A DNA stretch of 64,000 nucleotides, from contig NZ_MTAZ01000004.1 in NCBI RefSeq assembly GCF_002150785.1, positions 1-64,000 of the forward strand. The letters run 5' to 3'. The notes under the pieces are model-generated. The model ran no database searches. It saw only the letters and a list, made by a program, of their open reading frames with translations, and was not told the DNA's origin. The first letter of the stretch is position 1. The number at the start of each line of letters is the position of its first letter. The position numbers and the translations under genes are program-made. Origin of the DNA: Arenibacter amylolyticus (GTDB lineage: Bacteria > Bacteroidota > Bacteroidia > Flavobacteriales > Flavobacteriaceae). Below are positions 1 to 64,000 of the stretch, one piece after another.

Positions 1-3000
1 AGGCTAACGCCACTACCCGCTACATAACAACGGTCCGTGGTGGCGGTCAAGATAGCCGCAGGGTCGCTTGGATTTGTAATATTAAAAGTGTCGGTCACTG
101 TACAACCACCGGCATCGGTAACGCGGATGGTGTAGGTGCCTGCTTGACTTAAACCGTTGAATACATTGCTAGACTGTGGTCCTAGGACCACGGTATTTGG
201 TTGTACCAACTCATAGGTATACCCTCCCCAGCCCTCAGTAGCGGTGATGGTCACCGATCCGTCGGCATTACAGGTCAATGGGGTAAGGTTATAGGTAAAG
301 GCTAGGGGGTTGGTAGGTTCGCTCACCGTAACGGTGGCCGTATCCGTACAGTTGGTAGTTTCGTCCGTAACCGTAATGGTATAGTCCCCGGCTACAAGAT
401 TCGTTAAAGTGATGGTGTTAGCAGACTGTCCTGTAATGGCAGTAGCTCCATTAATTGAGTAGCTGTACGTGGTGCTATAGTCGCTTACTTCAAAATCTAT
501 GGCTCCGTCCGCACTTCCTAAACAAGTTACATTATTAATTAGGGTACCATTTACCAGAATAGGATTTACGGGAGCAATGGTATAGGTCTCCATATAGGAA
601 CATCCTTTACTATCGGTTACTCTAAAAGAATAAGTATCGGGTGCCAAATTGTTAAAGGTGGCGGTCTTACCAGAGGCAGTAGTTGCAGCCATGGCTATGG
701 GGGCAATAATCTCTATGGTTAAGGGATCAATACCGTTTAATGCAGTTACCGTAACATTGGAGGTTTGGGTAGGGCAGTTTGGAGCTGTAGATGAAAAGCT
801 TAAATCGGTAGGCTCATCCATCGGATCCAATACAATGGTATTGGTAACAAAGGTACATTGGTTAGCATCTCTAATGGTAATATTGTAACTCCCACTGCCT
901 AGGTTGGAAAAAGTTTCGGAACCTGGGCCTGATACAAAATTCACCCCATCTATACTATAGGAATAGGGCGCAGTTCCGCCAGTAACATTTTGGGCTTCTA
1001 TGATGCCATCTTGAAGACAGCTATAGTCTTGCACAAGTACAGCATCCCCAGAAATTCCGGCAGTTTGCCCTCCAATGGTAAAGTTTTCTACAAAATCGCA
1101 ACTAGCTCCCCCCTTGGATTGTGCAAGGGTTACCGTATAATCGCCTTGTGGTAAATTGGTAAAGGTGCCCGAGGAGTTGGTAATCATACTTCCATCGGGG
1201 TAGGTTATGGTATAACTTACCTTATATCCATTGGTTGCGGTCATATTATAGGTAATTGACCCATCTTCCGATCCAAAGCAGCTTTCATCGGATACCGAAG
1301 TAGTGTATTCCACTGCTGGGACCAGATCAATGTTAACAGTATTGGAAAGTACATAACAATTGTTCCGATCTACCACTGCAAAAGTATAGTCGCCTGGCTC
1401 AAGAATGTCAAAGATCTGACTAGTTTGAAATTTATTAGGTGGTATTGAAGTGATATTTGGATAGGAGATAATTGTATTTCCATAGTCATCCACATAAGAC
1501 CAAATAGCATAGGTATGTGGTGTTTTACCCCCATAAGAGTCCATAAGAATATTACCCTCCCTACAGCTAATATGTTGGGAAATTCGGGCATTTAAGGTTA
1601 AATCGGCCTCACTGAGAACGTTCACCTTTTCTTCATAGAAACAACCATCATCAGTACGTACACGGATAATGTAATTGCCTGCATTTAAGTTTTGAAAGGT
1701 AAAGTTGTTGTCCGGTTGGGCAGTCTCCCTGTCCATTAGGGTGCCATTGCCACCGTTACTGCCATCGTCCAATCTTATTTCGTACTCATAATTGGCACGG
1801 ACATTAAGCGCTTGGATGTTTATGGAACCCAAGTCTGTACAATTAGCAGGGGTGCTAGTGATATTTACTTGTAATGCCCTATTTCGTATTCCAATATCTG
1901 GGGTAGTAAATTCACAGGAACCGTCAATGGGTTCTCCCGTATTGGGATCTAATTGCATAATACCCACTCGGTAAGCCCCGTTGGTATTAATGTCAAAACT
2001 AGGTCCGTTATTGGCACTGTAGGGTACTTCAATAGAATTGGTAGAAAGGTTATATAATTGGTACCCATATCCATTAGGTAGGTTAGTAACGGTAATATTT
2101 CCAGGGGTAGTACATATAATATCATTGGAGGTATATTGTATGTCCAGATTGTTTTGGAATACATTGAAATAGAACCTACTAAAACACCCTCCCTGGTAAT
2201 TTACTACCAATCGGTATTTTCCCTCCTGATTTGCTATAAAGCTATCGCCTACGGATACTTGGTTCCAAGTACAGGTTGCATTTTTGTTCCCACAGTCGTC
2301 CCCCGAATCCGCACAGCTACCTTCCACCAACCTTTCCCATACCATACTCTGGGCATCGGCAATATTTACTTGGATCAATTGGGAATCGTTCACCCCGCAC
2401 AGAAAAATCTTGGGCAAGGGGCTGCCATCCACGGAACAGCTCACAATCTCTCCCTGTACGTCGTTGGTTGGGTCAGTATCGCTATTGCTATTGTTGAAAA
2501 AATCGACAATAGGATTTGTTTGGGTGGTCCCAAATCGCTCTACGGTCAACACCTCTTGAAAACCTTTACAGGGATCGGCCACTATTTTATCAACAATATA
2601 GGTGCCAATATCCCGAACCACAAAGGTACTAAGATCATTATCCGGATCTCCATCGGTTATCAAAGTATCGGCGGCATCCAATACCCCGTTTCCGTTTTCG
2701 TCCTTATACCATTTATAATCATCAAAACCTTTTCCGGCTTCCAACACCACTTGTTCCCCACAAAGTTGCACGGTTCTGGCAAAAGAGCAGTTGGAAAGAT
2801 CGTCCAACAAAAAGTTGGTAGCTCCAGGAGTGGCAAAACCACATCCATCAAACTCGTACACGGAAGGATCATCGCTAATTACGTTACTGTTCAGTCGGCC
2901 TCTATAGGTAGAATAGGCCAAATTCTGAATAATATCCGAACAGGCATCTATGAAATCAAAACAGTTTTCCGCTACGGTAACCCGCATGCGAATACTATTG

Positions 3001-4449
3001 GCCGAGCGTCCTTTGGTCACCAAATTATTTGGAATAGTGAATATCACCGTCCTAGTAGCCGGATCGAAGGTATAAGTTACCCCTGCTGGTAGTATGAGGT
3101 TGGCCTCGTCCAGGGTAACATTTACAGGTAGAATATCCTTTATGGTATAATTTTCCGCATCATCGTTCCCCACATTTTGGAATTCCAATACGTAATCTAA
3201 GGTCTGGCCTAGGTTTACCCCCTGTCCGGTAATATCATTGCCCGCAATATCCTCTACGGTTTTCTTTAGGTTGATAACGGGTTCTATGATTTCTACATCA
3301 AAGGAAGTAAAGAAAATATCATATTTGTCCTGGGAGGAACTTGCACGTAAAATGGCCCCGGTTTCATTGTTGGGGATCACCCCATTGAGGGGGTTGTTGA
3401 TATTAAATAAATCCACATCCCACCCCAGGGTGTTCACTGAATTTGGATTTCGATCGGTTACTAGAGCGTCACCACTGGTAATATTACTATTGAAGAAATT
3501 ATTCGCAGGATTTACAGTGTTTCCTAATGGCGTAAACGACGCCATGGAGTTCGCTTTAATGGAGAGTCCGTCCCCACCAATTCTATTATCCCCCTCTAAG
3601 GCTGCCACCCCAAGTTGGGCTAATACCGGAAAAGGAGCGGGTAGGGTAGTAAAGCCATTGAACGGTATATCTACGGTCTCCCCGGATTTTATCCCGGCAT
3701 AACCATCAAAGGTGGTGATAAATTTTCCTGGTAGATTGGGATTCTCGTAGACCACTACCATTTTCCAACCCCCGGATACCCCGCCAGAAATAGCATCACC
3801 GGAACTCGCTTTTACATTAGCAACAAAATACTCCCCATTGGGATCGGCCAAGCTGGTAACTATGGAGGTAACATCCTTATAACAGGCATAGGGACTATAA
3901 TAATCAAAATCGGCATCCCCATCCCCGTCAAACAAGATCTCATCCGCCGTTAAATCCTGATAGGTCCCCCCTGGGACCTTAAACTTTAATTTATCAAAAT
4001 CACTCCTATCATCTTCCTTAAAAACTGCAGACCAATAGAGTCCCGCATAGCGTATTTTGGCACAACTTATATCGGGTACCGTTAAGGTGGCACTACTACT
4101 GCTAAAGGTAGAGGGGTCGCCATCGATATCGATATACTGCATATCCAAGTTGTCATTGTATTCCGATGAGCGCCCAGTCGCATTGTAAGGATCGTTGGCT
4201 GAGACAGGAGAAACCCAAACATCTTCCCAACTTGTACACCATCCCCATCTATTCCTTTTAATACATCTTCTTTCCCAATACCCATCTGCTTGCCTATTGA
4301 CAATATTATTCGCAATAAAAGTAATATCACCCCGTAATTCATCCTCATAACGAACCTCAAAATCGTTTTTCACCTGTGAAACCACAGTAAAAGTACCCAA
4401 CAGTAAAAAACAAGTTAAAAACAGATGTTTGAAGGATATTGGTTTCATT
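1..4449 (-). CDS. Giant SprB-like T9SS surface protein, C-terminus beyond the window
   Basis: The frame is open from the ATG at 4449 to base 1, giving 1,483 codons with no stop, so only the N-terminal part is visible. Residues 1-25 (MKPISFKHLFLTCFLLLG, ending VVSQ) form a Sec signal peptide. Next come a Trp/Cys-rich beta region, a DUF11-like adhesin segment near residues 390-470 (KTVEDIAGNDITGQGVNLG), and from about residue 740 a tandem array of roughly 80-110-residue SprB-like beta repeats. These repeats carry motifs such as SCFGSEDGSI, CLGSADGAI and YTITVTD. The family is cell-surface adhesins moved or anchored by the T9SS and gliding machinery. Inference: a type-B C-terminal sorting domain lies left of the window. 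The gene sits 432 bp downstream of a PorP/SprF gene and has its own putative promoter. An SprB orthologue or another giant adhesin cannot be told apart without the C-terminus. Confidence 0.85.
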
Positions 4450-4568
4450 TGCAAACGGGTTTGGTTGTAAAAAGCGCCCTATTCAAAAGAGGACAGATGC
4501 TAAAAAAAGGTGTTTTAAATAGTTTTAAACCATTGAATCAGGTAGTTATAACCACCCGAAACACCTAC

Positions 4569-4641
4569 TAACAAATATTGACCTTAAGAGGGAGTACGTG
4601 AATTTATTGTTGTAGAGCGGTATAATTTTGTTGTGAAACCC
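4569..4641 (-). promoter_or_regulatory. Phased upstream element, copy B (giant surface gene)
   Basis: Read toward the gene, the blocks in order are GGGTTTCACAAC, ACAAC, TAAATTCAC and ATATTTGTTA. The same four blocks occur without a gap at 9371-9443 upstream of the other surface-protein gene. AATATTTG fits the Bacteroidota -7 box (TAnnTTTG) with one mismatch, and the conserved TTCAC sits exactly 19 bp upstream, in the -33 position. The element ends 119 bp before the start codon. Inference: a shared promoter with an activator site upstream. Confidence 0.6.
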
Positions 4642-4830
4642 CGATTAGGCATGGTCAGAATTATTTTCCTTAAACAACTCTAAAAAGGGGTGTCCGACCA
4701 AACCCCTATATAACCGATAACGGTGCCCCGGCCGACAACCGAATTAAAGATTTCTTTCGCGATTTATCGATTAATTTTGTAGTAAAAAGGGAACAAGGAG
4801 ATGCCCTAATAAGGAGAAAGCGGTCTTCTA

Positions 4831-4848
4831 AAAACCACTAATTTGTGG
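4831..4848 (-). terminator. Weak hairpin downstream of PorP/SprF gene
   Basis: On the minus strand, CCAC and GGTG-type arms (CCACAAATTAGTGG) are followed by five T residues about 30 bp after the stop of the PorP/SprF gene. The stem is only 4 bp with a possible extra wobble pair, so this is a weak terminator at best and could be incidental. Confidence 0.3.
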
Positions 4849-4881
4849 CTGCATAAAGCTTCGGTGCTTAATAGCATTTTT

Positions 4882-6960
4882 TTAGGTAACCTGACTAGAG
4901 GATACCTTCATAATCCACATCTTATCGTTATACGTTTTGCTTAATTTGGTGTAATAAGATTCCAAGGCATTGTCCCAAGTACTGTGTTTCTTTAAGAAAA
5001 CATACCGATAGTTATTTTTAGGGTTGATGAAGTAACTGGCACTATACCCTTGGGAGTTCAATAATTTAACAAACCTGTTAGCATTATTGGTATTGGCAAA
5101 AACATTGGCTATGATATAATAGGAAGTCTTCCCTCCTGTAGTAACCTCTACGGCCGCTACTTCCTTTCCGCCTACATTGTCCTTGACTATCACATTTTTG
5201 TGCAGTGAATCTTCATCATACTGGCCAGCCGTGTTCTTTAGCTTTTGAACATTGTTCACGTAGGCCTTTTGCGTATCCGTGCGGTTATCCACATTCATGA
5301 TCCACAAATCGTCCTCATAAGCTCCACCAAATTTAGATTTATGGGCGGCTAGGGCCTCCTGCCACGTATCGTACCTTTCTAGGTATACGTAATTTAATCC
5401 ATTCCTAGAATTTGTAAAATGGTTTGCGTGAACCCCTTTTTGAGAAAGTTTCTCCACAAATTGATCCCTATAGCGCTTGCCTTTGTAGACATTGGCCACC
5501 ACGTAATACCCATTTTCTACTCCCTCTAAGTTCCGAAACTTTTTTGTTTTTACAGTTTGTTCTTTCGGGAGCTGCGAAACCCCATCTTTAACAGTAATGC
5601 TCTTATTGGTACTGCGGGCCATGTTATCAGTATGGACCACCTTACTACCGGGGCCCTTGGCCTGTAAAGCTTCTTTTATACTAATTGGTTTTTTATTCGT
5701 GTTTTCTTTGGATGCTTCAAGAGCCAAGGGAGTCTTTTGATTATTGGGCAGGTACATGTTTCTAGCTTTGGTCTCTAGGTCTGGCCGCTTTCCTTGGGTC
5801 TCCTCCCTTACCATTTTCATAACCATATGAAACCTGCGTTCCAAATCCCTTTGCCTGTTAGCCTCCAAGGAATCTAACCTAAAAATCAATTCAGAAAGAA
5901 TCTGATCATTTTCTGCAAGGGTCTGTTTAAGTTTCTCCAGCTCCTCCTGTTGGGACAGCGCATCCTTCTCTGGTACAAGCTCATTAGCTACCAGCTGATC
6001 GTTATTATCCTCTAGCATAACCCTATCTTCGGTTAGATTTGGGGTGATGGAGTAGGCAAATGAAATTTCATGTGTCAATCCAAAATTGTCAAAGTTATTA
6101 GACAATCCCTTCTCCATAGTATAACCCAATGAAAGCCGCTGATTGAGGTTAAATCCGATACCTGCAGAGGCACCGTAAAAATCGTCGTAGCCAGTTTGCA
6201 ACCAGCCAATTTTAGGCAGGTCTAAGATTAGGCTTCCTCCCAACACCACTTCTTCATTGCCCACCTTTCTAACGCGTACCAAGGGCATTAACCGTCCCTG
6301 TTCCAATAGGCCACTTCCATTTTTAAACTCATGGGTATATTGAAGGTGACTGGAAAATGTCTTGTCTTTAAATTCACTTACTGTGGAACTGCTCTTTAGG
6401 TTGTAGTCGAACAAGTTTTCCGCAAAAACTCCGAAATCGAAGGCACCATAGGAAATATTGAAACCGGGTTGAAAAGACAACAGATTGGATTCCTGTAGGC
6501 CATCCAAGGAAGGGTCGTTAGGATCTAATACCGATGCCCTGTTCCTATCAAAACCGCTGTTGTAATACGCCAAATTTGCACCAAAGGTAAAATTGCTCTT
6601 TTCGCTCAGTTTAATGCCATAGGCATAATTTGCCATCACCCCGTAATTGGTAATCATTCCTTCCCTTTGGGTATATAAACTTAGTCCCAGGCCATTGCGA
6701 TCGCTTACCCTTCCACTATAACTTAAAAAATAATCTTGATTGTTATCGTCAAAAGATACCGATTGGTTTCTATGTAGGAGATTAATATAGGACTTGTTTT
6801 CCCTCACCGTAGAAAAGGTGGGGTTAATTAGGAACCGGTTAAACTTTAGCAAGTTTTGTGAAGGCACATCGTAGGCAATAAACGGATCATCCTCTTGGGC
6901 ATTTATAGCGGTAAACGCCAGAAGGAAAAATACGATGTATATAAAATTCTTCTTGTACAT
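4882..6960 (-). CDS. PorP/SprF-family T9SS outer-membrane protein with C-terminal SPOR-like repeats
   Basis: This 692-residue protein has a signal peptide (MYKKNFIYIVFFLLAFTAINAQ) and a PorP/SprF-type beta-barrel region at about 25-315 (LINPTFSTVRENKSYINLLHR). A charged coiled coil follows at about 330-390, then a low-complexity linker. It ends in two SPOR-like repeats at about 482-560 and 610-690, each reading YYxxANV...FVxxLxxxG...Y.YVxLxxxxTWxxAL...WIM.V. PorP/SprF proteins tether T9SS cargo at the outer membrane, and ordinary members are about 300 residues. SPOR domains normally bind denuded peptidoglycan, so this protein could bridge wall and outer membrane (inference). It begins 6 bp after the upstream surface-protein gene and is clearly co-transcribed with it. 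The barrel assignment is firm; the SPOR assignment is by pattern only. Confidence 0.85.
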   Translation of the reverse strand: MYKKNFIYIVFFLLAFTAINAQEDDPFIAYDVPSQNLLKFNRFLINPTFSTVRENKSYINLLHRNQSVSFDDNNQDYFLSYSGRVSDRNGLGLSLYTQREGMITNYGVMANYAYGIKLSEKSNFTFGANLAYYNSGFDRNRASVLDPNDPSLDGLQESNLLSFQPGFNISYGAFDFGVFAENLFDYNLKSSSTVSEFKDKTFSSHLQYTHEFKNGSGLLEQGRLMPLVRVRKVGNEEVVLGGSLILDLPKIGWLQTGYDDFYGASAGIGFNLNQRLSLGYTMEKGLSNNFDNFGLTHEISFAYSITPNLTEDRVMLEDNNDQLVANELVPEKDALSQQEELEKLKQTLAENDQILSELIFRLDSLEANRQRDLERRFHMVMKMVREETQGKRPDLETKARNMYLPNNQKTPLALEASKENTNKKPISIKEALQAKGPGSKVVHTDNMARSTNKSITVKDGVSQLPKEQTVKTKKFRNLEGVENGYYVVANVYKGKRYRDQFVEKLSQKGVHANHFTNSRNGLNYVYLERYDTWQEALAAHKSKFGGAYEDDLWIMNVDNRTDTQKAYVNNVQKLKNTAGQYDEDSLHKNVIVKDNVGGKEVAAVEVTTGGKTSYYIIANVFANTNNANRFVKLLNSQGYSASYFINPKNNYRYVFLKKHSTWDNALESYYTKLSKTYNDKMWIMKVSSSQVT

Positions 6961-6966
6961 AGTGCC

Positions 6967-9234
6967 TTAACGTATTACGGTTATAGTTCCTTTCTTTAAA
7001 GTCTTATTTGCTTTTCTAATGGTATAATAGAATACCATATTCTGCCTGGGGAAATTCATGGAAGCCGCTGGCCAATTGTTTTGGTATTGAAATTGGTTGA
7101 GCACCTCTTGTCCTTTTTGATTATAAATAATAACCTGGATCTCCGGATCCTTGGTATAGGAATTTGGGAGCACCCAAACATCATTATATCCATCCCCATT
7201 GGCAGTTACCACATTGGGTACCCCAAAGGTATCCTGATAGGTAACCACAAAGGTTTTGCTTACTTGGCAATCGTTCACCAATCCTACCACCCTATAGGTT
7301 CCTTCTTGGGTTAGGGTTAAAGAGTCCGAATCTCCCAACAACATATTATTTTCATTGAACCATTGGTAACTGCTGGCCCCACTGGCATAAATTTCTTTAC
7401 TGCTCCCTTCAGGAAACAAAATCTCACCGCCTGCAGGGTTCAAAATTAGTAAAGAATCGTCCAAGGTAGTAATTACCACTTCATTTGATAGTAGGTCACA
7501 ACCGTTTTTATTTACGGTTAGTTGATAAGTTCCCGGTTCGGAAACGCTTAACACCTCCGCAGTATCTGGCAACAGGCTGCCATCCTTGGACCAATAAAAA
7601 GTTTCCCCGCTCAGTGCGGTATCACTACTAATGCTCACCAGATCGGAGGGACTGCAAAATAAGGTAGCGGTACTAGAAATGGTAAGAATCTCATTAGATT
7701 GCAATTGAACAGGCAGAATATTGGAAACCGATGTAAAACTATCTAAGGAAGCGTTTATCGCATAATTTCCATTTTCAGCAGTATCAGTAAAGCTAATGGT
7801 ACTGGAATTAGCTGCTGCCACGTTAGATCCATCCTTGGTCCACTGATAAATAAAGTCAGGTTCTAATTCCGAGGTCACCTCCAACTTAGATCCATCGGAT
7901 AAAATCGCATCTATCTTAGTTACTTCCAAGGCAATACTCGTATTAACACAATCGGTATATTCTGTAACATAATCTATGGTCAACTCAAAATTGGCAGGTA
8001 GTACCACGGTTGTAGGATCGCTGATTTTGGTGGTAATTGGGCAACTCCCGCCACTATAGGTAACCTCCGCGTGATAAACCCCATCCGAATTGGCGGTTAA
8101 GCTACTTCCCGTTTCCCCACTCAGTGCAACACTATCTTTGTACCATTGATAGGTTACTGGCGAGGTATCTGCCGACACGTTTAAATTAATTGATTTTCCT
8201 GGTAAGAGGACCATATTTGCCGGATTGTCCCTACTCACCGTAAAGTCACCTGCCTGGGTTATGGTCAGGGGACTGGAAGTTTCGGTGCATATTCCGTTGC
8301 CTTGAACTTGGACGGTGTAATTCCCAGGGAATTGGGCATCGTTGGTATTAATAGTATAGGTATAAGCCCCCAAGGTACTTGGTTGTATAACACTACCATC
8401 TTTAAACCAGGTATAATACAGATCCGCATAGTTCATATTGGCCTCTAAAGGAGCTACTGCTTCCCCGGTACACAAAGCAGCTTTCGTTGGGGGGTTTATT
8501 TCCAATCCCACGCTGCTCCCTACCTGTACTTCAATGGAGAGAGACTGTGTATTGGATGATCCGGAACATGTAGCCCCATAATCCAATTCCACCACATAGA
8601 ATCCGCCTTCAGAGACTTCAATAGACGGTCCGTGGCCTGCCACGGTGAAAGGCGAAGTGTCCTTATACCAATTATACCGATAGGTTTCTGCATTGGCTAT
8701 ATTGTATACTTCTAGGGTGGTGGTCCCTCCATCGCAAAGCTCTACCTTCATAGCGGGGCTAGGGGCTGTATCGCCCATTTCCCTAATTTGAAGGGGGGAA
8801 TTATAATCGATATAATACATTTCAAAAGCGTCCGATACTGGACTGGTTTTAGCCGGATTGGTACTTCTTACGCGGAAGCGATATCCATCTCCCCGAGTAG
8901 TATTAGGCAGGGAAAAACTAAAGTTGAAGTCGAAATTAGCATTCTTGTCCGAAACCCTGGATAGTTCTGTTGGATTGGTAAACACGCCATTGGCATCGGA
9001 CAATTCCAAAATAAATTCGTTATCCGCCGCAACACTCGGCAACCAGGTGAAATTTACAAAGTACTCATTGAAACTCTCCGAACCACAGGCCGCCGTCCAG
9101 ACAGAATTCCCCGCTAAATTGGGATTATCCGCAGGTGTAGGCTTGTTTAAGGTCTGGGCACTACCAAAGGTCATTCCCAAAGCGAGATAGCTCAGAAAAA
9201 TCATTAAGATTCCGTTTGGTAGGTTAAGTTTCAT
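6967..9234 (-). CDS. Type-B T9SS cargo protein with Ig/PKD-like domains
   Basis: The 755-residue secreted protein has a signal peptide (MKLNLPNGILMIFLSYLALGMTFGSAQ), an N-terminal beta domain, and several Ig/PKD-like domains recognisable by repeated YxWxKDG motifs (YNWYKD, YTWFKDG, YQWYKD, YQWTKDG, YWSKDG, YQWFNEN). The last 85 residues contain VPNVVTANGDGYNDVWVLPN and end in a short basic strand. This is the gliding-motility-associated C-terminal (CHU_C, type-B) sorting domain used for T9SS export. It is the first gene of an operon with the PorP/SprF protein, matching the adhesin-then-SprF order known from sprB-sprF. Its 5' region carries the phased element at 9371-9443. Ligand unknown. Confidence 0.88.
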   Translation of the reverse strand: MKLNLPNGILMIFLSYLALGMTFGSAQTLNKPTPADNPNLAGNSVWTAACGSESFNEYFVNFTWLPSVAADNEFILELSDANGVFTNPTELSRVSDKNANFDFNFSFSLPNTTRGDGYRFRVRSTNPAKTSPVSDAFEMYYIDYNSPLQIREMGDTAPSPAMKVELCDGGTTTLEVYNIANAETYRYNWYKDTSPFTVAGHGPSIEVSEGGFYVVELDYGATCSGSSNTQSLSIEVQVGSSVGLEINPPTKAALCTGEAVAPLEANMNYADLYYTWFKDGSVIQPSTLGAYTYTINTNDAQFPGNYTVQVQGNGICTETSSPLTITQAGDFTVSRDNPANMVLLPGKSINLNVSADTSPVTYQWYKDSVALSGETGSSLTANSDGVYHAEVTYSGGSCPITTKISDPTTVVLPANFELTIDYVTEYTDCVNTSIALEVTKIDAILSDGSKLEVTSELEPDFIYQWTKDGSNVAAANSSTISFTDTAENGNYAINASLDSFTSVSNILPVQLQSNEILTISSTATLFCSPSDLVSISSDTALSGETFYWSKDGSLLPDTAEVLSVSEPGTYQLTVNKNGCDLLSNEVVITTLDDSLLILNPAGGEILFPEGSSKEIYASGASSYQWFNENNMLLGDSDSLTLTQEGTYRVVGLVNDCQVSKTFVVTYQDTFGVPNVVTANGDGYNDVWVLPNSYTKDPEIQVIIYNQKGQEVLNQFQYQNNWPAASMNFPRQNMVFYYTIRKANKTLKKGTITVIR

Positions 9235-9370
9235 ATCTTTTTTGATTTGAGCAACATTCAGCGGTCAATTTAGTGTGAATTAGGCCTAAAATTAATGGCT
9301 AAATTGTTGATATCTAAGGGATAACTTTTTTGATACTCCCTCTAACACCCTCATTTTCAAAGAAAGGGGG

Positions 9371-9443
9371 TAACAAATATGTCCTTTTACAAAGGGCTAG
9401 TGAATTTAAAGTTGTCAGCTTTCCCAAAAACGTTGTGAAACCC
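9371..9443 (-). promoter_or_regulatory. Phased upstream element, copy A (type-B cargo gene)
   Basis: This has the same block order and identical spacing as copy B at 4569-4641: GGGTTTCACAAC, ACAAC 21 bp later, TAAATTCAC 11 bp after that, then ATATTTGTTA 29 bp on. By eye 45 of 73 positions match, and almost all matches fall in these blocks. CATATTTG resembles the -7 box, with TTCAC in place of the usual TTG at the -33 position. The element ends 136 bp before the start codon at 9234. Confidence 0.6.
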
Positions 9444-9474
9444 ACTTTCTTGTATGCTTGCCACTTTTTATAGA

Positions 9475-9504
9475 CTGCTTATACTTGTAATTTCGTTATC
9501 TTTG
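9475..9504 (+). promoter_or_regulatory. Promoter of glnS
   Basis: A perfect Bacteroidota -7 box, TATCTTTG (9497-9504), lies 18 bp before the ATG at 9523. CTG sits at 9475-9477 with the standard 19-bp spacing for the -33 TTG. Transcription would begin near 9511, which rules out the upstream in-frame ATG at 9454 as the start. Confidence 0.6.
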
Positions 9505-9522
9505 CTCCTCAAAATTAAGAAT

Positions 9523-11208
9523 ATGAGTGAAACATCCCGTTCGTTAAACTTTATTGAGCATATTATTGAGGAAGATCTAAGCAAAGGCTTCCCAAAGGAT
9601 AAGCTTCGGTTTCGATTTCCCCCAGAGCCCAATGGATATTTACATATAGGCCATGCAAGCTCTATCTGCCTAAATTTTGGTTTGGGCCTTCGTTACCAAG
9701 CTCCCGTTAATTTAAGGTTTGATGACACCAACCCAATAAATGAGGAGCAAGAATACGTAGACGCTATTAAAAGAGACGTAGAATGGTTGGGATTTGAATG
9801 GGAGACCGAGTGCTATGCTTCCGATTATTTTCAACAACTATACGATTGGGCTGTAATGCTGATCCAACAGGGAAAAGCCTATGTGGACAGTCAGTCTTCC
9901 GAGGAAATTGCCCTTCAAAAGGGTACACCCACCGAGCCTGGTACGGAGAGTCCGTACAGAAATCGTTCCGTTGAGGAAAACCTTCGCCTATTTGAAGGTA
10001 TGAAGGAAGGTAAGTTTAAGGAAGGGGAACACGTCCTTAGGGCTAAAATTGATATGGCCTCTTCCAATATGTTGATGCGCGACCCTCTGATGTACCGCAT
10101 TTTACATCGCCCGCACCATCGTACAAATACCGATTGGTGTATTTATCCGATGTACGACTGGACGCATGGGGAAAGCGATTATATGGAGCAAGTTTCCCAT
10201 TCCTTCTGTACGATGGAATTTGCCATGCACCGTGAGCTTTATGATTGGTTTTTAGACCAAGTGGTAGATGAGGATAAGGTGCGTCCCAAGCAACGGGAAT
10301 TTGCCAGACGAAACTTTAGCCATACCGTGGTGAGTAAACGAAGATTATTGCAATTGGTGGAAAAAGGCGTGGTAACAGGATGGGATGATCCCAGAATGCC
10401 AACTATTTCTGGCTTAAGAAGAAGAGGATACACCCCAGAATCTATTAAGGCTTTTGCGCAAACCATTGGGATTGCAAAGAGGGACAATGTGGTAGATGTG
10501 TCGCTTTTGGAATTCCATGTAAGGGAACACCTAAACAAGATTGCCCCAAGGGTAATGGCTGTCTTAAATCCGCTAAAATTGGTAATTACCAACTACCCGG
10601 AAGGGGAAGAGGAGTGGTTAGAATCTGAAAATAATCCGGAGGACGAATCAGCTGGATTTAGAAAAATACCATTTTCCAAGGAACTATACATAGAACAGGA
10701 AGATTTTAAGGAAGAAGCCAATAGAAAATTTTTCAGACTTAAATTAGGAGGGGAAGTCCGATTAAAAAATGGGTATATCATAAAAGCTACCTCTTGTACC
10801 AAAGATGAGGATGGAAACATCGTAGAGGTACAGTGTACTTACGATCCGAAGAGTAAGAGCGGTAGTGGAACCGAAGAAAGCCTAAGAAAGGTAAAAGGAA
10901 CCCTACACTGGGTTTCTGTAAAACACGCGGTAGAAGCAGAGGTAAGGTTGTACGATAGACTCTTTACGGATGAAACACCTGATGCGCATAAGGATAAGGA
11001 TTTTATGGAATTTATTAATCCCGACTCCTTAAAAGTTATCAATGCGTTTGTGGAACCTAGTTTGGCTGAAGCCAAAGTTGGGGATAAATTTCAATTTCAG
11101 CGTATGGGATATTTTAATGTGGACAAGGACAGTTCACCGGAAAAATTAGTTTTTAACAGAACAGTAGGATTACGGGATACCTGGGCCAAAATTCAAGTAA
11201 AAAACTAG
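9523..11208 (+). CDS. glnS: Glutaminyl-tRNA synthetase
   Basis: This class I synthetase charges tRNA-Gln directly. The HIGH signature lies in PPEPNGYLHIGHASS near residue 30 and the KMSKS equivalent is VVSKRRLL. The anticodon-binding beta-barrel half follows from about residue 340. Length from MSETSRSLNF is 561 residues, close to the E. coli enzyme. The start was set at 9523 rather than the longer frame at 9454 because a TATCTTTG -7 box lies at 9497-9504 and the family normally begins near this Met. The gene is monocistronic, followed 55 bp later by a strong terminator. A separate gltX lies at 14-15.5 kb, so Glu and Gln charging appear to be handled by two enzymes. Confidence 0.95.
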   Translation: MSETSRSLNFIEHIIEEDLSKGFPKDKLRFRFPPEPNGYLHIGHASSICLNFGLGLRYQAPVNLRFDDTNPINEEQEYVDAIKRDVEWLGFEWETECYASDYFQQLYDWAVMLIQQGKAYVDSQSSEEIALQKGTPTEPGTESPYRNRSVEENLRLFEGMKEGKFKEGEHVLRAKIDMASSNMLMRDPLMYRILHRPHHRTNTDWCIYPMYDWTHGESDYMEQVSHSFCTMEFAMHRELYDWFLDQVVDEDKVRPKQREFARRNFSHTVVSKRRLLQLVEKGVVTGWDDPRMPTISGLRRRGYTPESIKAFAQTIGIAKRDNVVDVSLLEFHVREHLNKIAPRVMAVLNPLKLVITNYPEGEEEWLESENNPEDESAGFRKIPFSKELYIEQEDFKEEANRKFFRLKLGGEVRLKNGYIIKATSCTKDEDGNIVEVQCTYDPKSKSGSGTEESLRKVKGTLHWVSVKHAVEAEVRLYDRLFTDETPDAHKDKDFMEFINPDSLKVINAFVEPSLAEAKVGDKFQFQRMGYFNVDKDSSPEKLVFNRTVGLRDTWAKIQVKN

Positions 11209-11573
11209 TATTACTATACTCTATTCCAATTATTATAACGATAGGTATTTACTATTGAAATCGAAAGCCACAGCGTTCATCTGCTGTGGCTTTTTTATTG
11301 AATAATGGTATTGGTCCGCCACAGCTCCAAGATGCGCTTAAATCTGCTTATATGATTAAATTAGCCAAAACTGGCCGCCTATCTCGGTTTACGTTAAAAC
11401 TTTATGCGATTGCGCCCGTTCTGCTGCCTATTTACCATTAATTTTATTCCAAACGAATAAACGCCTAAGAATTAGGATAAGATAAAAAAGGGTGTTCCAA
11501 GGTTCATTTGGAAATCGTTCTTTTTTATCTTAAATTATTAATGGAATTATTAACATTTAAAAAGTTTAAAATT
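11209..11573. other. 365-bp intergenic region between glnS and the YtxH gene
   Basis: It contains the glnS terminator at 11264-11297. The remainder is AT-rich with no gene-like frame. A loose promoter-like pair, TTG at 11508-11510 and TATCTTAA at 11526-11533, has a short 15-bp spacer and is weak. I see no other structure. Confidence 0.5.
11264..11297 (+). terminator. Rho-independent terminator of glnS
   Basis: There is a perfect 11-bp stem, AAAGCCACAGC / GCTGTGGCTTT, with an 8-nt loop, followed directly by a run of T residues. It sits 55 bp after the glnS stop. Confidence 0.9.
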
Positions 11574-11906
11574 ATGTCAAACTCAAGTGGAAATACTTTA
11601 TTGGCCTTGCTCACGGGAGCAGCAATAGGTGCAGGGATTGGAATCTTATATGCTCCTGATAAAGGAATTAAGACTAGAAAGAAAATCAAGAAAAAAGCAA
11701 GGGAGACCAGTGATGATCTTTCCAACCGTTTAGTGCATGCAAAAGAAGAGCTTACCAAAACAGCAGAAGCTAAGAAGGTAGATTTTGAGCAGAAATTAGA
11801 GGAAACACTTTCCACCATGAGCTACAAGGCAGATGATATCATATCCGCGTTGGAAAAAAAGCTGACCGATCTTAAGGCTAAGAATGCCCAACTCCAAAAA
11901 AAATAA
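11574..11906 (+). CDS. YtxH-domain envelope protein
   Basis: The protein has 110 residues from MSNSSGNTLLALLTG. It has a short glycine/alanine-rich hydrophobic segment (ALLTGAAIGAGIGILYAP) followed by a basic patch (KGIKTRKKIKKKA) and a long charged coiled coil. This is the YtxH-domain pattern, a family linked to general stress and the cell envelope in many bacteria with no biochemical role assigned. The start at 11574 fits the family; the frame extends back to 11508, but that extension is low-complexity and atypical. It is the first gene of a tight three-gene cluster with the holin-like and small basic proteins. Confidence 0.8.
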   Translation: MSNSSGNTLLALLTGAAIGAGIGILYAPDKGIKTRKKIKKKARETSDDLSNRLVHAKEELTKTAEAKKVDFEQKLEETLSTMSYKADDIISALEKKLTDLKAKNAQLQKK

Positions 11907-11914
11907 GATACTAA

Positions 11915-12259
11915 ATGGCTTTGGAGAACTTAAAGGATAACGTATCCGAAATTGATAGAAATGTACGGGCTTATTTAGAAAATACCGAAGAGTACTACAA
12001 ACTCAAAGGATTTAAAATAGGGATGCGAGGCATTAGTTCCTTGGTGAAACTTCTATTGATTGGAGGAATCGCCCTATTGGCACTGTTAATGTTGTCCTTT
12101 GCGTTCGCCTTTGGCATGGGACAATGGTATGACGATGTATTTCTAGGTTTTTTAACGGTAGGAGCGTTCTATATTCTAATAGGGATCATCTGCTACCTCT
12201 TTAGAGATCGATTGGACAAATCCTTATTAAAGAAATTCTCGCAATATTATTTCGATTAA
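11915..12259 (+). CDS. Holin-like / competence-annotated two-TM membrane protein
   Basis: This 114-residue protein has a soluble N-terminal segment (about 1-40) and two transmembrane helices at about 45-70 (LLLIGGIALLALLMLSFAFAFGM) and 78-98 (VFLGFLTVGAFYILIGIICYLF). A short charged tail follows. It resembles the phage-holin-family/DUF1469-like proteins that often follow YtxH genes in Flavobacteriaceae. It starts 8 bp after the YtxH stop and ends 2 bp before the next gene, so all three are co-transcribed. Nothing phage-like is nearby, so a chromosomal envelope role is more likely than lysis. Function unknown. Confidence 0.7.
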   Translation: MALENLKDNVSEIDRNVRAYLENTEEYYKLKGFKIGMRGISSLVKLLLIGGIALLALLMLSFAFAFGMGQWYDDVFLGFLTVGAFYILIGIICYLFRDRLDKSLLKKFSQYYFD

Positions 12260-12261
12260 CT

Positions 12262-12480
12262 ATGAACAACAAACCCGTATTTACTTCTTTCGAAGAAATA
12301 GACCATCGACTAAAAATTCTTAAGCTTCAACGGCAGATAGAAATGGAGCAGATCAAAATGCATGTTCAGGAGGCTAAGAACAGTTTTGTTCCCACTGCAT
12401 TGATCGGTAGTATGGGAAAGTGGTCTAAGCGACTTTTCATTACCTTTATCACGAGAAAAATATTAAAAAAACTTTCCTAG
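12262..12480 (+). CDS. Small basic conserved protein (DUF6327-like)
   Basis: This 72-residue protein is mostly helical and charged at the N-terminus (EEIDHRLKILKLQRQIEMEQIKMHVQEAK). It has a short hydrophobic/basic C-terminus (SKRLFITFITRKILKKLS) that could be amphipathic or membrane-associated. The SFEEIDxxLKxLKLxR pattern recalls the small DUF6327-type proteins found third in YtxH/holin-like clusters, recalled from memory rather than a search. It starts 2 bp after the preceding stop. No function is known. It may act with its two neighbours at the inner membrane. Confidence 0.6.
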   Translation: MNNKPVFTSFEEIDHRLKILKLQRQIEMEQIKMHVQEAKNSFVPTALIGSMGKWSKRLFITFITRKILKKLS

Positions 12481-12563
12481 GTTATTCCTCAACACATCAA
12501 CGGCACTTCCATATAAGTGGATAATCCCGTACTGACAAGATTATAGATTGGTTTAATACTGGA

Positions 12564-12610
12564 AAATCCGATTAACCATCCTTCAGGAAATTGGGAATTT
12601 AATCGGATTT
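12564..12610 (+). terminator. Long-loop hairpin after the YtxH cluster
   Basis: A perfect 12-bp inverted repeat, AAATCCGATTAA / TTAATCGGATTT, flanks a 23-nt loop. It lies 84 bp after the last gene of the YtxH cluster. There is no strong T-run, so termination is only a guess; an RNA 3'-end structure is equally possible. Confidence 0.35.
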
Positions 12611-12750
12611 CCTGTGTTTATAATTCTAGATACCCCCAATATAATCAAACTTTCAGAACTATTTATCAATGGGTTTGTCCCCTTAGAACTCCAAGGTAAA
12701 ACGATTGGTATATCAATTTCAGTATCGCAAAATAATACTACTGTATTCCT

Positions 12751-12803
12751 TTAAATAAAATGGGCTAAACAAAACAACCTTACCAGTTTATCTGTTTAAC
12801 CCA
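12751..12803 (-). terminator. Terminator of the SPFH gene
   Basis: On the minus strand, TGGGTTAAACA pairs with TGTTTAGCCCA (11 bp with one G-U wobble) and is followed by TTTTATTT. It is about 115 bp downstream of the SPFH-protein stop. Confidence 0.65.
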
Positions 12804-12917
12804 TTATAAAAATCATCTGGCTAGTACTGTTGGTCGTTAGGTATAACCAACTGGTATAAAACCAATACCTGGTACATCACCCTAGCGCAAGAAGTAATCT
12901 TTTACTACAGGCTACTA

Positions 12918-13859
12918 TTACTCATCCTGCTTATTTTTATCCTTCTCTTCCTTTTGTTTTTTCATACTTTCCCCAATCATATTACTGGCCGTAAAGGAGG
13001 CCACCATATTATTTAACATATCACTTCCCGCCTGCGGGGAGTTGGGCAGTAAAATAAGATTGGTGTTGGTTTCTTCTCCGATAGACTGTAAAGTATCGTA
13101 ATGTTGGGTAACCACGATAAGGGCAGAAGCTTCTTGGGAGTTAATACCTACTTTGTTTAATACCTCTACAGATTCTTCCAAACCTCGGGCAATTTCCCGT
13201 CTTTGATCGGCAATACCCTGGCCTTGTAGTCGTTTACTCTCTGCTTCGGCCTTGGCTTTTTCCACGATAAGGATGCGTGCAGCATCTCCTTCAAACTGGG
13301 CTGCTATTTTTTCCCTTTCGGAGGCATTAATTCGGTTCATGGCGGCCTTTACCTGGGCATCGGGATCAATATCAGTCACCAAGGTCTTAATAATGTCGTA
13401 TCCATAATCCAACATGGCATCCTGCAATTCTGACTTAACCGCAATGGCAATATCGTCTTTCTTTACAAACACATCGTCTAACTTCATTTTGGGTACTTCG
13501 GCACGGACCACATCAAACACATAGGAGGTAATTTGATCATGCGGATATTCCAATTGGTAAAAAGCATCGTATACTTTATCTCTCAATACCACATACTGAA
13601 CAGAAACTTTGAGTTTAACAAAGACATCGTCCAAGGTTTTGGTCTCTACAATGACATCCAATTGCTGAATCTTAAGACCAACACGGGTAACAATTTTGTC
13701 TACCAAGGGAATCTTTAGGTGTAATCCGGAATTTCGAACACTATGGAATTTTCCAAAACGTTCAATAATAACTGCCGTTTGCTGTTTTACAATAAAAAAA
13801 GCTGATAAAAGAACAATCAATCCGAGTAGCAAAATCGGAATTAAAAGAAATGAACCCAT
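12918..13859 (-). CDS. SPFH/band-7 domain membrane protein
   Basis: The 313-residue protein has one N-terminal membrane helix (LLIPILLLGLIVLLSAFFIV) directly followed by the SPFH/band-7 domain (VKQQTAVIIERFGKFHSVRNSG to about residue 180). It ends in an Ala/Glu-rich coiled coil (EREKIAAQFEGDAARILIVEKAKAEAESKRL) and a Lys/Glu-rich tail. This is the layout of the QmcA/stomatin branch, which forms ring-shaped oligomers at the inner membrane. In E. coli the relative HflKC modulates FtsH. No NfeD partner lies beside it. It appears monocistronic, 138 bp from the gltX stop, with a terminator downstream. Whether the product assists a protease or organises lipid domains cannot be read from the sequence. 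Confidence 0.88.
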   Translation of the reverse strand: MGSFLLIPILLLGLIVLLSAFFIVKQQTAVIIERFGKFHSVRNSGLHLKIPLVDKIVTRVGLKIQQLDVIVETKTLDDVFVKLKVSVQYVVLRDKVYDAFYQLEYPHDQITSYVFDVVRAEVPKMKLDDVFVKKDDIAIAVKSELQDAMLDYGYDIIKTLVTDIDPDAQVKAAMNRINASEREKIAAQFEGDAARILIVEKAKAEAESKRLQGQGIADQRREIARGLEESVEVLNKVGINSQEASALIVVTQHYDTLQSIGEETNTNLILLPNSPQAGSDMLNNMVASFTASNMIGESMKKQKEEKDKNKQDE

Positions 13860-13997
13860 AATATTAAAATTTATTAAGTGAATGTAAGTTATTTCGTAAT
13901 ATACGGCTAGTTTTTTAAACCCTTACAGAAAATAACACCCCAAATTAATAATCTTCCAATATTATGGGTACACAACCTAAGAATAGGAATACTTCCC

Positions 13998-15512
13998 TTA
14001 TGCAAGCTTAGCGATTGCGTTTTTTATTCTGTTAACGCTGTCCTCTTTCCCGATAAGCGCTAGAATATGGAACATATCCGGACCTTTCATATCACCGACT
14101 GTAATAAGTCGTAAAGGAGGCATTACCTTCCCAAAGCCCAAACCTTGTTCACCAATCCATTCCTTCACCTTTGTTTCCACATTTTCTGCGGTAAACTCGG
14201 ATATGTTTTCCAATTGAACCAGTAATTGTTCCATAATCTCCGCAGTAGTTTCCTTCCACTGCTTCTTTACAGCCTTCTCGTTGTAGCTAGTGGGAGCCAC
14301 AAAGAAATAGTCGCTCAATTCCCAGAAATCATTAATAAACGTAGCACGTTCCTTAATTAATTCAACCACTTGTTCTACATAGGGTAGGGCCAAACGATCT
14401 TCCGTAATGGATTGACCTTTGTTCTGCAAAATTTCTTTAAAATCAGCTGCCAATGCGGCATTGGATTGCTGCTGCATGTACTGGTGGTTATACCATTTGG
14501 TTTTATCTGGGTCGAATCGCGCACCAGACCGGTTTACACGCTCTAGTTCAAAGGCAGAAACCAGGTCTTCCAAAGAAAACAATTCTTGTTCCGTACCGGG
14601 ATTCCAGCCCAATAAGGCCAAGAAATTAACCACTGCTTCCGGGAAATAGCCTGTTTCCTTGTAGCCTTTAGACTCATTCCAAGTCAAGGGAAATACAGGA
14701 AAGCCCAACTTATCGCCGTCGCGTTTACTCAATTTCCCCTTACCAACTGGCTTCATAATTAAGGGGAGATGGGCAAACTGGGGAACCTCCCAACCAAAGG
14801 CCTGGTATAATTGTTGGTGAAGGGCCAAAGATGGCAACCATTCCTCACCACGGATCACATGGGAAATTTCCATAAGATAATCGTCCACGATATTTGCCAA
14901 ATGATAGGTTGGCATGCCATCACTTTTAAACAACACTTTATCGTCTAACACATTAGAATCCACTTCCATGTTACCACGGACCAGATCCGTAAGCTGAATT
15001 TTGGTGTCGGCAGGAGTTTTAAAACGTACTACATAAGGTTCGCCAGCAGCAATCCGTTTAGCTGTTTCCTCCTCGCCCAAGACTAGGGAGTTCGTTAACT
15101 TTTCTCTGTTGTGCTGATTATAAATAAAGGTTTTGCCATTAGCTTCGTGCTCTTTCCTATGGGCATCCAGCTCTTCACTGGTATCAAATGCATAATAGGC
15201 GGCGCCTTTATCCAGCAAAATTTCGGCATATTTTCGGTAGAGTTCCTTTCGTTCGCTTTGTCGGTAGGGACCAAATGCACCTTCCTTCCCCGGACCTTCA
15301 TCAAAGGGTATTTTACACCAGTTTAAAGCATCTATAATATAAGCTTCTGCACCTTCTACATATCTATTCTGATCGGTATCTTCTATTCTCAATATAAAAT
15401 CCCCCTGGTGTTTTTTGGCAAATAGGTAGTTGAATAGGGCAGTACGTACCCCACCTATATGCAAGGGGCCAGTAGGACTTGGTGCAAAACGAACTCGAAC
15501 TCTCTTTGTCAT
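13998..15512 (-). CDS. gltX: Glutamyl-tRNA synthetase
   Basis: This class I synthetase charges tRNA-Glu. The HIGH signature is in PSPTGPLHIGGVRTALFNYL at the very N-terminus and the KMSKS equivalent is GKLSKRDGD near residue 250; the helical anticodon-binding region fills the C-terminus. Length is 504 residues from MTKRVRVRFAPSP. The longer frame starting at 15572 was rejected because it adds 20 residues absent from the family and because a TATCTTTG -7 box lies between the two candidate starts (15530-15537). It is divergent from the DUF4175 gene. Confidence 0.95.
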   Translation of the reverse strand: MTKRVRVRFAPSPTGPLHIGGVRTALFNYLFAKKHQGDFILRIEDTDQNRYVEGAEAYIIDALNWCKIPFDEGPGKEGAFGPYRQSERKELYRKYAEILLDKGAAYYAFDTSEELDAHRKEHEANGKTFIYNQHNREKLTNSLVLGEEETAKRIAAGEPYVVRFKTPADTKIQLTDLVRGNMEVDSNVLDDKVLFKSDGMPTYHLANIVDDYLMEISHVIRGEEWLPSLALHQQLYQAFGWEVPQFAHLPLIMKPVGKGKLSKRDGDKLGFPVFPLTWNESKGYKETGYFPEAVVNFLALLGWNPGTEQELFSLEDLVSAFELERVNRSGARFDPDKTKWYNHQYMQQQSNAALAADFKEILQNKGQSITEDRLALPYVEQVVELIKERATFINDFWELSDYFFVAPTSYNEKAVKKQWKETTAEIMEQLLVQLENISEFTAENVETKVKEWIGEQGLGFGKVMPPLRLITVGDMKGPDMFHILALIGKEDSVNRIKNAIAKLA

Positions 15513-15529
15513 CTTATTATTTTTAATTG

Positions 15530-15537
15530 CAAAGATA
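15530..15537 (-). promoter_or_regulatory. -7 box of gltX
   Basis: TATCTTTG on the minus strand lies 18 bp before the ATG at 15512 and is the same octamer, also followed by C, as upstream of glnS and lepA. The expected TTG at -33 is not present (GGG there). Confidence 0.5.
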
Positions 15538-15574
15538 CAAATTGTGGGTATTCCTACCCGCTGTTTAAGCAATG

Positions 15575-15588
15575 CTAGGCAAGCCTAG
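15575..15588. repeat. Short inverted repeat between gltX and DUF4175 gene
   Basis: CTAGGC-AA-GCCTAG is a perfect 6-bp inverted repeat with a 2-base centre in the 116-bp divergent gap. It could be an operator serving either promoter, or chance. Confidence 0.35.
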
Positions 15589-15628
15589 GGGCTATTTTTT
15601 TGTATCTTGGTAATAAAATAGGAACACC

Positions 15629-18600
15629 TTGGACAATTACCACAAAATAATTAGCAAGCTCAATGCTTTTACCACAAAGTACTACACCAAAATGTTGCTT
15701 ACAGGAACGCTCTTGTTTCTGGCATTGGGCCTAATGTTCTTTCTCTTTATTTTAGGTATCGAATACTTTTTATGGTTAAATTCTACCGGTAGGCTACTGC
15801 TATTTCTACTTTTTATAGGGATAGAATTGCTTCTTTTAATTCGGTTCATCATCATTCCCCTCACATATCTATTCCGAATAAAACGCGGCATTACGCATAA
15901 GGAAGCCTCCTTGATTATTGGTAAACATTTTAAGGGTATAGATGATCAACTTTACAATCTATTAGACCTTGCTGATAATAATACCAAGTCCGAATTACTA
16001 TTGGCCAGTATAGACCAACGCTCTCAAAAACTATCCGTAATTCCCTTTATTAAAGCAGTTGACCTGAGTGACAGTACCAAGTACCTAAAATACACTCTAA
16101 TTCCCATACTTTTATTAGGTCTTATTTGGCTATTTGGGGATTTGGTTTCGTTCATGGGATCTTATAAGCGGGTGGTTAATTATGATATGGCTTACACACC
16201 GCCAGCACCCTTTCAATTTAAATTGCTTACCCCAAATCTAGAGGTTCTGGACGATGAACCATTTAGGATACAACTCACCACCGAAGGTAAAATAAAACCA
16301 GACGGTATAACTATGCTTGTAGAAAACAAGGAGTTTCTACTGCGGGAAGAGAAGGGGATATACCAATACGTATTTACACCTCCCTTAAATTCCCTTAGTT
16401 TTTATTTTTCCGCCAATGGCGTGCATTCCAAAAAATATAAGCTAAACGTAATTAATACCCCCACCATTCAAGAGGTGGGAATGCATTTAACCTTTCCGCC
16501 TCATACCAATAGACCAAACAGTATCTTAAGAGGAACAGGAAATGCCAACATTCCAGAGGGTACGCAAATAGAATGGAAAATACGTGCCCAGCACACCGAT
16601 GAAATCACTTTAAGCACAAAGGATACCATCTTGAATTTTATGCAACAAGACACTGTCTTCTCTTTAAACCAAAAAGTATTTAAAAATACGGAGTATATGC
16701 TTTCAGCTTCCAATTCATCCTTAAAAAATCACGAAGAATTAGGGTATTCAATAACCGTAATTAAAGATTCCTCACCTACCATACGGGTGCAACAAGCGGT
16801 AGATTCCATAAATCCGACAATTTCCTATTTCCAAGGGGAGGCCACCGACGATTACGGCCTAAGTCAGATCCGATTGGTATATTTTCCTGACTTGAACGAA
16901 TCTGCCACCCAACGACTGCTGATTTCACAACCTAATCTTAACTACGAGACGTTCTATTACACCTTCCCATCCGGATTAGAGCTGGAGCCAGGCACTACAT
17001 ATAGCTATTATTTTGAAGCCTTAGATAACGATGCTATTAACGGATCCAAATCCACAAAGAGTAGGGTATTCACCTCTAAAATCTTAAAGGAAAGTGACCT
17101 TTTGGACAAAGACATCCGGGAAAAAAAGCAAATTCTCACCAATATGGATCGTAGTATGGATCAATTTAAGCAGCAACAAAAATCTTTGGAAGAGCTAAAA
17201 AGAGATCAAAAGGAAAAGGAACGATTAAGTTTCAATGACCAAAATAATATTAAAGATTTTCTGAGAAAGCAGGAAAAGCAGGAAAAGCTAATGCAGCGTT
17301 TTAGAAATGAGTTAAAGGATAACCTAGAACGGACCAAGGAGGAGGACAAGTTAAACAAACTACTGCAGGAGCGACTAGAACGACAGGAAATGGAGGCCAG
17401 AAAGAACGAAAAACTATTGGAGGAACTAAAGCGTCTTACCGATAAACTGAATAAGGAAGAATTTGCGAAGCGATTGGAGGAGTTGGGTAAAAATCAAAAA
17501 AACAGTCAGCGTAACCTAGAGCAATTATTGGAGCTAACCAAACGGTATTATGTAGAGCAAAAGATAAACCGCTTAGCAGAGAAATTAAAGGAATTGAGTA
17601 AGGATCAACTCAATCTTAGCAAAAGTGATTTGGAAAGCGCTACGGAAGGACAACAAATCCTCAATAAAAAGTTTCAGGACATCACCGAGGAATTGGAGGA
17701 ATTAGAGAAAGACAATGAAAGTCTAAAGAAACCAATGTCCTTAAGCAGGGATGAAAAAAAGGAAGCTTCTATCAAAAATGACCAAACAGACGCTTTAAAG
17801 GAATTGCAAAAACAGCCTAACCCCAAGGCTGGGGAGAAGCCCTCTAGCTCACAAAAAGCATCCTCCAAGCAAAAGTCCGCTGGCGAAAAAATGAAGCAAC
17901 TGGGGGAACAATTACAGCAGGCCGCAGCAAGCTCTGGCCAATCTAGCATCATGGAAGATGCCCAGGTACTGCGCCAAATATTGGATAACTTACTACACTT
18001 TTCATTTAAGCAAGAGGAGCTTCACACCCAAATGATCGGTTTAGACCCCAACCCAAACCATATTAGCGGCACCTTAATAAGGCAGCAGGAATTAAGGGAA
18101 ATGTTCAACCATGTAGATGATAGTTTATTTACGCTATCCCTAAGGCAGGCCAATATCTCTGAATTGGTAAATGAACAGATTACCGAGGTATATTATAATT
18201 TGGACAATGCCTTGGAAAGTTTCGCGGAAAATCAGTTTCATAAAGGCGCCTCGGACCAAAAGTATGTTCTTACGGCGACCAATGAATTGGCCGATTTACT
18301 AGCCAATATTTTGGAGAATCTACAACAGCAAATGCAAATGGGATCTGGAAGTGGCGGTGGCGCTGATTTTCAATTACCCGATATTATTATAGGACAGGAA
18401 GGATTGAAAGAAAAGATGGAGGGTCTTGGAAAGTCGGCCCAACAAGAAGGGGAAAATGGCGAAAAAGAAGGAAAGGGAAAAAACAAAGCTGGAGAAAATG
18501 GCGAGTCACAAAATGGGACCAATGGAGCGGACGGAGAAGGGGAAGGTAACGGCCAAAAAGAGGGCCAGTCCGGGAATCAGTTAAGTGAATCTCAACTACG

Positions 18601-19009
18601 GGAGATTTATGAGATCTACAAAGAGCAGCAAAAATTACGTGAGCAGTTAGAGAATCAATTAAACTCCCTCCTCAAGGAAGAGGAGCGAAAATTAGGTGAA
18701 AAACTAATAAAACAAATGGAGGAATTTCAGGATCAGTTATTAGAAAACGGCATCACCGAAAAGACCTTGAGTCAGATAAACGCGCTGCATTATGAATTGC
18801 TAAAATTAAAAGATGCCAGTATGAAACAGGGGGAGCAAAAAGAACGAGAGGGTCGCGTAGGAGAAGATATTTTTCAAAGTCCCATATTAACCACCCCGGA
18901 GGTATTCAAGAAATCCGGAAACGATGTTCAGATTTTAAATAGACAAGCCCTACCTTTGCACCAAACATATAAGAACAAAGTAAAGGAATATTTTAAAAGG
19001 GATGATTGA
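15629..19009 (+). CDS. DUF4175-family large membrane/coiled-coil protein
   Basis: The 1,126-residue protein has two N-terminal transmembrane helices (about 22-45 and 53-78), a third near 150-168 (YTLIPILLLGLIWLFGDLV), and beta-rich periplasmic domains to about residue 480. A very long Lys/Glu/Gln coiled coil follows to about 730, with a Gly/Glu/Asn-rich low-complexity stretch near 890-980. This is the DUF4175 pattern of Bacteroidota. Function is not established; it is probably an envelope-spanning scaffold. The start is TTG at 15629, since the next Met (residue 22) would cut off KIISKLNAFTTKYY, which looks conserved. It overlaps ybeY by 8 bp, and the order DUF4175-ybeY-mnmG is common in Flavobacteriia. 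Confidence 0.85.
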   Translation: MDNYHKIISKLNAFTTKYYTKMLLTGTLLFLALGLMFFLFILGIEYFLWLNSTGRLLLFLLFIGIELLLLIRFIIIPLTYLFRIKRGITHKEASLIIGKHFKGIDDQLYNLLDLADNNTKSELLLASIDQRSQKLSVIPFIKAVDLSDSTKYLKYTLIPILLLGLIWLFGDLVSFMGSYKRVVNYDMAYTPPAPFQFKLLTPNLEVLDDEPFRIQLTTEGKIKPDGITMLVENKEFLLREEKGIYQYVFTPPLNSLSFYFSANGVHSKKYKLNVINTPTIQEVGMHLTFPPHTNRPNSILRGTGNANIPEGTQIEWKIRAQHTDEITLSTKDTILNFMQQDTVFSLNQKVFKNTEYMLSASNSSLKNHEELGYSITVIKDSSPTIRVQQAVDSINPTISYFQGEATDDYGLSQIRLVYFPDLNESATQRLLISQPNLNYETFYYTFPSGLELEPGTTYSYYFEALDNDAINGSKSTKSRVFTSKILKESDLLDKDIREKKQILTNMDRSMDQFKQQQKSLEELKRDQKEKERLSFNDQNNIKDFLRKQEKQEKLMQRFRNELKDNLERTKEEDKLNKLLQERLERQEMEARKNEKLLEELKRLTDKLNKEEFAKRLEELGKNQKNSQRNLEQLLELTKRYYVEQKINRLAEKLKELSKDQLNLSKSDLESATEGQQILNKKFQDITEELEELEKDNESLKKPMSLSRDEKKEASIKNDQTDALKELQKQPNPKAGEKPSSSQKASSKQKSAGEKMKQLGEQLQQAAASSGQSSIMEDAQVLRQILDNLLHFSFKQEELHTQMIGLDPNPNHISGTLIRQQELREMFNHVDDSLFTLSLRQANISELVNEQITEVYYNLDNALESFAENQFHKGASDQKYVLTATNELADLLANILENLQQQMQMGSGSGGGADFQLPDIIIGQEGLKEKMEGLGKSAQQEGENGEKEGKGKNKAGENGESQNGTNGADGEGEGNGQKEGQSGNQLSESQLREIYEIYKEQQKLREQLENQLNSLLKEEERKLGEKLIKQMEEFQDQLLENGITEKTLSQINALHYELLKLKDASMKQGEQKEREGRVGEDIFQSPILTTPEVFKKSGNDVQILNRQALPLHQTYKNKVKEYFKRDD

Positions 19010-19421
19010 CTTTCACTATTTAACGGATTTTCAAATCACTGAAGAATCCGTGTACACCGATTGGATAAATAGGATAATTTCCTCTGAAGAGGGCATACTA
19101 GATCAGTTAGATTTCATCTTCTGTGATGATGCTTATCTTCTTAAAATAAATCAGGAATATTTGGATCACGATACCTTTACGGACATTATCACCTTTCCTT
19201 ATGGGGAAGGAAAAACCATTGCGGGCGATATTTTCATCTCTGTGGAGCGCATTGAAGAAAACGCCCAGACATTTGAAGTAGCCTTTGATATTGAATTGCG
19301 CCGCGTAATGGCTCACGGCGTACTTCATATGTTAGGATTTGACGACAAAAACGACCAAGAAGAACGGTTGATGAGAGAAAAAGAAAATGAAAAACTAAAA
19401 TTGTTCCACGTGGAACACTAG
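19002..19421 (+). CDS. ybeY: Endoribonuclease YbeY
   Basis: This 139-residue metal-dependent RNase acts in 16S rRNA 3'-end maturation and ribosome quality control. The metal motif is AHGVLHMLGFDDKN: two His are present, but the third ligand of the textbook HGxLHxxGxDH motif is Asp. I recall the same loss of the third His in other flavobacterial YbeY proteins, so this may be a lineage trait. It overlaps the DUF4175 stop by 8 bp and ends 5 bp before mnmG, indicating one operon. Its last six codons (LFHVEH) are written by a perfect parS-type palindrome at 19402-19417, so this C-terminus may be dictated by the DNA site rather than by the enzyme. Confidence 0.9.
   Translation: MIDFHYLTDFQITEESVYTDWINRIISSEEGILDQLDFIFCDDAYLLKINQEYLDHDTFTDIITFPYGEGKTIAGDIFISVERIEENAQTFEVAFDIELRRVMAHGVLHMLGFDDKNDQEERLMREKENEKLKLFHVEH
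19402..19417. promoter_or_regulatory. parS-type site 1, inside the ybeY 3' end
   Basis: TGTTCCACGTGGAACA is a perfect 16-bp palindrome identical to the ParB-binding parS sequence known from pseudomonads and close to the bacterial consensus. It ends 2 bp before the ybeY stop codon and 9 bp before the mnmG start codon. Confidence 0.85.
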
Positions 19422-19426
19422 AAATT

Positions 19427-21295
19427 ATGTTTGATAAAGAATACGATGTTATTGTAGTAGGAGGAGGTCACGCAGGGGCAGAGGCGGCCGCAGCAGCGGC
19501 AAACTTGGGATCTAAAACCCTTTTAGTTACCATGAGCCTACAGAATATTGCACAAATGTCTTGCAATCCGGCTATGGGCGGAATAGCAAAAGGACAGATT
19601 GTACGGGAAATAGATGCCCTTGGAGGATACAGTGGAATCATCACAGATAAGACTGCCATTCAATTTAAAATGCTCAATAAAAGTAAGGGACCAGCAATGT
19701 GGAGTCCGCGAGCCCAAAGCGACAGGATGCGTTTTGCAGAGGAATGGCGATTAGCATTAGAAAACACCCCCAATGTGGATTTCTACCAAGAAATGGTTTC
19801 CGGATTACTCATAAAAGGCAACAAAGTAGTAGGTGTAAAAACAACCATGGGCTTAGAAATTAAATCCAAATCCGTGGTACTTACCAACGGAACTTTCCTT
19901 AATGGACTAATCCATATCGGAGATAAACAAATGGGAGGGGGACGATCTGGAGAAAAGGCGTCTACTGGAATTACGGAGCAATTAGTATCCCTTGGTTTTA
20001 TAAGCGGACGAATGAAAACTGGAACTCCCCCAAGAGTAGACGGTAGAACTTTGGATTATTCCGTAATGATTCCGCAACCCGGAGATCCAAATCCAGAGAC
20101 ATTTTCCTATTTAGACACCAAACCATTAACGCACCAACGGGCTTGCCATATGTCGCACACCAGTGCATTGGTGCACGACTTGCTAAGGGAAGGTTTCGAT
20201 AGATCCCCTATGTTCAATGGCCGAATTAAAAGTATAGGACCGCGTTACTGTCCGTCTATAGAAGACAAAATAAACCGCTTTGCAGATAAAGACAGCCATC
20301 AAATATTTGTGGAGCCAGAAGGGTGGAATACCGTAGAAGTCTATGTAAATGGATTTTCTACTTCCCTACCGGAAGACGTACAATTTAAAGCTTTGCGTTC
20401 TGTAAAAGGATTTGAAAAAGTAAAATTCTTTAGACCAGGCTACGCAATAGAATATGATTATTTCCCACCTACACAGTTAAAACATACTTTAGAAACCAAA
20501 TTGGTAGACAACCTTTATTTCGCTGGACAGATAAATGGCACCACCGGATATGAAGAAGCGGCTTCCCAAGGATTGATGGCTGGTATTAATGCCCATTTAA
20601 AAATAAACGAAAAAGACCCCTTTATCCTACAAAGAGATGAAGCTTATATTGGGGTATTAGTTGACGATTTAATCACCAAAGGAACGGAAGAGCCCTATAG
20701 AATGTTTACCTCTAGGGCAGAATACAGAACGCTCTTAAGACAGGACAATGCCGATTTAAGACTCACCCCAATGAGTTATAATATAGGGTTAGCCACCAAA
20801 GAAAGAATGGAGCGTATGGAACAAAAGGAAAAAGAATCTAATTCCTTTATCCAATTTTTTAAGGATACTAGCTATTCTCCTGAAGACGTAAATCCTATTC
20901 TAGAGGATTTAAATTCTTCCTTAGTAAAGCAACCGGATAAAATGTTCAAAGTATTCTCCAGACCAAAAGTAACCATGGAGCATATGCGACAATTAGAACC
21001 GGTTTCTAAATATATTGAAGAACACCAACTGGATAGGGAAGTATTAGAGCAGACGGAAATCCAGGTGAAATATGCCGGATATATCGCCAAGGAAAAAAAC
21101 AATGCCGACAAACTTCAGCGTTTAGAAAATATTAAAATCCCAGAAAATTTCAATTACGACAATATTAAATCCTTGTCTTACGAAGCCAGAGAAAAATTAA
21201 AATCCATTAAACCCATAAGCATTTCACAAGCCTCTAGAATAAGCGGAGTATCACCCAGTGATATAAGTGTACTTTTGGTTTATATGGGTAGATAA
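19427..21295 (+). CDS. mnmG: tRNA uridine-5-carboxymethylaminomethyl modification enzyme MnmG
   Basis: This 622-residue FAD enzyme works with MnmE to modify the wobble uridine (cmnm5U34) of several tRNAs. The FAD-binding Rossmann motif VVGGGHAGAEAA is at residues 11-22. Further family signatures are CNPAMGGIAKG, GTPPRVDGRTLDYS and NGTTGYEEAASQGL, and the C-terminal helical domain is complete. Length is normal. It follows ybeY by 5 bp and is terminated by the parS-containing palindrome at 21348-21383. mnmG (gidA) is a classic origin-proximal gene in many bacteria, which fits the two parS sites and the oriC-like region at 33.6-34.2 kb. Confidence 0.97.
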   Translation: MFDKEYDVIVVGGGHAGAEAAAAAANLGSKTLLVTMSLQNIAQMSCNPAMGGIAKGQIVREIDALGGYSGIITDKTAIQFKMLNKSKGPAMWSPRAQSDRMRFAEEWRLALENTPNVDFYQEMVSGLLIKGNKVVGVKTTMGLEIKSKSVVLTNGTFLNGLIHIGDKQMGGGRSGEKASTGITEQLVSLGFISGRMKTGTPPRVDGRTLDYSVMIPQPGDPNPETFSYLDTKPLTHQRACHMSHTSALVHDLLREGFDRSPMFNGRIKSIGPRYCPSIEDKINRFADKDSHQIFVEPEGWNTVEVYVNGFSTSLPEDVQFKALRSVKGFEKVKFFRPGYAIEYDYFPPTQLKHTLETKLVDNLYFAGQINGTTGYEEAASQGLMAGINAHLKINEKDPFILQRDEAYIGVLVDDLITKGTEEPYRMFTSRAEYRTLLRQDNADLRLTPMSYNIGLATKERMERMEQKEKESNSFIQFFKDTSYSPEDVNPILEDLNSSLVKQPDKMFKVFSRPKVTMEHMRQLEPVSKYIEEHQLDREVLEQTEIQVKYAGYIAKEKNNADKLQRLENIKIPENFNYDNIKSLSYEAREKLKSIKPISISQASRISGVSPSDISVLLVYMGR

Positions 21296-21347
21296 TAGAC
21301 CCAAAAAAAGGAGAAAGGAAGATATCCTAACAGTCTTCATTAAAATA

Positions 21348-21383
21348 AAAAAGGGAATGTTCCACGTGGAACATTCCCTTTTT
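21348..21383 (+). terminator. 36-bp perfect palindrome, mnmG terminator containing parS
   Basis: Five A residues, GGGAATGTTCCAC and its exact complement ending in five T residues form an uninterrupted 36-bp palindrome, 53 bp after the mnmG stop. As RNA it gives a GC-containing hairpin followed by U residues. The 16-bp parS core sits exactly at its centre. Confidence 0.75.
21358..21373. promoter_or_regulatory. parS-type site 2, downstream of mnmG
   Basis: TGTTCCACGTGGAACA is identical base for base to site 1 at 19402-19417. It is centred in the 36-bp palindrome at 21348-21383. The two sites are 1,956 bp apart and bracket mnmG. Confidence 0.85.
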
Positions 21384-21534
21384 CTATAAAATTAATTTCG
21401 TCGATGTATCAGTAGCCATAGAGAATCCATAACAGTTGTTAACCTAAATAGTCTAAGCTATTAACTGAAAACACACCAATATAAATCGTAGATTAATTAA
21501 CTAGCAACAAACAAAAATTCAATCAAATAAACAG

Positions 21535-21585
21535 TTAGGGTACCCTAATTCGATTCATTTGTTCAGATTAATTTAAGAATCGAAT
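21535..21585. repeat. Two adjacent inverted repeats
   Basis: TTAGGGTACCCTAA (21535-21548) is a perfect 14-bp palindrome. It overlaps by one base a second inverted repeat, ATTCGATTC (21548-21556) and GAATCGAAT (21577-21585), separated by 20 bp. They lie between parS site 2 and the methyltransferase promoter, and could be protein-binding sites. Confidence 0.45.
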
Positions 21586-21777
21586 ATCTCTTACTCCAAC
21601 CAAACTCCAAAAAATCATGCTAAAAATTTAAGATAAGATACCACCGATAGCAAAGGACAGAAATGATATGGTACAAAAAATGGTCCGATATTTAACCTGG
21701 TCACAATATTAAAAACTAATCAAAACTTACTGCCTACTAAAACCCCAATCATTTCCAATTCCCTTTTAATTGTACGC

Positions 21778-21785
21778 TATATTTG
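21778..21785 (+). promoter_or_regulatory. Candidate -7 box of the methyltransferase gene
   Basis: TATATTTG matches TAnnTTTG exactly, 58 bp before the ATG at 21844. No TTG occurs at the expected -33 distance. A second, weaker candidate (TATCTTCG, 21811-21818) is nearer the gene. Confidence 0.4.
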
Positions 21786-21843
21786 TCTTTTTTATACATC
21801 CCATATACAGTATCTTCGTCCCAATTAAACCCCATTTAGGAAA

Positions 21844-22683
21844 ATGACCCAGGAGGATATTTATTTAAAATGTAAAGACCATTCCGTAAGTGGAGAAAAA
21901 TTTAGCTTGCTATACAATGCTAAATACGATATGCTGGTCACTAAACCACAACCCGAAAATTTAGCATCCTATTACCAAAGCGAGGAATATATTTCACATA
22001 CCGATTCCAAAAAAACACTATTAGATAAAATCTATCAGGCCGTAAAAGTCGTTAATATACGCTCTAAAATTTCCCTGTTAAAACAATATTCAAAACCAGG
22101 ATCCTCTCTTTTGGATGTGGGCGCTGGCACTGGGGATTTTTTATTGGCTGCTAAAAATAACGGTTTTGAAACACTAGGAGTAGAGCCCAATAAAACAGCT
22201 CGGACAAACGCAGCACAAAAAGGTATTCGCTTAGAAAAAGAATTAGAGGCTATTTCTGATTCCAAATTTGACACCATCAGCTTATGGCATGTTTTGGAAC
22301 ATTTACCAGAACTAGAGGAACAAATAAAAATACTCATTAAACTCCTTAGCGAAAAGGGTACCTTCATCATTGCAGTACCCAACTATAAATCCTACGATGC
22401 ATCCTATTACAAAAATTATTGGGCAGCCTATGATGTACCAAGACACCTATGGCATTTTTCAAAAACAAGTATCGAGAAGCTTTTTGAACCACATGGGTAT
22501 AAAGTTGTAAAAACCAAACCCATGCTTTTTGACGCCTTCTATGTTTCCCTTTTATCCGAAAAATACAAGACCAAAAAATCTTCCTTTATAAAAGCTATTT
22601 TTATAGGATTAAAATCAAATTTCCTAGGATGGCGAACCAAAGAGTATTCTTCCCATATTTATGTGCTAAAAAAAGACAAATAA
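21844..22683 (+). CDS. Class I SAM-dependent methyltransferase
   Basis: The 279-residue protein carries the glycine-rich SAM motif I in LLDVGAGTGDFLLAA near residue 90, the motif II acid in GVEPN, and post-I/IV elements (FDTISLWHVLEHL). An N-terminal segment of about 80 residues precedes it and a C-terminal region begins at ARHLW-like PRHLWHFS. This layout is seen in methyltransferases acting on small molecules, lipids or sugars in Flavobacteriaceae. No zinc-cysteine cluster typical of ArsM is present, so I do not link it to the arsenosugar genes downstream. The gene lies between mnmG and an OmpH-like gene, as in related genomes. Substrate unknown. Confidence 0.8.
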   Translation: MTQEDIYLKCKDHSVSGEKFSLLYNAKYDMLVTKPQPENLASYYQSEEYISHTDSKKTLLDKIYQAVKVVNIRSKISLLKQYSKPGSSLLDVGAGTGDFLLAAKNNGFETLGVEPNKTARTNAAQKGIRLEKELEAISDSKFDTISLWHVLEHLPELEEQIKILIKLLSEKGTFIIAVPNYKSYDASYYKNYWAAYDVPRHLWHFSKTSIEKLFEPHGYKVVKTKPMLFDAFYVSLLSEKYKTKKSSFIKAIFIGLKSNFLGWRTKEYSSHIYVLKKDK

Positions 22684-22961
22684 GCTATTTAAAGCTATTA
22701 CAGGCTGTTTTATACAAGTATCCAACCTCTTATATACCAATTTATTTAAATCTTCTTAAATCAAATTTAAATAGGGTTATTTTAATAGGTAATAACTATC
22801 TTAAATTAAAATATCATTGATTATCTTTATATTTAAAATAAGATGCTTTTGAAGATACACCTTTATCAAATAAAATTAAATATCAAAATGGGAATCGATT
22901 TAATATTTGACAAATAATAAAAAACCTTTACTATTTTTACATGAAATATAAAAACTGGAAT
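22684..22961. other. AT-rich intergenic region before the OmpH-like gene
   Basis: This 278-bp region is very AT-rich with many short TTTAAAT-type repeats and no gene-like frame. TTG at about 22908 and a TATTTTTA sequence at 22933 could form a promoter with a 22-bp spacer just before the OmpH-like gene. Confidence 0.4.
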
Positions 22962-23468
22962 ATGAAAAAATTAGTATTGGCAGTAGTCTTTCTAACTGTA
23001 CTTTCTTGCCAACAGGAAAAAATAGCTTATGTAGATAACGTAAAATTGATGAACGCCTATCAAGAAAAAACAGATATTGAAAATAGGTTTAAAACACGTT
23101 CCGATAAATTTAATAAAAAGAGAGATAGTATCTCCCAAGCTTTTCAAATAGAGGCACAAGCTTTTCAGACCAAGGCACAAAAACTATCCCAGCAAAAAGC
23201 ACAAGAAGAATACAGTGCCCTGCAACAACGAAGTCAGTTTATTGGTCAGCAATTACAACAAGAAGAACAAGAACTACAAATGAAAGGCCAGACAGAAATG
23301 GACAGCCTGGTATCCAAGGTAAAAAAAGAAATAAAAGCCTATGGGGAATCTAATGGGTATGCCTACATCCTCAGTGGAGGGGATGGGGGAGCCGTGCTTT
23401 ACGGAAAGGACGCTCATGATGTTACCGATGATATTGTAAAAATCTTGAATGATAAGTACGCACCATAG
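22962..23468 (+). CDS. OmpH/Skp-family periplasmic lipoprotein
   Basis: The protein has 168 residues from MKKLVLAVVFLTVLSCQQ, which is a lipoprotein signal with lipobox VLSC. The frame can be extended to an ATG at 22941, but that places seven extra polar residues before the signal and was rejected. The body is a Gln/Lys/Glu-rich coiled coil (about 35-120), typical of Skp/OmpH holdase chaperones that carry outer-membrane proteins across the periplasm. It ends with the conserved YAYILSGGDGGAVLYGKDAHDVTDDIV segment. It is lipid-anchored, unlike E. coli Skp. It is followed by a strong terminator. Confidence 0.85.
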   Translation: MKKLVLAVVFLTVLSCQQEKIAYVDNVKLMNAYQEKTDIENRFKTRSDKFNKKRDSISQAFQIEAQAFQTKAQKLSQQKAQEEYSALQQRSQFIGQQLQQEEQELQMKGQTEMDSLVSKVKKEIKAYGESNGYAYILSGGDGGAVLYGKDAHDVTDDIVKILNDKYAP

Positions 23469-23482
23469 AAGCAAGTAACCAT

Positions 23483-23528
23483 AAATTTAAAAAGCCTTGA
23501 AATTAGTTTTTCAAGGCTTTTTAAATTT
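23483..23528. terminator. Strong bidirectional terminator after the OmpH-like gene
   Basis: A perfect 20-bp stem (AAATTTAAAAAGCCTTGAAA and its complement) with a 6-nt loop (23503-23508) lies 14 bp after the stop codon. Both flanks are A/T-rich, so it can act on either strand. Confidence 0.9.
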
Positions 23529-23660
23529 ATAACAACCTGATACTAAGAAAACATATTAATTAAATCCCTTATATACTGTAATGCAGTGCTCCACCGCCCG
23601 ACCAACCTATTATGGGTATTTATTGTATGTTTACCTACCAATGTTATAAATTAAAAGATA

Positions 23661-24386
23661 ATGCAACAAAAAACCGCCATTCTGGTTTTTGCAAATTCTG
23701 CCAAGGAGGAAATAAAACATAAGCCCGTCCCTGGGGGCGAAGCATTGTTCACAGGTTTAAACGAACATACCCTCCGCCAGGTAAAACAAACCAATTTACC
23801 TTACTTTCATATTACGGAAAAAGAACAGGAAGGAACCAATTTTGGAGAGCGATTTTTAAACGCCATTAAACAAGTAATGGCCAATGGATATCAACAGCTG
23901 ATTACCATAGGAAACGATACGCCACAATTAACCACTTCCCTTATATTAAAAGCCCAGTCTTCTTTAAATACCAAGGAAATGGTGTTGGGCCCGTCCCATG
24001 ACGGAGGTTTTTATCTAATGGGATTTAATACTGCTTTAATAAATAGTTTAGATCCGCAACAATTTAAAAAGCTACCCTGGCAAACCGCCCAATTAGCAAC
24101 CTGCTTTTATCAATTACTTGGACTAAACAAACAGCAAACCACAGTATTACCCACCTTGTTGGATTTGGACCGTCTAAGGGATTTTCAAATTATCACACAA
24201 CAACCTACCAACCTACCACCTAGATTAAAATCGATTTTACAATCCATATTTGGGCTAAAGCAGCAGCTTAGCTATGGTTCAACCAGTTTACCTAAAAAAT
24301 ACTTAACCGATACCTTCTACAACAAAGGATCGCCCAAATCCATGCACCTTAGTGCTTACTGCAAGCAATTTTCCTTAGGAACATAA
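23661..24386 (+). CDS. DUF2064-type glycosyltransferase of arsenosugar clusters (TIGR04282-like)
   Basis: The 241-residue protein has a GT-A/DUF2064 fold with the motifs ITIGNDTPQLT (near residue 92) and GPSHDGGFYLMG (near 112), the DUF2064 signature. Proteins of this kind recur next to ArsS radical SAM genes and are annotated as arsenosugar-biosynthesis transferases. The C-terminal 40 residues (SYGSTSLPKKYLTD...) extend beyond the core and are unfamiliar. It is the first gene of the putative arsenosugar cluster, 121 bp before the peroxidase-like gene. Role inferred from context: attaching a sugar or similar group to the arsenic-containing nucleoside. Confidence 0.75.
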   Translation: MQQKTAILVFANSAKEEIKHKPVPGGEALFTGLNEHTLRQVKQTNLPYFHITEKEQEGTNFGERFLNAIKQVMANGYQQLITIGNDTPQLTTSLILKAQSSLNTKEMVLGPSHDGGFYLMGFNTALINSLDPQQFKKLPWQTAQLATCFYQLLGLNKQQTTVLPTLLDLDRLRDFQIITQQPTNLPPRLKSILQSIFGLKQQLSYGSTSLPKKYLTDTFYNKGSPKSMHLSAYCKQFSLGT

Positions 24387-24507
24387 TAGCGTTATCCTAG
24401 GGGTAAAAAATCTAAAATTTTATTTAAACCAAAATCGAGCGTAACTTTCAAGGGAATTGTCCTTTGGATTTACCCTCACTAATCACTATTTAAAAAAATA
24501 AATTACC

Positions 24508-24843
24508 ATGTCAGATTCATATTACGATCCAGCAGACTTACGAAAGTTTGGAAAAATTAGCGAATGGAGTGAAGAACTAGGAACCAAATTCTTTGATTAC
24601 TATGGAAAGGTATTTGAAGAGGGTGCTTTGAGTGCCAGGGAAAAATCCTTGATTGCCCTTGCCGTATCCCATGTGGTAAAATGTCCTTATTGTATAGATG
24701 CCTATACCAAGGATGGTTTGGAGAAAGGAATAACCAAGGAAGAAATGATGGAGGCCGTTCATGTAGGTGCAGCCATAGAAGGAGGGGCAACCCTAGTTCA
24801 CGGGGTACAAATGATGAAAAAATACAACAAATTGAGTATGTAA
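24508..24843 (+). CDS. Arsenosugar-associated peroxidase-like protein (AhpD/CMD fold)
   Basis: This 111-residue carboxymuconolactone-decarboxylase/AhpD-like protein carries the redox motif CPYC followed by the usual downstream His (IDAYTKDGLEKG, EAVHVGAAIEGG). Family members encoded next to ArsS are annotated as arsenosugar-biosynthesis-associated peroxidase-like proteins, and some lineages use selenocysteine in the CxxC; this one has two cysteines. It is followed after 75 bp by arsS, with a long stem-loop filling most of that gap. Likely job: thiol redox chemistry on an arsenical or its carrier (inference). Confidence 0.85.
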   Translation: MSDSYYDPADLRKFGKISEWSEELGTKFFDYYGKVFEEGALSAREKSLIALAVSHVVKCPYCIDAYTKDGLEKGITKEEMMEAVHVGAAIEGGATLVHGVQMMKKYNKLSM

Positions 24844-24844
24844 T

Positions 24845-24904
24845 ATACCCCCTTCCAAGCTATTAAAGAATGCCACATACTTTAATAGCCTGGCAAGGGA
24901 GTAT
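24845..24904 (+). other. Long intercistronic stem-loop in the arsenosugar cluster
   Basis: Arms 24845-24868 and 24880-24904 pair over about 22 positions, with an uninterrupted 10-bp inner stem GCTATTAAAG / CTTTAATAGC, two mismatches and a one-base bulge, around an 11-nt loop. It fills the gap between the peroxidase-like stop and the arsS start at 24919. No U-run follows, so it is not a standard terminator; RNA processing, protection of the upstream message or attenuation are possible. Confidence 0.6.
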
Positions 24905-24918
24905 TTGAAACAATCACG

Positions 24919-25974
24919 ATGGTAACAAAATCATTAAAAGCAAGACAGGACGAGCTTGCAATGGGAAATAAACAATTGGAGATTCTCAATGGTGGTCTCT
25001 TTAAGGAAGGGGAAATCCCCTATTTTAAAGATAAACTGGCTCAAATAGACAAGCTTCCTTTGCGTCCCAAAAAATTGGAAATCCTTCAGATCAACGTTGG
25101 CTATATGTGCAACCAAGTTTGCGAGCACTGCCATGTGGATGCAGGTCCGGACCGTAAGGAAATTATGACCAAAGAAACCATGCAAGCCTGTTTAGAGGTC
25201 ATAAAAAACACCGGAGCCCATACCTTAGACCTCACAGGAGGAGCACCTGAAATGAATCCAAATTTTAGATGGTTTGTGGAAGAGGCCTCCAATTTAGGGG
25301 TGAAGGACTTCATTGTCCGGTCTAACCTAACCATTATCCGTGCAAACAAAAAGTACCACGATCTCCCTCAATTCTTTAAGAAACACAATGTTCACGTGAT
25401 TTCTTCCATGCCACATTATACCAGGGGTAAAACAGATAAGCAAAGAGGGGATGGGGTTTTTGATAAATCTATACAGGCATTGAAAGATTTGAATGCTGTA
25501 GGGTACGGAATGCCCAACAGTCCGCTTAGGCTCGATTTAGTGTATAATCCCTCCGGAGCATTTTTGCCCGGAGATCAAAAAGCTATGGAGCGCGACTTTA
25601 AAAAGGCGTTGAAGGCCGATTATGATATAGAATTCCACCAATTATTCGCCATCACCAATCTTCCTATAGCTCGTTTCTTAGACTATTTAATCGCCTCTGG
25701 AAACTATGAGGATTATATGTATTCCCTAGTGGAAGCCTATAACCCTGCCGCTGTTGAAAATGTAATGTGTACCAATACTATTTCGGTAAGCTGGGATGGT
25801 TGGTTGTACGATTGTGATTTTAATCAGATGTTGGGTTTAAAGGTTGCCAGTAAGGTGCAACACATTAAAGAGTATAATGAGACACTCCTTCAGAATAGGA
25901 ATATTATTATTTCACAACATTGCTACGGCTGTACCGCAGGTGCAGGAAGTAGTTGTCAAGGTAGCGTTATATAA
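24919..25974 (+). CDS. arsS: Arsenosugar biosynthesis radical SAM protein ArsS
   Basis: This 351-residue radical SAM enzyme has the 4Fe-4S motif CNQVCEHC near residue 60, preceded by LQINVGYM. A DUF3641-type C-terminal domain ends in the Cys-rich QHCYGCTAGAGSSCQG, the hallmark of the ArsS family (some members have selenocysteine in this tail). ArsS is known to join a 5'-deoxyadenosyl group to methylated arsenic, the first committed step to arsenosugars. It is the last gene of the cluster and is followed by a terminator containing a TetR-type operator. ArsM, which would supply dimethylarsenic, is not in the window. Confidence 0.9.
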   Translation: MVTKSLKARQDELAMGNKQLEILNGGLFKEGEIPYFKDKLAQIDKLPLRPKKLEILQINVGYMCNQVCEHCHVDAGPDRKEIMTKETMQACLEVIKNTGAHTLDLTGGAPEMNPNFRWFVEEASNLGVKDFIVRSNLTIIRANKKYHDLPQFFKKHNVHVISSMPHYTRGKTDKQRGDGVFDKSIQALKDLNAVGYGMPNSPLRLDLVYNPSGAFLPGDQKAMERDFKKALKADYDIEFHQLFAITNLPIARFLDYLIASGNYEDYMYSLVEAYNPAAVENVMCTNTISVSWDGWLYDCDFNQMLGLKVASKVQHIKEYNETLLQNRNIIISQHCYGCTAGAGSSCQGSVI

Positions 25975-26014
25975 GACCATTTACCGATAGTTTAAATACA
26001 TACCACCACATTAT

Positions 26015-26052
26015 AGCCCTTACAGACTTACCGGTCTCTAAGGGCTTTATAA
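26015..26052 (+). terminator. Terminator of arsS
   Basis: AGCCCTTA pairs with TAAGGGCT and, inside it, AGAC pairs with GTCT around a 6-nt loop, with one C-C mismatch. TTTATAATT follows. It lies 40 bp after the arsS stop. Its upper stem coincides with the operator-like sequence at 26022-26039. Confidence 0.75.
26022..26039. promoter_or_regulatory. Operator-like sequence 2, within the arsS terminator
   Basis: ACAGACTTACCGGTCTCT differs from the operator at 26147-26164 at only four of 18 positions, and both share ACAGACTTA and GGTCT. It is 125 bp upstream of that site. Confidence 0.45.
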
Positions 26053-26146
26053 TTGGCTCTATTAAGGCAATTAGTGCATTTCATCGAATTTAAATCCACT
26101 TTTAACATTCTAAAGTAAATAATTGGATCAATCTGGAGTTAGGGTA

Positions 26147-26164
26147 ACAGACTTATTGGTCTGT
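26147..26164. promoter_or_regulatory. Operator-like inverted repeat upstream of tetR
   Basis: ACAGAC-TTATTG-GTCTGT is a perfect 6-bp inverted repeat with a 6-bp centre, ending 17 bp before the TetR start codon. Its size and position are typical of an autoregulatory TetR operator. Confidence 0.55.
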
Positions 26165-26181
26165 AACGATAATACCGAATC

Positions 26182-26796
26182 ATGAAACATCAAATAAAAA
26201 AACTTGCCACCATGAACAGCATCCAGACCACAGGCTTGGAACTGTTCTATCAGAATGGGTACTACAACACCAGTATAGACGATATCCTTAAAAAATTATC
26301 CTTGTCCAAAGGAGCGTTTTACTACCATTTTCAATCCAAGGAAGAATTTTTTATCACCATAGCCCAGACCAACCTCTTTAGAAAGGTTTACCATCAATTA
26401 ATAGCGCCCTTAGAGGGAAAGGAAGATCCCTTGAATACCATCCTTAACTGCTTGGAAAATGATCTGAAGAGAGCCGAAGAAAATTTCTTGGATTACGGGT
26501 TTGTTCTAGGAAATTTTATTAATGAATTCAATGGGAAAAATCCGGAAATAATGAGCTATCTCCTAGATATCGTAACCGTATGGAAGGTAAACCTAGTGAC
26601 TCTTTTGCAAAAGGGAAAAACAGATGGATATATTAGCAGACATGTAGATAGTGAGGGCCTGGCCACTTATTTAGTTTCTTCTTATATGGGAATCCGCACC
26701 TTAATGGTAGAAGGAAACAGTAAACAACTTAGATATCAATACATCCAACAGTTACGTCAATATTTTAAGACCATGGACCAACCTACCTCGGTATAG
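26182..26796 (+). CDS. TetR/AcrR-family transcriptional regulator
   Basis: The 204-residue protein has the N-terminal TetR helix-turn-helix (NGYYNTSIDDILKKLSLSKGAFYYHFQSKEEFF, about 24-58). A divergent helical ligand-binding domain makes up the rest. It is preceded by a palindrome fitting a TetR operator, with a near copy in the arsS terminator, suggesting self-regulation and possibly an effect on readthrough from the arsenosugar genes. No efflux gene stands beside it. Its last 14 bp overlap the convergent glycosyltransferase gene. The inducer is unknown; an arsenical is a speculative candidate given the neighbours. Confidence 0.85.
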   Translation: MKHQIKKLATMNSIQTTGLELFYQNGYYNTSIDDILKKLSLSKGAFYYHFQSKEEFFITIAQTNLFRKVYHQLIAPLEGKEDPLNTILNCLENDLKRAEENFLDYGFVLGNFINEFNGKNPEIMSYLLDIVTVWKVNLVTLLQKGKTDGYISRHVDSEGLATYLVSSYMGIRTLMVEGNSKQLRYQYIQQLRQYFKTMDQPTSV

Positions 26797-27886
26797 ACGG
26801 TTGGTTTTCTAAAATTTCAAAGGCTTTTTTTAGGATGGAACTAGGGGCAATGGTTTTCATGGCATTCTCATAGCCCGGTGGGAACTTATTTCCATAAACA
26901 GAAGTTGGGATAAGGGGGAATTGTTCCCTATCTGCCACTATGGTATTCCCTTTTTGTGCAAATGGATAAAATCCGGCATAGGGATGGGTTACCCCCCAAA
27001 TGGTAAGGGTAGGTACCCCAAACATGGCGGCCAAATGTGCATTGCCACTATCCATGGCAATCATAAGTTGTAGATTGGAAATAAGGCTTAATTCTTCCTT
27101 AAAAGGAATCTTTCCTACCATGTTAATACAATTCCTATACTTAGATTCCCAGCTTTCCAAGGCCAACTTTTCCTTCTCACCACCCCCAAAAAGTAGTATT
27201 TGGTAATTATCTGTCTCGTTTAATCCAGCTACCACCTCTTCCATAAGTTCCAAGGGATACATTTTCCCCTCAAATGCAGCAAAGGGTGCAATACCAATCC
27301 ATGGTTTATCAACACCCTTCAATACTTTTTGCGTGTCTAACGCTATGGTTCTACTAGAAAGTAAACTAAGATTTTCCAAGGACAAGGGAAATCCGAGGGC
27401 CTCAAAAACATCGGCATAGCGCTGATGCGTTGTTTTTAAGGGAAGAAATTTTTTCTTTTTTAGGGAGGTAAGGGCTTTTTTCTCGGCCCTTCCCTTATCT
27501 ATCTGTACAAAAGGGGTAGATCCCAAGCCAAAATAGGCCTTTAGGACGTTACTACGCAACACATTGTGCAAATCTGCTACTAGGTCTATATCCAAGTCTT
27601 TTAACTCCTTATAGAGCTTCCAAAGACCTAAAACACCCTTGTGTTTTCCCTTTACATCGACTTCCTTTACTACCAGCCTAGGGAGACCTTCAAAAAGAGG
27701 TCTTAAAAATCCTTTTGTTAATACGGTGATGCGGACGTAGGGATGTTGTTGGAGTAGGGCGGAAAGGACCGGTACGGTCATGGCCACATCGCCCATGGCA
27801 GATAGCCTAATCACCAATAGGTGTACATCGTGCTGATCCTTTCCGTTACCTAAATTCACTTCTCCGTTTCCGATTTCCGTTTCCAT
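26783..27886 (-). CDS. Glycosyltransferase family 9 (heptosyltransferase-like)
   Basis: This 367-residue protein has GT-B fold GT9 signatures: LLVIRLSAMGDVAMTVPVL at the start of the domain, DLVADLHNVLRS in the first half, and PWIGIAPFAAFEGKMYP plus AMDSGNAHLAAMFGVPTLTIWG in the second. GT9 enzymes add heptose or related sugars to LPS core. The first 20 residues (METEIGNGEVNLGNG) are hydrophilic, encoded by a short GGAAACGGA-type repeat and unlike the family, so translation may start later, for example at an in-frame TTG just before VIRLSAMGD. It is the last gene of a minus-strand set with DUF4254 and DUF6427 and overlaps tetR by 14 bp tail-to-tail. Confidence 0.85.
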   Translation of the reverse strand: METEIGNGEVNLGNGKDQHDVHLLVIRLSAMGDVAMTVPVLSALLQQHPYVRITVLTKGFLRPLFEGLPRLVVKEVDVKGKHKGVLGLWKLYKELKDLDIDLVADLHNVLRSNVLKAYFGLGSTPFVQIDKGRAEKKALTSLKKKKFLPLKTTHQRYADVFEALGFPLSLENLSLLSSRTIALDTQKVLKGVDKPWIGIAPFAAFEGKMYPLELMEEVVAGLNETDNYQILLFGGGEKEKLALESWESKYRNCINMVGKIPFKEELSLISNLQLMIAMDSGNAHLAAMFGVPTLTIWGVTHPYAGFYPFAQKGNTIVADREQFPLIPTSVYGNKFPPGYENAMKTIAPSSILKKAFEILENQPSIPR

Positions 27887-27917
27887 AAGAATTTCTTATA
27901 GGGAACTAGGCAGGGCC

Positions 27918-28520
27918 TTAGTTCTTTTTGCGTAGTACCGGATTTAATTCGTCATCATTGTACATTTTCATCTGCTTGTACACCTTCATATATTTGTTCC
28001 CGGCTTCAATATCGGCCAACAGCTGGTCAATGGCAGTAGATAGATCCTTTCGCTGTTCTAATAAAATATTGAGTTTAGCCTGACATTTTTCTATATGCTC
28101 CGCGGAAGCGTCGGTCCTGTTCACCTCTTCCTGCATATGGTATATTTTTAGTGCCAAAATAGAGAGTCTATCTATGGCCCAAGCCGGACTTTCTGTATTT
28201 ATAGTAGCGTCTTCCTTTATGGATACCGCTTCATATTTCTTTAAAAAATAACTATCTATATACTCCACCAAGTCTGTACGGTCCTGGTTACTGGCATCAA
28301 TTTTCCTTTTCAGTTTCAAGGCTGCCACCGGATCAATTTGGGGATCCCTTATGATATCTTCATAATGCCATTGTACGGTATCTATCCAGTTTTTCCTATA
28401 TAAGAGATGCGCAATATCGTCCTTGGGATAGGGGTTGGAAAAATCTTGGTCTACCCGGTCCTCCACATGATACTTTTCAATGCTTTCATTAAATATTTTA
28501 AAGGCAAAATCACTAAACAT
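27918..28520 (-). CDS. DUF4254-family protein
   Basis: The 200-residue, all-helical soluble protein matches the DUF4254 pattern (FxxxFxxSIxxYHVxDxV near the start, NLLYRKNWIDTVQWHYEDIIRDP-like segment near residue 40, NQDRTDLVEYID near 75, and IDRLSILALKIYHM near 110). The family is widespread in Bacteroidota and often lies beside GT9 glycosyltransferase genes, as here (31 bp upstream of the GT9 gene), suggesting an LPS-related task. Function not established. It has no signal peptide or metal motif. Confidence 0.8.
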   Translation of the reverse strand: MFSDFAFKIFNESIEKYHVEDRVDQDFSNPYPKDDIAHLLYRKNWIDTVQWHYEDIIRDPQIDPVAALKLKRKIDASNQDRTDLVEYIDSYFLKKYEAVSIKEDATINTESPAWAIDRLSILALKIYHMQEEVNRTDASAEHIEKCQAKLNILLEQRKDLSTAIDQLLADIEAGNKYMKVYKQMKMYNDDELNPVLRKKN

Positions 28521-28559
28521 GGTATTCTATTTTAAGGACAAATATACCTTTAATTTTAC

Positions 28560-29492
28560 TTAAAAGATGCGTGCCAACAGAACAATAAAAGGAAGAATGA
28601 TGGTGGTAATAAGTACCAATTCCCTTATTCTTTCCTTTTTAATGGTCTCTACATAGGTAGTCATAAAAATTACCGCAGGAAAAAATGTAATTATTATAGG
28701 GTAATTATCGGAAGAAGATTTAAAGAAAGTGATTAGCAGGCCAACCAGAAATATGTAGAGTACCAATCGCATTCTCATTAACCACCCCAATCCTACCTTA
28801 CCTAACCTCATATATCCCATAAAACCACTTAACAATATCACCAACACATAGAGAAGAAAGAAGGCAACTGTTTCATAATCCCCAAAATAAGAAGCATTAA
28901 AGGACACCTGAAATTTATAGTGATCTAACAGATAATCGGGGTTTCCCAAGACCACCAATACGGCCATACCAATAAGCAGCATAGCAATGATAGCTACAAA
29001 AGGGATAAGCCAATTTCGTATATTTTTGGAATGATAGAGATTTATGGCCACAAAAACCAGTATGAGATAGAGTAGGGCCCAATCGTAGAAAAGACTAGCG
29101 ATCAAAATCCACATACTAGCATCAAAAATCTTGTGTTTTACATTTCTATAAGAGCGTAGACTCAAGATTCTACGTACTGCCAATAAAATAAAAAAACTGC
29201 AGAAAATAGCATTAACATCTAACAGCACACTTGGAAAAAACACTATTAAGAGGGTATAAAACAACATCCCCATGGAATTGGATCCGGTAATCTTATTCTT
29301 GTTTGCTATAAAATTTACGAGGAATAAACTAAACAAAATGCACCCCAGTATTACCGACTGTCCCGCTAGTTGTTCTAAGTTATAGGTCCTTTGGAACATG
29401 ATTAAATGCACAAACCAATAGAAACCAAAAAGAAACCCTATAAGCAGTATGTAATTAATTGGCTTTGTTTTCCCAAAAATGCTTGAAATCAT
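28560..29492 (-). CDS. DUF6427-family integral membrane protein
   Basis: The 310-residue polytopic protein has about 9-10 hydrophobic segments and little soluble sequence (for example NYILLIGFLFGFYWFVHLI, MGMLFYTLLIVFFPSVLLDVN, ALLYLILVFVAINLYHS, NWLIPFVAIIAMLLIGMAVLVVL). It matches the flavobacterial DUF6427 type; the MISSIFGKTKPINY start is characteristic. It is the first gene of the set running to the GT9 gene and is separated by only 38 bp from a divergent small gene. Conserved coupling with cell-surface glycosylation genes suggests a role in the envelope; no mechanism is known. Confidence 0.75.
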   Translation of the reverse strand: MISSIFGKTKPINYILLIGFLFGFYWFVHLIMFQRTYNLEQLAGQSVILGCILFSLFLVNFIANKNKITGSNSMGMLFYTLLIVFFPSVLLDVNAIFCSFFILLAVRRILSLRSYRNVKHKIFDASMWILIASLFYDWALLYLILVFVAINLYHSKNIRNWLIPFVAIIAMLLIGMAVLVVLGNPDYLLDHYKFQVSFNASYFGDYETVAFFLLYVLVILLSGFMGYMRLGKVGLGWLMRMRLVLYIFLVGLLITFFKSSSDNYPIIITFFPAVIFMTTYVETIKKERIRELVLITTIILPFIVLLARIF

Positions 29493-29512
29493 TCCAGTTT
29501 TTTATATTTTTG
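29483..29512 (+). promoter_or_regulatory. Textbook Bacteroidota promoter of the DUF6341-like gene
   Basis: TTG at 29483-29485, a 19-bp spacer and TATTTTTG at 29505-29512 match the consensus exactly. The -33 element lies inside the first codons of the divergent DUF6427 gene. Transcription should begin about 29519, 12 nt before the ATG at 29531. Confidence 0.75.
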
Positions 29513-29530
29513 TAGGTAAATATAATTAAG

Positions 29531-29752
29531 ATGAATACATTATTTCGCGGTATTGAGGATTTATTTGTAAACGTGCTTTTTGCACCGCTTGACGCCTTAC
29601 GTGCCATGGAAAGTTGGTGGGCAGCCAATACGTTGAACTGGATTTTTATGATAATCTGTTTTGCCGCCTTCGTTTATTGGATGATGGAATTAAAAAAATA
29701 TAACGATAGGGGAGAAGAAAACAAGGATATTACGGCACACGACTACCTTTAA
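29531..29752 (+). CDS. Small DUF6341-like membrane protein
   Basis: This 73-residue protein has an amphipathic N-terminal part (FRGIEDLFVNVLFAPLDALRAMESWWAAN), one transmembrane helix (TLNWIFMIICFAAFVYWMMEL) and a charged tail ending ITAHDYL. This conserved small protein is typical of Flavobacteriaceae and I recall it as DUF6341, usually beside DUF6427. It has a consensus promoter and a very strong palindromic terminator, so it is a stand-alone unit. Function unknown; possibly a partner subunit of the neighbouring polytopic protein. Confidence 0.75.
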   Translation: MNTLFRGIEDLFVNVLFAPLDALRAMESWWAANTLNWIFMIICFAAFVYWMMELKKYNDRGEENKDITAHDYL

Positions 29753-29784
29753 AATATCGCTAAAAAACCAAACCTCAAGGAATT

Positions 29785-29816
29785 AAAAAAAAGATTGCAA
29801 TTGCAATCTTTTTTTT
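29785..29816. terminator. Bidirectional palindromic terminator
   Basis: Eight A residues, GATTGCAA, its complement and eight T residues form a perfect 32-bp palindrome between two convergent genes. It overlaps the stop codon of the LysE gene by two bases. It can serve both strands. Confidence 0.85.
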
Positions 29817-30480
29817 ATTCCCTTATAAGTTCTATTCCCTGTTCTATATTTAGTTTGTCTTTGGGTAGAAAGCCTTTAACGATAAGGACCAGTCCACAAA
29901 GAATTAGGATAATACCCAGCGCTTTTTTCACCAAATAAATTCTTCTTTTAGTCAGTTTTCTTCTCAATTGCTTGGCCAGAAGGATCTTAAATATATCCGT
30001 AACGAATAAGGCTCCTATCATGGCCCCGAAAAAAGTCCAGATTCTTTTAGGTTCATTGTCCAAACTAGGGCCCACCACAATTATAATCCCCAACCAAAAT
30101 ACCAAAACACCGATATTGATGAAATTCAATAAAAATCCTTTAACAAAGAGACTTAAATAATCTCCTTTGGTCACCCTAATTTTTTCTGGGGTGTGTTTGG
30201 CTTCCTTCTTTAAAACATTGGTAAGTCCGTAAACCAATAAAATAACGCCTCCAAATACATATAGCCCGGGTTGATTGCTTAAATTTTCCAACAATTGAAA
30301 ACTACTGAAATAGGCGACGATTATAAAAATAATATCGGCTATTATAACCCCTAAATCAAAACAGAGCGCAGCCCTAAATCCTTTAATAGCACTGGTTTCC
30401 AATAGTACAAAAAAAACAGGGCCTATCATAAAGCTTAATAAGAAGCCTAATGGTATTGCCGCCTGTATATCTTCAATCAT
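29815..30480 (-). CDS. LysE-family exporter
   Basis: The 221-residue protein has six predicted membrane helices and the family N-terminal pattern AIPLGFLLSFMIGPVFFVLLETSAIKGFRAAL. LysE/RhtB proteins export amino acids or small cationic compounds through the inner membrane. Length is normal. A conserved GxxxGP-like motif (SFMIGPVFF) lies in helix 1. The gene is flanked by unrelated units and has no adjacent LysG-type regulator. Substrate cannot be told. Confidence 0.85.
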   Translation of the reverse strand: MIEDIQAAIPLGFLLSFMIGPVFFVLLETSAIKGFRAALCFDLGVIIADIIFIIVAYFSSFQLLENLSNQPGLYVFGGVILLVYGLTNVLKKEAKHTPEKIRVTKGDYLSLFVKGFLLNFINIGVLVFWLGIIIVVGPSLDNEPKRIWTFFGAMIGALFVTDIFKILLAKQLRRKLTKRRIYLVKKALGIILILCGLVLIVKGFLPKDKLNIEQGIELIRE

Positions 30481-30576
30481 ATTATTTAATTAACAACCTG
30501 GGAAATAGTACCCCGGTAATAGGGTTTAGTAGTTCACTTTAATTTTATTATGCTGGTAAGCTTTCTTCCGGATCCG

Positions 30577-31260
30577 TTACATTCGGATGATTTTCCCTCC
30601 AAATATCGTTGTTTTATCCATTTTTTTAGGGTTTCCATACACCAATACTTCACCACCTGCCTTTACGTTGGCGTCTACATGATCCGTTGCATGTATGACT
30701 GCCCTGGATCCGGCATTTACACTTACGGTACTTACTTTGGTTTTACAGTCTTTCCCATTGTAACTCCCCCCGGTATTAATATAGATCTCTTGGGTATGAG
30801 CACTGCCACTGGTGGTAATTTTACCGCCCATTATACTCTTTACATGCAACATTTCTACCGCTGTATGAATCACTAGCTCCCCTCCCTCTTGGGCCTTGAG
30901 GGTAAGCACCGCCTGTGCTATAGATTCATTGGAGGTAATCTTTGCATCCTCATTGGTATCTATCACCATTATCTGATCGGTATAATACAAATCCACAAAG
31001 GTTCTATACCCACTAAACAGTTTAGTTATATTCATACGGATCTTAAGAACCCCGTCTTTGTTTACAAAAGCAACGTCCTTAGTATTTGCTCCGGTAACCA
31101 CGGCCCGGTTCACATCAGATTTAATAAGGTTTACAGACAGCCCATCATAAGCCTTTACCTCCTGAAAAGGCTTTAGCTCCTGTATAAATTTTTCGTTCTG
31201 CGCCTTAACCGATAGTACTCCGATTAATAGGCACAGCAGTATGGAAATTTTTTGTTTCAT
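30577..31260 (-). CDS. GIN-domain (DUF2807) secreted protein
   Basis: The protein has 227 residues from MKQKISILLCLLIGVLSVKAQ, a signal peptide. The frame can be extended 13 residues to 31299, but the signal begins properly at 31260. The body is the putative auto-transporter adhesin head GIN domain (DUF2807), a right-handed beta-helix-like repeat with regular short strands (ASxxVTGAN, KITSNESIA, GGKITTSGSAHTQEI, INAGSRAVIHATDHVDANV). This family is abundant in Bacteroidota and exported to the periplasm or outer membrane. It lies downstream of rnr on the same strand but beyond a terminator-like hairpin. Role unknown. Confidence 0.8.
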   Translation of the reverse strand: MKQKISILLCLLIGVLSVKAQNEKFIQELKPFQEVKAYDGLSVNLIKSDVNRAVVTGANTKDVAFVNKDGVLKIRMNITKLFSGYRTFVDLYYTDQIMVIDTNEDAKITSNESIAQAVLTLKAQEGGELVIHTAVEMLHVKSIMGGKITTSGSAHTQEIYINTGGSYNGKDCKTKVSTVSVNAGSRAVIHATDHVDANVKAGGEVLVYGNPKKMDKTTIFGGKIIRM

Positions 31261-31320
31261 TCGCTTAAAGTTATCGTTCTTAGGACTTGGGAATTCCAAG
31301 TAATTACTCCAAATGGCAAA

Positions 31321-31375
31321 ACTTAAATCCTCCTTTTCTTAGGCTTTCCTTACTGGACAGCTTAAAAAGGAGGTT
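31321..31375 (-). terminator. Terminator-like hairpin after rnr
   Basis: On the minus strand, CCTCCTTTT pairs with AAAAGGAGG (9 bp) around a loop of 27 nt, followed by TTTAAGTTTT. It sits about 30 bp after the rnr stop. The long loop makes it a moderate candidate. Confidence 0.45.
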
Positions 31376-31403
31376 AAAACAAACTATTTCTTAACACCAC
31401 TAT

Positions 31404-33593
31404 TTAGGCTTTCTTGCCCAAGAGGGAGAAATCTAAATGACGTTTCACCAGGTCGGTACTTTTTACCATAACCACTACTTCGTCTCCTAATTGATACGTT
31501 TTGTTGGTTTTTTGACCCACAATTGCGTAGTCTTTCTCGTCAAATGTATAATAATCGTCCTTAATATCCCTAATACGGACCATCCCTTCACATTTATTTT
31601 CAATAATCTCTACATATAGCCCCCATTCGGTGACCCCAGAAATTACTCCTACAAACTCACGATCCTTATGGTCTTCCATAAATTTAATCTGCATGTATTT
31701 TATAGAATCCCTTTCTGCATTGGCCGCCAAAGACTCCATATTGGAGGAGTGCTTACACTTTTCCTCGTAAACATCTGCCTTTGCAGAGGCGCCCTTATCC
31801 AAATAGTGCTGTAATAATCTGTGTACCATTACATCCGGGTACCGTCTAATGGGAGAGGTAAAATGGGTATAGTAATCAAATGCCAAACCGTAGTGCCCAA
31901 TATTATCTACCGTATAAATGGCCTTGCTCATACTTCGGATGGCCAAGGTATCTACCAGGTTCTGCTCTTTTTTTCCCTTTACATCTTCTAAAAGCTGATT
32001 TAGGGAATTGCTAATGGACTTTTTATCCTTAAAGTTTAGTTTGTGTCCAAAACGGGAAATAATACCATTTAAGGCCATTAATTTTTCTTCATCCGGTTCG
32101 GCGTGTACACGATATACAAAAGTTTTTTCTGGCTTTTGCTTTCCTATAAATTGGGCTACCCTTCTATTGGCCAGCAGCATAAATTCTTCAATCAATTTAT
32201 TGGCATCCTTGGACTCTTTAAAATAGACGCCTTGTGGCTCGTTATTCTCATCCAGGTTAAAGCGTACTTCTACCTTATCAAAGGAAATAGCGCCTTCCCT
32301 CATCCTTTCAGATCGCATTATTTTAGCCAATCTGTCCATGGTTAGGGTAGCATTAACGATCTCCTCATCTACCTGATAAGCCTTATCCCTAATGGATACC
32401 TCCTTACTGATATTTCCTTTCTTGGTTTCTATAATATGCTGTGCTTCCTCATAGGAAAATCGTTCGTTAGATTCCGTTACGGTACGCCCAAACCATTCCT
32501 TTTTGATGCGTGCCTTATCATCCAACTCAAACACTGCAGAAAAAGTATACTTTTCCTCGTTGGGCCTTAGGGAACAAGCATTGTTAGACAATACTTCGGG
32601 TAACATGGGAACCACCCTATCTACTAAATATACGGACGTAGCCCTGTTATAGGCCTCCTCATCCAGAATAGTATCTGGCGTTAGGTAGTGGGACACATCG
32701 GCAATATGGATCCCAATTTCATAATTTCCATTTTCTAGAACGGAAAAGGAAAGTGCGTCATCAAAATCCTTGGCATCCTTTGGATCTATTGTAAAAGTAA
32801 GGCTATTACGCATATCCCTTCTTTTCTCAATTTCTTCCTGTTTTATGGACGTGTCCAAGGTATTGGCAAACATTTCTACCTCTGCCGGAAACTCGTGCGG
32901 CAGGCCATACTCGGCCAAAATGGAATGAATTTCCGTATCGTGCTCTCCCGGCTTACCCAACACCTGCACAATCTTCCCAAAGGGAGAATCGGCATTGTCT
33001 GGCCATTCCTTTAATTCTACAATTACCTTATCCCCATCCTGGGCGGTGGATAATTTATCCTTGGGAATAAAGATATCTGTATACATTCTATAATCTGTGG
33101 GACGCACAAAGGCAAAATCTTTTTGCATATCCACAATTCCCACAAAATTATCTTTAAAACGGGACACCACTTTTGTAATCTCCCCTTCTAGCTTTTTTCC
33201 CTTTCTTTTAGGAAAAATATATACCTCTACTTCATCTTTGTGGAAGGCTTTTTTAAGCTTATTGAAGGGTACAAAAACATCGTCTTCCATTCCCTCTACC
33301 ACAATATACGCATTCCCTCTTCCGGTAATATCCACTCTTCCAGTATGGTACGTTTTGGTACTAGCAATGGCCTTATAATTGCCCCTGCCCTCTTCCAAAA
33401 TTCTTTTCTTCTCTTTTAATTCGGTCAATCGCTTTATAAGCAGATTTCTAGCGTTGGCATCTGTAATACCAATCTTAGCAGCTATTTGTTTATAGTTAAA
33501 GGTTTTCTTTGGTTCCTTTTCTAGAACCGTAAATATCCCTTTAGTTATTTCGTTTTTTAAATGATTCTTGCTCTTTTTTTTCTTCTTTGACAT
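31404..33593 (-). CDS. rnr: Ribonuclease R
   Basis: This 729-residue 3'-5' exoribonuclease (RNase II/R family) degrades structured RNA. It has an N-terminal winged-helix-like region (NYKQIAAKIGITDANARNLLIKRLTEL), cold-shock OB domains at about 80-230, and the RNB catalytic domain with the metal-binding Asp cluster FTIDPKDAKDFDDALS. The conserved HFTSPIRRYPDVMVHR follows, with a C-terminal S1 domain (FVGVISGVTEWGLYVEI). Basic N-terminus (KKKKKSKNHLK). Complete. It is transcribed away from the 642-bp oriC-like gap. Confidence 0.95.
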   Translation of the reverse strand: MSKKKKKSKNHLKNEITKGIFTVLEKEPKKTFNYKQIAAKIGITDANARNLLIKRLTELKEKKRILEEGRGNYKAIASTKTYHTGRVDITGRGNAYIVVEGMEDDVFVPFNKLKKAFHKDEVEVYIFPKRKGKKLEGEITKVVSRFKDNFVGIVDMQKDFAFVRPTDYRMYTDIFIPKDKLSTAQDGDKVIVELKEWPDNADSPFGKIVQVLGKPGEHDTEIHSILAEYGLPHEFPAEVEMFANTLDTSIKQEEIEKRRDMRNSLTFTIDPKDAKDFDDALSFSVLENGNYEIGIHIADVSHYLTPDTILDEEAYNRATSVYLVDRVVPMLPEVLSNNACSLRPNEEKYTFSAVFELDDKARIKKEWFGRTVTESNERFSYEEAQHIIETKKGNISKEVSIRDKAYQVDEEIVNATLTMDRLAKIMRSERMREGAISFDKVEVRFNLDENNEPQGVYFKESKDANKLIEEFMLLANRRVAQFIGKQKPEKTFVYRVHAEPDEEKLMALNGIISRFGHKLNFKDKKSISNSLNQLLEDVKGKKEQNLVDTLAIRSMSKAIYTVDNIGHYGLAFDYYTHFTSPIRRYPDVMVHRLLQHYLDKGASAKADVYEEKCKHSSNMESLAANAERDSIKYMQIKFMEDHKDREFVGVISGVTEWGLYVEIIENKCEGMVRIRDIKDDYYTFDEKDYAIVGQKTNKTYQLGDEVVVMVKSTDLVKRHLDFSLLGKKA

Positions 33594-34235
33594 TAAGCGT
33601 TTAATTTTTGGAAAATTACGAATTTATATCCATTGTCTTTCTATTCTCTTTTAGAAGTTAATCTTTGTTGTTATCAACATATACTATATATACATCTTTC
33701 TTTTTTCTAAAATTTTTAAAAAAAATGATTGTTATTATTGTCTGTTGATAGGGGGAATAATTTTATGCTTTTATACTTGCTTTGAGTAGCATTGGAAGTT
33801 TATTGACAACTTATTGACTAGTAATTACAATAATTATCAAGGGATTGACAAGGTTATCAACAGTTATTGATAACTCCTTTGAACATAAAATTAGTGATAA
33901 GTAAAATTAATTTTACTGTTAATTACTTCGGATATGTGTTTAATATCTTTTGATGAAATTTGAAAAGTAAATTATTAATCTTCCCGAAACTTTTGTAAGG
34001 CAACTTTAAAACGGATATTAAAAATTTAATAGTAAGATTTTGTCGGCTGTTTATCAACAATTAACAAGTATTACTAAACCGTTAAATAACAACTGATTCC
34101 GTTTTTTTAGAAAATTATGTTGTTAATAAGGTGTAATATGTGGTGAAACCACTGGTATTTGTACATTTGTACTCTTCAATATAGTTGAAAATGAACGTTT
34201 TTATAATACTATAATCATAACCTAACTTTAAAAAG
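33594..34235. other. Candidate chromosomal replication origin (oriC)
   Basis: This is a 642-bp AT-rich gap between two divergent genes and the longest gene-free stretch in the window. DnaA-box-like TTATCAACA occurs at 33671-33679, 33854-33862 and 34051-34059, one base from the E. coli TTATCCACA. Close variants lie at 33743 (complement CTATCAACA), 33800 (TTATTGACA), 33811 (TTATTGACT), 33834 (TTATCAAGG), 33864 (TTATTGATAA) and 34121 (complement TTATTAACA). GTTATCAA and TTGATAAC form a perfect inverted repeat at 33853-33874. An A/T-only-like tract at 33680-33740 could be the unwinding element. Two parS sites are 12-14 kb away. Confidence 0.6.
34162..34169 (+). promoter_or_regulatory. Candidate -7 box of rpiB
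   Basis: TACATTTG is an exact TAnnTTTG match, 66 bp before the ATG at 34236. GTG at 34140-34142 has the right 19-bp spacing but is one base from TTG. Confidence 0.5.
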
Positions 34236-34670
34236 ATGAAAATAGCCGTTGGAAATGATCACGCGGGAACCGAATATAAACTAGCTATTGTTGGCTACTT
34301 AAGATCCCTAGGTGTAGAAGTTGTTAATTATGGTACGGATGGGATAGAAAGTGTGGACTATGCAGATTTTATTCATCCTGTAGCTAGTGATGTTGATAAG
34401 GGCAAGGTTGATTTAGGAATAATAATCTGCGGTAGCGGGAACGGCGCTGCAATGACGGCCAATAAATATGAAAATATTAGGGCTGCCCTATGTTGGACAA
34501 CCGAAATAGTAAAATTAGCTAGGGAACATAACAATGCCAATATTCTTAGCTTACCAGCAAGATATATTTCCTTACCTCAAGCTTTAGATATGGTAAAAAC
34601 ATTCCTAGATACTTCCTTTGAGGGGGGGCGCCATGAAGACCGAATAAAAAAAATACCCCATTGTATATAA
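34236..34670 (+). CDS. rpiB: RpiB/LacAB-family sugar-phosphate isomerase
   Basis: This 144-residue protein interconverts ribose-5-phosphate and ribulose-5-phosphate in the pentose phosphate pathway. The family features are the N-terminal GNDHAGTEYK and the active-site loop IICGSGNGAAMTANKY, with the catalytic Cys in CGSGNG (usually CGTGIG, so slightly divergent). The His in the ENIRAALCWTTEIVKLAREHNNANILSL region is typical. Length is normal. It lies to the right of the oriC-like gap, transcribed away from it, and 99 bp before a GNAT gene on the same strand. Confidence 0.92.
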   Translation: MKIAVGNDHAGTEYKLAIVGYLRSLGVEVVNYGTDGIESVDYADFIHPVASDVDKGKVDLGIIICGSGNGAAMTANKYENIRAALCWTTEIVKLAREHNNANILSLPARYISLPQALDMVKTFLDTSFEGGRHEDRIKKIPHCI

Positions 34671-34769
34671 AAAATGGTTGGTTATTGGAATCATAGGGTC
34701 CCATTCTTTAAATAATGCCAACTCCAAGCAGGATCATACCGTAGATTGTAGACTAAGATTCCTTTATAT

Positions 34770-35210
34770 ATGATTATCCAAATAAAAACTTTTAACCAAT
34801 TAGAAACACAGGAATTATATGAGGTGTTGCAATTGCGATCCGAAATTTTTGTGGTGGAACAGGATTGTGTGTATCAGGATATAGATGGGAAGGATGAAGA
34901 GGCTACTCATTTAATGGGTAGAAAGAAAGATAAACTAGTGGGCTACACCCGAATTTTTGGTCCAGGACAATTATTTGAGGAAGCTAGTATTGGGAGGGTT
35001 ATGGTGAAAAAAGGAGAACGTACGCACGGATATGGCAAGGAAATTATGGAGGCTTCCATAGAATTTATACGGAATAGTTTTGGGGATGTTCCCATTCGCA
35101 TTTCTGCACAGACGTATTTGCTTAAATTCTATACCTCACTAGGCTTTGTAGCTCAGGGATCCGAATATTTGGAAGATGGTATTCCGCATATAGGGATGAT
35201 AAGGAGATAA
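34770..35210 (+). CDS. GNAT-family N-acetyltransferase (ElaA-like)
   Basis: The 146-residue protein follows the ElaA type: LYEVLQLRSEIFVVEQDCVYQDIDGKDEEATHL near the start, then the acetyl-CoA loop in ASIGRVMVKKGERTHGYGKEIMEASI (R-x-x-G-x-G-like). A C-terminal ISAQTYLLKFYTSLGFVAQGSEYLEDGIPHIGM completes it. It would transfer an acetyl group to an amine substrate that the sequence does not reveal. It follows rpiB on the same strand and is closed by a strong terminator. Confidence 0.88.
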   Translation: MIIQIKTFNQLETQELYEVLQLRSEIFVVEQDCVYQDIDGKDEEATHLMGRKKDKLVGYTRIFGPGQLFEEASIGRVMVKKGERTHGYGKEIMEASIEFIRNSFGDVPIRISAQTYLLKFYTSLGFVAQGSEYLEDGIPHIGMIRR

Positions 35211-35245
35211 AGGATTATAATAAATAACACCTATATTATAAACAG

Positions 35246-35274
35246 AAAAACACCATATTAGCGGTGTTTTTTTT
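35246..35274. terminator. Terminator between the GNAT and orphan genes
   Basis: AAAAACACC pairs with GGTGTTTTT (9 bp) around an 8-nt loop with an eight-T run on the plus side and five T on the minus side. It serves the convergent gene pair. Confidence 0.85.
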
Positions 35275-35296
35275 GTTTACAATATTATGAATCGGT

Positions 35297-35686
35297 TTAA
35301 ATTCTGATAGGTGTTTTATCGGTTAGATTGATGTCTTCCAACATATTATCCGTGAATTTGTAATGCCCCTTTGTAGTGATAATTTTAAATCTATTGGATC
35401 TCATCCGGCTTAAGGTATCCAAGAAAAGCCATTTCGATTTAAGCATTAAGGGTCTTTCAGATTTCAAACTGATTTCAAAATAATATTTCCTTCCATTTTT
35501 TAAAGCCACTATATTGGGGGTAATTTTAGTATCGCTACCTTTTTTTAGAAAGGATTTTGGGCGATCATACCCTTCAATATCCGCTTTAATATTTTCAAAT
35601 CCATGTGCTTCGAGATGGCTAACTGATTTTTTTATGAAGGCCTCATTTTCAGAATTTTGCATCTCGGAATTTTCAATCTTTGTCAT
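35297..35686 (-). CDS. Small protein with degenerate PD-(D/E)xK nuclease-like core
   Basis: The function of this 129-residue protein is not recognised. The middle reads TPNIVALKNGRKYYFEISLK, which resembles the beta-hairpin core of PD-(D/E)xK nuclease folds (PDIVA...yyfEIK). However, the Asp of PD is Asn and the ExK is EIS, followed by LK. An upstream KADIEGYDRPKSF and a downstream basic segment complete it. The N-terminus is polar (MTKIENSEMQNSENE) and the true start may be later. The pattern suggests a former or non-canonical nuclease-like domain, perhaps nucleic-acid binding only. It lies alone between a terminator and a long gap, 1.1 kb from the oriC-like region. Confidence 0.55.
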   Translation of the reverse strand: MTKIENSEMQNSENEAFIKKSVSHLEAHGFENIKADIEGYDRPKSFLKKGSDTKITPNIVALKNGRKYYFEISLKSERPLMLKSKWLFLDTLSRMRSNRFKIITTKGHYKFTDNMLEDINLTDKTPIRI

Positions 35687-36054
35687 AACGGAAAAATAAT
35701 AATAAATCTTGTATATTACAAAATTTGAGGGTTCTTCTATAGGGAATTAGTACATTTTTAACAAAATTCACCTCATGTTGTTAAATTAAAGGCGCTGGTA
35801 TAGTGTAGCCCAACTTTTTTGCTACTACCCTATACAAACAGTTTACATAAATAGGTTTTCCATTTAATCTTTTGGACGTATAATTTTTGGTCATCCTGGA
35901 GGATAGACCCCCTTGGGAGCAATTCTTTTTAATGAATAAATTTTTATAGATTTAGAGGTTTAATTTAAATGATATAAAAATTGGGGACGGTCCTTAAGTA
36001 AAACTAGGTAAGCTACTTGTTTTTTTATAGGGTCCCTATCTTAAAAAAAACATT
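35687..36054. other. 368-bp intergenic region between divergent genes
   Basis: I see no gene-like frame or strong structure. A loose promoter-like pair for the NlpC/P60 gene (TTG at 36017-36019, TATCTTAA at 36037-36044, 17-bp spacer) is the only candidate signal. Confidence 0.4.
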
Positions 36055-37251
36055 ATGCAACGGTATTGGAATGGATTTTTAGTTGTAATGGGGATGGTAT
36101 TGGTAACTTCTTGTCTAAGTGGTAACAAGGAGGAAAACGCCGATCTAAAACATATAGTAGAGGAAATTAGACAGGAATATGCTCCGGATAAACGAGTAGC
36201 ACTTTTAGAGGTAGAACTGTTGGCTACCGGCGGTAAAACGGTGCTTAGGGGCCAGAGCAACCTACCAGATGCCATCAGTGCCCTTAAGGAAAGGTTGAAT
36301 GAAAAAAATATAGCTTATACGGATAGTATAGCGTTGCTGCCTGCTGCCAACTTGGAAGGGAAAATTCATGGTCTTGTACAAATATCTGTGGCCAATTTAC
36401 GCGGAAAGCCTTCCCATTCGTCCGAATTGGTTACCCAGGCGATATTGGGAACCCCTGTGAAAATTCTTAAGGAAAAAAATAACTGGTATCTCATACAAAC
36501 CCCAGATCGCTATTTATCCTGGGTAGACGCGGGAGGAATTACACGCTTGGAGGAAGTCGATTTCCTAACATGGAAAAGTACGGACAAGGTGATCTTTACC
36601 AATACCATGGGGCAGGCTTTCGCCGCTCCAGATAAAAACGCTGCTGTGGTCTCGGATATGGTGGCCGGAGGAATTTTGGAATGGTTGGGCGAGGAAAAAA
36701 ACTATAATAAGGTGCGTTTTCCGGATGGGAGAACAGCTTACATCCTTAAAAGCGAGTCCCAGGATTACGAAGCTTGGTTAGCAGCCTTAGACCCCTCTCA
36801 GGAATCCTTGGTACATACTTCCAAAACCCTCATGGGGGTACCCTACCTTTGGGGTGGAACCAGTACTAAAGGAGTGGATTGTAGCGGGTTTACCAAAACC
36901 ATATATTTTCTAAACGGTATTGTATTGCCTAGGGATGCTTCCCAGCAGATACATACGGGTAAGAAGGTAGACGAAGAGAAAAACTTTGACGAGCTGCTAC
37001 CAGGGGATCTGTTGTTTTTTGGAACACCCGCCACCGAAACTTCAAAAGAACGGGTGGTTCATGTGGGGATGTGGATTGGGAATAACGAGTTTATACATTC
37101 TGCTGGAAGGGTACATATTAGCAGTGTAGATAAAACGGCGGATAATTTTGATGAATATAACCTCAACCGTTATTTACGCGCTAACAGATATCTTAAAGAG
37201 CCCACTGATGGCTTAATAGAATTGACTAAAACGCCCCTTTTTAAGGATTAA
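36055..37251 (+). CDS. NlpC/P60 lipoprotein with SH3 domains
   Basis: This 398-residue predicted peptidoglycan endopeptidase has a lipoprotein signal (VVMGMVLVTSC, lipobox VTSC). Bacterial SH3-like domains lie at about 105-165 (VQISVANLRGKPSHSSELVTQAILGTPV) and 180-235, and the NlpC/P60 (C40) domain at about 255-385. The catalytic Cys is in DCSGFTK, the His in ERVVHVGMWIG, and a third polar residue in EFIHSAGRVHIS. Such enzymes cleave within stem peptides; lipidation places it at the periplasmic face of a membrane. All catalytic residues are present. The first ~100 residues form an extra N-terminal domain of unknown role. It is monocistronic with its own terminator. Confidence 0.9.
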   Translation: MQRYWNGFLVVMGMVLVTSCLSGNKEENADLKHIVEEIRQEYAPDKRVALLEVELLATGGKTVLRGQSNLPDAISALKERLNEKNIAYTDSIALLPAANLEGKIHGLVQISVANLRGKPSHSSELVTQAILGTPVKILKEKNNWYLIQTPDRYLSWVDAGGITRLEEVDFLTWKSTDKVIFTNTMGQAFAAPDKNAAVVSDMVAGGILEWLGEEKNYNKVRFPDGRTAYILKSESQDYEAWLAALDPSQESLVHTSKTLMGVPYLWGGTSTKGVDCSGFTKTIYFLNGIVLPRDASQQIHTGKKVDEEKNFDELLPGDLLFFGTPATETSKERVVHVGMWIGNNEFIHSAGRVHISSVDKTADNFDEYNLNRYLRANRYLKEPTDGLIELTKTPLFKD

Positions 37252-37272
37252 AGGAGTAGCGATAATAAATAG

Positions 37273-37316
37273 GCCCCATTACATTACTGATATAATGAAG
37301 GTAATGGGGCTTTTTT
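37273..37316 (+). terminator. Terminator of the NlpC/P60 gene
   Basis: GCCCCATTAC pairs with GTAATGGGGC (10 bp) around an 18-nt loop and is followed by six T residues, 22 bp after the stop codon. Confidence 0.85.
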
Positions 37317-37388
37317 ATGTTTAATAATCAGCGGAATATAAACTTCCCTTCTCTAAGGAAAGCTCGCTAATTTATAGGATCCTTTATT

Positions 37389-38450
37389 CTATAGAAGTAC
37401 GGTTTTCCCAGTGCGCACCGATTCGTCTGCTGCCAGCACAATTTTTAGGCTGTTTACCGCATCGTTCAAATGATCGGAAAGGTCTAGATCCTCCTTAATG
37501 GCTTTTAATAAATAGGCCTGCTCTAACAAACATAAGCCATCGTGATCTGGTTCATCTTCGGTGGGGATAAGTTGATCCTTTTTTGTGAACTTCCCGGCCT
37601 CGTCCAGTTCGCTATAATGCAATTTTAAACTATTGGTCTTGGTATGGCCATCTATGTCCTGGGATTCGGCTTTCTCCTGGTCCATAATAGATACTGCCCC
37701 TTTGGGACCAATTACATCTTTTATAAAAACGGCGGTTTCACTCATCATGGGGCCCCATCCGGCTTCGTACCAGCCAACAGAACCGTCTTGGAACCTAACC
37801 TGTAGTTGACCGTAATTGTACATCTCGGAATCTATTTCCTCTGTTAAACGGGCTCCTATGGCGCTTACGCTAATGGGTTGGGATTGGGTCATTAAACACA
37901 TGATATCTACATAATGTACCCCACAATCTACTATGGGCGACATAGAGTTCATCAGTTGTTTATGGGTATACCAATGTGTACCGGAACTTTGCTGGTTTAG
38001 GTTCATCCTCATCACCAAGGGTTTTCCTAAATCTCGCGCTACTTCTACAAACTTGGTCCAGGAAGGATGTACTCGTAGTATATAACCCACCACCATTTTT
38101 TTATTTTTTTCCTTGGCTAAATCTACCAGTTCCTGTGCCTCTTCTACGGTTAGTGCCAGGGGTTTTTCTACAAACACATGGGCATTTGCCTCCAAACTCA
38201 TTTTTGCATATGGCGCATGGGTATCTGGGTAGGTATTAATAGATACCACATCTGGTTTGGTTTCTTGTAACGCATTTCCAAAATCGGAAAAAGTAGGTAA
38301 GCCGCCCAATTCCTTGGATAATTTTTCCCTGCTTTCCGGACTTCTGCTCACCAATCCCACAATTTCAAATCCATCTAATTTATGATAGGCCCTAGCATGG
38401 GATATCCCCATATTACCACAGCCCACTACTAGTGTTTTTAAGGTTTTCAT
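37389..38450 (-). CDS. Gfo/Idh/MocA-family oxidoreductase
   Basis: The 353-residue NAD(P)-dependent sugar dehydrogenase type has the Rossmann motif VVGCGNMGISHARAY at residues 8-22 and the family's EKP catalytic lysine motif in HVFVEKPLALTVEEA near residue 95. A C-terminal alpha/beta domain holds VDCGVHYVDIMCLM, with the active-site His region. Substrates in this family are sugars, inositols or their derivatives. There are no sugar-utilisation genes adjacent except the divergent acyltransferase-like membrane protein 240 bp away. Substrate unknown. Confidence 0.88.
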   Translation of the reverse strand: MKTLKTLVVGCGNMGISHARAYHKLDGFEIVGLVSRSPESREKLSKELGGLPTFSDFGNALQETKPDVVSINTYPDTHAPYAKMSLEANAHVFVEKPLALTVEEAQELVDLAKEKNKKMVVGYILRVHPSWTKFVEVARDLGKPLVMRMNLNQQSSGTHWYTHKQLMNSMSPIVDCGVHYVDIMCLMTQSQPISVSAIGARLTEEIDSEMYNYGQLQVRFQDGSVGWYEAGWGPMMSETAVFIKDVIGPKGAVSIMDQEKAESQDIDGHTKTNSLKLHYSELDEAGKFTKKDQLIPTEDEPDHDGLCLLEQAYLLKAIKEDLDLSDHLNDAVNSLKIVLAADESVRTGKTVLL

Positions 38451-38690
38451 GTTTTAGTTTTAGTCTCTACATTATATAATATGCAAAGTAAGAAATGTTG
38501 GTCTAAATTGGAAAGTTTCATCCTTTGGGAATATAACTTTAAACTTGGCGTATTTTCTATTTTACATATTATCACTACATTGTGTTTCCTTTCCATAGTA
38601 TAGTAACCGATATGGAAAGACTATAATCAACCAAACCATCACAATAAACTTTCCATGGAGGGTTTATAAAACCGACAAACCAAATCTACT

Positions 38691-39797
38691 ATGAGCAAGA
38701 CCCTACCCCCCCTTAGCCAACGCTTGTTTTCTTTGGATGTATTTCGTGGCCTTACCATGTTTTTATTGATTGCAGAAGCAGCCGGATTTCATGGAAGTTT
38801 TAATGAATTGGTATCCGATAATAAATTATTGGAACCCATAGCAAGGCAGCTTGAACATCACCCTTGGAACGGACTTCGTTTTTGGGATTTGATTCAGCCT
38901 TATTTCATGTTTATCGTTGGGGTAGCCATGCCTTTTAGCTTAAGAAAACGATTGGCAACACAGACTAAAGCAGCTGTAAACCGGCATATTATTAAACGAT
39001 GCCTTTTATTGTTCGCCTTTGGGGTGTTGTTGCATTGTGTTTATAGTAAGGCCTTGGTTTGGGAGCTTTGGAACGTGTTGGTACAATTGGCATTCACCAT
39101 TGCCATTGCCTATGCTATTATGTCCTTGTCCCACAGAACTCAGATTATTATTTGTGTGGGCATATTACTACTTACGGAAGTGTTGTACAGGCTATATAAT
39201 CCACAAGATCCCTTTGTAAAAGGAAGCAATTTTGGATCTTTTGTAGATCTATTGGTCATGGGAAAACTAAGTGGTGGCGGTTGGGTTTTCATTAATTTTC
39301 TACCTACTGCCGTACATACCATAATGGGGGTTTTATGTGGGCAATTATTGTTATCTGGAAAAAGCAATAGGGAAAAGCTGAAACCCATCCTGTTATGGGG
39401 CGCAATTCTGTTGGTATTGGGTTATGGTATGGATGTAGCCGGAATAACCCCTATCGTAAAACGTATTGCCACCACTTCCTTTACCTTGGCTTCTGGCGGG
39501 TGGACATTGCTTACCCTAGCCCTGTGTTATTGGTGGATGGATATTAAGGGACATAACAATAAATGGCTCCTTATTTTTTCTGTGGTAGGTACCAATTCCA
39601 TTTTTATTTACCTGTTTTCGGAAACTGTGGGATCCCAGTGGTTTAGAGGATTTGGTCTAATTTTCTCTGAAGGGATCTTGGCACCCTTGGGGGTTAATCA
39701 CAGCATTATTATGGTGATCAACTCCCTCCTAGTCTTATTTATGTTTTGGTATATCACCTATTTTCTGGATAAAAAGAAGGTCTATTTTAAAATATAA
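38691..39797 (+). CDS. HGSNAT/DUF5009-like membrane acyltransferase
   Basis: The 368-residue polytopic protein starts RLFSLDVFRGLTMFLLIAEAAG and has about ten membrane helices. RFWDLIQPYFMFIVGVAMPFSL near residue 65 and PTAVHTIMGVLCGQLLL near 205 are family motifs of the heparan-alpha-glucosaminide N-acetyltransferase / NagX-type group (DUF5009). Relatives acetylate amino sugars across the membrane using cytoplasmic acetyl-CoA. An amino-sugar role would fit a neighbour that is a sugar oxidoreductase, but this is inference. The conserved His of the HGSNAT active site cannot be assigned with certainty (candidate LEHHPWNG). Confidence 0.75.
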   Translation: MSKTLPPLSQRLFSLDVFRGLTMFLLIAEAAGFHGSFNELVSDNKLLEPIARQLEHHPWNGLRFWDLIQPYFMFIVGVAMPFSLRKRLATQTKAAVNRHIIKRCLLLFAFGVLLHCVYSKALVWELWNVLVQLAFTIAIAYAIMSLSHRTQIIICVGILLLTEVLYRLYNPQDPFVKGSNFGSFVDLLVMGKLSGGGWVFINFLPTAVHTIMGVLCGQLLLSGKSNREKLKPILLWGAILLVLGYGMDVAGITPIVKRIATTSFTLASGGWTLLTLALCYWWMDIKGHNNKWLLIFSVVGTNSIFIYLFSETVGSQWFRGFGLIFSEGILAPLGVNHSIIMVINSLLVLFMFWYITYFLDKKKVYFKI

Positions 39798-39820
39798 GCT
39801 ATTGTTTTAGAGGGGGATTT

Positions 39821-41449
39821 CTATTTTAGAATGCCCCTATACGTTGCTTCATCTTTTAGCAGTGCCGTTGCGGTTTGGATAGCTTCGTCATGGACTAGGT
39901 GGTATTGGTATAGGCCATCTCTATAAAAATATCTTTTTAAGATTTCGTCCTCCAAATTCTTTTGAATTTCTGTTCTATACTTGTCCAAGGCTGCAGTCTT
40001 ATCTTTATTCATGGCCAGTAATAGGGATTTGTATTGTTCGGTTACTTGGGTTCCGTACAGGGCACTCCCCTCGCTCCCCATTACTTCCTTTAAAGCTTTT
40101 TCTGACTTGGTTTCAAAGCTAAAATTACTATTGGATACATAGGCCTTAAACTGTTGGTACTCATTGTCTCCAAAGTTGAAATTCGCACTGCTGTTTAGTT
40201 GATTTTTATAATAATAATCGGTGGCAAAATCAAAAATAAGTTGATCTTCCATCAAGGCTTGGGTATAGGCATTTGTTTTTGCGGTGGCGATTTCGATATC
40301 TGGCAGAATGCCCCCTCCATCTTGTACCTTTCTTCCATTTTTGGTGGTAAAATCTTGGAAGCGGGTATTCTTAAGAGCATTCCCATCCTCATCCCGATTA
40401 TTGTAATCCAAGGATTGGATACACCTGCCCGAAGCGGTGTAGTATCTAGAGATAGTGACCTTTAATTGAGTGCCATAGCTTAGTTTTAATGGGCGTTGTA
40501 CCAAGCCTTTTCCAAAACTTCTGGCCCCTATAATAACGGCCCTATCTAAATCTTGAAGACTTCCGGCTACTATTTCACTGGCAGAGGCACTCCTGCCGTT
40601 TACTAATACTACTAGGGGTATTTCCGTATCTACCGGTTGCTTGGGGGTTTTGTACTCCCTGTTAAACTTTTTTACCTTGGATTTGGTAGTCACCACCAAT
40701 TCTCCCTTAGGTATAAACAGGTTGGTGATATTAATGGCTTCAGACAATAATCCTCCCGGATTATCCCTTAAATCCAACACAATCTTCTTGGCACCCTTCA
40801 CTTTAAGATCCAACAAAGCTTCTTTAGTCTGTGCCGTGGCTTTTTTGTTGAACTTGGACAGCACAATGTACCCCGTATCATCATTAATCATTTTATAAAA
40901 CGGTACGGCATCTACTTCTATGGCTTCTCGGTTAATGGTGGTGGTCCTAGTTTCTCCTTGCCTAAGATAGGTAACCGTTACACCGGTATTTTTGGCCCCT
41001 TTTAGGAGTTCGTCTGCACTGTCCTGAATTTCGGAAATGGAAAGGTCCCCAATCTTAATAATTTCGTCCCCTGCCTTGAGTCCGGCTTTATCCGCTGGAT
41101 AATTTTGGTAGGGTTCTACAATGAGTATTTTGTCTTTAAAACTTCGGACCGATGCGCCAATGCCGGAATATTTTCCCTGATTGTTTATTTTAAAAGTTTC
41201 TACATCCTGTTCATTCAAAAATGTGGTGTAGGGATCTAGTTCTCCCAGCATGTTCTTAATGGCGGTATCCATCAGTTCTGCAGGGTTGGTCTCATCCACA
41301 TAGTTCATATTTAGTTCCTTGAACAGGGTGGTGAAAATCTCTATCTGTTTGGCAATTTCAAAAAAATCGCTCTTAAAGCTACTTCCAGCAATTAAAAAAG
41401 CAATTGCAAGAACTGGAACTAACATTCGTTTTAGCAATATCCTTTTCAT
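39821..41449 (-). CDS. S41-family C-terminal processing peptidase
   Basis: The 542-residue protease has an N-terminal signal or anchor (LVPVLAIAFLIAGSS) and an N-terminal helical domain. A PDZ domain follows (YSGIGASVRSFKDKILIVEPYQNYPADKAGLKAGDEIIKIG, about 95-165), then the S41 catalytic core. The nucleophile Ser lies in GRSASASEIVAGSLQD and the general base Lys in GARSFGKGLVQ. Ctp proteases trim proteins at their C-termini in the periplasm. It lies 82 bp downstream of the rnpA stop on the same strand, an arrangement common in Flavobacteriaceae. The region after the protease core (from about 390) is an extra helical domain. Confidence 0.92.
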   Translation of the reverse strand: MKRILLKRMLVPVLAIAFLIAGSSFKSDFFEIAKQIEIFTTLFKELNMNYVDETNPAELMDTAIKNMLGELDPYTTFLNEQDVETFKINNQGKYSGIGASVRSFKDKILIVEPYQNYPADKAGLKAGDEIIKIGDLSISEIQDSADELLKGAKNTGVTVTYLRQGETRTTTINREAIEVDAVPFYKMINDDTGYIVLSKFNKKATAQTKEALLDLKVKGAKKIVLDLRDNPGGLLSEAINITNLFIPKGELVVTTKSKVKKFNREYKTPKQPVDTEIPLVVLVNGRSASASEIVAGSLQDLDRAVIIGARSFGKGLVQRPLKLSYGTQLKVTISRYYTASGRCIQSLDYNNRDEDGNALKNTRFQDFTTKNGRKVQDGGGILPDIEIATAKTNAYTQALMEDQLIFDFATDYYYKNQLNSSANFNFGDNEYQQFKAYVSNSNFSFETKSEKALKEVMGSEGSALYGTQVTEQYKSLLLAMNKDKTAALDKYRTEIQKNLEDEILKRYFYRDGLYQYHLVHDEAIQTATALLKDEATYRGILK

Positions 41450-41530
41450 ATCAAGATGTTTATTATTTTTTAACGGTCCTATGTAATAAGCAGTTTTCCC
41501 TTCGTATTTGCCATAAGTTTTCTGAGGTGC

Positions 41531-41917
41531 TTATTGTATCTCTTTTGGGGCATTTTTTGCATTGAAGGTCTTCATCAATCGGATCATAGTGTCCGATATT
41601 TTTGCCTGTGTGGGCATCTCTTTCCCAAGATATAAAAACATAAACGCAAACTGCTTTTCGTTGTTGTTAAAAAGTAGCTGTTTATTAAGTCGGTACCCCT
41701 CCCGCATCAATCTTTTTATTCGATTTCTCTTTATGGCACTCTTAAAATTTCTTTTGGAAGCCGTGACCCCTACCTTATAGCGTGGCTGGTCCTTAAACCG
41801 CGTCTCTAGGTAGATCAGTCTAATGGGGTAATGGGTAACGGACGATCCTTCAGCAAATAACTGATCTATGAGCTTTTTGCTTTTTAACTTTTCTCTTTTT
41901 GGGAATTTATAGGTCAT
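41531..41917 (-). CDS. rnpA: Ribonuclease P protein component
   Basis: This 128-residue basic subunit of RNase P matures tRNA 5' ends with the RnpB RNA. The RNR signature is in SAIKRNRIKRLMREGYRL and the N-terminus KFPKREKLKSKKLIDQLF is typical. The frame opens upstream to 41977, but those 20 residues (aromatic and hydrophobic) are foreign to the family, so the ATG at 41917 is preferred. rpmH, often upstream of rnpA, is absent; the divergent gene is a GCS2 ligase. rnpA is another gene classically found near replication origins. Confidence 0.92.
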   Translation of the reverse strand: MTYKFPKREKLKSKKLIDQLFAEGSSVTHYPIRLIYLETRFKDQPRYKVGVTASKRNFKSAIKRNRIKRLMREGYRLNKQLLFNNNEKQFAFMFLYLGKEMPTQAKISDTMIRLMKTFNAKNAPKEIQ

Positions 41918-42034
41918 GCTGCTGTAAAAGTAAAATAAAAAGCACAGATATGGGATATGACCAGCATCATAGTTCACAATCTCCCTAACTATTACCTTAG
42001 GGTATCATTTTAACTAGCGAACCAAGTATGAGGT

Positions 42035-43885
42035 ATGGGAAATTTACAAGTTGAAAAATTGAGGAACAACCCTCACAAGGCAAGATATATTAAGCAGTTA
42101 TTAGGGGATATTAGGGCCTTAGAACATGTTTTGGAACACAAAATGTTTGAGCTTAGTCCTATAAGGATTGGTGCCGAACAGGAATTTTGTTTGGTAGATG
42201 CCTGCTGGCAGCCTTCCAATAAGGCGTCGGAAATACTTGAAGCAATTAGCGATTCCCATTTCACCCATGAATTAGCCCTTTATAACTTGGAGATTAATTT
42301 GGATCCCCTTCCCCTATCCGGAAAATGTTTTTCCCAAATGCACCATCAATTGAATCGCCTATTGGAAAAAGCCGATAAGGCGGCTGGGGAACAGGCGGTT
42401 AAAATTATCCTTTGTGGCATTTTGCCTACCATTTCCAAACGTCATTTAGATATGGACTATATGACCCCTATTACCCGTTATCAGATTTTGAACGAGGTGA
42501 TTACGGAAATTAGAAACCACGATTTGGAATTTCATATAAAGGGGGTAGACGAGCTAAATATACGTCACGATTCTGTTTTGTTTGAAGGTTGTAACACCAG
42601 TTTTCAAACGCACTTGCAGATAGACCCCTACGACTTTGAAGATACCTATAACTGGTCCCAGGCCATTGCAGGGCCCATTTTATCTATTTGTACCAATTCT
42701 CCCATGCTGTTTGGAAAGGAATTATGGGAAGAGACCAGAATTGCCCTATTTACTCAGAGTGTGGATACGCGGGCCAGTAATTTCCTTTTAAATGAAAGTG
42801 AATCTAGGGTCCATTTTGGGAATAAATGGGCAAGAGGAAGTGTCGTTGATTATTTTAGGGAATCTATCTCCGGATTTAGAAGTCTTTTTTCTACAACAGA
42901 AGAGATGGATAGTTTAAAAGATTTGGAACAAGGAAGGATACCAAAACTAAAGGCATTGGCGCTTCATAATGGGACGGTGTACACCTGGAACCGCGTCTGT
43001 TATGGTGTTACCAATGGCAAACCCCATATTAGAATTGAAAATAGGTACCTGCCCGCTGGTCCCACTACCGAAGATGAGATTGCCAATATGATGCTTTGGG
43101 TGGGGGTAATGATGGGCAGACCCAAAAAGTATAATGCCCTCCATACCAAGATGGATTTTAAGGAGGTAAAGGGAAATTTTTTCCATGCTGCGAGATACGG
43201 GATGGCGGCACAATTTTATTGGGAAGGACAACTAATCCCCAGTCAACGGTTGCTGTTAGATCTTCTAATTCCTATGGCTTATAGGGGGCTGTATAAATTA
43301 GGGGTGGCAGCAGAAGATGTGGAACATTATTTAAAAATTATTGAAAAGCGGATTGCCACCCATAATGGTGCTCGTTGGACGGTGCTTAGCTATAGACATC
43401 TGAGAAAGGAGTTTAAGATTCCCGATGTTTTGGTCCTATTGACAGCCAAGATGTATGAGGGGCAGCAAAAGGGATATTCCGTGGACGGATGGCAGTTGCC
43501 CAGAGGAGATGTTTCTATATTGGACACAGATAACAGGAAGGTCTACCATCGGATGAGTGTGCGAACCATTACCGCCCAGGATAGTGATAGTACAGCCTTG
43601 GTATTGAAAATGATGCAGTGGAAAAATATTCATCATGTTCCCATATTAAATGATGATTTGGATTTGGTTGGATTGTTAACATGGACCGATCTTAAGGCGT
43701 ATTTAAAAGAGCCCGATAAGTTTGATGGCCGGGTATCGGAAAGGATGAAAACGGAACTACATACCATACGTCAAGACGAAAGCCTAGACAGGGCCAAGGA
43801 ATTAATGGAAAGTAAGGCCATAAATTGCCTACCAGTGGTACACGGCAAGAAGCTGGTTGGGATCATTACAAGCAGGGATTTATGA
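42035..43885 (+). CDS. GCS2-type glutamate-cysteine-ligase-like protein fused to a CBS pair
   Basis: The 616-residue protein has an N-terminal GCS2/carboxylate-amine ligase domain (about 35-480). It begins with the ATP/metal motif IGAEQEFCLVD, then holds GVDELNIRHDSVLFEGCNTSFQTHLQID and HIRIENRYLPAGPT. The C-terminus (about 505-616) has two CBS motifs (MSVRTITAQDSDSTALVLKMM and MKTELHTIRQDESLDRAKELM), which usually sense adenine nucleotides. GCS2 enzymes join glutamate to an amine or cysteine; no paired glutathione synthetase is nearby. Its stop overlaps the next start as ATGA, so it is translationally coupled to an M14 deacylase. Inference: nucleotide-gated amide-bond synthesis with a matching hydrolase. 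Confidence 0.82.
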   Translation: MGNLQVEKLRNNPHKARYIKQLLGDIRALEHVLEHKMFELSPIRIGAEQEFCLVDACWQPSNKASEILEAISDSHFTHELALYNLEINLDPLPLSGKCFSQMHHQLNRLLEKADKAAGEQAVKIILCGILPTISKRHLDMDYMTPITRYQILNEVITEIRNHDLEFHIKGVDELNIRHDSVLFEGCNTSFQTHLQIDPYDFEDTYNWSQAIAGPILSICTNSPMLFGKELWEETRIALFTQSVDTRASNFLLNESESRVHFGNKWARGSVVDYFRESISGFRSLFSTTEEMDSLKDLEQGRIPKLKALALHNGTVYTWNRVCYGVTNGKPHIRIENRYLPAGPTTEDEIANMMLWVGVMMGRPKKYNALHTKMDFKEVKGNFFHAARYGMAAQFYWEGQLIPSQRLLLDLLIPMAYRGLYKLGVAAEDVEHYLKIIEKRIATHNGARWTVLSYRHLRKEFKIPDVLVLLTAKMYEGQQKGYSVDGWQLPRGDVSILDTDNRKVYHRMSVRTITAQDSDSTALVLKMMQWKNIHHVPILNDDLDLVGLLTWTDLKAYLKEPDKFDGRVSERMKTELHTIRQDESLDRAKELMESKAINCLPVVHGKKLVGIITSRDL

Positions 43886-45069
43886 TGAAAAAACCAGAAG
43901 CCTTGGGGGATGGCCGACTCATAGGCCATTTAAAAGGGGGTGATAAGGGGCCTACTATGGTGTTCTTTGGCGGAATTCATGGGAACGAACCTTCTGGGGA
44001 AAAGGCCATAGAAGAAGTTTTCCAAAAATTGAAGAAAGAAATTATGCCCCTTAAGGGGTCTATTTATGGAATCCGTGGCAATGTGATGGCACTTAAGTTG
44101 GGTAAAAGATTTATAGATCATGATCTAAACCGATTATGGACTGAAAAAAGAATGGAAGAAATCTTCAACAAATCGGAAGATCAACTTCTTAGGGAAGAAA
44201 GGGAATTGCTCGCTATATCCCATGTTTTGAAGACCATTCTGGATACAGAACCGGGTCCATTTTATTTTATTGATTTTCATACCACCTCCAGTGAGACTCC
44301 TCCTTTTATCACTATAAACGATGCTTTGATTAACCGAAAATTTGCAAGGCTTTTTCCCGTGCCCATAGTGTTGGGGATAGAGGAGTATTTAGAAGGTCCC
44401 TTACTTAGTTATATCAACCAAAAAGGGTATCTCTCGGTAGGGTTTGAGTCTGGTCAACACCTAGCCAAAGAAGCCGTGGAGAATAGCGTTGCTTTTATGT
44501 GGTTGGCCCTGGTATACGGCGGCGCTCTTTTAAAAGATTCCATTACCGATTTTGAGGAATACAAGACAAAACTTCAAGAATCGGGCGGTAATGATTCCAA
44601 CTTTTATGAGATTTTCTATAAACACGGCCTTGAAAAAAGGGACCAATTTACCATGGAACCCGGATTCAGGAGTTTCGATCTAGTCAATAAAGGAAGTTTA
44701 TTGGCCCAACACAATCATGAATCTATATTGGCAAAAAAACAGGCACGGGTATTTATGCCGCTGTATCAAAAGCAGGGAGAGGATGGTTTTTTTCTAATTA
44801 GAAAAATCCCTTCCCTGGCCTTGTGGTTATCTGCCGTATTGAGAAAAATAAAGATGAGTGCCCTGCTGCCCCTATTACCCGGACTATCCTGGGCAGATAA
44901 AAATAAGGGCATTTTATTGGTCAATAAAAAGGCTGCCCGATTTTTAGCAAAGCCATTTTTCCATCTGTTGGGATATCGGAATAGGGTACTCAATAAAAAT
45001 GAAATTTTAATGATCAGTAGGGAGTCCACCGCTAAGAACAAGATGTACCAAGCTACCTGGTGGTACTAA
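43882..45069 (+). CDS. M14-type succinylglutamate desuccinylase/aspartoacylase-like deacylase
   Basis: This zinc amidohydrolase has 395 residues from MMKKPEALGDGRL. Zinc ligands are seen in FGGIHGNEPSGE (His and Glu) and YFIDFHTTSS (His). The substrate-binding HDLNRLW and the catalytic Glu in VGFESGQHLAKE are also present. AstE/AspA-type enzymes release an acyl group from an amino acid. The frame extends to 43825, but the ATG at 43882 overlaps the upstream TGA (ATGA) and removes 19 unrelated residues. The last 100 residues form an extra region. Pairing with a GCS2 ligase suggests it hydrolyses an acyl-amino acid or the ligase's product; the substrate is not known. Confidence 0.82.
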   Translation: MMKKPEALGDGRLIGHLKGGDKGPTMVFFGGIHGNEPSGEKAIEEVFQKLKKEIMPLKGSIYGIRGNVMALKLGKRFIDHDLNRLWTEKRMEEIFNKSEDQLLREERELLAISHVLKTILDTEPGPFYFIDFHTTSSETPPFITINDALINRKFARLFPVPIVLGIEEYLEGPLLSYINQKGYLSVGFESGQHLAKEAVENSVAFMWLALVYGGALLKDSITDFEEYKTKLQESGGNDSNFYEIFYKHGLEKRDQFTMEPGFRSFDLVNKGSLLAQHNHESILAKKQARVFMPLYQKQGEDGFFLIRKIPSLALWLSAVLRKIKMSALLPLLPGLSWADKNKGILLVNKKAARFLAKPFFHLLGYRNRVLNKNEILMISRESTAKNKMYQATWWY

Positions 45070-45075
45070 AAAGAA

Positions 45076-45119
45076 AAATCCGTTTAACACAAGCTTTTGG
45101 GCCCATGTTAAACGGATTT
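45076..45119. terminator. Terminator between the M14 and M1 genes
   Basis: AAATCCGTTTAACA pairs perfectly with TGTTAAACGGATTT (14 bp) around a 16-nt loop, 6 bp after the M14 stop and 20 bp from the M1 stop. A T-run is not pronounced, but the position between convergent genes and the A-rich flank fit a bidirectional terminator. Confidence 0.75.
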
Positions 45120-45139
45120 ATCCATTTGGTTAAACTGTT

Positions 45140-47008
45140 TTATTCTGAAGCCTGCCAAAAATTATTTTCCAAATCGACGTCTGCCATCAACTGGGAAGGA
45201 TCTATAACAATGGCCTTAACGCTATCTAAAGGCTTGTTAAGCTCAAAACTATAGGTTGGGTATGCCCAGGCCCAGTTTGGTAATACGGTTCTTTCAAGGC
45301 CAGGATAAGGATTATCCTTCCCGCCGTACATCATCCTAAGCGGAGCATAATACGTTTCTTGGGTCCCGTCCTTGTAGATAACAAAAATATCTATAGGCAT
45401 GGGCATGGAACCAATACGCTCTAAACTAATCTTTGTCTTATCCCCTTCTGCTACTACTTCTTTAATACCATAATCGATGGTTTTGGTAGTCTGGGTCCAG
45501 TCCGATAGGTACCAGTTTAATTCCATCTTGGACACTTTTTCTGCAGTCCTGATGAAATCGTTGGGTGTGGGGTGGGTAAACTTAAAATCCTCATAGTATT
45601 TCCTTAAGGTTTCCATCAGCTTATCCTGCCCTATTACATAGCCCAATTGGGAAAGGAAAATAGCGCCTTTGCTATAGGCAGCAACACTATATGCAAAATT
45701 GAGATCATAACGATCTGCGTGGGTGGTCTGTGGTTCTTCCATTCCAGATTCTATCAGCCTATAGTAGCTGTTATAAGATCCTTCAAAAGGATTTTCCTTG
45801 TTCTGATCCATAATCTGGTTCATACACAAACTGGAAATAAAGGAAGTAAAGCCTTCATCCATCCACTCGTGCTTGGTCTCATTAGTAGCCAATACGTGCT
45901 GAAACCATGCGTGGGCCAGCTCGTGGACCATTACGCCCACCAGGCTACCAAAGGATCTTTCCCCGGTAATAAGGGTACCCATGGCATATTCCATTCCGCC
46001 GTCTCCCCCTTGTATTACGGAGTATTGCTCATAGGGATATTCCCCAATGTTCCTGCTTAGGAACTCCATAGCTTCGGCTGTTTTAGACTGAAGGTTTTTC
46101 CAGTTCTCCAAAATGTCCTTGTTGTCCTTGTAAAGGAAATGCAAGGTAGGTCCGTCTTCCATCCGTAGCACATCGTGGATATAGTCCGGATCTGCCCCCC
46201 AGAAGAAGTCGTGCACCATAGGCGCTTTAAAATGCCAGGTAAGGGTTTTTCCCCTTTGCCTTTTCACTTTTGTTCCTGGAGCCTCGTATCCATGCCCTAT
46301 TTCCTGGGCATTTTGTAGGTAGCCGGTAGCGCCAACGGTATACTTTTTATCCAAGGTAAGCTTTACATCATAATCGCCCCACACCCCATGAAATTCACGG
46401 GCTATGTACGGGGTTGCATGCCAGCCCTCAAAATCGTATTCTACCATTTTAGGATACCACTGCGTCATAGAAAGGGCTACCCCTTCCTTACTATTTCTAC
46501 CACTACGTCTAATTTGTTGGGGTACCTGCCCCTCAAAGACCATATCAAAAGTAGTTTTACCGCCAGCTGGGATGGGTTGGTTTAGTTCTACCACCAAGAT
46601 GGTTCCCTCTTCTGTGTATTTTACGGGTTGGCCATCCTGACTAAGTTGGCTAACACGTAAGTAACCAATTTCTTCCGGACTTAGGGTTGCAATTCTACTT
46701 ACCCCTTCGTTCATCATTCTACGGTCTGGATCAGGGATAGTTTGTAAGCGAACATCCATTTCGCTTCCAGGTTGAAAGGCATTGAAATAGAGGTGATAAA
46801 ATACCCGTGTTAACTCGTCCGGGGAATTATTGGTATACACCAATTTTTGGGTTCCTGTATATTGATAATTTTTAACATCCATGGTTACGTCCATGGTATA
46901 ATCTACATGTTGTTGCCAATAGGCATTGTTGCCTTGGGCCTCTAATGTAGATGTTAGCCCACAGAGCGCAACGAACAATCCAATTAAAAATCCTTTACTT
47001 TTTTTCAT
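45140..47008 (-). CDS. M1-family zinc aminopeptidase, secreted
   Basis: The 622-residue protein has a signal peptide (MKKSKGFLIGLFVALCGLTSTLEAQG) and an N-terminal beta domain. The gluzincin site VMVHELAHAWFQHVLATNETKHEWMDEGF supplies HELAH and the downstream Glu ligand. The exopeptidase motif is the GGMEYA-like GGDGGMEYAMGT just upstream. It would release N-terminal amino acids from peptides in the periplasm or outside the cell. It is the last gene of a four-gene minus-strand run (MBL, SMP-30, S8, M1), 5 bp after the S8 gene. No T9SS domain is seen at the C-terminus. Confidence 0.92.
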   Translation of the reverse strand: MKKSKGFLIGLFVALCGLTSTLEAQGNNAYWQQHVDYTMDVTMDVKNYQYTGTQKLVYTNNSPDELTRVFYHLYFNAFQPGSEMDVRLQTIPDPDRRMMNEGVSRIATLSPEEIGYLRVSQLSQDGQPVKYTEEGTILVVELNQPIPAGGKTTFDMVFEGQVPQQIRRSGRNSKEGVALSMTQWYPKMVEYDFEGWHATPYIAREFHGVWGDYDVKLTLDKKYTVGATGYLQNAQEIGHGYEAPGTKVKRQRGKTLTWHFKAPMVHDFFWGADPDYIHDVLRMEDGPTLHFLYKDNKDILENWKNLQSKTAEAMEFLSRNIGEYPYEQYSVIQGGDGGMEYAMGTLITGERSFGSLVGVMVHELAHAWFQHVLATNETKHEWMDEGFTSFISSLCMNQIMDQNKENPFEGSYNSYYRLIESGMEEPQTTHADRYDLNFAYSVAAYSKGAIFLSQLGYVIGQDKLMETLRKYYEDFKFTHPTPNDFIRTAEKVSKMELNWYLSDWTQTTKTIDYGIKEVVAEGDKTKISLERIGSMPMPIDIFVIYKDGTQETYYAPLRMMYGGKDNPYPGLERTVLPNWAWAYPTYSFELNKPLDSVKAIVIDPSQLMADVDLENNFWQASE

Positions 47009-47013
47009 TTTTA

Positions 47014-48642
47014 TTATAGTTTAATTTTTCCTTTAGAAACGGCCTCGGCCATAATTAGGGCATTATAGGCATTTACCATTTTTCCGGATTTGGAGATATC
47101 TTTAAAATGCTTTGGTTTATCTGCATCGCCTCCTACAATTACTTGTAAGTTGGAGGTAAGTCCAGACTGCATTATTATTTTCTTTACCTGTGCGGCCGAT
47201 AAATCTGGGTAATAAGACATAATAAGCGCTGCTACACCGGCAACGGCAGGCGCTGCCATAGAAGTACCCCCTTGAAATTCATATTCGTTACCTGGCATGG
47301 TAGAATAAATAGCGCTTCCTGGGGCAAACACGTCTACATTTATAGCTCCATAGTTAGAGAAGGAAGCTATCATTTCCGATCCATACTTACTAGTCAATGC
47401 TCCTACCGTAATAACATTATCGGCAATTTCTGGCCCGTTGTTAATTTGGTCGTTGGGGAAATTGGGGTTGTTGGGATCGTCCAGGTCTTGGCTAGAGTTT
47501 CCTGCGGCATGTACAAAAAGTACATCGTGCTCGGCAGCGTATTTAATGGCATCGTATACCCATTCTGCATTGGGAGAATAGGCTTTTCCGAAGCTACCAT
47601 TAATTATTCTAGCACCGTTGTCTACTGCGTAACGGATGCCTAGGGCAATATCCTTATCGTATTCGTCTCCGTTGGGGACGGCACGGATACTCATAAGCTT
47701 TACGTTATTTGCAACACCGTTTGCACCAAGGCCATTATTTCTTTGAGCGGCAATTATCCCGGCAACATGGGTACCGTGACTCTCGTCTTCTACGCGGTTT
47801 TGCGGATTACCGTCTCCGTAGTTGGTATCGTTAATGTCATAGGGATCGTCCCCTACAATTTCCCTTCCGTTAAAATCCACATTGTAGTGGTAATTAAGTT
47901 GTTCTGCGAAATAGGTAATTCCTCTGTTTAATTCCTCCAACACCTCGGAAATAGAATCTTTAATGCTCAGCATCTGGGTTAGGATCCCCACGTTGCCAAT
48001 CATGTTCTCATTTTCCGTATCTATGGCAGCCAGGTCTTCCTTGGTATAGGAATCTTTACCCAAGAAGGTTTTTACTTCAGTATCGGCATTTTTTACTGCC
48101 TGGTAAAGCTGCTCATAACGCTGTTTGTTGCTCAGGGCCTTTTCTGTATCTTTCTCCAATTCTTTCTTGGCTCTTTGCTGTAGTTCTTCATCCCCTAAAC
48201 CTAGGGCAACAATCCTCGTCTTTTCTAGCTGTTCGTTATAGGAATCGCCCAAAAAGTTATAGCCATGGATATCGTCTACGTATCCGTTATTGTCATCGTC
48301 TATATTATTTCCGGGAATCTCCTTTTCGTTTACCCAAAGTACATTTTTAAGGTCTTCATGGGCAAGGTCCATACCAGCATCCAACACGGCAACTACTACA
48401 GTTTTACCTTTTCTATTTTTAATAATTTCGGAATAGGCCTTATCCACGCTCATTCCCGGGATGGTATCGGTAAGCAGGTCTAAGTGGCCCCAGTTTTTTT
48501 TCTCAGCCTCGGTAAGTTCCGAGGTTTTTAAGGGAAGGGTGTCTATATTCTCAATTGGGGTAGAAACCAGGGCGGTTCCACCACAACTAAAAAGAAGCGC
48601 AGAGGCCATGATGGCCAGCAAGGATTTGTTTACGTTCATCAT
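47014..48642 (-). CDS. S8 subtilisin-like lipoprotein peptidase
   Basis: The 542-residue protein has a lipoprotein signal (LLAIMASALLFSCGG) and a subtilisin domain with the catalytic triad Asp in VAVLDAGMDLAHEDL, His in DESHGTHVAGIIAA and Ser in GGTSMAAPAVAGVAAL. About 170 residues are inserted between Asp and His (helical, Lys/Glu-rich, near 150-270). Subtilases of this sort degrade proteins outside the cytoplasm. It follows the SMP-30-like gene after 19 bp and precedes M1 by 5 bp, so endo- and exopeptidase are made together. Confidence 0.92.
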   Translation of the reverse strand: MMNVNKSLLAIMASALLFSCGGTALVSTPIENIDTLPLKTSELTEAEKKNWGHLDLLTDTIPGMSVDKAYSEIIKNRKGKTVVVAVLDAGMDLAHEDLKNVLWVNEKEIPGNNIDDDNNGYVDDIHGYNFLGDSYNEQLEKTRIVALGLGDEELQQRAKKELEKDTEKALSNKQRYEQLYQAVKNADTEVKTFLGKDSYTKEDLAAIDTENENMIGNVGILTQMLSIKDSISEVLEELNRGITYFAEQLNYHYNVDFNGREIVGDDPYDINDTNYGDGNPQNRVEDESHGTHVAGIIAAQRNNGLGANGVANNVKLMSIRAVPNGDEYDKDIALGIRYAVDNGARIINGSFGKAYSPNAEWVYDAIKYAAEHDVLFVHAAGNSSQDLDDPNNPNFPNDQINNGPEIADNVITVGALTSKYGSEMIASFSNYGAINVDVFAPGSAIYSTMPGNEYEFQGGTSMAAPAVAGVAALIMSYYPDLSAAQVKKIIMQSGLTSNLQVIVGGDADKPKHFKDISKSGKMVNAYNALIMAEAVSKGKIKL

Positions 48643-48661
48643 TGTTTGTAGTTAAATTAAA

Positions 48662-49549
48662 TTATAAAATTTTGTTGAAAGATCTGCCCGGATAATCCGC
48701 ACGAAAGGTTTCTATACTGCCACGATCTGCCATGGTAACAAAACAGGTTTTACCATCTTTGCCACCAAAAGCGAGGTTAGAGGGTTTTTTCCCTTTCAGT
48801 TGGACTTCCGATATTATTTTTCCGTTTTTGTTTACCACTACCACGGTTCCTTTCCCATAACGGGTAATGTATAAATTTCCCTTATTATCGCATCGCATCC
48901 CGTCTAGGCCCTCGTCTTCAAAAGAGATCAATTCTTTCTTTTTGTGTACGCTGCCATCGGCATTAATGCTGTATTCCCAGACCTTGCGCTGTACGGATTC
49001 GTTCACATACAGCTTGCGGCCATCGGGACTCACTTCTATTCCATTGGTGGTCCCCATATTATCTTCCAAAAGCTTCAATTTCCCGTTAGGGGCTACCATC
49101 CAAATTCTCCCACTGCCTTCTGCCCAATTGGGATCGCTTAAATACAGGGTGTTATTAGGGGCAATGGCCAGGTCATTAGGCTGATTAAAGGTGGAGTCTT
49201 GTACCCATACCTCTGGTAGGTTGCTTCCTTTTTTAACCCTAAAGACCTTATGGCCCATATAATCTGCAATAAACATATCTCCTTGGGCATTAAAACGTAT
49301 GCCGTTTCCAATGCTTCCTTTGGGCAACCTAAGGTAAATTTTTCCTTTTCCCTGCGGGTCTACCACCCCAATGGTTCCTTCTTCCTCATAATTAACGGCA
49401 AACAAGGCTCCCTGTGCGTTTACGGCCGGACCTTCTATTCCCTTGGTAAATACGTATTCTTCCGTAAAGTCGGTGCTATGTTTTTTTGCTGGGCTACAGC
49501 CTACAATTATTAAAAAACAGGTGAAGGCAAGGAGGTTGGCTTGATTCAT
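48662..49549 (-). CDS. SMP-30/gluconolactonase-like lipoprotein
   Basis: The protein has 295 residues from MNQANLLAFTCFLIIVGCSPAKK, a lipoprotein signal with lipobox IVGC. The body is a six-bladed beta-propeller of the SMP-30/gluconolactonase/strictosidine-synthase-like group (NGIRFNAQGDMFIADYMGHKVFRV, QPNDLAIAPNNTLYLSDPNW, NGIEVSPDGRKLYVNE, GLDGMRCDNKGNLYITRYGKG). The start at 49549 is 1 bp after the upstream MBL gene's stop; the longer frame from 49570 overlaps that gene by 20 bp and adds residues before the signal. Family members are lactonases or bind calcium; substrate unknown. Confidence 0.85.
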   Translation of the reverse strand: MNQANLLAFTCFLIIVGCSPAKKHSTDFTEEYVFTKGIEGPAVNAQGALFAVNYEEEGTIGVVDPQGKGKIYLRLPKGSIGNGIRFNAQGDMFIADYMGHKVFRVKKGSNLPEVWVQDSTFNQPNDLAIAPNNTLYLSDPNWAEGSGRIWMVAPNGKLKLLEDNMGTTNGIEVSPDGRKLYVNESVQRKVWEYSINADGSVHKKKELISFEDEGLDGMRCDNKGNLYITRYGKGTVVVVNKNGKIISEVQLKGKKPSNLAFGGKDGKTCFVTMADRGSIETFRADYPGRSFNKIL

Positions 49550-49550
49550 A

Positions 49551-50411
49551 TTATTTAAAAAGATGGTCAAAGGTATGTATTTCGTTTAAGCGCACTCCTC
49601 TCTCCGTGGTCTTTAAGGTGCAAATTTGATTATGGGCGTCGTGTTCCATAAACAAGTAATAGTCATTTTTTACCGCGGTTTCCAAAAAATGAGCTTTTTC
49701 GGAAAGGGTTACTAAAGGGCGGGTATCGTATCCCATCACATAGGGAAGGGGAATGTGACCTACCGTAGGGATGAGGTCTGCAACAAAGACCAAGGTCTTG
49801 CCTTGGTAGGTGATATGGGGTAACATTTGTTTCTCCGTATGACCGTCTACAAATAAGATTCCAAAATCTAATTCCGATTTTTCAACAAAATCGGTCCCAT
49901 TCCTACTTATAAACCGCAACTGTCCACTTTCTTGCATGGGCAAAAGGTTTTCTGTTAAAAACGAAGCCTTTTCCCTAGCATTGGGTTTAGTTGCCCATTC
50001 CCAGTGGGCTTCATTGGTCCAGAAATGTGCATTCTTAAAGGCGGGTTCGTAGCCTGTTCTGTCCTTATTCCATTGAATACTCCCCCCACAATGGTCAAAA
50101 TGCAGGTGGGTTAAGAATACATCGGTAATATCGTCCCGATGAAAGCCATGCTTTTTAAGGGAACGGTCCAAGGAATGGTCGCCCCATTGATAATAGTAAC
50201 TGAAAAATTTTTCGGATTGTTTATTGCCCATTCCGTTATCGATTAGAATTAATCGATCGCCATTTTCGATCAAGAGGCATCGGGCAGCAAGATCGATCAT
50301 ATTATTGGCGTCGGCGGGATTGGTCCTGTTCCAAATCGATTTGGGCACAACACCGAACATGGCCCCACCATCCAACTTAAAATTTCCTGTTTCTATGGGG
50401 TATAGTCTCAT
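49551..50411 (-). CDS. MBL-fold metallohydrolase
   Basis: The 286-residue protein has the metallo-beta-lactamase motif THLHFDHCGG and further ligands in VFVDGHTEKQMLPH, FVADLIPT and MEHDAHN. It has no signal peptide. It is the first gene of the hydrolase run down to M1. MBL-fold enzymes of this architecture cleave lactones, thioesters or related esters (Zn or Fe). Together with an SMP-30-like propeller next to it, a lactone-processing role is conceivable but not shown. Confidence 0.88.
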   Translation of the reverse strand: MRLYPIETGNFKLDGGAMFGVVPKSIWNRTNPADANNMIDLAARCLLIENGDRLILIDNGMGNKQSEKFFSYYYQWGDHSLDRSLKKHGFHRDDITDVFLTHLHFDHCGGSIQWNKDRTGYEPAFKNAHFWTNEAHWEWATKPNAREKASFLTENLLPMQESGQLRFISRNGTDFVEKSELDFGILFVDGHTEKQMLPHITYQGKTLVFVADLIPTVGHIPLPYVMGYDTRPLVTLSEKAHFLETAVKNDYYLFMEHDAHNQICTLKTTERGVRLNEIHTFDHLFK

Positions 50412-50523
50412 CGAAAAAGATTAGTATGTGCAAAATAACAAAAGGAGTAGGTATAATGTTATAAACCCTATTTTATTAGTGGTTATTTAACATTTCAATT
50501 TATAGAATTAGCGGTAACTCCTA

Positions 50524-52305
50524 CTATTCCAAATAAATAATCTTCTCATTCACACTAATATTTTCCTTAAAATGGAAGGGACGTTTATGACCCTGTTCGT
50601 CCATAATAAGAATAGGAAGGATGTCCTTATTTTTACCGTATTTTTTTACCCATTCCCTAGTAGTGCTATCTTCCTCTGCCTTTACTATTTGCTCTTTAAA
50701 TTCATTGGCAGAAATTTTATAGGCCCAAGGGGTCAAATCTGTTTTACTTGCAAACAGGGAAGAGGCATCCATAGGGTCCAGTAAATTTAAGCCTGCAGCG
50801 TTTTCATCTGGAGAGATCAAAACCACCTTATTGGGGATATAGAAGGAATTATGAGCCAACTGGGTGGCAAGCATATTGATTTCGCTATTTCCCGTGAGCG
50901 CAATAAAGGTGTTTTTATCCTGGGCATTGGCCAGTTCAAAAGTGTCTTCTTTTAAGGCATTGCCGTAAATGGCATTCATCCCCATTTCCTTGGCCTCATT
51001 TACGAGGTCTTTATTAGAGTCTATCAAGACCACTTCCTGGTGTTCCTTCAGTTGGGATGCCATATAGCGCCCTAAGGGGTTTGCACCCAGAATAAGGTAC
51101 CCCTTTCTTGAATCTTGCTTTACCAACTCCCCTCTTTTTCGCAACCAATTGGTAGTCCAGGTAAGGAATAAAGGGACGGTAAGCGTGGTGGAAATAGCCA
51201 TAAATACCAAGATGGAAAATATTTCGGTAGTGATGATTCCCATTTGCAATCCAATGCCCGCTATAATAATTTCTACAGCCCCTCTTCCATTCATCCCAGT
51301 ACCTATGGTAATACCTTCGCGCCATCCATGGCCACTAGGAAGATAGAATAAAGCAGTACCTACAATTTTTCCGACTACGGCACCTACAATGATTAAAATT
51401 AAAAGGGCAAGATCTGTTTGGAAGACTTCCAAGCTAACATGGAATCCGGCGGTGACAAAGAAAATAGGAGCTAGAAAACCTATAGACATGTCGTGAAATA
51501 CCCCGGTAACTTCTTTAAAAACCTGACGGGGAAATACCCCATCCCTAATGAAGAGTCCGGCCATAAATGCTCCTAAAATCCCGTGGAGTCCGGCAATTTC
51601 TGCCAATTCTGAAAACAACAGGACAATAAGCACCATTATGGTAAAATGAAAGGTGCGGCTTATCGTCTTAAATTTGGACAATGCCTTGCCGATAAGTGGA
51701 AACATATAAATACCGATAATGACCGCGGCTGCAAAGAAGAGGATAGCCTTTCCGGCCACCCAGCTCAATCCGGCTGCATCTACACTACCCACGTCTACAA
51801 AACCGATGATTCCGGCAAATATTACCAATGCCAAAGTATCCGATATTAGGGCTCCGGCCATAAGAACATAGGCAATACGGGTGTCTAGTAATTTTAAATC
51901 TACTAAAATTCTACTTTTGGTAGCTAGGGAGGTTACCCCTACTGCAATACCCACAAATAGGGCGGCAATTTGGGTGCCATCAAAAATAATGATGGTATAG
52001 TATCCCAATACAAAGGGAACCACAAAGCCCCCTATAGCTGCAAGTAGGCCTGCCCATGAGGCTTTTCCTAAATCTTTAAAATTGATTTCCATTCCTATAT
52101 AGGCCATGAGAAAGATGATACCCACTTCGGCCAAGGTGTCTAGAGCTGCAGAGGTTTCCAATAGGCCCAATAGCGCCGGACCAAGTACTATACCGATTAG
52201 AAGTTCGCCAAGAATGGGAGGAAACCCTACTCGTTTAGCTACCATACCGCCTGCCCAGGCAGCAAGTAAAACAAGTAGAAGATTTAATATTTGCAGTTCT
52301 GCCAT
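50524..52305 (-). CDS. Cation:proton antiporter (CPA2 type) with nucleotide-binding tail
   Basis: The 593-residue protein has a membrane half (about 1-380, 11-13 helices) of the Na+/H+ exchanger CPA2/Kef type. Family patterns are FPPILGELLIGIVLGPALLG near the start and LHGILGAFMAGLFIRDGVF near 240. The cytoplasmic half has a TrkA-N/RCK-like Rossmann domain (GYLILGANPLGRYMASQLKEHQEVVLIDSNKD, about 395-510) and a C-terminal region. Such antiporters exchange K+ or Na+ for H+ in pH and osmotic control, gated by nucleotide binding. It is divergent from another antiporter of a different branch, with 219 bp between the start codons. Confidence 0.9.
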   Translation of the reverse strand: MAELQILNLLLVLLAAWAGGMVAKRVGFPPILGELLIGIVLGPALLGLLETSAALDTLAEVGIIFLMAYIGMEINFKDLGKASWAGLLAAIGGFVVPFVLGYYTIIIFDGTQIAALFVGIAVGVTSLATKSRILVDLKLLDTRIAYVLMAGALISDTLALVIFAGIIGFVDVGSVDAAGLSWVAGKAILFFAAAVIIGIYMFPLIGKALSKFKTISRTFHFTIMVLIVLLFSELAEIAGLHGILGAFMAGLFIRDGVFPRQVFKEVTGVFHDMSIGFLAPIFFVTAGFHVSLEVFQTDLALLILIIVGAVVGKIVGTALFYLPSGHGWREGITIGTGMNGRGAVEIIIAGIGLQMGIITTEIFSILVFMAISTTLTVPLFLTWTTNWLRKRGELVKQDSRKGYLILGANPLGRYMASQLKEHQEVVLIDSNKDLVNEAKEMGMNAIYGNALKEDTFELANAQDKNTFIALTGNSEINMLATQLAHNSFYIPNKVVLISPDENAAGLNLLDPMDASSLFASKTDLTPWAYKISANEFKEQIVKAEEDSTTREWVKKYGKNKDILPILIMDEQGHKRPFHFKENISVNEKIIYLE

Positions 52306-52524
52306 AGGATACTAGATTTGAAAAGTAGGTCGGAAAAATACTTAAATATTGCTAATTGGCAAAGAAACCCTATAATATGTTAGGATTGTCCAACGGAATC
52401 CATTTACCCATATTGGCTTTGCAAATGGATCTTTATCAATAAGGGGATGCTAGTGAAGATAAGGTTTTTTCTGTTTTATTTTACATTTCTATGTAAGAAA
52501 ACTTATCTTGTCCTAAAATATTAT

Positions 52525-54390
52525 ATGGTAGAACTTGCAGGAATAGTTGTTCTTGGTATACTGGCACAATGGGTGGCATGGCGATTTAAATTACCGGCCA
52601 TATTGCCTCTTATTCTTATTGGTTTATTGGTAGGGCCCATTGCTACCTTGTTTACGGTGGATGGCACCAAATTAATTAGACCTATCTGGAATGAAAAGCA
52701 GGGCTTGTTTTTAGGGGAAAGCCTCTATCACTTTGTTTCCCTGGCCATTGGAGTGATACTTTTTGAAGGCGGACTTACCCTTAAGCGATCCGAAATATCC
52801 AGAGTAGGACCGGTGATTACCAAGCTGATTACGGTTGGCAGCATCGTCACCTTTTTTTTGGCGGGTGCAGCAGCACACTTTGTGTTTAACCTTTCCTGGC
52901 AAATTTCGTTTTTATTTTCTGCACTGATCATTGTTACGGGACCTACGGTTATTAGTCCCATTCTAAGAAATATTCCCTTAAAAAAAGATTTATCGGCCAT
53001 CCTTAAATGGGAAGGTATCCTTATAGACCCTATAGGGGCCTTGGTAGCGGTCCTAGTGTTTGAGTTTATACGTATTGGGGAAGGACAGGGATATACTACT
53101 ACAGGGTTGTTAGAGTTTGTTAAAGTGTTGCTGATGGGATTCACCTTCGGATTTACCTTTGCTCATGCCCTAACCCAAGTGATTAAGCGAAATTATGTAC
53201 CGCATTATTTGTTGAATGTGGTGTCTTTATCCGTAGTACTTTCGGTTTTTGTGTTGGCAGAACTATTTGCGCATGAATCCGGACTGCTTGCCGTGGTGAT
53301 TATGGGGATGGTGATGGGAAACACCCACCTGCCCAATATAAAGGAGTTGCTCTATTTTAAAGAATCGTTAAGCATTCTATTGATTTCCATGCTGTTCATT
53401 TTACTCTCGGCCAGTATGAATATATCGGAGTTGCAATTGCTGTACACTCCCAAAACCCTGATACTTTTTGCCTTGGTAGTTTTTGCGATAAGACCCATTG
53501 GGGTTTTCCTGAGTAGCATGGGCTCCAATCTTAATTTTAGGGAAAAACTATTTATAAGTTGGGTGGGTCCCAGAGGGATTGTGGCGGCAGGTATCGCCTC
53601 CCTGTTTGGTTCCAAATTGGTATTAAACGGAGAACCAGGTGCAGAATATATAACCCCATTGGTTTTTATGATTGTATTGGGTACGGTGCTGTTAAATGCA
53701 TCTACGGCCCGACTCATAGCTAAATTACTGGGGGTATTTCTGGAAAAATCCGAAGGAATACTACTTGTAGGCGCCTCTTCCGTGGCTAGGTTGATTGGGA
53801 GCTATCTTAAAAAGAACAATAGGCATGTGGTATTGATAGATAATAACCAGACCAATATAGAACAGGCCAAAAAACTGGGCTTGGAAGCTATTGTTACCGA
53901 TATATATTCCGATGCGCTTACCGATGATATAGAGTTGAGCGATATGGGTTACCTCATGGCTATAACCGGAAACTCGGACATTAACAAGTACGCGGTAGCT
54001 ACTTTTAAAAAACAATTTGGGGAGAAGGGTGCTTTTAGGCTAATAGACTCCGAGGAGATGAACGACCCAGAGAACAATCCTAAGGAAGGCTTGTTTTCCC
54101 ATACGGATGACTATATCAAGCTAACCGAAACCGCAAGGAGGTATCCCTCTATCAATGAAATTGAGTTAAAGGATAAGGAACACTACCAGGCCTTAATAGA
54201 AATTACGAAGGCAGATAAAGATATTGTACCTTTATTTTTTAAGGATGTGGATGGCGACCTAAAAATAATCTCCTCCTTTAGTACCGAACTAGAGGATATA
54301 GCCGAGGGAAGTAAGTTGGTATACTTGGGAAAAAAGATGGAGGCCGATGTAGGCGCCAATGGGGAAGAAGCAACGTCCCTTAAAGAGTAA
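52525..54390 (+). CDS. Sodium:proton antiporter (CPA1/NhaP type) with nucleotide-binding tail
   Basis: The protein has 621 residues from MVELAGIVVLGILAQWVAWRFKLPAILPLI. The frame opens at 52447, but the preceding 26 residues are a Phe/Lys-rich run outside the family. The membrane half (about 1-380) shows NhaP-type motifs: LIALGVILFEGGLTL-like near 80, FSALIIVTGPTVISPILR, and ISWVGPRGIVAAGIASLF. The tail has a Rossmann-like domain (GILLVGASSVARLIGSYLKKNNRHVVLIDNNQ) and a TrkA-C-like region. It catalyses Na+ (or K+)/H+ exchange. Divergent from the CPA2-type gene. Confidence 0.9.
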   Translation: MVELAGIVVLGILAQWVAWRFKLPAILPLILIGLLVGPIATLFTVDGTKLIRPIWNEKQGLFLGESLYHFVSLAIGVILFEGGLTLKRSEISRVGPVITKLITVGSIVTFFLAGAAAHFVFNLSWQISFLFSALIIVTGPTVISPILRNIPLKKDLSAILKWEGILIDPIGALVAVLVFEFIRIGEGQGYTTTGLLEFVKVLLMGFTFGFTFAHALTQVIKRNYVPHYLLNVVSLSVVLSVFVLAELFAHESGLLAVVIMGMVMGNTHLPNIKELLYFKESLSILLISMLFILLSASMNISELQLLYTPKTLILFALVVFAIRPIGVFLSSMGSNLNFREKLFISWVGPRGIVAAGIASLFGSKLVLNGEPGAEYITPLVFMIVLGTVLLNASTARLIAKLLGVFLEKSEGILLVGASSVARLIGSYLKKNNRHVVLIDNNQTNIEQAKKLGLEAIVTDIYSDALTDDIELSDMGYLMAITGNSDINKYAVATFKKQFGEKGAFRLIDSEEMNDPENNPKEGLFSHTDDYIKLTETARRYPSINEIELKDKEHYQALIEITKADKDIVPLFFKDVDGDLKIISSFSTELEDIAEGSKLVYLGKKMEADVGANGEEATSLKE

Positions 54391-54485
54391 GTTCCCAATG
54401 TATTATGGATGGCCTACGATTACGTACTAAATGTATTTTATAGTGGAGTTTCCAAGTAGTTGTACCCGTTTAGGAAATCATCTAC

Positions 54486-55295
54486 TTATTGGTAGACTTT
54501 CACCCAATCTATAATCATTTGTACAGGGAGGTCCTCAGGAGCTACTTCTCCCACCCAGTTTCCGCCCAGCTGCATGTCCAACATAAAATAGAATGGCTGA
54601 TCAAATGGCCATTGGCTGGGATCTACATCCGCTAATTTAGGATAGGTAAAAGTCTCTTTTCCGTTTAGGGTGAAGACCAATTTATCTGGGAACCATTCCA
54701 ATCCATATACATTGTATTTTTCTGGATCAACAGCCACCGTGGTTGAATGTGGCGGAATGGAATTTTGTTTAAGTTCTAAGGTGTAGTAGGAGTGTATGGT
54801 CTGATAGATTTTATGCTCAAAGCTTAAACGCTCCATGATATCTATTTCCCCATTTCTTGGATAGGCCCCATATTTGGGTTGGTCTGCCAACATCCATAGG
54901 GCGGGCCATGCCCCTTGGGCGCTTTCCAATTTGGCTTTTATTTCTATTTTCCCGTATTGGAATGCAAATTTCCCTTTGGTAGATACGCCTCCGGTTAAAT
55001 AAGGTACGGTATCTAGTGACCTATCGGGATTTACAATTCCCCGTAAATAGAGTTTTCCGTCTTTTATATGGATGCAATCTTCGTGTGGAGACATATAATT
55101 GCCCCAGTCTGCAGTATTTCTTTCTATAACGTTCCACTTCGCTGGATCCAAGAAATTTTCTTGGTCAAAATGTTCTTCCCAGATTAGTTTCCAGTCGTCT
55201 TCTTGAGAGGTGGTATGTTTAATGCCGCCACAACCCAGTATACATAATAGACCTACTAACAATAAGCTATAATGTTTCCAGGTGGTGGCAGTCAT
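54486..55295 (-). CDS. GH16 family glycoside hydrolase, lipoprotein
   Basis: The 269-residue protein has a lipoprotein signal (LLLVGLLCILGCGG, lipobox ILGC). The beta-jelly-roll GH16 domain carries the catalytic signature EIDIME in NGEIDIMERL (nucleophile Glu, Asp, acid/base Glu) and the upstream WPALWML. The C-terminal half has LEWFPDKLVFTLNG and NWVGEVAPEDLP. Family enzymes cleave beta-1,3/1,4 linkages in laminarin, agar or carrageenan; the single-domain type here is most like laminarinases. It is 5 bp downstream of lepA and so likely co-transcribed with it, which is an odd pairing. No T9SS domain. Confidence 0.9.
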   Translation of the reverse strand: MTATTWKHYSLLLVGLLCILGCGGIKHTTSQEDDWKLIWEEHFDQENFLDPAKWNVIERNTADWGNYMSPHEDCIHIKDGKLYLRGIVNPDRSLDTVPYLTGGVSTKGKFAFQYGKIEIKAKLESAQGAWPALWMLADQPKYGAYPRNGEIDIMERLSFEHKIYQTIHSYYTLELKQNSIPPHSTTVAVDPEKYNVYGLEWFPDKLVFTLNGKETFTYPKLADVDPSQWPFDQPFYFMLDMQLGGNWVGEVAPEDLPVQMIIDWVKVYQ

Positions 55296-55300
55296 ATCCC

Positions 55301-57097
55301 TTAGTCGTTCAATTTAAGTACAGCCATGAATGCTTCTTGTGGAATTTCTACGTTTCCTACCTGTCTCATTCGCTTTTTACCTTTCTTCTGTTTTTCCAAC
55401 AGTTTTCTTTTCCTGGAAATATCCCCTCCATAACATTTGGCGGTTACATCCTTCCTAAGGGCTTTAATGGTTTCCCTAGAAATAATTTTGGCTCCAATAG
55501 CTGCCTGTATAGGAATATCAAACTGCTGTCTTGGAATCAATTTTCTAAGTTTTTCACACATTTTCTTACCAATGGTAGCGGCACTGTCAGCGTGGATCAA
55601 TGCAGATAAAGCATCTACGGGCTGTCCGTTCAATAAGATATCTACACGCACTAATTTAGATGCCCTCATTCCCACCGGAGCATAATCAAAAGAGGCATAT
55701 CCCTTTGAAACAGTCTTAAGCCTATCGTAAAAATCGAACACGATTTCTGCCAAAGGCATATCAAAATTAAGTTCTACCCGATCCGTAGTTAGATAGGTCT
55801 GATTGGTGATCTGTCCTCTTTTATCAATACAAAGGGACATTACGTTGCCCACATAATCTGCCTTGGTAATAATGGTGGCCTTAATATAAGGTTCCTCTAC
55901 ACGGTCTAGAGTGGAAGGGTCTGGAAGGTCCGAGGGGTTATTAACTATAATAGCTTCTTCTGGGTCCTTGCGGGTATAGGCATGATAACTAACGTTGGGA
56001 ACGGTAGTAATCACCGTCATATCAAATTCCCTTTCCAATCTTTCCTGAATAATCTCCATATGGAGCATCCCTAGGAATCCACACCTAAATCCAAAACCAA
56101 GGGCCGCACTGCTTTCTGGTATAAATACCAAAGAAGCATCGTTTAGCTGAAGTTTCTCCATAGAAGCACGGAGTTCTTCATAATCCTCGGTATCTACGGG
56201 ATAGATTCCTGCAAACACCATGGGTTTTACATCTTCAAATCCTTCAATGGGATTTTTAGTGGGACTGGCAGCATCGGTAATGGTATCTCCTACCTTTACT
56301 TCCCTAGCTTCCTTTATTCCGGTGATGAGGTATCCCACATCACCTGCTTTAATACTTTGTTTGGGATGTTGCGTCAATTTTAAGGTACCTACCTCATCAG
56401 CATAGTAATCCTTATTGGTAGCAACAAACTTTATCTTTTGACCTTTTTTAATTTCGCCATTAATTACCCTAAAGTAGGTTTCAACCCCTCTAAACGGGTT
56501 ATAAACAGAATCGAATACCAATGCCTGTAGGGATTCGTCCACATTTCCTTTTGGTGCGGGGATTCGCTCAATAATGGCAGTTAAGATATCTTCTATCCCC
56601 AACCCGGACTTGGCCGATGCTGGGATCACTTCTTCGGGTTTACATCCTAGGAGTTCTACAATGTCGTCTGTTACTTCTTCCGGATTGGCACTGGGTAAAT
56701 CTACCTTGTTTAATACAGGAATAATCTCCAAATCGTTCTCTAATGCCAAGTATAGGTTAGAGATGGTTTGGGCCTGTATGCTCTGTGCAGCATCCACAAC
56801 CAATAAGGCTCCTTCACAAGCGGCTATGGAACGGGATACTTCATACGAAAAATCTACGTGCCCAGGAGTATCAATAAGGTTTAGGGTATATTTTTCGCCC
56901 TTGTATTCGTAATCCATTTGTATGGCATGGCTCTTAATGGTAATACCACGTTCCCGCTCAAGGTCCATACTATCCAATAATTGGTTCTGTTTTTCACGCT
57001 CGGTAACCGATCCCGTAAAATCCAACAACCTATCCGCTAGGGTACTTTTTCCGTGATCAATATGTGCAATAATGCAAAAGTTCCTAATGTTCTTCAT
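55301..57097 (-). CDS. lepA: Elongation factor 4
   Basis: This 598-residue translational GTPase acts at stalled or stressed ribosomes (back-translocation / assembly role). G1 is in [10 protein letters not shown], the DxxG motif in [12 protein letters not shown] and the NKxD in VLNKVDLPS. The EF4-specific C-terminal domain ([25 protein letters not shown]) is complete. It has a predicted promoter with the TATCTTTG -7 box 98 bp upstream. A GH16 gene follows after 5 bp. Length is normal. Confidence 0.97.
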
Positions 57098-57195
57098 CTA
57101 TGCCTAATTTTCATTTGCTGAATTTGTCTCAGCATTTCCTAGTTCCATTTCCTTAGGTCTGATGCTAAGATGCTGCCCTTGACTGGAACTCATGG

Positions 57196-57225
57196 CAAAG
57201 ATAGACTTTATCAACGATTTTTAAA
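57196..57225 (-). promoter_or_regulatory. Promoter of lepA
   Basis: On the minus strand TATCTTTG (57196-57203) matches TAnnTTTG exactly. TTT at 57223-57225, 19 bp upstream, is one base from TTG. The octamer and its next base (TATCTTTGC) are shared with the glnS and gltX boxes. Confidence 0.5.
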
Positions 57226-57350
57226 TTAAAATGTTACTCTCTCACTTGGTAGATTCCAATATTATTGCGTATTAAATCCATATTTTTTTCCCACTTGTGG
57301 TTTGCATGAGGCAGGAAGTTGATTTTTACTACAAAAAACTGCGCAGTGTC

Positions 57351-57380
57351 TTGCGAGCTATAAATAAAAAGCTAACTTTA
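57351..57380 (+). promoter_or_regulatory. Promoter of the TonB-type outer-membrane gene
   Basis: TTG at 57351-57353, a 19-bp spacer, and TAACTTTA at 57373-57380 (last base A instead of G) lie about 27 bp before the GTG start at 57408. Confidence 0.6.
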
Positions 57381-57407
57381 ACGTTTTTATAACATATCAA
57401 GTTTCTT

Positions 57408-59816
57408 GTGAAGACCCCTAGACTTCTTTTTTTCCCTCTGTTATTGTTAAGTACCTATCTCTACTCACAGGATTTTAAAATTTCTGGGACGGTAACCCAC
57501 ATGGAGGATTCAGAAATTTCATTTGCCAATATACTGCTCTATACCGCTGTGGATACTGCTTTTGTAAAGGGCTCGGTATCGGATGAATATGGCGCGTTTA
57601 TTTTGGAACAGATCCCTGCGGCTTCCTATTTATTGCAAGCCAGTTATATGGGGAATAAATCGGAGTTTTTAGCCGTAGATCTTCAATCCGATTTGGAGGT
57701 AGGGAAGCTTTTGGTAGACAGTAAGGCCCAAGCCTTGGATGCCGTTGAGGTGATCTTTAAAAAGCCTACCATGGTACAGAAGGTAGACCGACTAGTATTT
57801 AACATAGCAAATACGGCACTTTCAGAATCTAGCCTCTGGGACGCATTAAATAGTACGCCCACGGTATTCATTATGAATAATGCCATCACCGTAAAAGGGG
57901 AAAAGGGGGTACAGATTCTCATAAATGATAAGAAGGTAAACCTTCCAGCAGAGGATATCCTAAATTTATTAAATGGAACTTCGGCCAATGGGGTGAAGTC
58001 TATAGAAGTAATTACTTCTCCTCCTGCCAAGTACGATGCCGAAGGAGGTACCCTGATCAACATAGTGATGAGTAAAAACTTATTGGCAGGTTATAACGGT
58101 GCAGTTTTTAATAGATATACCCAAGGAACTTTTCCACAGCATGTGCTGGGCTCCAATCATTATTTTAAAGGGGGGAAATGGGAAACCTATGTTAATTATA
58201 GCTTTAGTAGAAGAAAACGATTGGCCAATTATACGGATATCACGCATTTTATGGAAAATGGGAACATTACCGAATCATGGACCTCCAATCTAGAAAGTAT
58301 AGACCATACCAAAAGACACAATGCCAGTATTTTTTTGGATTATAATATCGATGCCAACAATACCCTCAGTTTTTCATCTATTTCTGCCCTAACGCCCCAA
58401 AATAAGGGAAGGAAAAATTCGGAAACTATCATCCAAGAAACCGATGATCCCAATACTACTGGGTTTATCACTATCAACGATTCGGAATTTACTTCTGTAA
58501 ATACGGCCTTCTATTTGGATTATGAGAGCAAACTGAACGATAAAGGGGCAGAGCTTTCCCTTAACGCCCACTATACGTTCTATGATTACGATAAAGATCA
58601 GGAATTAGATAACGATTTTTACGATGAATCTAGATCTATCGTCTATGAGAACGATTTTTCTACCACCAATCAGCAACGGACCAATTTGTTTAGCTTTCAG
58701 GCAGATTACAGCACCCCACTAGGGGAAAAGTCATACCTTGAGTCGGGATTTAAGTACGCCCTTACCAGTTCTAAGAGTCATATAGCCCAAGAGGGATTTG
58801 ACCGTAACCAGCCAGGAATAGATCCTACGGAGGATGGTACCTTTATTTACGATGAGAATATATACGCCGCCTATGCCAGTATAGATACCCAATGGGAGAA
58901 CTGGTCCTTTAAATCGGGGTTACGGGCAGAATACACTAGTACCTTGGGCGATTATAGCCTGGATAATCAGGAGATTGGAAATGATTATCTAGAATTGTTT
59001 CCCACCGTGTACGTGCAATATACCCCAGGGGAAAAGCATCGATTTGGTATCAACTTTAAAAGAAGCCTCATTAGGCCCTATTTTAATGATATTAACCCTT
59101 TTCAGGTTTTTCAGAGTAATAATTCCGTGGTGGAGGGCAATGTAAACTTGCAGCCTTCCTTTAAAAACTCCGCTATTTTTAGCTATACCTATAACAAGGA
59201 TTACACCTTTGAACTATTTTATCGATATCACAAAAATTCCATTAGCCTATTTACGTTTCAAGATAATGAGAGCAAACTATTACGCTTTATTACAGATAAT
59301 ATAGATCGGGAACTGGCCTACGGGCTCGACTTTATCTACCGGAAGGAAATTCTTAGATCCTGGGACACCTATTTTCTGTCTTCTTATTTCTATGCCTCCG
59401 AACGTTTTATGGATAGGGATGCCACTACAAGCATAGACAATAATATGTGGACCTTGTTAGTGCAGTTTAAAAACAATTTTACCTTCCTAGAGGATAGCTC
59501 CTTGTCTGCAAACCTAAATTATACCTATGTTTCTCCTGTGGTTATCGGGAATTCTAGACAGGAGGCTTACAATATTTGGGAACTTGCGGTTAAAAAGAAC
59601 TTATGGGACAAAAAAGCCACGCTTAGTCTCTCCATAAATGACCTCTTTAATCAGCTAGAATTGCATAATACCCGTAATTATGGCAATCAGCACAACATCT
59701 CTTATTACAGACCGGATAGTAGAACTATTACGGTAGGTTTTAGATATAATTTTGGGAATATGGGAATTAAAAACAACTACAAATACAAGGGTACCGCAGA
59801 AAGGGATCGCCTATAA
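57408..59816 (+). CDS. TonB-dependent-type outer-membrane beta-barrel protein
   Basis: The 802-residue protein starts with GTG at 57408 (no ATG in frame keeps the signal peptide). It has a Sec signal (LLFFPLLLLSTYLYSQ), a carboxypeptidase-regulatory-like domain at about 24-100 (FKISGTVTHMEDSEISFANILL), a plug-like domain around 120-220 (GVQILINDKKVNLPAEDILNLL, IEVITSPPAKYDAEGGTLINIVM), and a long beta-barrel. It ends in a typical aromatic strand run before basic residues. It belongs to the OMP-beta-barrel family related to TonB-dependent receptors. No SusD partner is adjacent, so a peptide, metal or other substrate is possible. Confidence 0.9.
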   Translation: MKTPRLLFFPLLLLSTYLYSQDFKISGTVTHMEDSEISFANILLYTAVDTAFVKGSVSDEYGAFILEQIPAASYLLQASYMGNKSEFLAVDLQSDLEVGKLLVDSKAQALDAVEVIFKKPTMVQKVDRLVFNIANTALSESSLWDALNSTPTVFIMNNAITVKGEKGVQILINDKKVNLPAEDILNLLNGTSANGVKSIEVITSPPAKYDAEGGTLINIVMSKNLLAGYNGAVFNRYTQGTFPQHVLGSNHYFKGGKWETYVNYSFSRRKRLANYTDITHFMENGNITESWTSNLESIDHTKRHNASIFLDYNIDANNTLSFSSISALTPQNKGRKNSETIIQETDDPNTTGFITINDSEFTSVNTAFYLDYESKLNDKGAELSLNAHYTFYDYDKDQELDNDFYDESRSIVYENDFSTTNQQRTNLFSFQADYSTPLGEKSYLESGFKYALTSSKSHIAQEGFDRNQPGIDPTEDGTFIYDENIYAAYASIDTQWENWSFKSGLRAEYTSTLGDYSLDNQEIGNDYLELFPTVYVQYTPGEKHRFGINFKRSLIRPYFNDINPFQVFQSNNSVVEGNVNLQPSFKNSAIFSYTYNKDYTFELFYRYHKNSISLFTFQDNESKLLRFITDNIDRELAYGLDFIYRKEILRSWDTYFLSSYFYASERFMDRDATTSIDNNMWTLLVQFKNNFTFLEDSSLSANLNYTYVSPVVIGNSRQEAYNIWELAVKKNLWDKKATLSLSINDLFNQLELHNTRNYGNQHNISYYRPDSRTITVGFRYNFGNMGIKNNYKYKGTAERDRL

Positions 59817-59877
59817 GCCGTATTGTTGTTTGCCTTTTTACCGAACCAAGGGTGCTATTCATTCAATCTTTAGTCGC

Positions 59878-61098
59878 TTACACCTCCTTCGAAATATAGC
59901 GGTTTTTTGCCGAATTTAGTCCAACGATCAACAAAACAATGGCAGCCAACACCAAGGTGGCCAAGGGTACGTACCAATTGCCAGTAAGGCTAAAGAGCGC
60001 ACCAAATACGGGCGGGCCACAGGCGGCAATAATGTAGCCTACCGTTTGCGACATGCCCGATAGGTCTGCCGCTTCCGTTGTGGTCTTGGTCCGCAGTACC
60101 ATAAACATCATGGCAAGGGTAAAAGCCAAGCCCAAAGAAATACCGATGCTAATGACCGAGGGAACTATAAAATTGGTTTTTCCAAAAATGATTCCTGCCA
60201 AACCTAGCATCAGTAGGATAAAGGTAACCCATACTAAGGTGAGCTGATCCTTCATTTTAGCAGCAAGAATAGGACCAATGAGCATAATGGGCAATTGGGC
60301 CATTTGTATAAAGGAAAGTATCCATCCAGAGCGATCGGCATCCATCCCCCAATTTTGCAATACCGTGGGCAGCCATGCGGCCAAGCAGTAGAACAAGAGC
60401 GACTGTAATCCCATAAATATCGCAACATTCCACGCCAAGGTAGATTTCCAAAGGGTTTTGGAAGAAGATCTCTTGTGCTGCGCCTTATTTACTGGAGCGT
60501 TTTTTACTTGTGGATACCAAATAAATATGGCTAAAATGGCCAGTACTCCCCATATTCCTATAGAGCCCTGCCATCCCATACCGCTAGCCTGACCAATACG
60601 GATACTAAATCCGGCAGCTAGGGCCGAGGTAAGATTCATGGAAACTAAGTACATCCCAGTAACGATACCCACCTTGTTGGGAAACATTTTTTTAATGTAG
60701 GCGGGCATTAGTACGTTCCCCACGGTAATGGCGGCACCAATAAGGGCAGCGCCTAAAAAGAGGAAGGGTACATTGCCAACCGAACGCACAAACAATCCCA
60801 AGGCCAAGATAAACATGGAGTATAGCAAGAGTCTTTCCAATCCGGTTTTTCTGGCTACCCTAGGGGCAAATACGGATAGCAAGGCAAAGGAGATTAAGGG
60901 TATGGCCGTAAGGAGTCCTACAAAGGCCGGTGAAAGATGCAATACATCCGATATTTCGTTGATTACGGGTCCAACCGAAGTGATAGGAGCCCGTAAATTG
61001 GCAGCAATAAATAGGATGCCTAGGAGGATTAGCACTACTTCTAAACTTAATCTATACCCTATTTTATGTGCTATGCTAACATTGGTTTGCCCTTTCAT
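59878..61098 (-). CDS. CynX/NimT-like MFS transporter
   Basis: The 406-residue protein has 12 predicted helices and the family pattern LLGILFIAANLRAPITSVGPVINEISDVLHL near the start, then TGLERLLLYSM and GNVLMPAYIKKMFPNKVGIVTGMYLVSMNLTSALAAG. CynX/NimT relatives carry cyanate, nitroimidazole or similar small molecules; the substrate here is unknown. A TATCTTTG -7 box at 61133-61140 precedes it by 34 bp. It is convergent with the TonB-type gene and divergent from dusB. Confidence 0.88.
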   Translation of the reverse strand: MKGQTNVSIAHKIGYRLSLEVVLILLGILFIAANLRAPITSVGPVINEISDVLHLSPAFVGLLTAIPLISFALLSVFAPRVARKTGLERLLLYSMFILALGLFVRSVGNVPFLFLGAALIGAAITVGNVLMPAYIKKMFPNKVGIVTGMYLVSMNLTSALAAGFSIRIGQASGMGWQGSIGIWGVLAILAIFIWYPQVKNAPVNKAQHKRSSSKTLWKSTLAWNVAIFMGLQSLLFYCLAAWLPTVLQNWGMDADRSGWILSFIQMAQLPIMLIGPILAAKMKDQLTLVWVTFILLMLGLAGIIFGKTNFIVPSVISIGISLGLAFTLAMMFMVLRTKTTTEAADLSGMSQTVGYIIAACGPPVFGALFSLTGNWYVPLATLVLAAIVLLIVGLNSAKNRYISKEV

Positions 61099-61132
61099 AG
61101 TCTAATTGTATGCTTCAGAATTATAGAACCGA

Positions 61133-61140
61133 CAAAGATA
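61133..61140 (-). promoter_or_regulatory. -7 box of the MFS gene
   Basis: On the minus strand TATCTTTG matches TAnnTTTG exactly, 34 bp before the ATG at 61098. There is no TTG at the expected -33 position. Confidence 0.5.
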
Positions 61141-61276
61141 CCTCTTAAAAATGGCCTAAGAGTTAAGGCTTCCTTAAAGCTTTTAAGGTTTGGTTTCTAG
61201 CCATTAAGCTAGTCGCACTTATTTTTTTTGACGGCTGATTTTCAGTTCCCTAGTGTAGGATTAGCGAATTTTTCTG

Positions 61277-61284
61277 TAATTTTG
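61277..61284 (+). promoter_or_regulatory. -7 box of dusB
   Basis: TAATTTTG is an exact TAnnTTTG match. It would start transcription near 61291, just before the TTG codon at 61312, and thus argues against the longer frame from 61228. Confidence 0.5.
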
Positions 61285-61311
61285 CAATCCAAAATTTATA
61301 AACGTACCGTT

Positions 61312-62310
61312 TTGCCGAAAATAGGAGACATAGAATTACCGGATTTTCCATTGTTGCTAGCGCCCATGGAGGATGTTAGCGATCCCCCTTTCCGAGCCCT
61401 TTGCAAGGAGCAGGGTGCCGATGTGGTGTACACGGAGTTTATCTCTTCGGAAGGACTCATCCGTGATGCCGCCAAGAGCGTCATGAAATTGGATATCTAT
61501 GAAAAGGAGCGTCCGGTGGGCATTCAGATTTTTGGCGCCAACCTAGATTCCATGTTAAGATCCGTGGAAATCGTAGAGAAGTCGGGCCCAGACATTATTG
61601 ACATCAATTTTGGCTGTCCCGTAAAAAAGGTGGTTTGTAAAGGAGCGGGGGCAGGTATCTTAAAGGATATAGACCTTATGGTATCTTTAACCAAGGCAAT
61701 GGTAGAGCACACTAAATTACCGGTAACGGTGAAAACGCGTTTGGGTTGGGATCACGATTCTATTAAGATTGTTGAGGTTGCAGAAAGGCTACAGGACGTA
61801 GGTTGTAAGGCCATTTCCATTCACGGGCGTACCCGTGTACAAATGTACAAGGGGGAAGCAGATTGGGGACCTATTGCCGAGGTAAAAAACAACCAACGGA
61901 TGCATATTCCCGTTTTTGGAAACGGAGATGTAGATACGCCAGAAATGGCTATGAAAATGAGGGACGAATACGGATTGGACGGCGCAATGATAGGTCGTGC
62001 AAGTATAGGTTATCCCTGGTTTTTTAAAGAGGTGAAACACTATTTTAAAACGGGAACCCACGCCGCACCTCCCACCATGGCAGAGCGGGTAGATGCTGCT
62101 AGGCGTCACTTGCAAATGTCTATCGACTGGAAAGGCGAAAAGCTAGGCGTATTTGAAACCCGCAGACACTATACCAATTATTTTAAGGGAGTTCCCAATT
62201 TTAAGGAATACCGGATGAAAATGGTGACCAGTGACCGCTCAGAAGACGTTTTTGCAGCTTTTGATGAGGTGTTGGATGTATTTGGAGAGTACGAGTTTGA
62301 AACCCCCTAA
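61312..62310 (+). CDS. dusB: tRNA-dihydrouridine synthase
   Basis: This FMN enzyme reduces uridines in the tRNA D-loop. The motifs are LLLAPMEDVSDPPFRALCKE near the start, DINFGCPVKKVVCKGAGAG with the catalytic Cys, SIHGRTRVQMYKGEADW, and GAMIGRASIGYPWFF. The assigned start is TTG at 61312 (332 residues), which gives the family N-terminus MPKIGDIELPDFP. An in-frame TTG at 61228 exists, but a TAATTTTG -7 box lies between the two. The gene is convergent with the ABC permease gene, with a short ATCGCT/AGCGAT hairpin at 62313-62330 in between. Confidence 0.9.
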   Translation: MPKIGDIELPDFPLLLAPMEDVSDPPFRALCKEQGADVVYTEFISSEGLIRDAAKSVMKLDIYEKERPVGIQIFGANLDSMLRSVEIVEKSGPDIIDINFGCPVKKVVCKGAGAGILKDIDLMVSLTKAMVEHTKLPVTVKTRLGWDHDSIKIVEVAERLQDVGCKAISIHGRTRVQMYKGEADWGPIAEVKNNQRMHIPVFGNGDVDTPEMAMKMRDEYGLDGAMIGRASIGYPWFFKEVKHYFKTGTHAAPPTMAERVDAARRHLQMSIDWKGEKLGVFETRRHYTNYFKGVPNFKEYRMKMVTSDRSEDVFAAFDEVLDVFGEYEFETP

Positions 62311-62329
62311 ACATCGCTCAATCTAGCGA

Positions 62330-63538
62330 TTACTGTCTAATTAACTTCTTATTAATACGGCTACTGGCAATCAGGGAGGCAAGGACTCCCAATACAAAGA
62401 TGGTGGCTAGTACCACCAATACATTTAGGAAATTATATTCCACCGGATAGGCAAGGGTAGGGGTAATTTTAAGCCACCCCCATTGTATCTGGGAGGCAAT
62501 CAATAAAGATCCCAGAAAGACGCCAATTAGTCCGCCAATTCCAGTAACCAACAGGCCCTGTAAGAAATAAATACGTCTAAGGGATTTAATGGTGGTTCCT
62601 AGATTATATAGGGTTTTGGAGTTTTGTTGTTTGTCCAATATCATCATAATAATAGCGCCTACCACGTTAAAAAGGGCGATGATAAGTACTAGGGTGAAAA
62701 TGAGATAGGTGGCCAGGTTCTCGGTATTCAGCATTCGGTGCAAGGTACTGTTGAGTTCTATACGATCTTTTACCACCACCTGGTCAGAAAAAATAGCTGT
62801 AATTTCCTTTCTCAGATCTGAAATATTGGCCTTTGGTTGCAGTTTAAAATTGATGCCCGATAATTGGGTGCTGTCTTTCTCCAACAACGCCTGTACCAAG
62901 GGAAGATCGGCAAATAAGTATTTACGATCCAACTCCTCCTCTATTTGATAGATGCCACTGATGACCAAGGAAGCTTCGTTGTAAGAATCCTTTAGCTGCC
63001 GCTGTCCCAATAATCCCCCACCAGGTTTGGGGACCCGTATGAGTAACGGACTTCTAAAATTATTGATGCTTAACCCCAATAGGTTTGCAATGCCCTGGCC
63101 GGCGACCCCTTGTAGGGCATTGATTTCCCAATCCCCATAAAAATAAGCACTACTATCAATAGGGGTGGTTTTTAAGTACACAGAATCTATTCCCTTAATA
63201 TAGGCAATGTGCGATTTATGATCGTGGGTAAGGTAGACTTTCTCTTCCAATTCCTTGGAATAGGCAATAACTCCAGGGAGCCCTTGGAGGGCCTTGTTCT
63301 GTTCCTCCGTAATATTGAAAAACTTACCGCTGACGGGTAGGGCTTTTAGGTCTGGATCTACCATATTGGTATAGGACAGGCTAAAAGTTTTTAGTCCGGC
63401 AAAACCCGAAAGAACAATAAACAGGGCTGCCGATCCGATAACGATTACCAAAAAGGTAATAAAATTGATAATATTCACCGCATTTTGGCTACTCTTGGAG
63501 CGCAGGTACCGCTTAGCGATGTAAAAGGGGAAATTCAA
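62330..63538 (-). CDS. ABC transporter permease, FtsX/LolC-type
   Basis: The 402-residue protein has one N-terminal transmembrane helix (INFITFLVIVIGSAALFIVLSG), a large periplasmic MacB-like domain (about 45-260) and three C-terminal helices (about 275-300, 325-350 and 370-392). This is the permease architecture of lipoprotein-releasing (LolC/E) and MacB systems. The start is MNFPFYIAKRYLRSKSSQNAVNIINF, the usual LolC/E opening. The ATPase is not adjacent. It lies 2 bp after rbfA and so is co-transcribed with it, an arrangement I believe is common in Flavobacteriia. Confidence 0.88.
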   Translation of the reverse strand: MNFPFYIAKRYLRSKSSQNAVNIINFITFLVIVIGSAALFIVLSGFAGLKTFSLSYTNMVDPDLKALPVSGKFFNITEEQNKALQGLPGVIAYSKELEEKVYLTHDHKSHIAYIKGIDSVYLKTTPIDSSAYFYGDWEINALQGVAGQGIANLLGLSINNFRSPLLIRVPKPGGGLLGQRQLKDSYNEASLVISGIYQIEEELDRKYLFADLPLVQALLEKDSTQLSGINFKLQPKANISDLRKEITAIFSDQVVVKDRIELNSTLHRMLNTENLATYLIFTLVLIIALFNVVGAIIMMILDKQQNSKTLYNLGTTIKSLRRIYFLQGLLVTGIGGLIGVFLGSLLIASQIQWGWLKITPTLAYPVEYNFLNVLVVLATIFVLGVLASLIASSRINKKLIRQ

Positions 63539-63540
63539 TC

Positions 63541-63933
63541 TTAAGACTTTTTCCTTTTTTCCAATAAATCGGGGTTCTTAACCGGATTCTCCTCTCCCTT
63601 AAGGGATTTTTCAATACCATCTATATACTCCAGCGAATCGTCCAAAAAGAATAACAATTCGGGCACACGTCTTAATTGGTGTCTGGTACGTTGTGCTAAT
63701 TCGTGTTTTATAATGGGCTCATTGGATTTAATTCCCTCCATCATTTCCTTGCCTTTATCGGCCGGAAAAATACTGAGATATACCTTGGCAATAGATAGGT
63801 CTGTGGTGACGGTAACTTTGGATACGGATATGAGCGTTCCTCTTAATCCTCCATCAGTCGCGGCACGCTGTAGAATATCGGCGATATCTTTTTGAATAAC
63901 GCCGCCTATTTTCTTTTGTCTTTGTGTTTCCAT
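63541..63933 (-). CDS. rbfA: Ribosome-binding factor A
   Basis: This 130-residue factor assists 30S maturation (16S rRNA 5' end) and cold adaptation. The start METQRQKKIGGVIQKDIADIL is the usual flavobacterial N-terminus. The KH-like core has LISVSKVTVTTDLSIAKVYLSIFP and the C-terminal ELAQRTRHQLRRVPELLFFLDDSLEY. A basic tail ends in LLEKRKKS. A TATTTTTG -7 box lies only 5 bp upstream of the start codon, hinting at a leaderless message. It is followed after 2 bp by the ABC permease gene. Confidence 0.93.
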   Translation of the reverse strand: METQRQKKIGGVIQKDIADILQRAATDGGLRGTLISVSKVTVTTDLSIAKVYLSIFPADKGKEMMEGIKSNEPIIKHELAQRTRHQLRRVPELLFFLDDSLEYIDGIEKSLKGEENPVKNPDLLEKRKKS

Positions 63934-63937
63934 ACCG

Positions 63938-63945
63938 CAAAAATA
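63938..63945 (-). promoter_or_regulatory. -7 box adjacent to the rbfA start
   Basis: On the minus strand TATTTTTG matches TAnnTTTG exactly and ends 5 bases before the start ATG at 63933. A transcript from here would have almost no leader. The -33 TTG is not seen. The true promoter could be farther upstream, outside the window. Confidence 0.4.
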
Positions 63946-64000
63946 CGATATAAATGAATAGATTCTATCACTTTATTGGGATAAGCCGATGTTGAGCAGG

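Follow-up and report, generated by a model that had tools for sequence, protein, structure and literature searches.

The genome of Arenibacter amylolyticus (Flavobacteriaceae) carries two identical 16-bp palindromes of the sequence TGTTCCACGTGGAACA, one on each side of the gene mnmG, and these are with high confidence the parS sites, or centromere, of a chromosomal ParABS system and predicted targets of ParB. While sites of this kind are familiar, their constant position at mnmG, remote from the gene encoding ParB, is notable. The original prediction of a centromere-like locus of a flavobacterial chromosome is supported by the uniqueness of the sites, by the presence of ParB and ParA, by the conservation at the mnmG flanks and by the GC skew. 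It did not include the overlap with ybeY, the hairpin at the second site, the family-wide conservation, the distance to parAB or the lack of Smc and ScpB matches.

The Two Palindromes and Their Uniqueness

The window, i.e., the whole stretch of 64,000 nucleotides analysed, covers the initial 64 kb of C37, a contig of 546 kb, and the identities of mnmG, ybeY, rnr, rpiB and rnpA were confirmed in it with Pfam. Site 1 is located at 19402..19417 and site 2 at 21358..21373 (both listed without strand), and mnmG (gidA; PF01134) lies between them at 19427..21295 on the plus strand. Both copies bracket the gene at the originally noted coordinates, and 1,956 bp separate their starts. While identity and positions stood, the palindrome anatomy had to be corrected for both copies: the first is not intergenic and forms the end of ybeY, and the second, which begins 62 nt past the mnmG stop codon, is the core of a longer palindrome.

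Allowing up to three mismatches, no further match to TGTTCCACGTGGAACA was found in the window, and dinucleotide shuffles (n = 100) searched with the same tolerance gave a mean of 0.14 matches, with one of the 100 attaining two, these being counts with mismatches allowed rather than exact-match counts. The genome-wide search that had been proposed as a check revealed no scatter. In the draft of 3,985,366 bp in 101 contigs, exact copies are present only at the two flanks of mnmG, a further copy in a gap of the draft being possible, and the reversed-pattern control gave zero matches in the same 3,985,366 bp. One additional place, C29:3852, matches with two mismatches. With equal base use approximately 0.001 exact copies and approximately one copy within two mismatches are expected by chance, and because of the latter value C29:3852 is regarded as background. 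Chance or scattered occurrence was rejected because of the restriction of the exact copies to the mnmG flanks. A known RNA family at the sites was also rejected, with zero Rfam matches in the whole window at gathering thresholds.

The palindromes agree with the parS consensus in every base. As originally predicted, the 16-mer is the parS known from pseudomonads: PMC7022226 shows the identical sequence as the parS of Pseudomonas putida, and in PMC4368675 it represents parS2 and parS3 of Pseudomonas aeruginosa, which are located near oriC and bound by ParB.

ParB and ParA

The check for parA and parB genes, likewise proposed beforehand, revealed a single ParB and an adjoining ParA gene. ParB was the one match over the curated cut-off genome-wide (E 1.5e-49) and it contains the N-terminal ParB_N, the helix-turn-helix HTH_ParB and the dimerisation domain ParB_C. 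The ParA gene (L004:608-1387; AAA_31 and CbiA domains) is located directly upstream of parB and its stop codon overlaps the parB start. In the domain plan, in the parS-type residues of the helix-turn-helix and in the GERR motif the flavobacterial ParB resembles ParB of the ParB-parS systems of Caulobacter and Bacillus. The motifs GERRFRA and GK[KN]RST...N...MGHGRA are kept in all eight aligned flavobacterial ParBs, and so are the equivalents of Caulobacter R173 and G201, assigned by eye. These two residues are tied to parS specificity in the accessible text of PMC7383237, from which the correspondence to the Caulobacter positions 170-173, 178, 201 and 204 was taken by eye, based on the text and not on a structure. 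ParB was found in all 80 genomes tested.

In the source genome parAB is encoded on a different contig from the parS sites, while in P. aeruginosa parAB is reported at approximately 7 kb from oriC (PMC4368675, accessible text). The flavobacterial parAB is remote from parS, unlike the classic layout. The distance from parB to the sites amounts to 0.81-1.09 Mb in six single-chromosome relatives (G013, G020, G052, G069, G074 and Polaribacter sp. BM10, L086) and to 0.92 Mb in G086, which consists of one 3.14-Mb contig; as a side observation, the distance is rather constant, within 0.81-1.09 Mb in all seven genomes compared. G086 also contains two further ParB-like matches close together (G086:C1:2364608-2366953), one of them in a 616-residue frame and the other with three internal stops, which are perhaps a ParB of a mobile element and a decayed copy.

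Conservation of the Sites Around mnmG

We compared 81 mnmG loci, i.e., the window and the best 80 of 590 (L034-L113), counting as a site any match to TGTTYCACGTGRAACA with up to two mismatches. In 72 of these 81 loci mnmG is flanked by sites both upstream and downstream; an upstream site (within 250 nt) exists in 78 and a downstream site (within 150 nt) in 73. Altogether 185 sites fall into the near flanks (32,192 bases), compared to 37 in the remaining 1,054,922 bases, where some are part of arrays that extend past 250 nt. Nine of the 81 loci (window plus best 80 of 590) do not have both sites (L089, L103, L104, L108-L113): six lack only the downstream site, L111 lacks only the upstream site, and L089 and L109 lack both. 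Besides L089, which is titled Capnocytophaga and has zero parS-like sites at mnmG but ParB in its genome, their titles read Cyclobacteriaceae, Fluviicola, Emticicia, Raineya, Flavobacteriales MAG, Bacteroidia MAG, Algoriphagus and Marinoscillum. The downstream site thus seems to be characteristic mostly of Flavobacteriaceae and their near relatives. No ybeY match was found in the 13.9-kb locus L089 either, and this locus may be rearranged.

Within the family, 96 of 100 Flavobacteriaceae genomes, the source genome included, contain a site within one mismatch, compared to four of 100 with the reversed control pattern. At this tolerance two sites are present in 69 genomes, one in 19, at least three in eight and none in four (G004, G009, G014, G032). 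Because these four genomes encode ParB although they contain no site within one mismatch, the presence of ParB is an imperfect predictor of a site. Among 29 loci fetched from other family genomes, mnmG lies beside the site in 28, G020 being the exception. At the level of the phylum, the exact degenerate TGTTYCACGTGRAACA occurs in 292 of 392 genomes (123 of 179 genera; reversed control in two of 392) and is absent from the other 100. A total of 29 loci were followed up from this search, and mnmG is present within the 3-kb locus in 22 of them, while in the remaining seven (L263-L266, L272-L274) no mnmG, ParA, ParB, ybeY or rnr was found.

Several variations were observed. In some species of Tenacibaculum and Polaribacter the sites are two to three bases off the consensus; the drifted mnmG-flank sites in L084, L085 and L086 read, for instance, AGTTCCACGTGGAACT, TGTTCCATGTGGAACG and TGTTCCTCGTGGAACA. 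Flavobacterium sp. MC2016-06 carries a 117-bp tandem repeat of 5.3 copies upstream of mnmG (L061:5321-5941), the unit of which bears TGTTCCACATGGAACA, and further parS-like sites extend back to ybeY, giving an array-like centromere. Two MAG contigs titled Limnohabitans (L053) and Chitinophaga pinensis (L076) contain an mnmG with 78% and 76% identity to that of the window, flanked by sites of the flavobacterial type, and these taxon labels may be wrong.

The position of the sites at both ends of a single gene in most of the 81 loci (window plus best 80 of 590) is also what would be expected if the palindromes were operators of another DNA-binding protein, such as a local regulator of ybeY and mnmG. 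This explanation is extremely improbable in view of the exact identity to the parS sequence in the accessible text of the Pseudomonas papers and of a ParB with parS-type specificity residues in the same genome. Moreover, many Flavobacterium loci contain several sites each, and in G020, which is a single contig, three sites are located beyond the end of rnr, at a distance of 3-5 kb, with no mnmG found in the 20 kb fetched. The reading as parS agrees with the ParB specificity residues, with the ParA partner and with the conservation of both the site and its place. Observations that speak against it are the remote parAB, the four family genomes that encode ParB but have no site within one mismatch, L089 with ParB but no sites at mnmG, the nine loci with an incomplete pair, the drifted sites of Tenacibaculum and Polaribacter, the 100 phylum genomes and seven phylum loci that deviate, and the noisy GC skew of the relatives.

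Site 1 at the End of ybeY

The endoribonuclease gene ybeY (PF02130) covers 19002..19421 on the plus strand, and its last codons represent parS site 1, which is translated as FHVEH and followed by the stop codon, with the mnmG start 5 nt beyond. The site could accordingly be conserved by selection on the C-terminus of the YbeY protein instead of as a DNA site, and in 39 of the 81 loci (window plus best 80 of 590) the site is indeed read in the frame FH[VM][EK], including L104, in which it is internal to the ybeY reading frame and not at or near its end. The codons used speak against this explanation. Histidine is encoded by CAC in 39 of 39 in-frame sites (background 32%), these loci being related and hence not independent draws; valine is encoded by GTG in 37 of 37 (background 16%), two loci having ATG instead, and TTC is used in 31 of 39 (background 22%), in both cases with kinship ignored. 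Furthermore, L093 and L110 use a different frame of the same DNA, which gives VSRET, and in 34 of the 81 loci (window plus best 80 of 590) the site follows the ybeY stop codon, with FHV present in none of these 34 tails. In six of the 81 loci from this set ybeY, searched by tblastn, or the site was not found. Codon choice, the other frames and the sites outside ybeY together indicate that at site 1 it is the DNA itself, and not the peptide, that is kept; protein-level selection on the YbeY tail was rejected on these grounds and we assign it hardly any probability.

Site 2 and the Hairpin Behind mnmG

In the source genome site 2 lies at the centre of a perfect palindrome of 36 bp with 18-bp arms at 21348..21383 (no strand assigned), which constitutes a terminator-like hairpin. 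Its outer arms consist of A5 and T5, and on either strand it therefore reads as a stem containing G+C with a T run at its end. The segment 21340-21395 folds with -23.7 kcal/mol. With a stem-loop of 18-bp arms followed by T5 the structure has the form of an intrinsic terminator, and termination is predicted. A terminator scan listed site 2 as terminator-like on the minus strand and the shorter site 1 likewise, with 22 such sites in 20 kb compared to 19.3 expected from shuffles.

These properties, namely the perfect palindrome, the T run and the folding energy, would also fit the assumption that site 2 is nothing but the intrinsic terminator of mnmG and that its resemblance to parS is incidental. 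The comparison across loci makes this very improbable. Only five of the 73 downstream sites (in 71 of the 81 loci; window plus best 80 of 590) extend at least 8 bp past the 16-mer, i.e., those of the window, L036, L044, L084 and L106, and 33 of the 73 show zero extension even if G-U pairs are allowed. Upstream sites extend to this length in three of 124 cases, a T-rich window follows 23 of the 73 downstream versus 38 of the 124 upstream sites, and the identical upstream copy, site 1, lies outside any long hairpin. The low number of long extensions indicates that the parS-based terminator-like hairpin is sporadic and therefore not the cause of the conservation; the hairpin behind mnmG is not a conserved feature. 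We therefore rejected termination as the main function of site 2, since it is the 16-mer core and not the hairpin that is conserved; a site serving both as parS and as a terminator would still be compatible with the parS reading.

Position Relative to the Replication Origin

A candidate oriC is located at 33594..34235 (no strand assigned), in the AT-rich intergenic region between rnr and rpiB, which contains three TTATCAACA boxes and a sign change of the GC skew. A fourth box of the cluster is found at 34391 inside rpiB, and four of the six TTATCAACA boxes in the window fall into 33,671-34,399 (0.73 kb). The adjacent rnr gene (RNase R, Pfam) covers 31404..33593 on the minus strand. Within the window the GC skew amounts to -0.041 left of 33.8 kb and to +0.018 right of it, and in the rest of C37 it is positive in 19 of 20 samples. 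This analysis, which addresses the terminal position named beforehand as a refuting outcome, shows that the locus is not at the terminus and places the sites of the source genome 12-15 kb from a skew turn near 34 kb, i.e., in the origin region.

The prediction of an oriC-like region at 33.6-34.2 kb fared less uniformly. It is plausible in this genome by the skew turn and the box cluster, but exact TTATC[AC]ACA boxes upstream of rnr exist in only three of eight genomes, the source included. The rnr gene itself is found approximately 3-27 kb from the sites (or mnmG) in all eight. In five relatives (G013, G020, G052, G069, G074) the sites are never located at the maximum of the cumulative skew, and the skew turn, determined from sampled and not from full-sequence skew, is clear in two of the five: G013 and G052 have it approximately 40-70 kb away from the sites, which is about 20-45 kb past rnr. 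In G020 the coarse skew minimum is 0.13-0.26 Mb from the sites; G069 shows a weak skew change at 25-35 kb and a coarse minimum at 0.2-0.34 Mb from the sites, and in G074 the minimum is indistinct, perhaps at 0.3-0.44 Mb. The gene dnaA is located on contig C40, away from both the candidate oriC and the sites. An oriC in the gap between rnr and rpiB is plausible, though not secured.

According to the accessible text of PMC10197239, parS sites and GC skew were used to place the origin in gut bacteria including Bacteroides caecimuris and Muribaculum intestinale, which belong to the same phylum as the source genome, and in the 12 species covered there the origin is not always at dnaA. That study searched with TGTTTCACGTGAAACA and two mismatches, and an arrangement of the sites at the flanks of mnmG is not among what its accessible text describes. 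In the open-licence literature we found no study of ParB-parS in flavobacteria. The site type is already known, while the bracketing of mnmG, the distance to parAB and the overlap with ybeY were not found described in the open-licence literature; no priority is claimed.

A Model for a Probable Flavobacterial Centromere

From the known systems we infer ParB binding, clamping, spreading and segregation at this locus. The distantly encoded ParB would recognise each 16-bp palindrome through its helix-turn-helix domain, would load as a CTP-dependent clamp and would slide into the adjacent DNA, mnmG included. ParB would thereby accumulate approximately 12-15 kb from the probable origin, and ParA would use this cluster as a handle for separating newly copied origin regions. 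Site 1 fits into ybeY and there dictates the peptide FHVEH, and site 2 has, in the source lineage, become part of the terminator-like hairpin behind mnmG.

In Bacillus, ParB-parS operates with Smc loading. Unlike in Bacillus, a search for Smc (TIGR02168) gave no match over the cut-off in seven of seven flavobacterial genomes, with weak matches of at best E 1.1e-7, and ScpB (TIGR00281) gave no match in eight of eight. The same searches scored over the cut-off in 10 of 14 (Smc) and nine of 14 (ScpB) control genomes. With Smc and ScpB as the components covered by these searches, the canonical Smc-ParABS module was not found. The lack of matches agrees with a Hi-C study that, in its accessible text, reports no known condensin in two Bacteroidetes (PMC10197239).

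A more far-reaching reading, which we regard as rather unlikely, is that of a condensin-independent flavobacterial centromere, in which a parS pair flanking mnmG is located by the origin, ParB clamps fill mnmG, parAB is encoded approximately 1 Mb away, Smc-ScpAB does not exist, and the hairpin of site 2 stops, in some lineages, RNA polymerase from passing the ParB loading point. If this were true, segregation would be accomplished by ParA and ParB alone or with an undiscovered condensin. In any case these bacteria provide a test case of a ParABS system in which neither Smc nor ScpB is detected and parAB and parS lie far apart, and the tail of ybeY illustrates clearly how the last residues of a protein are dictated by a centromere sequence. 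For flavobacterial genomes, drafts included, the sites represent a sequence-based marker of the origin region, even if dnaA is located on another contig.
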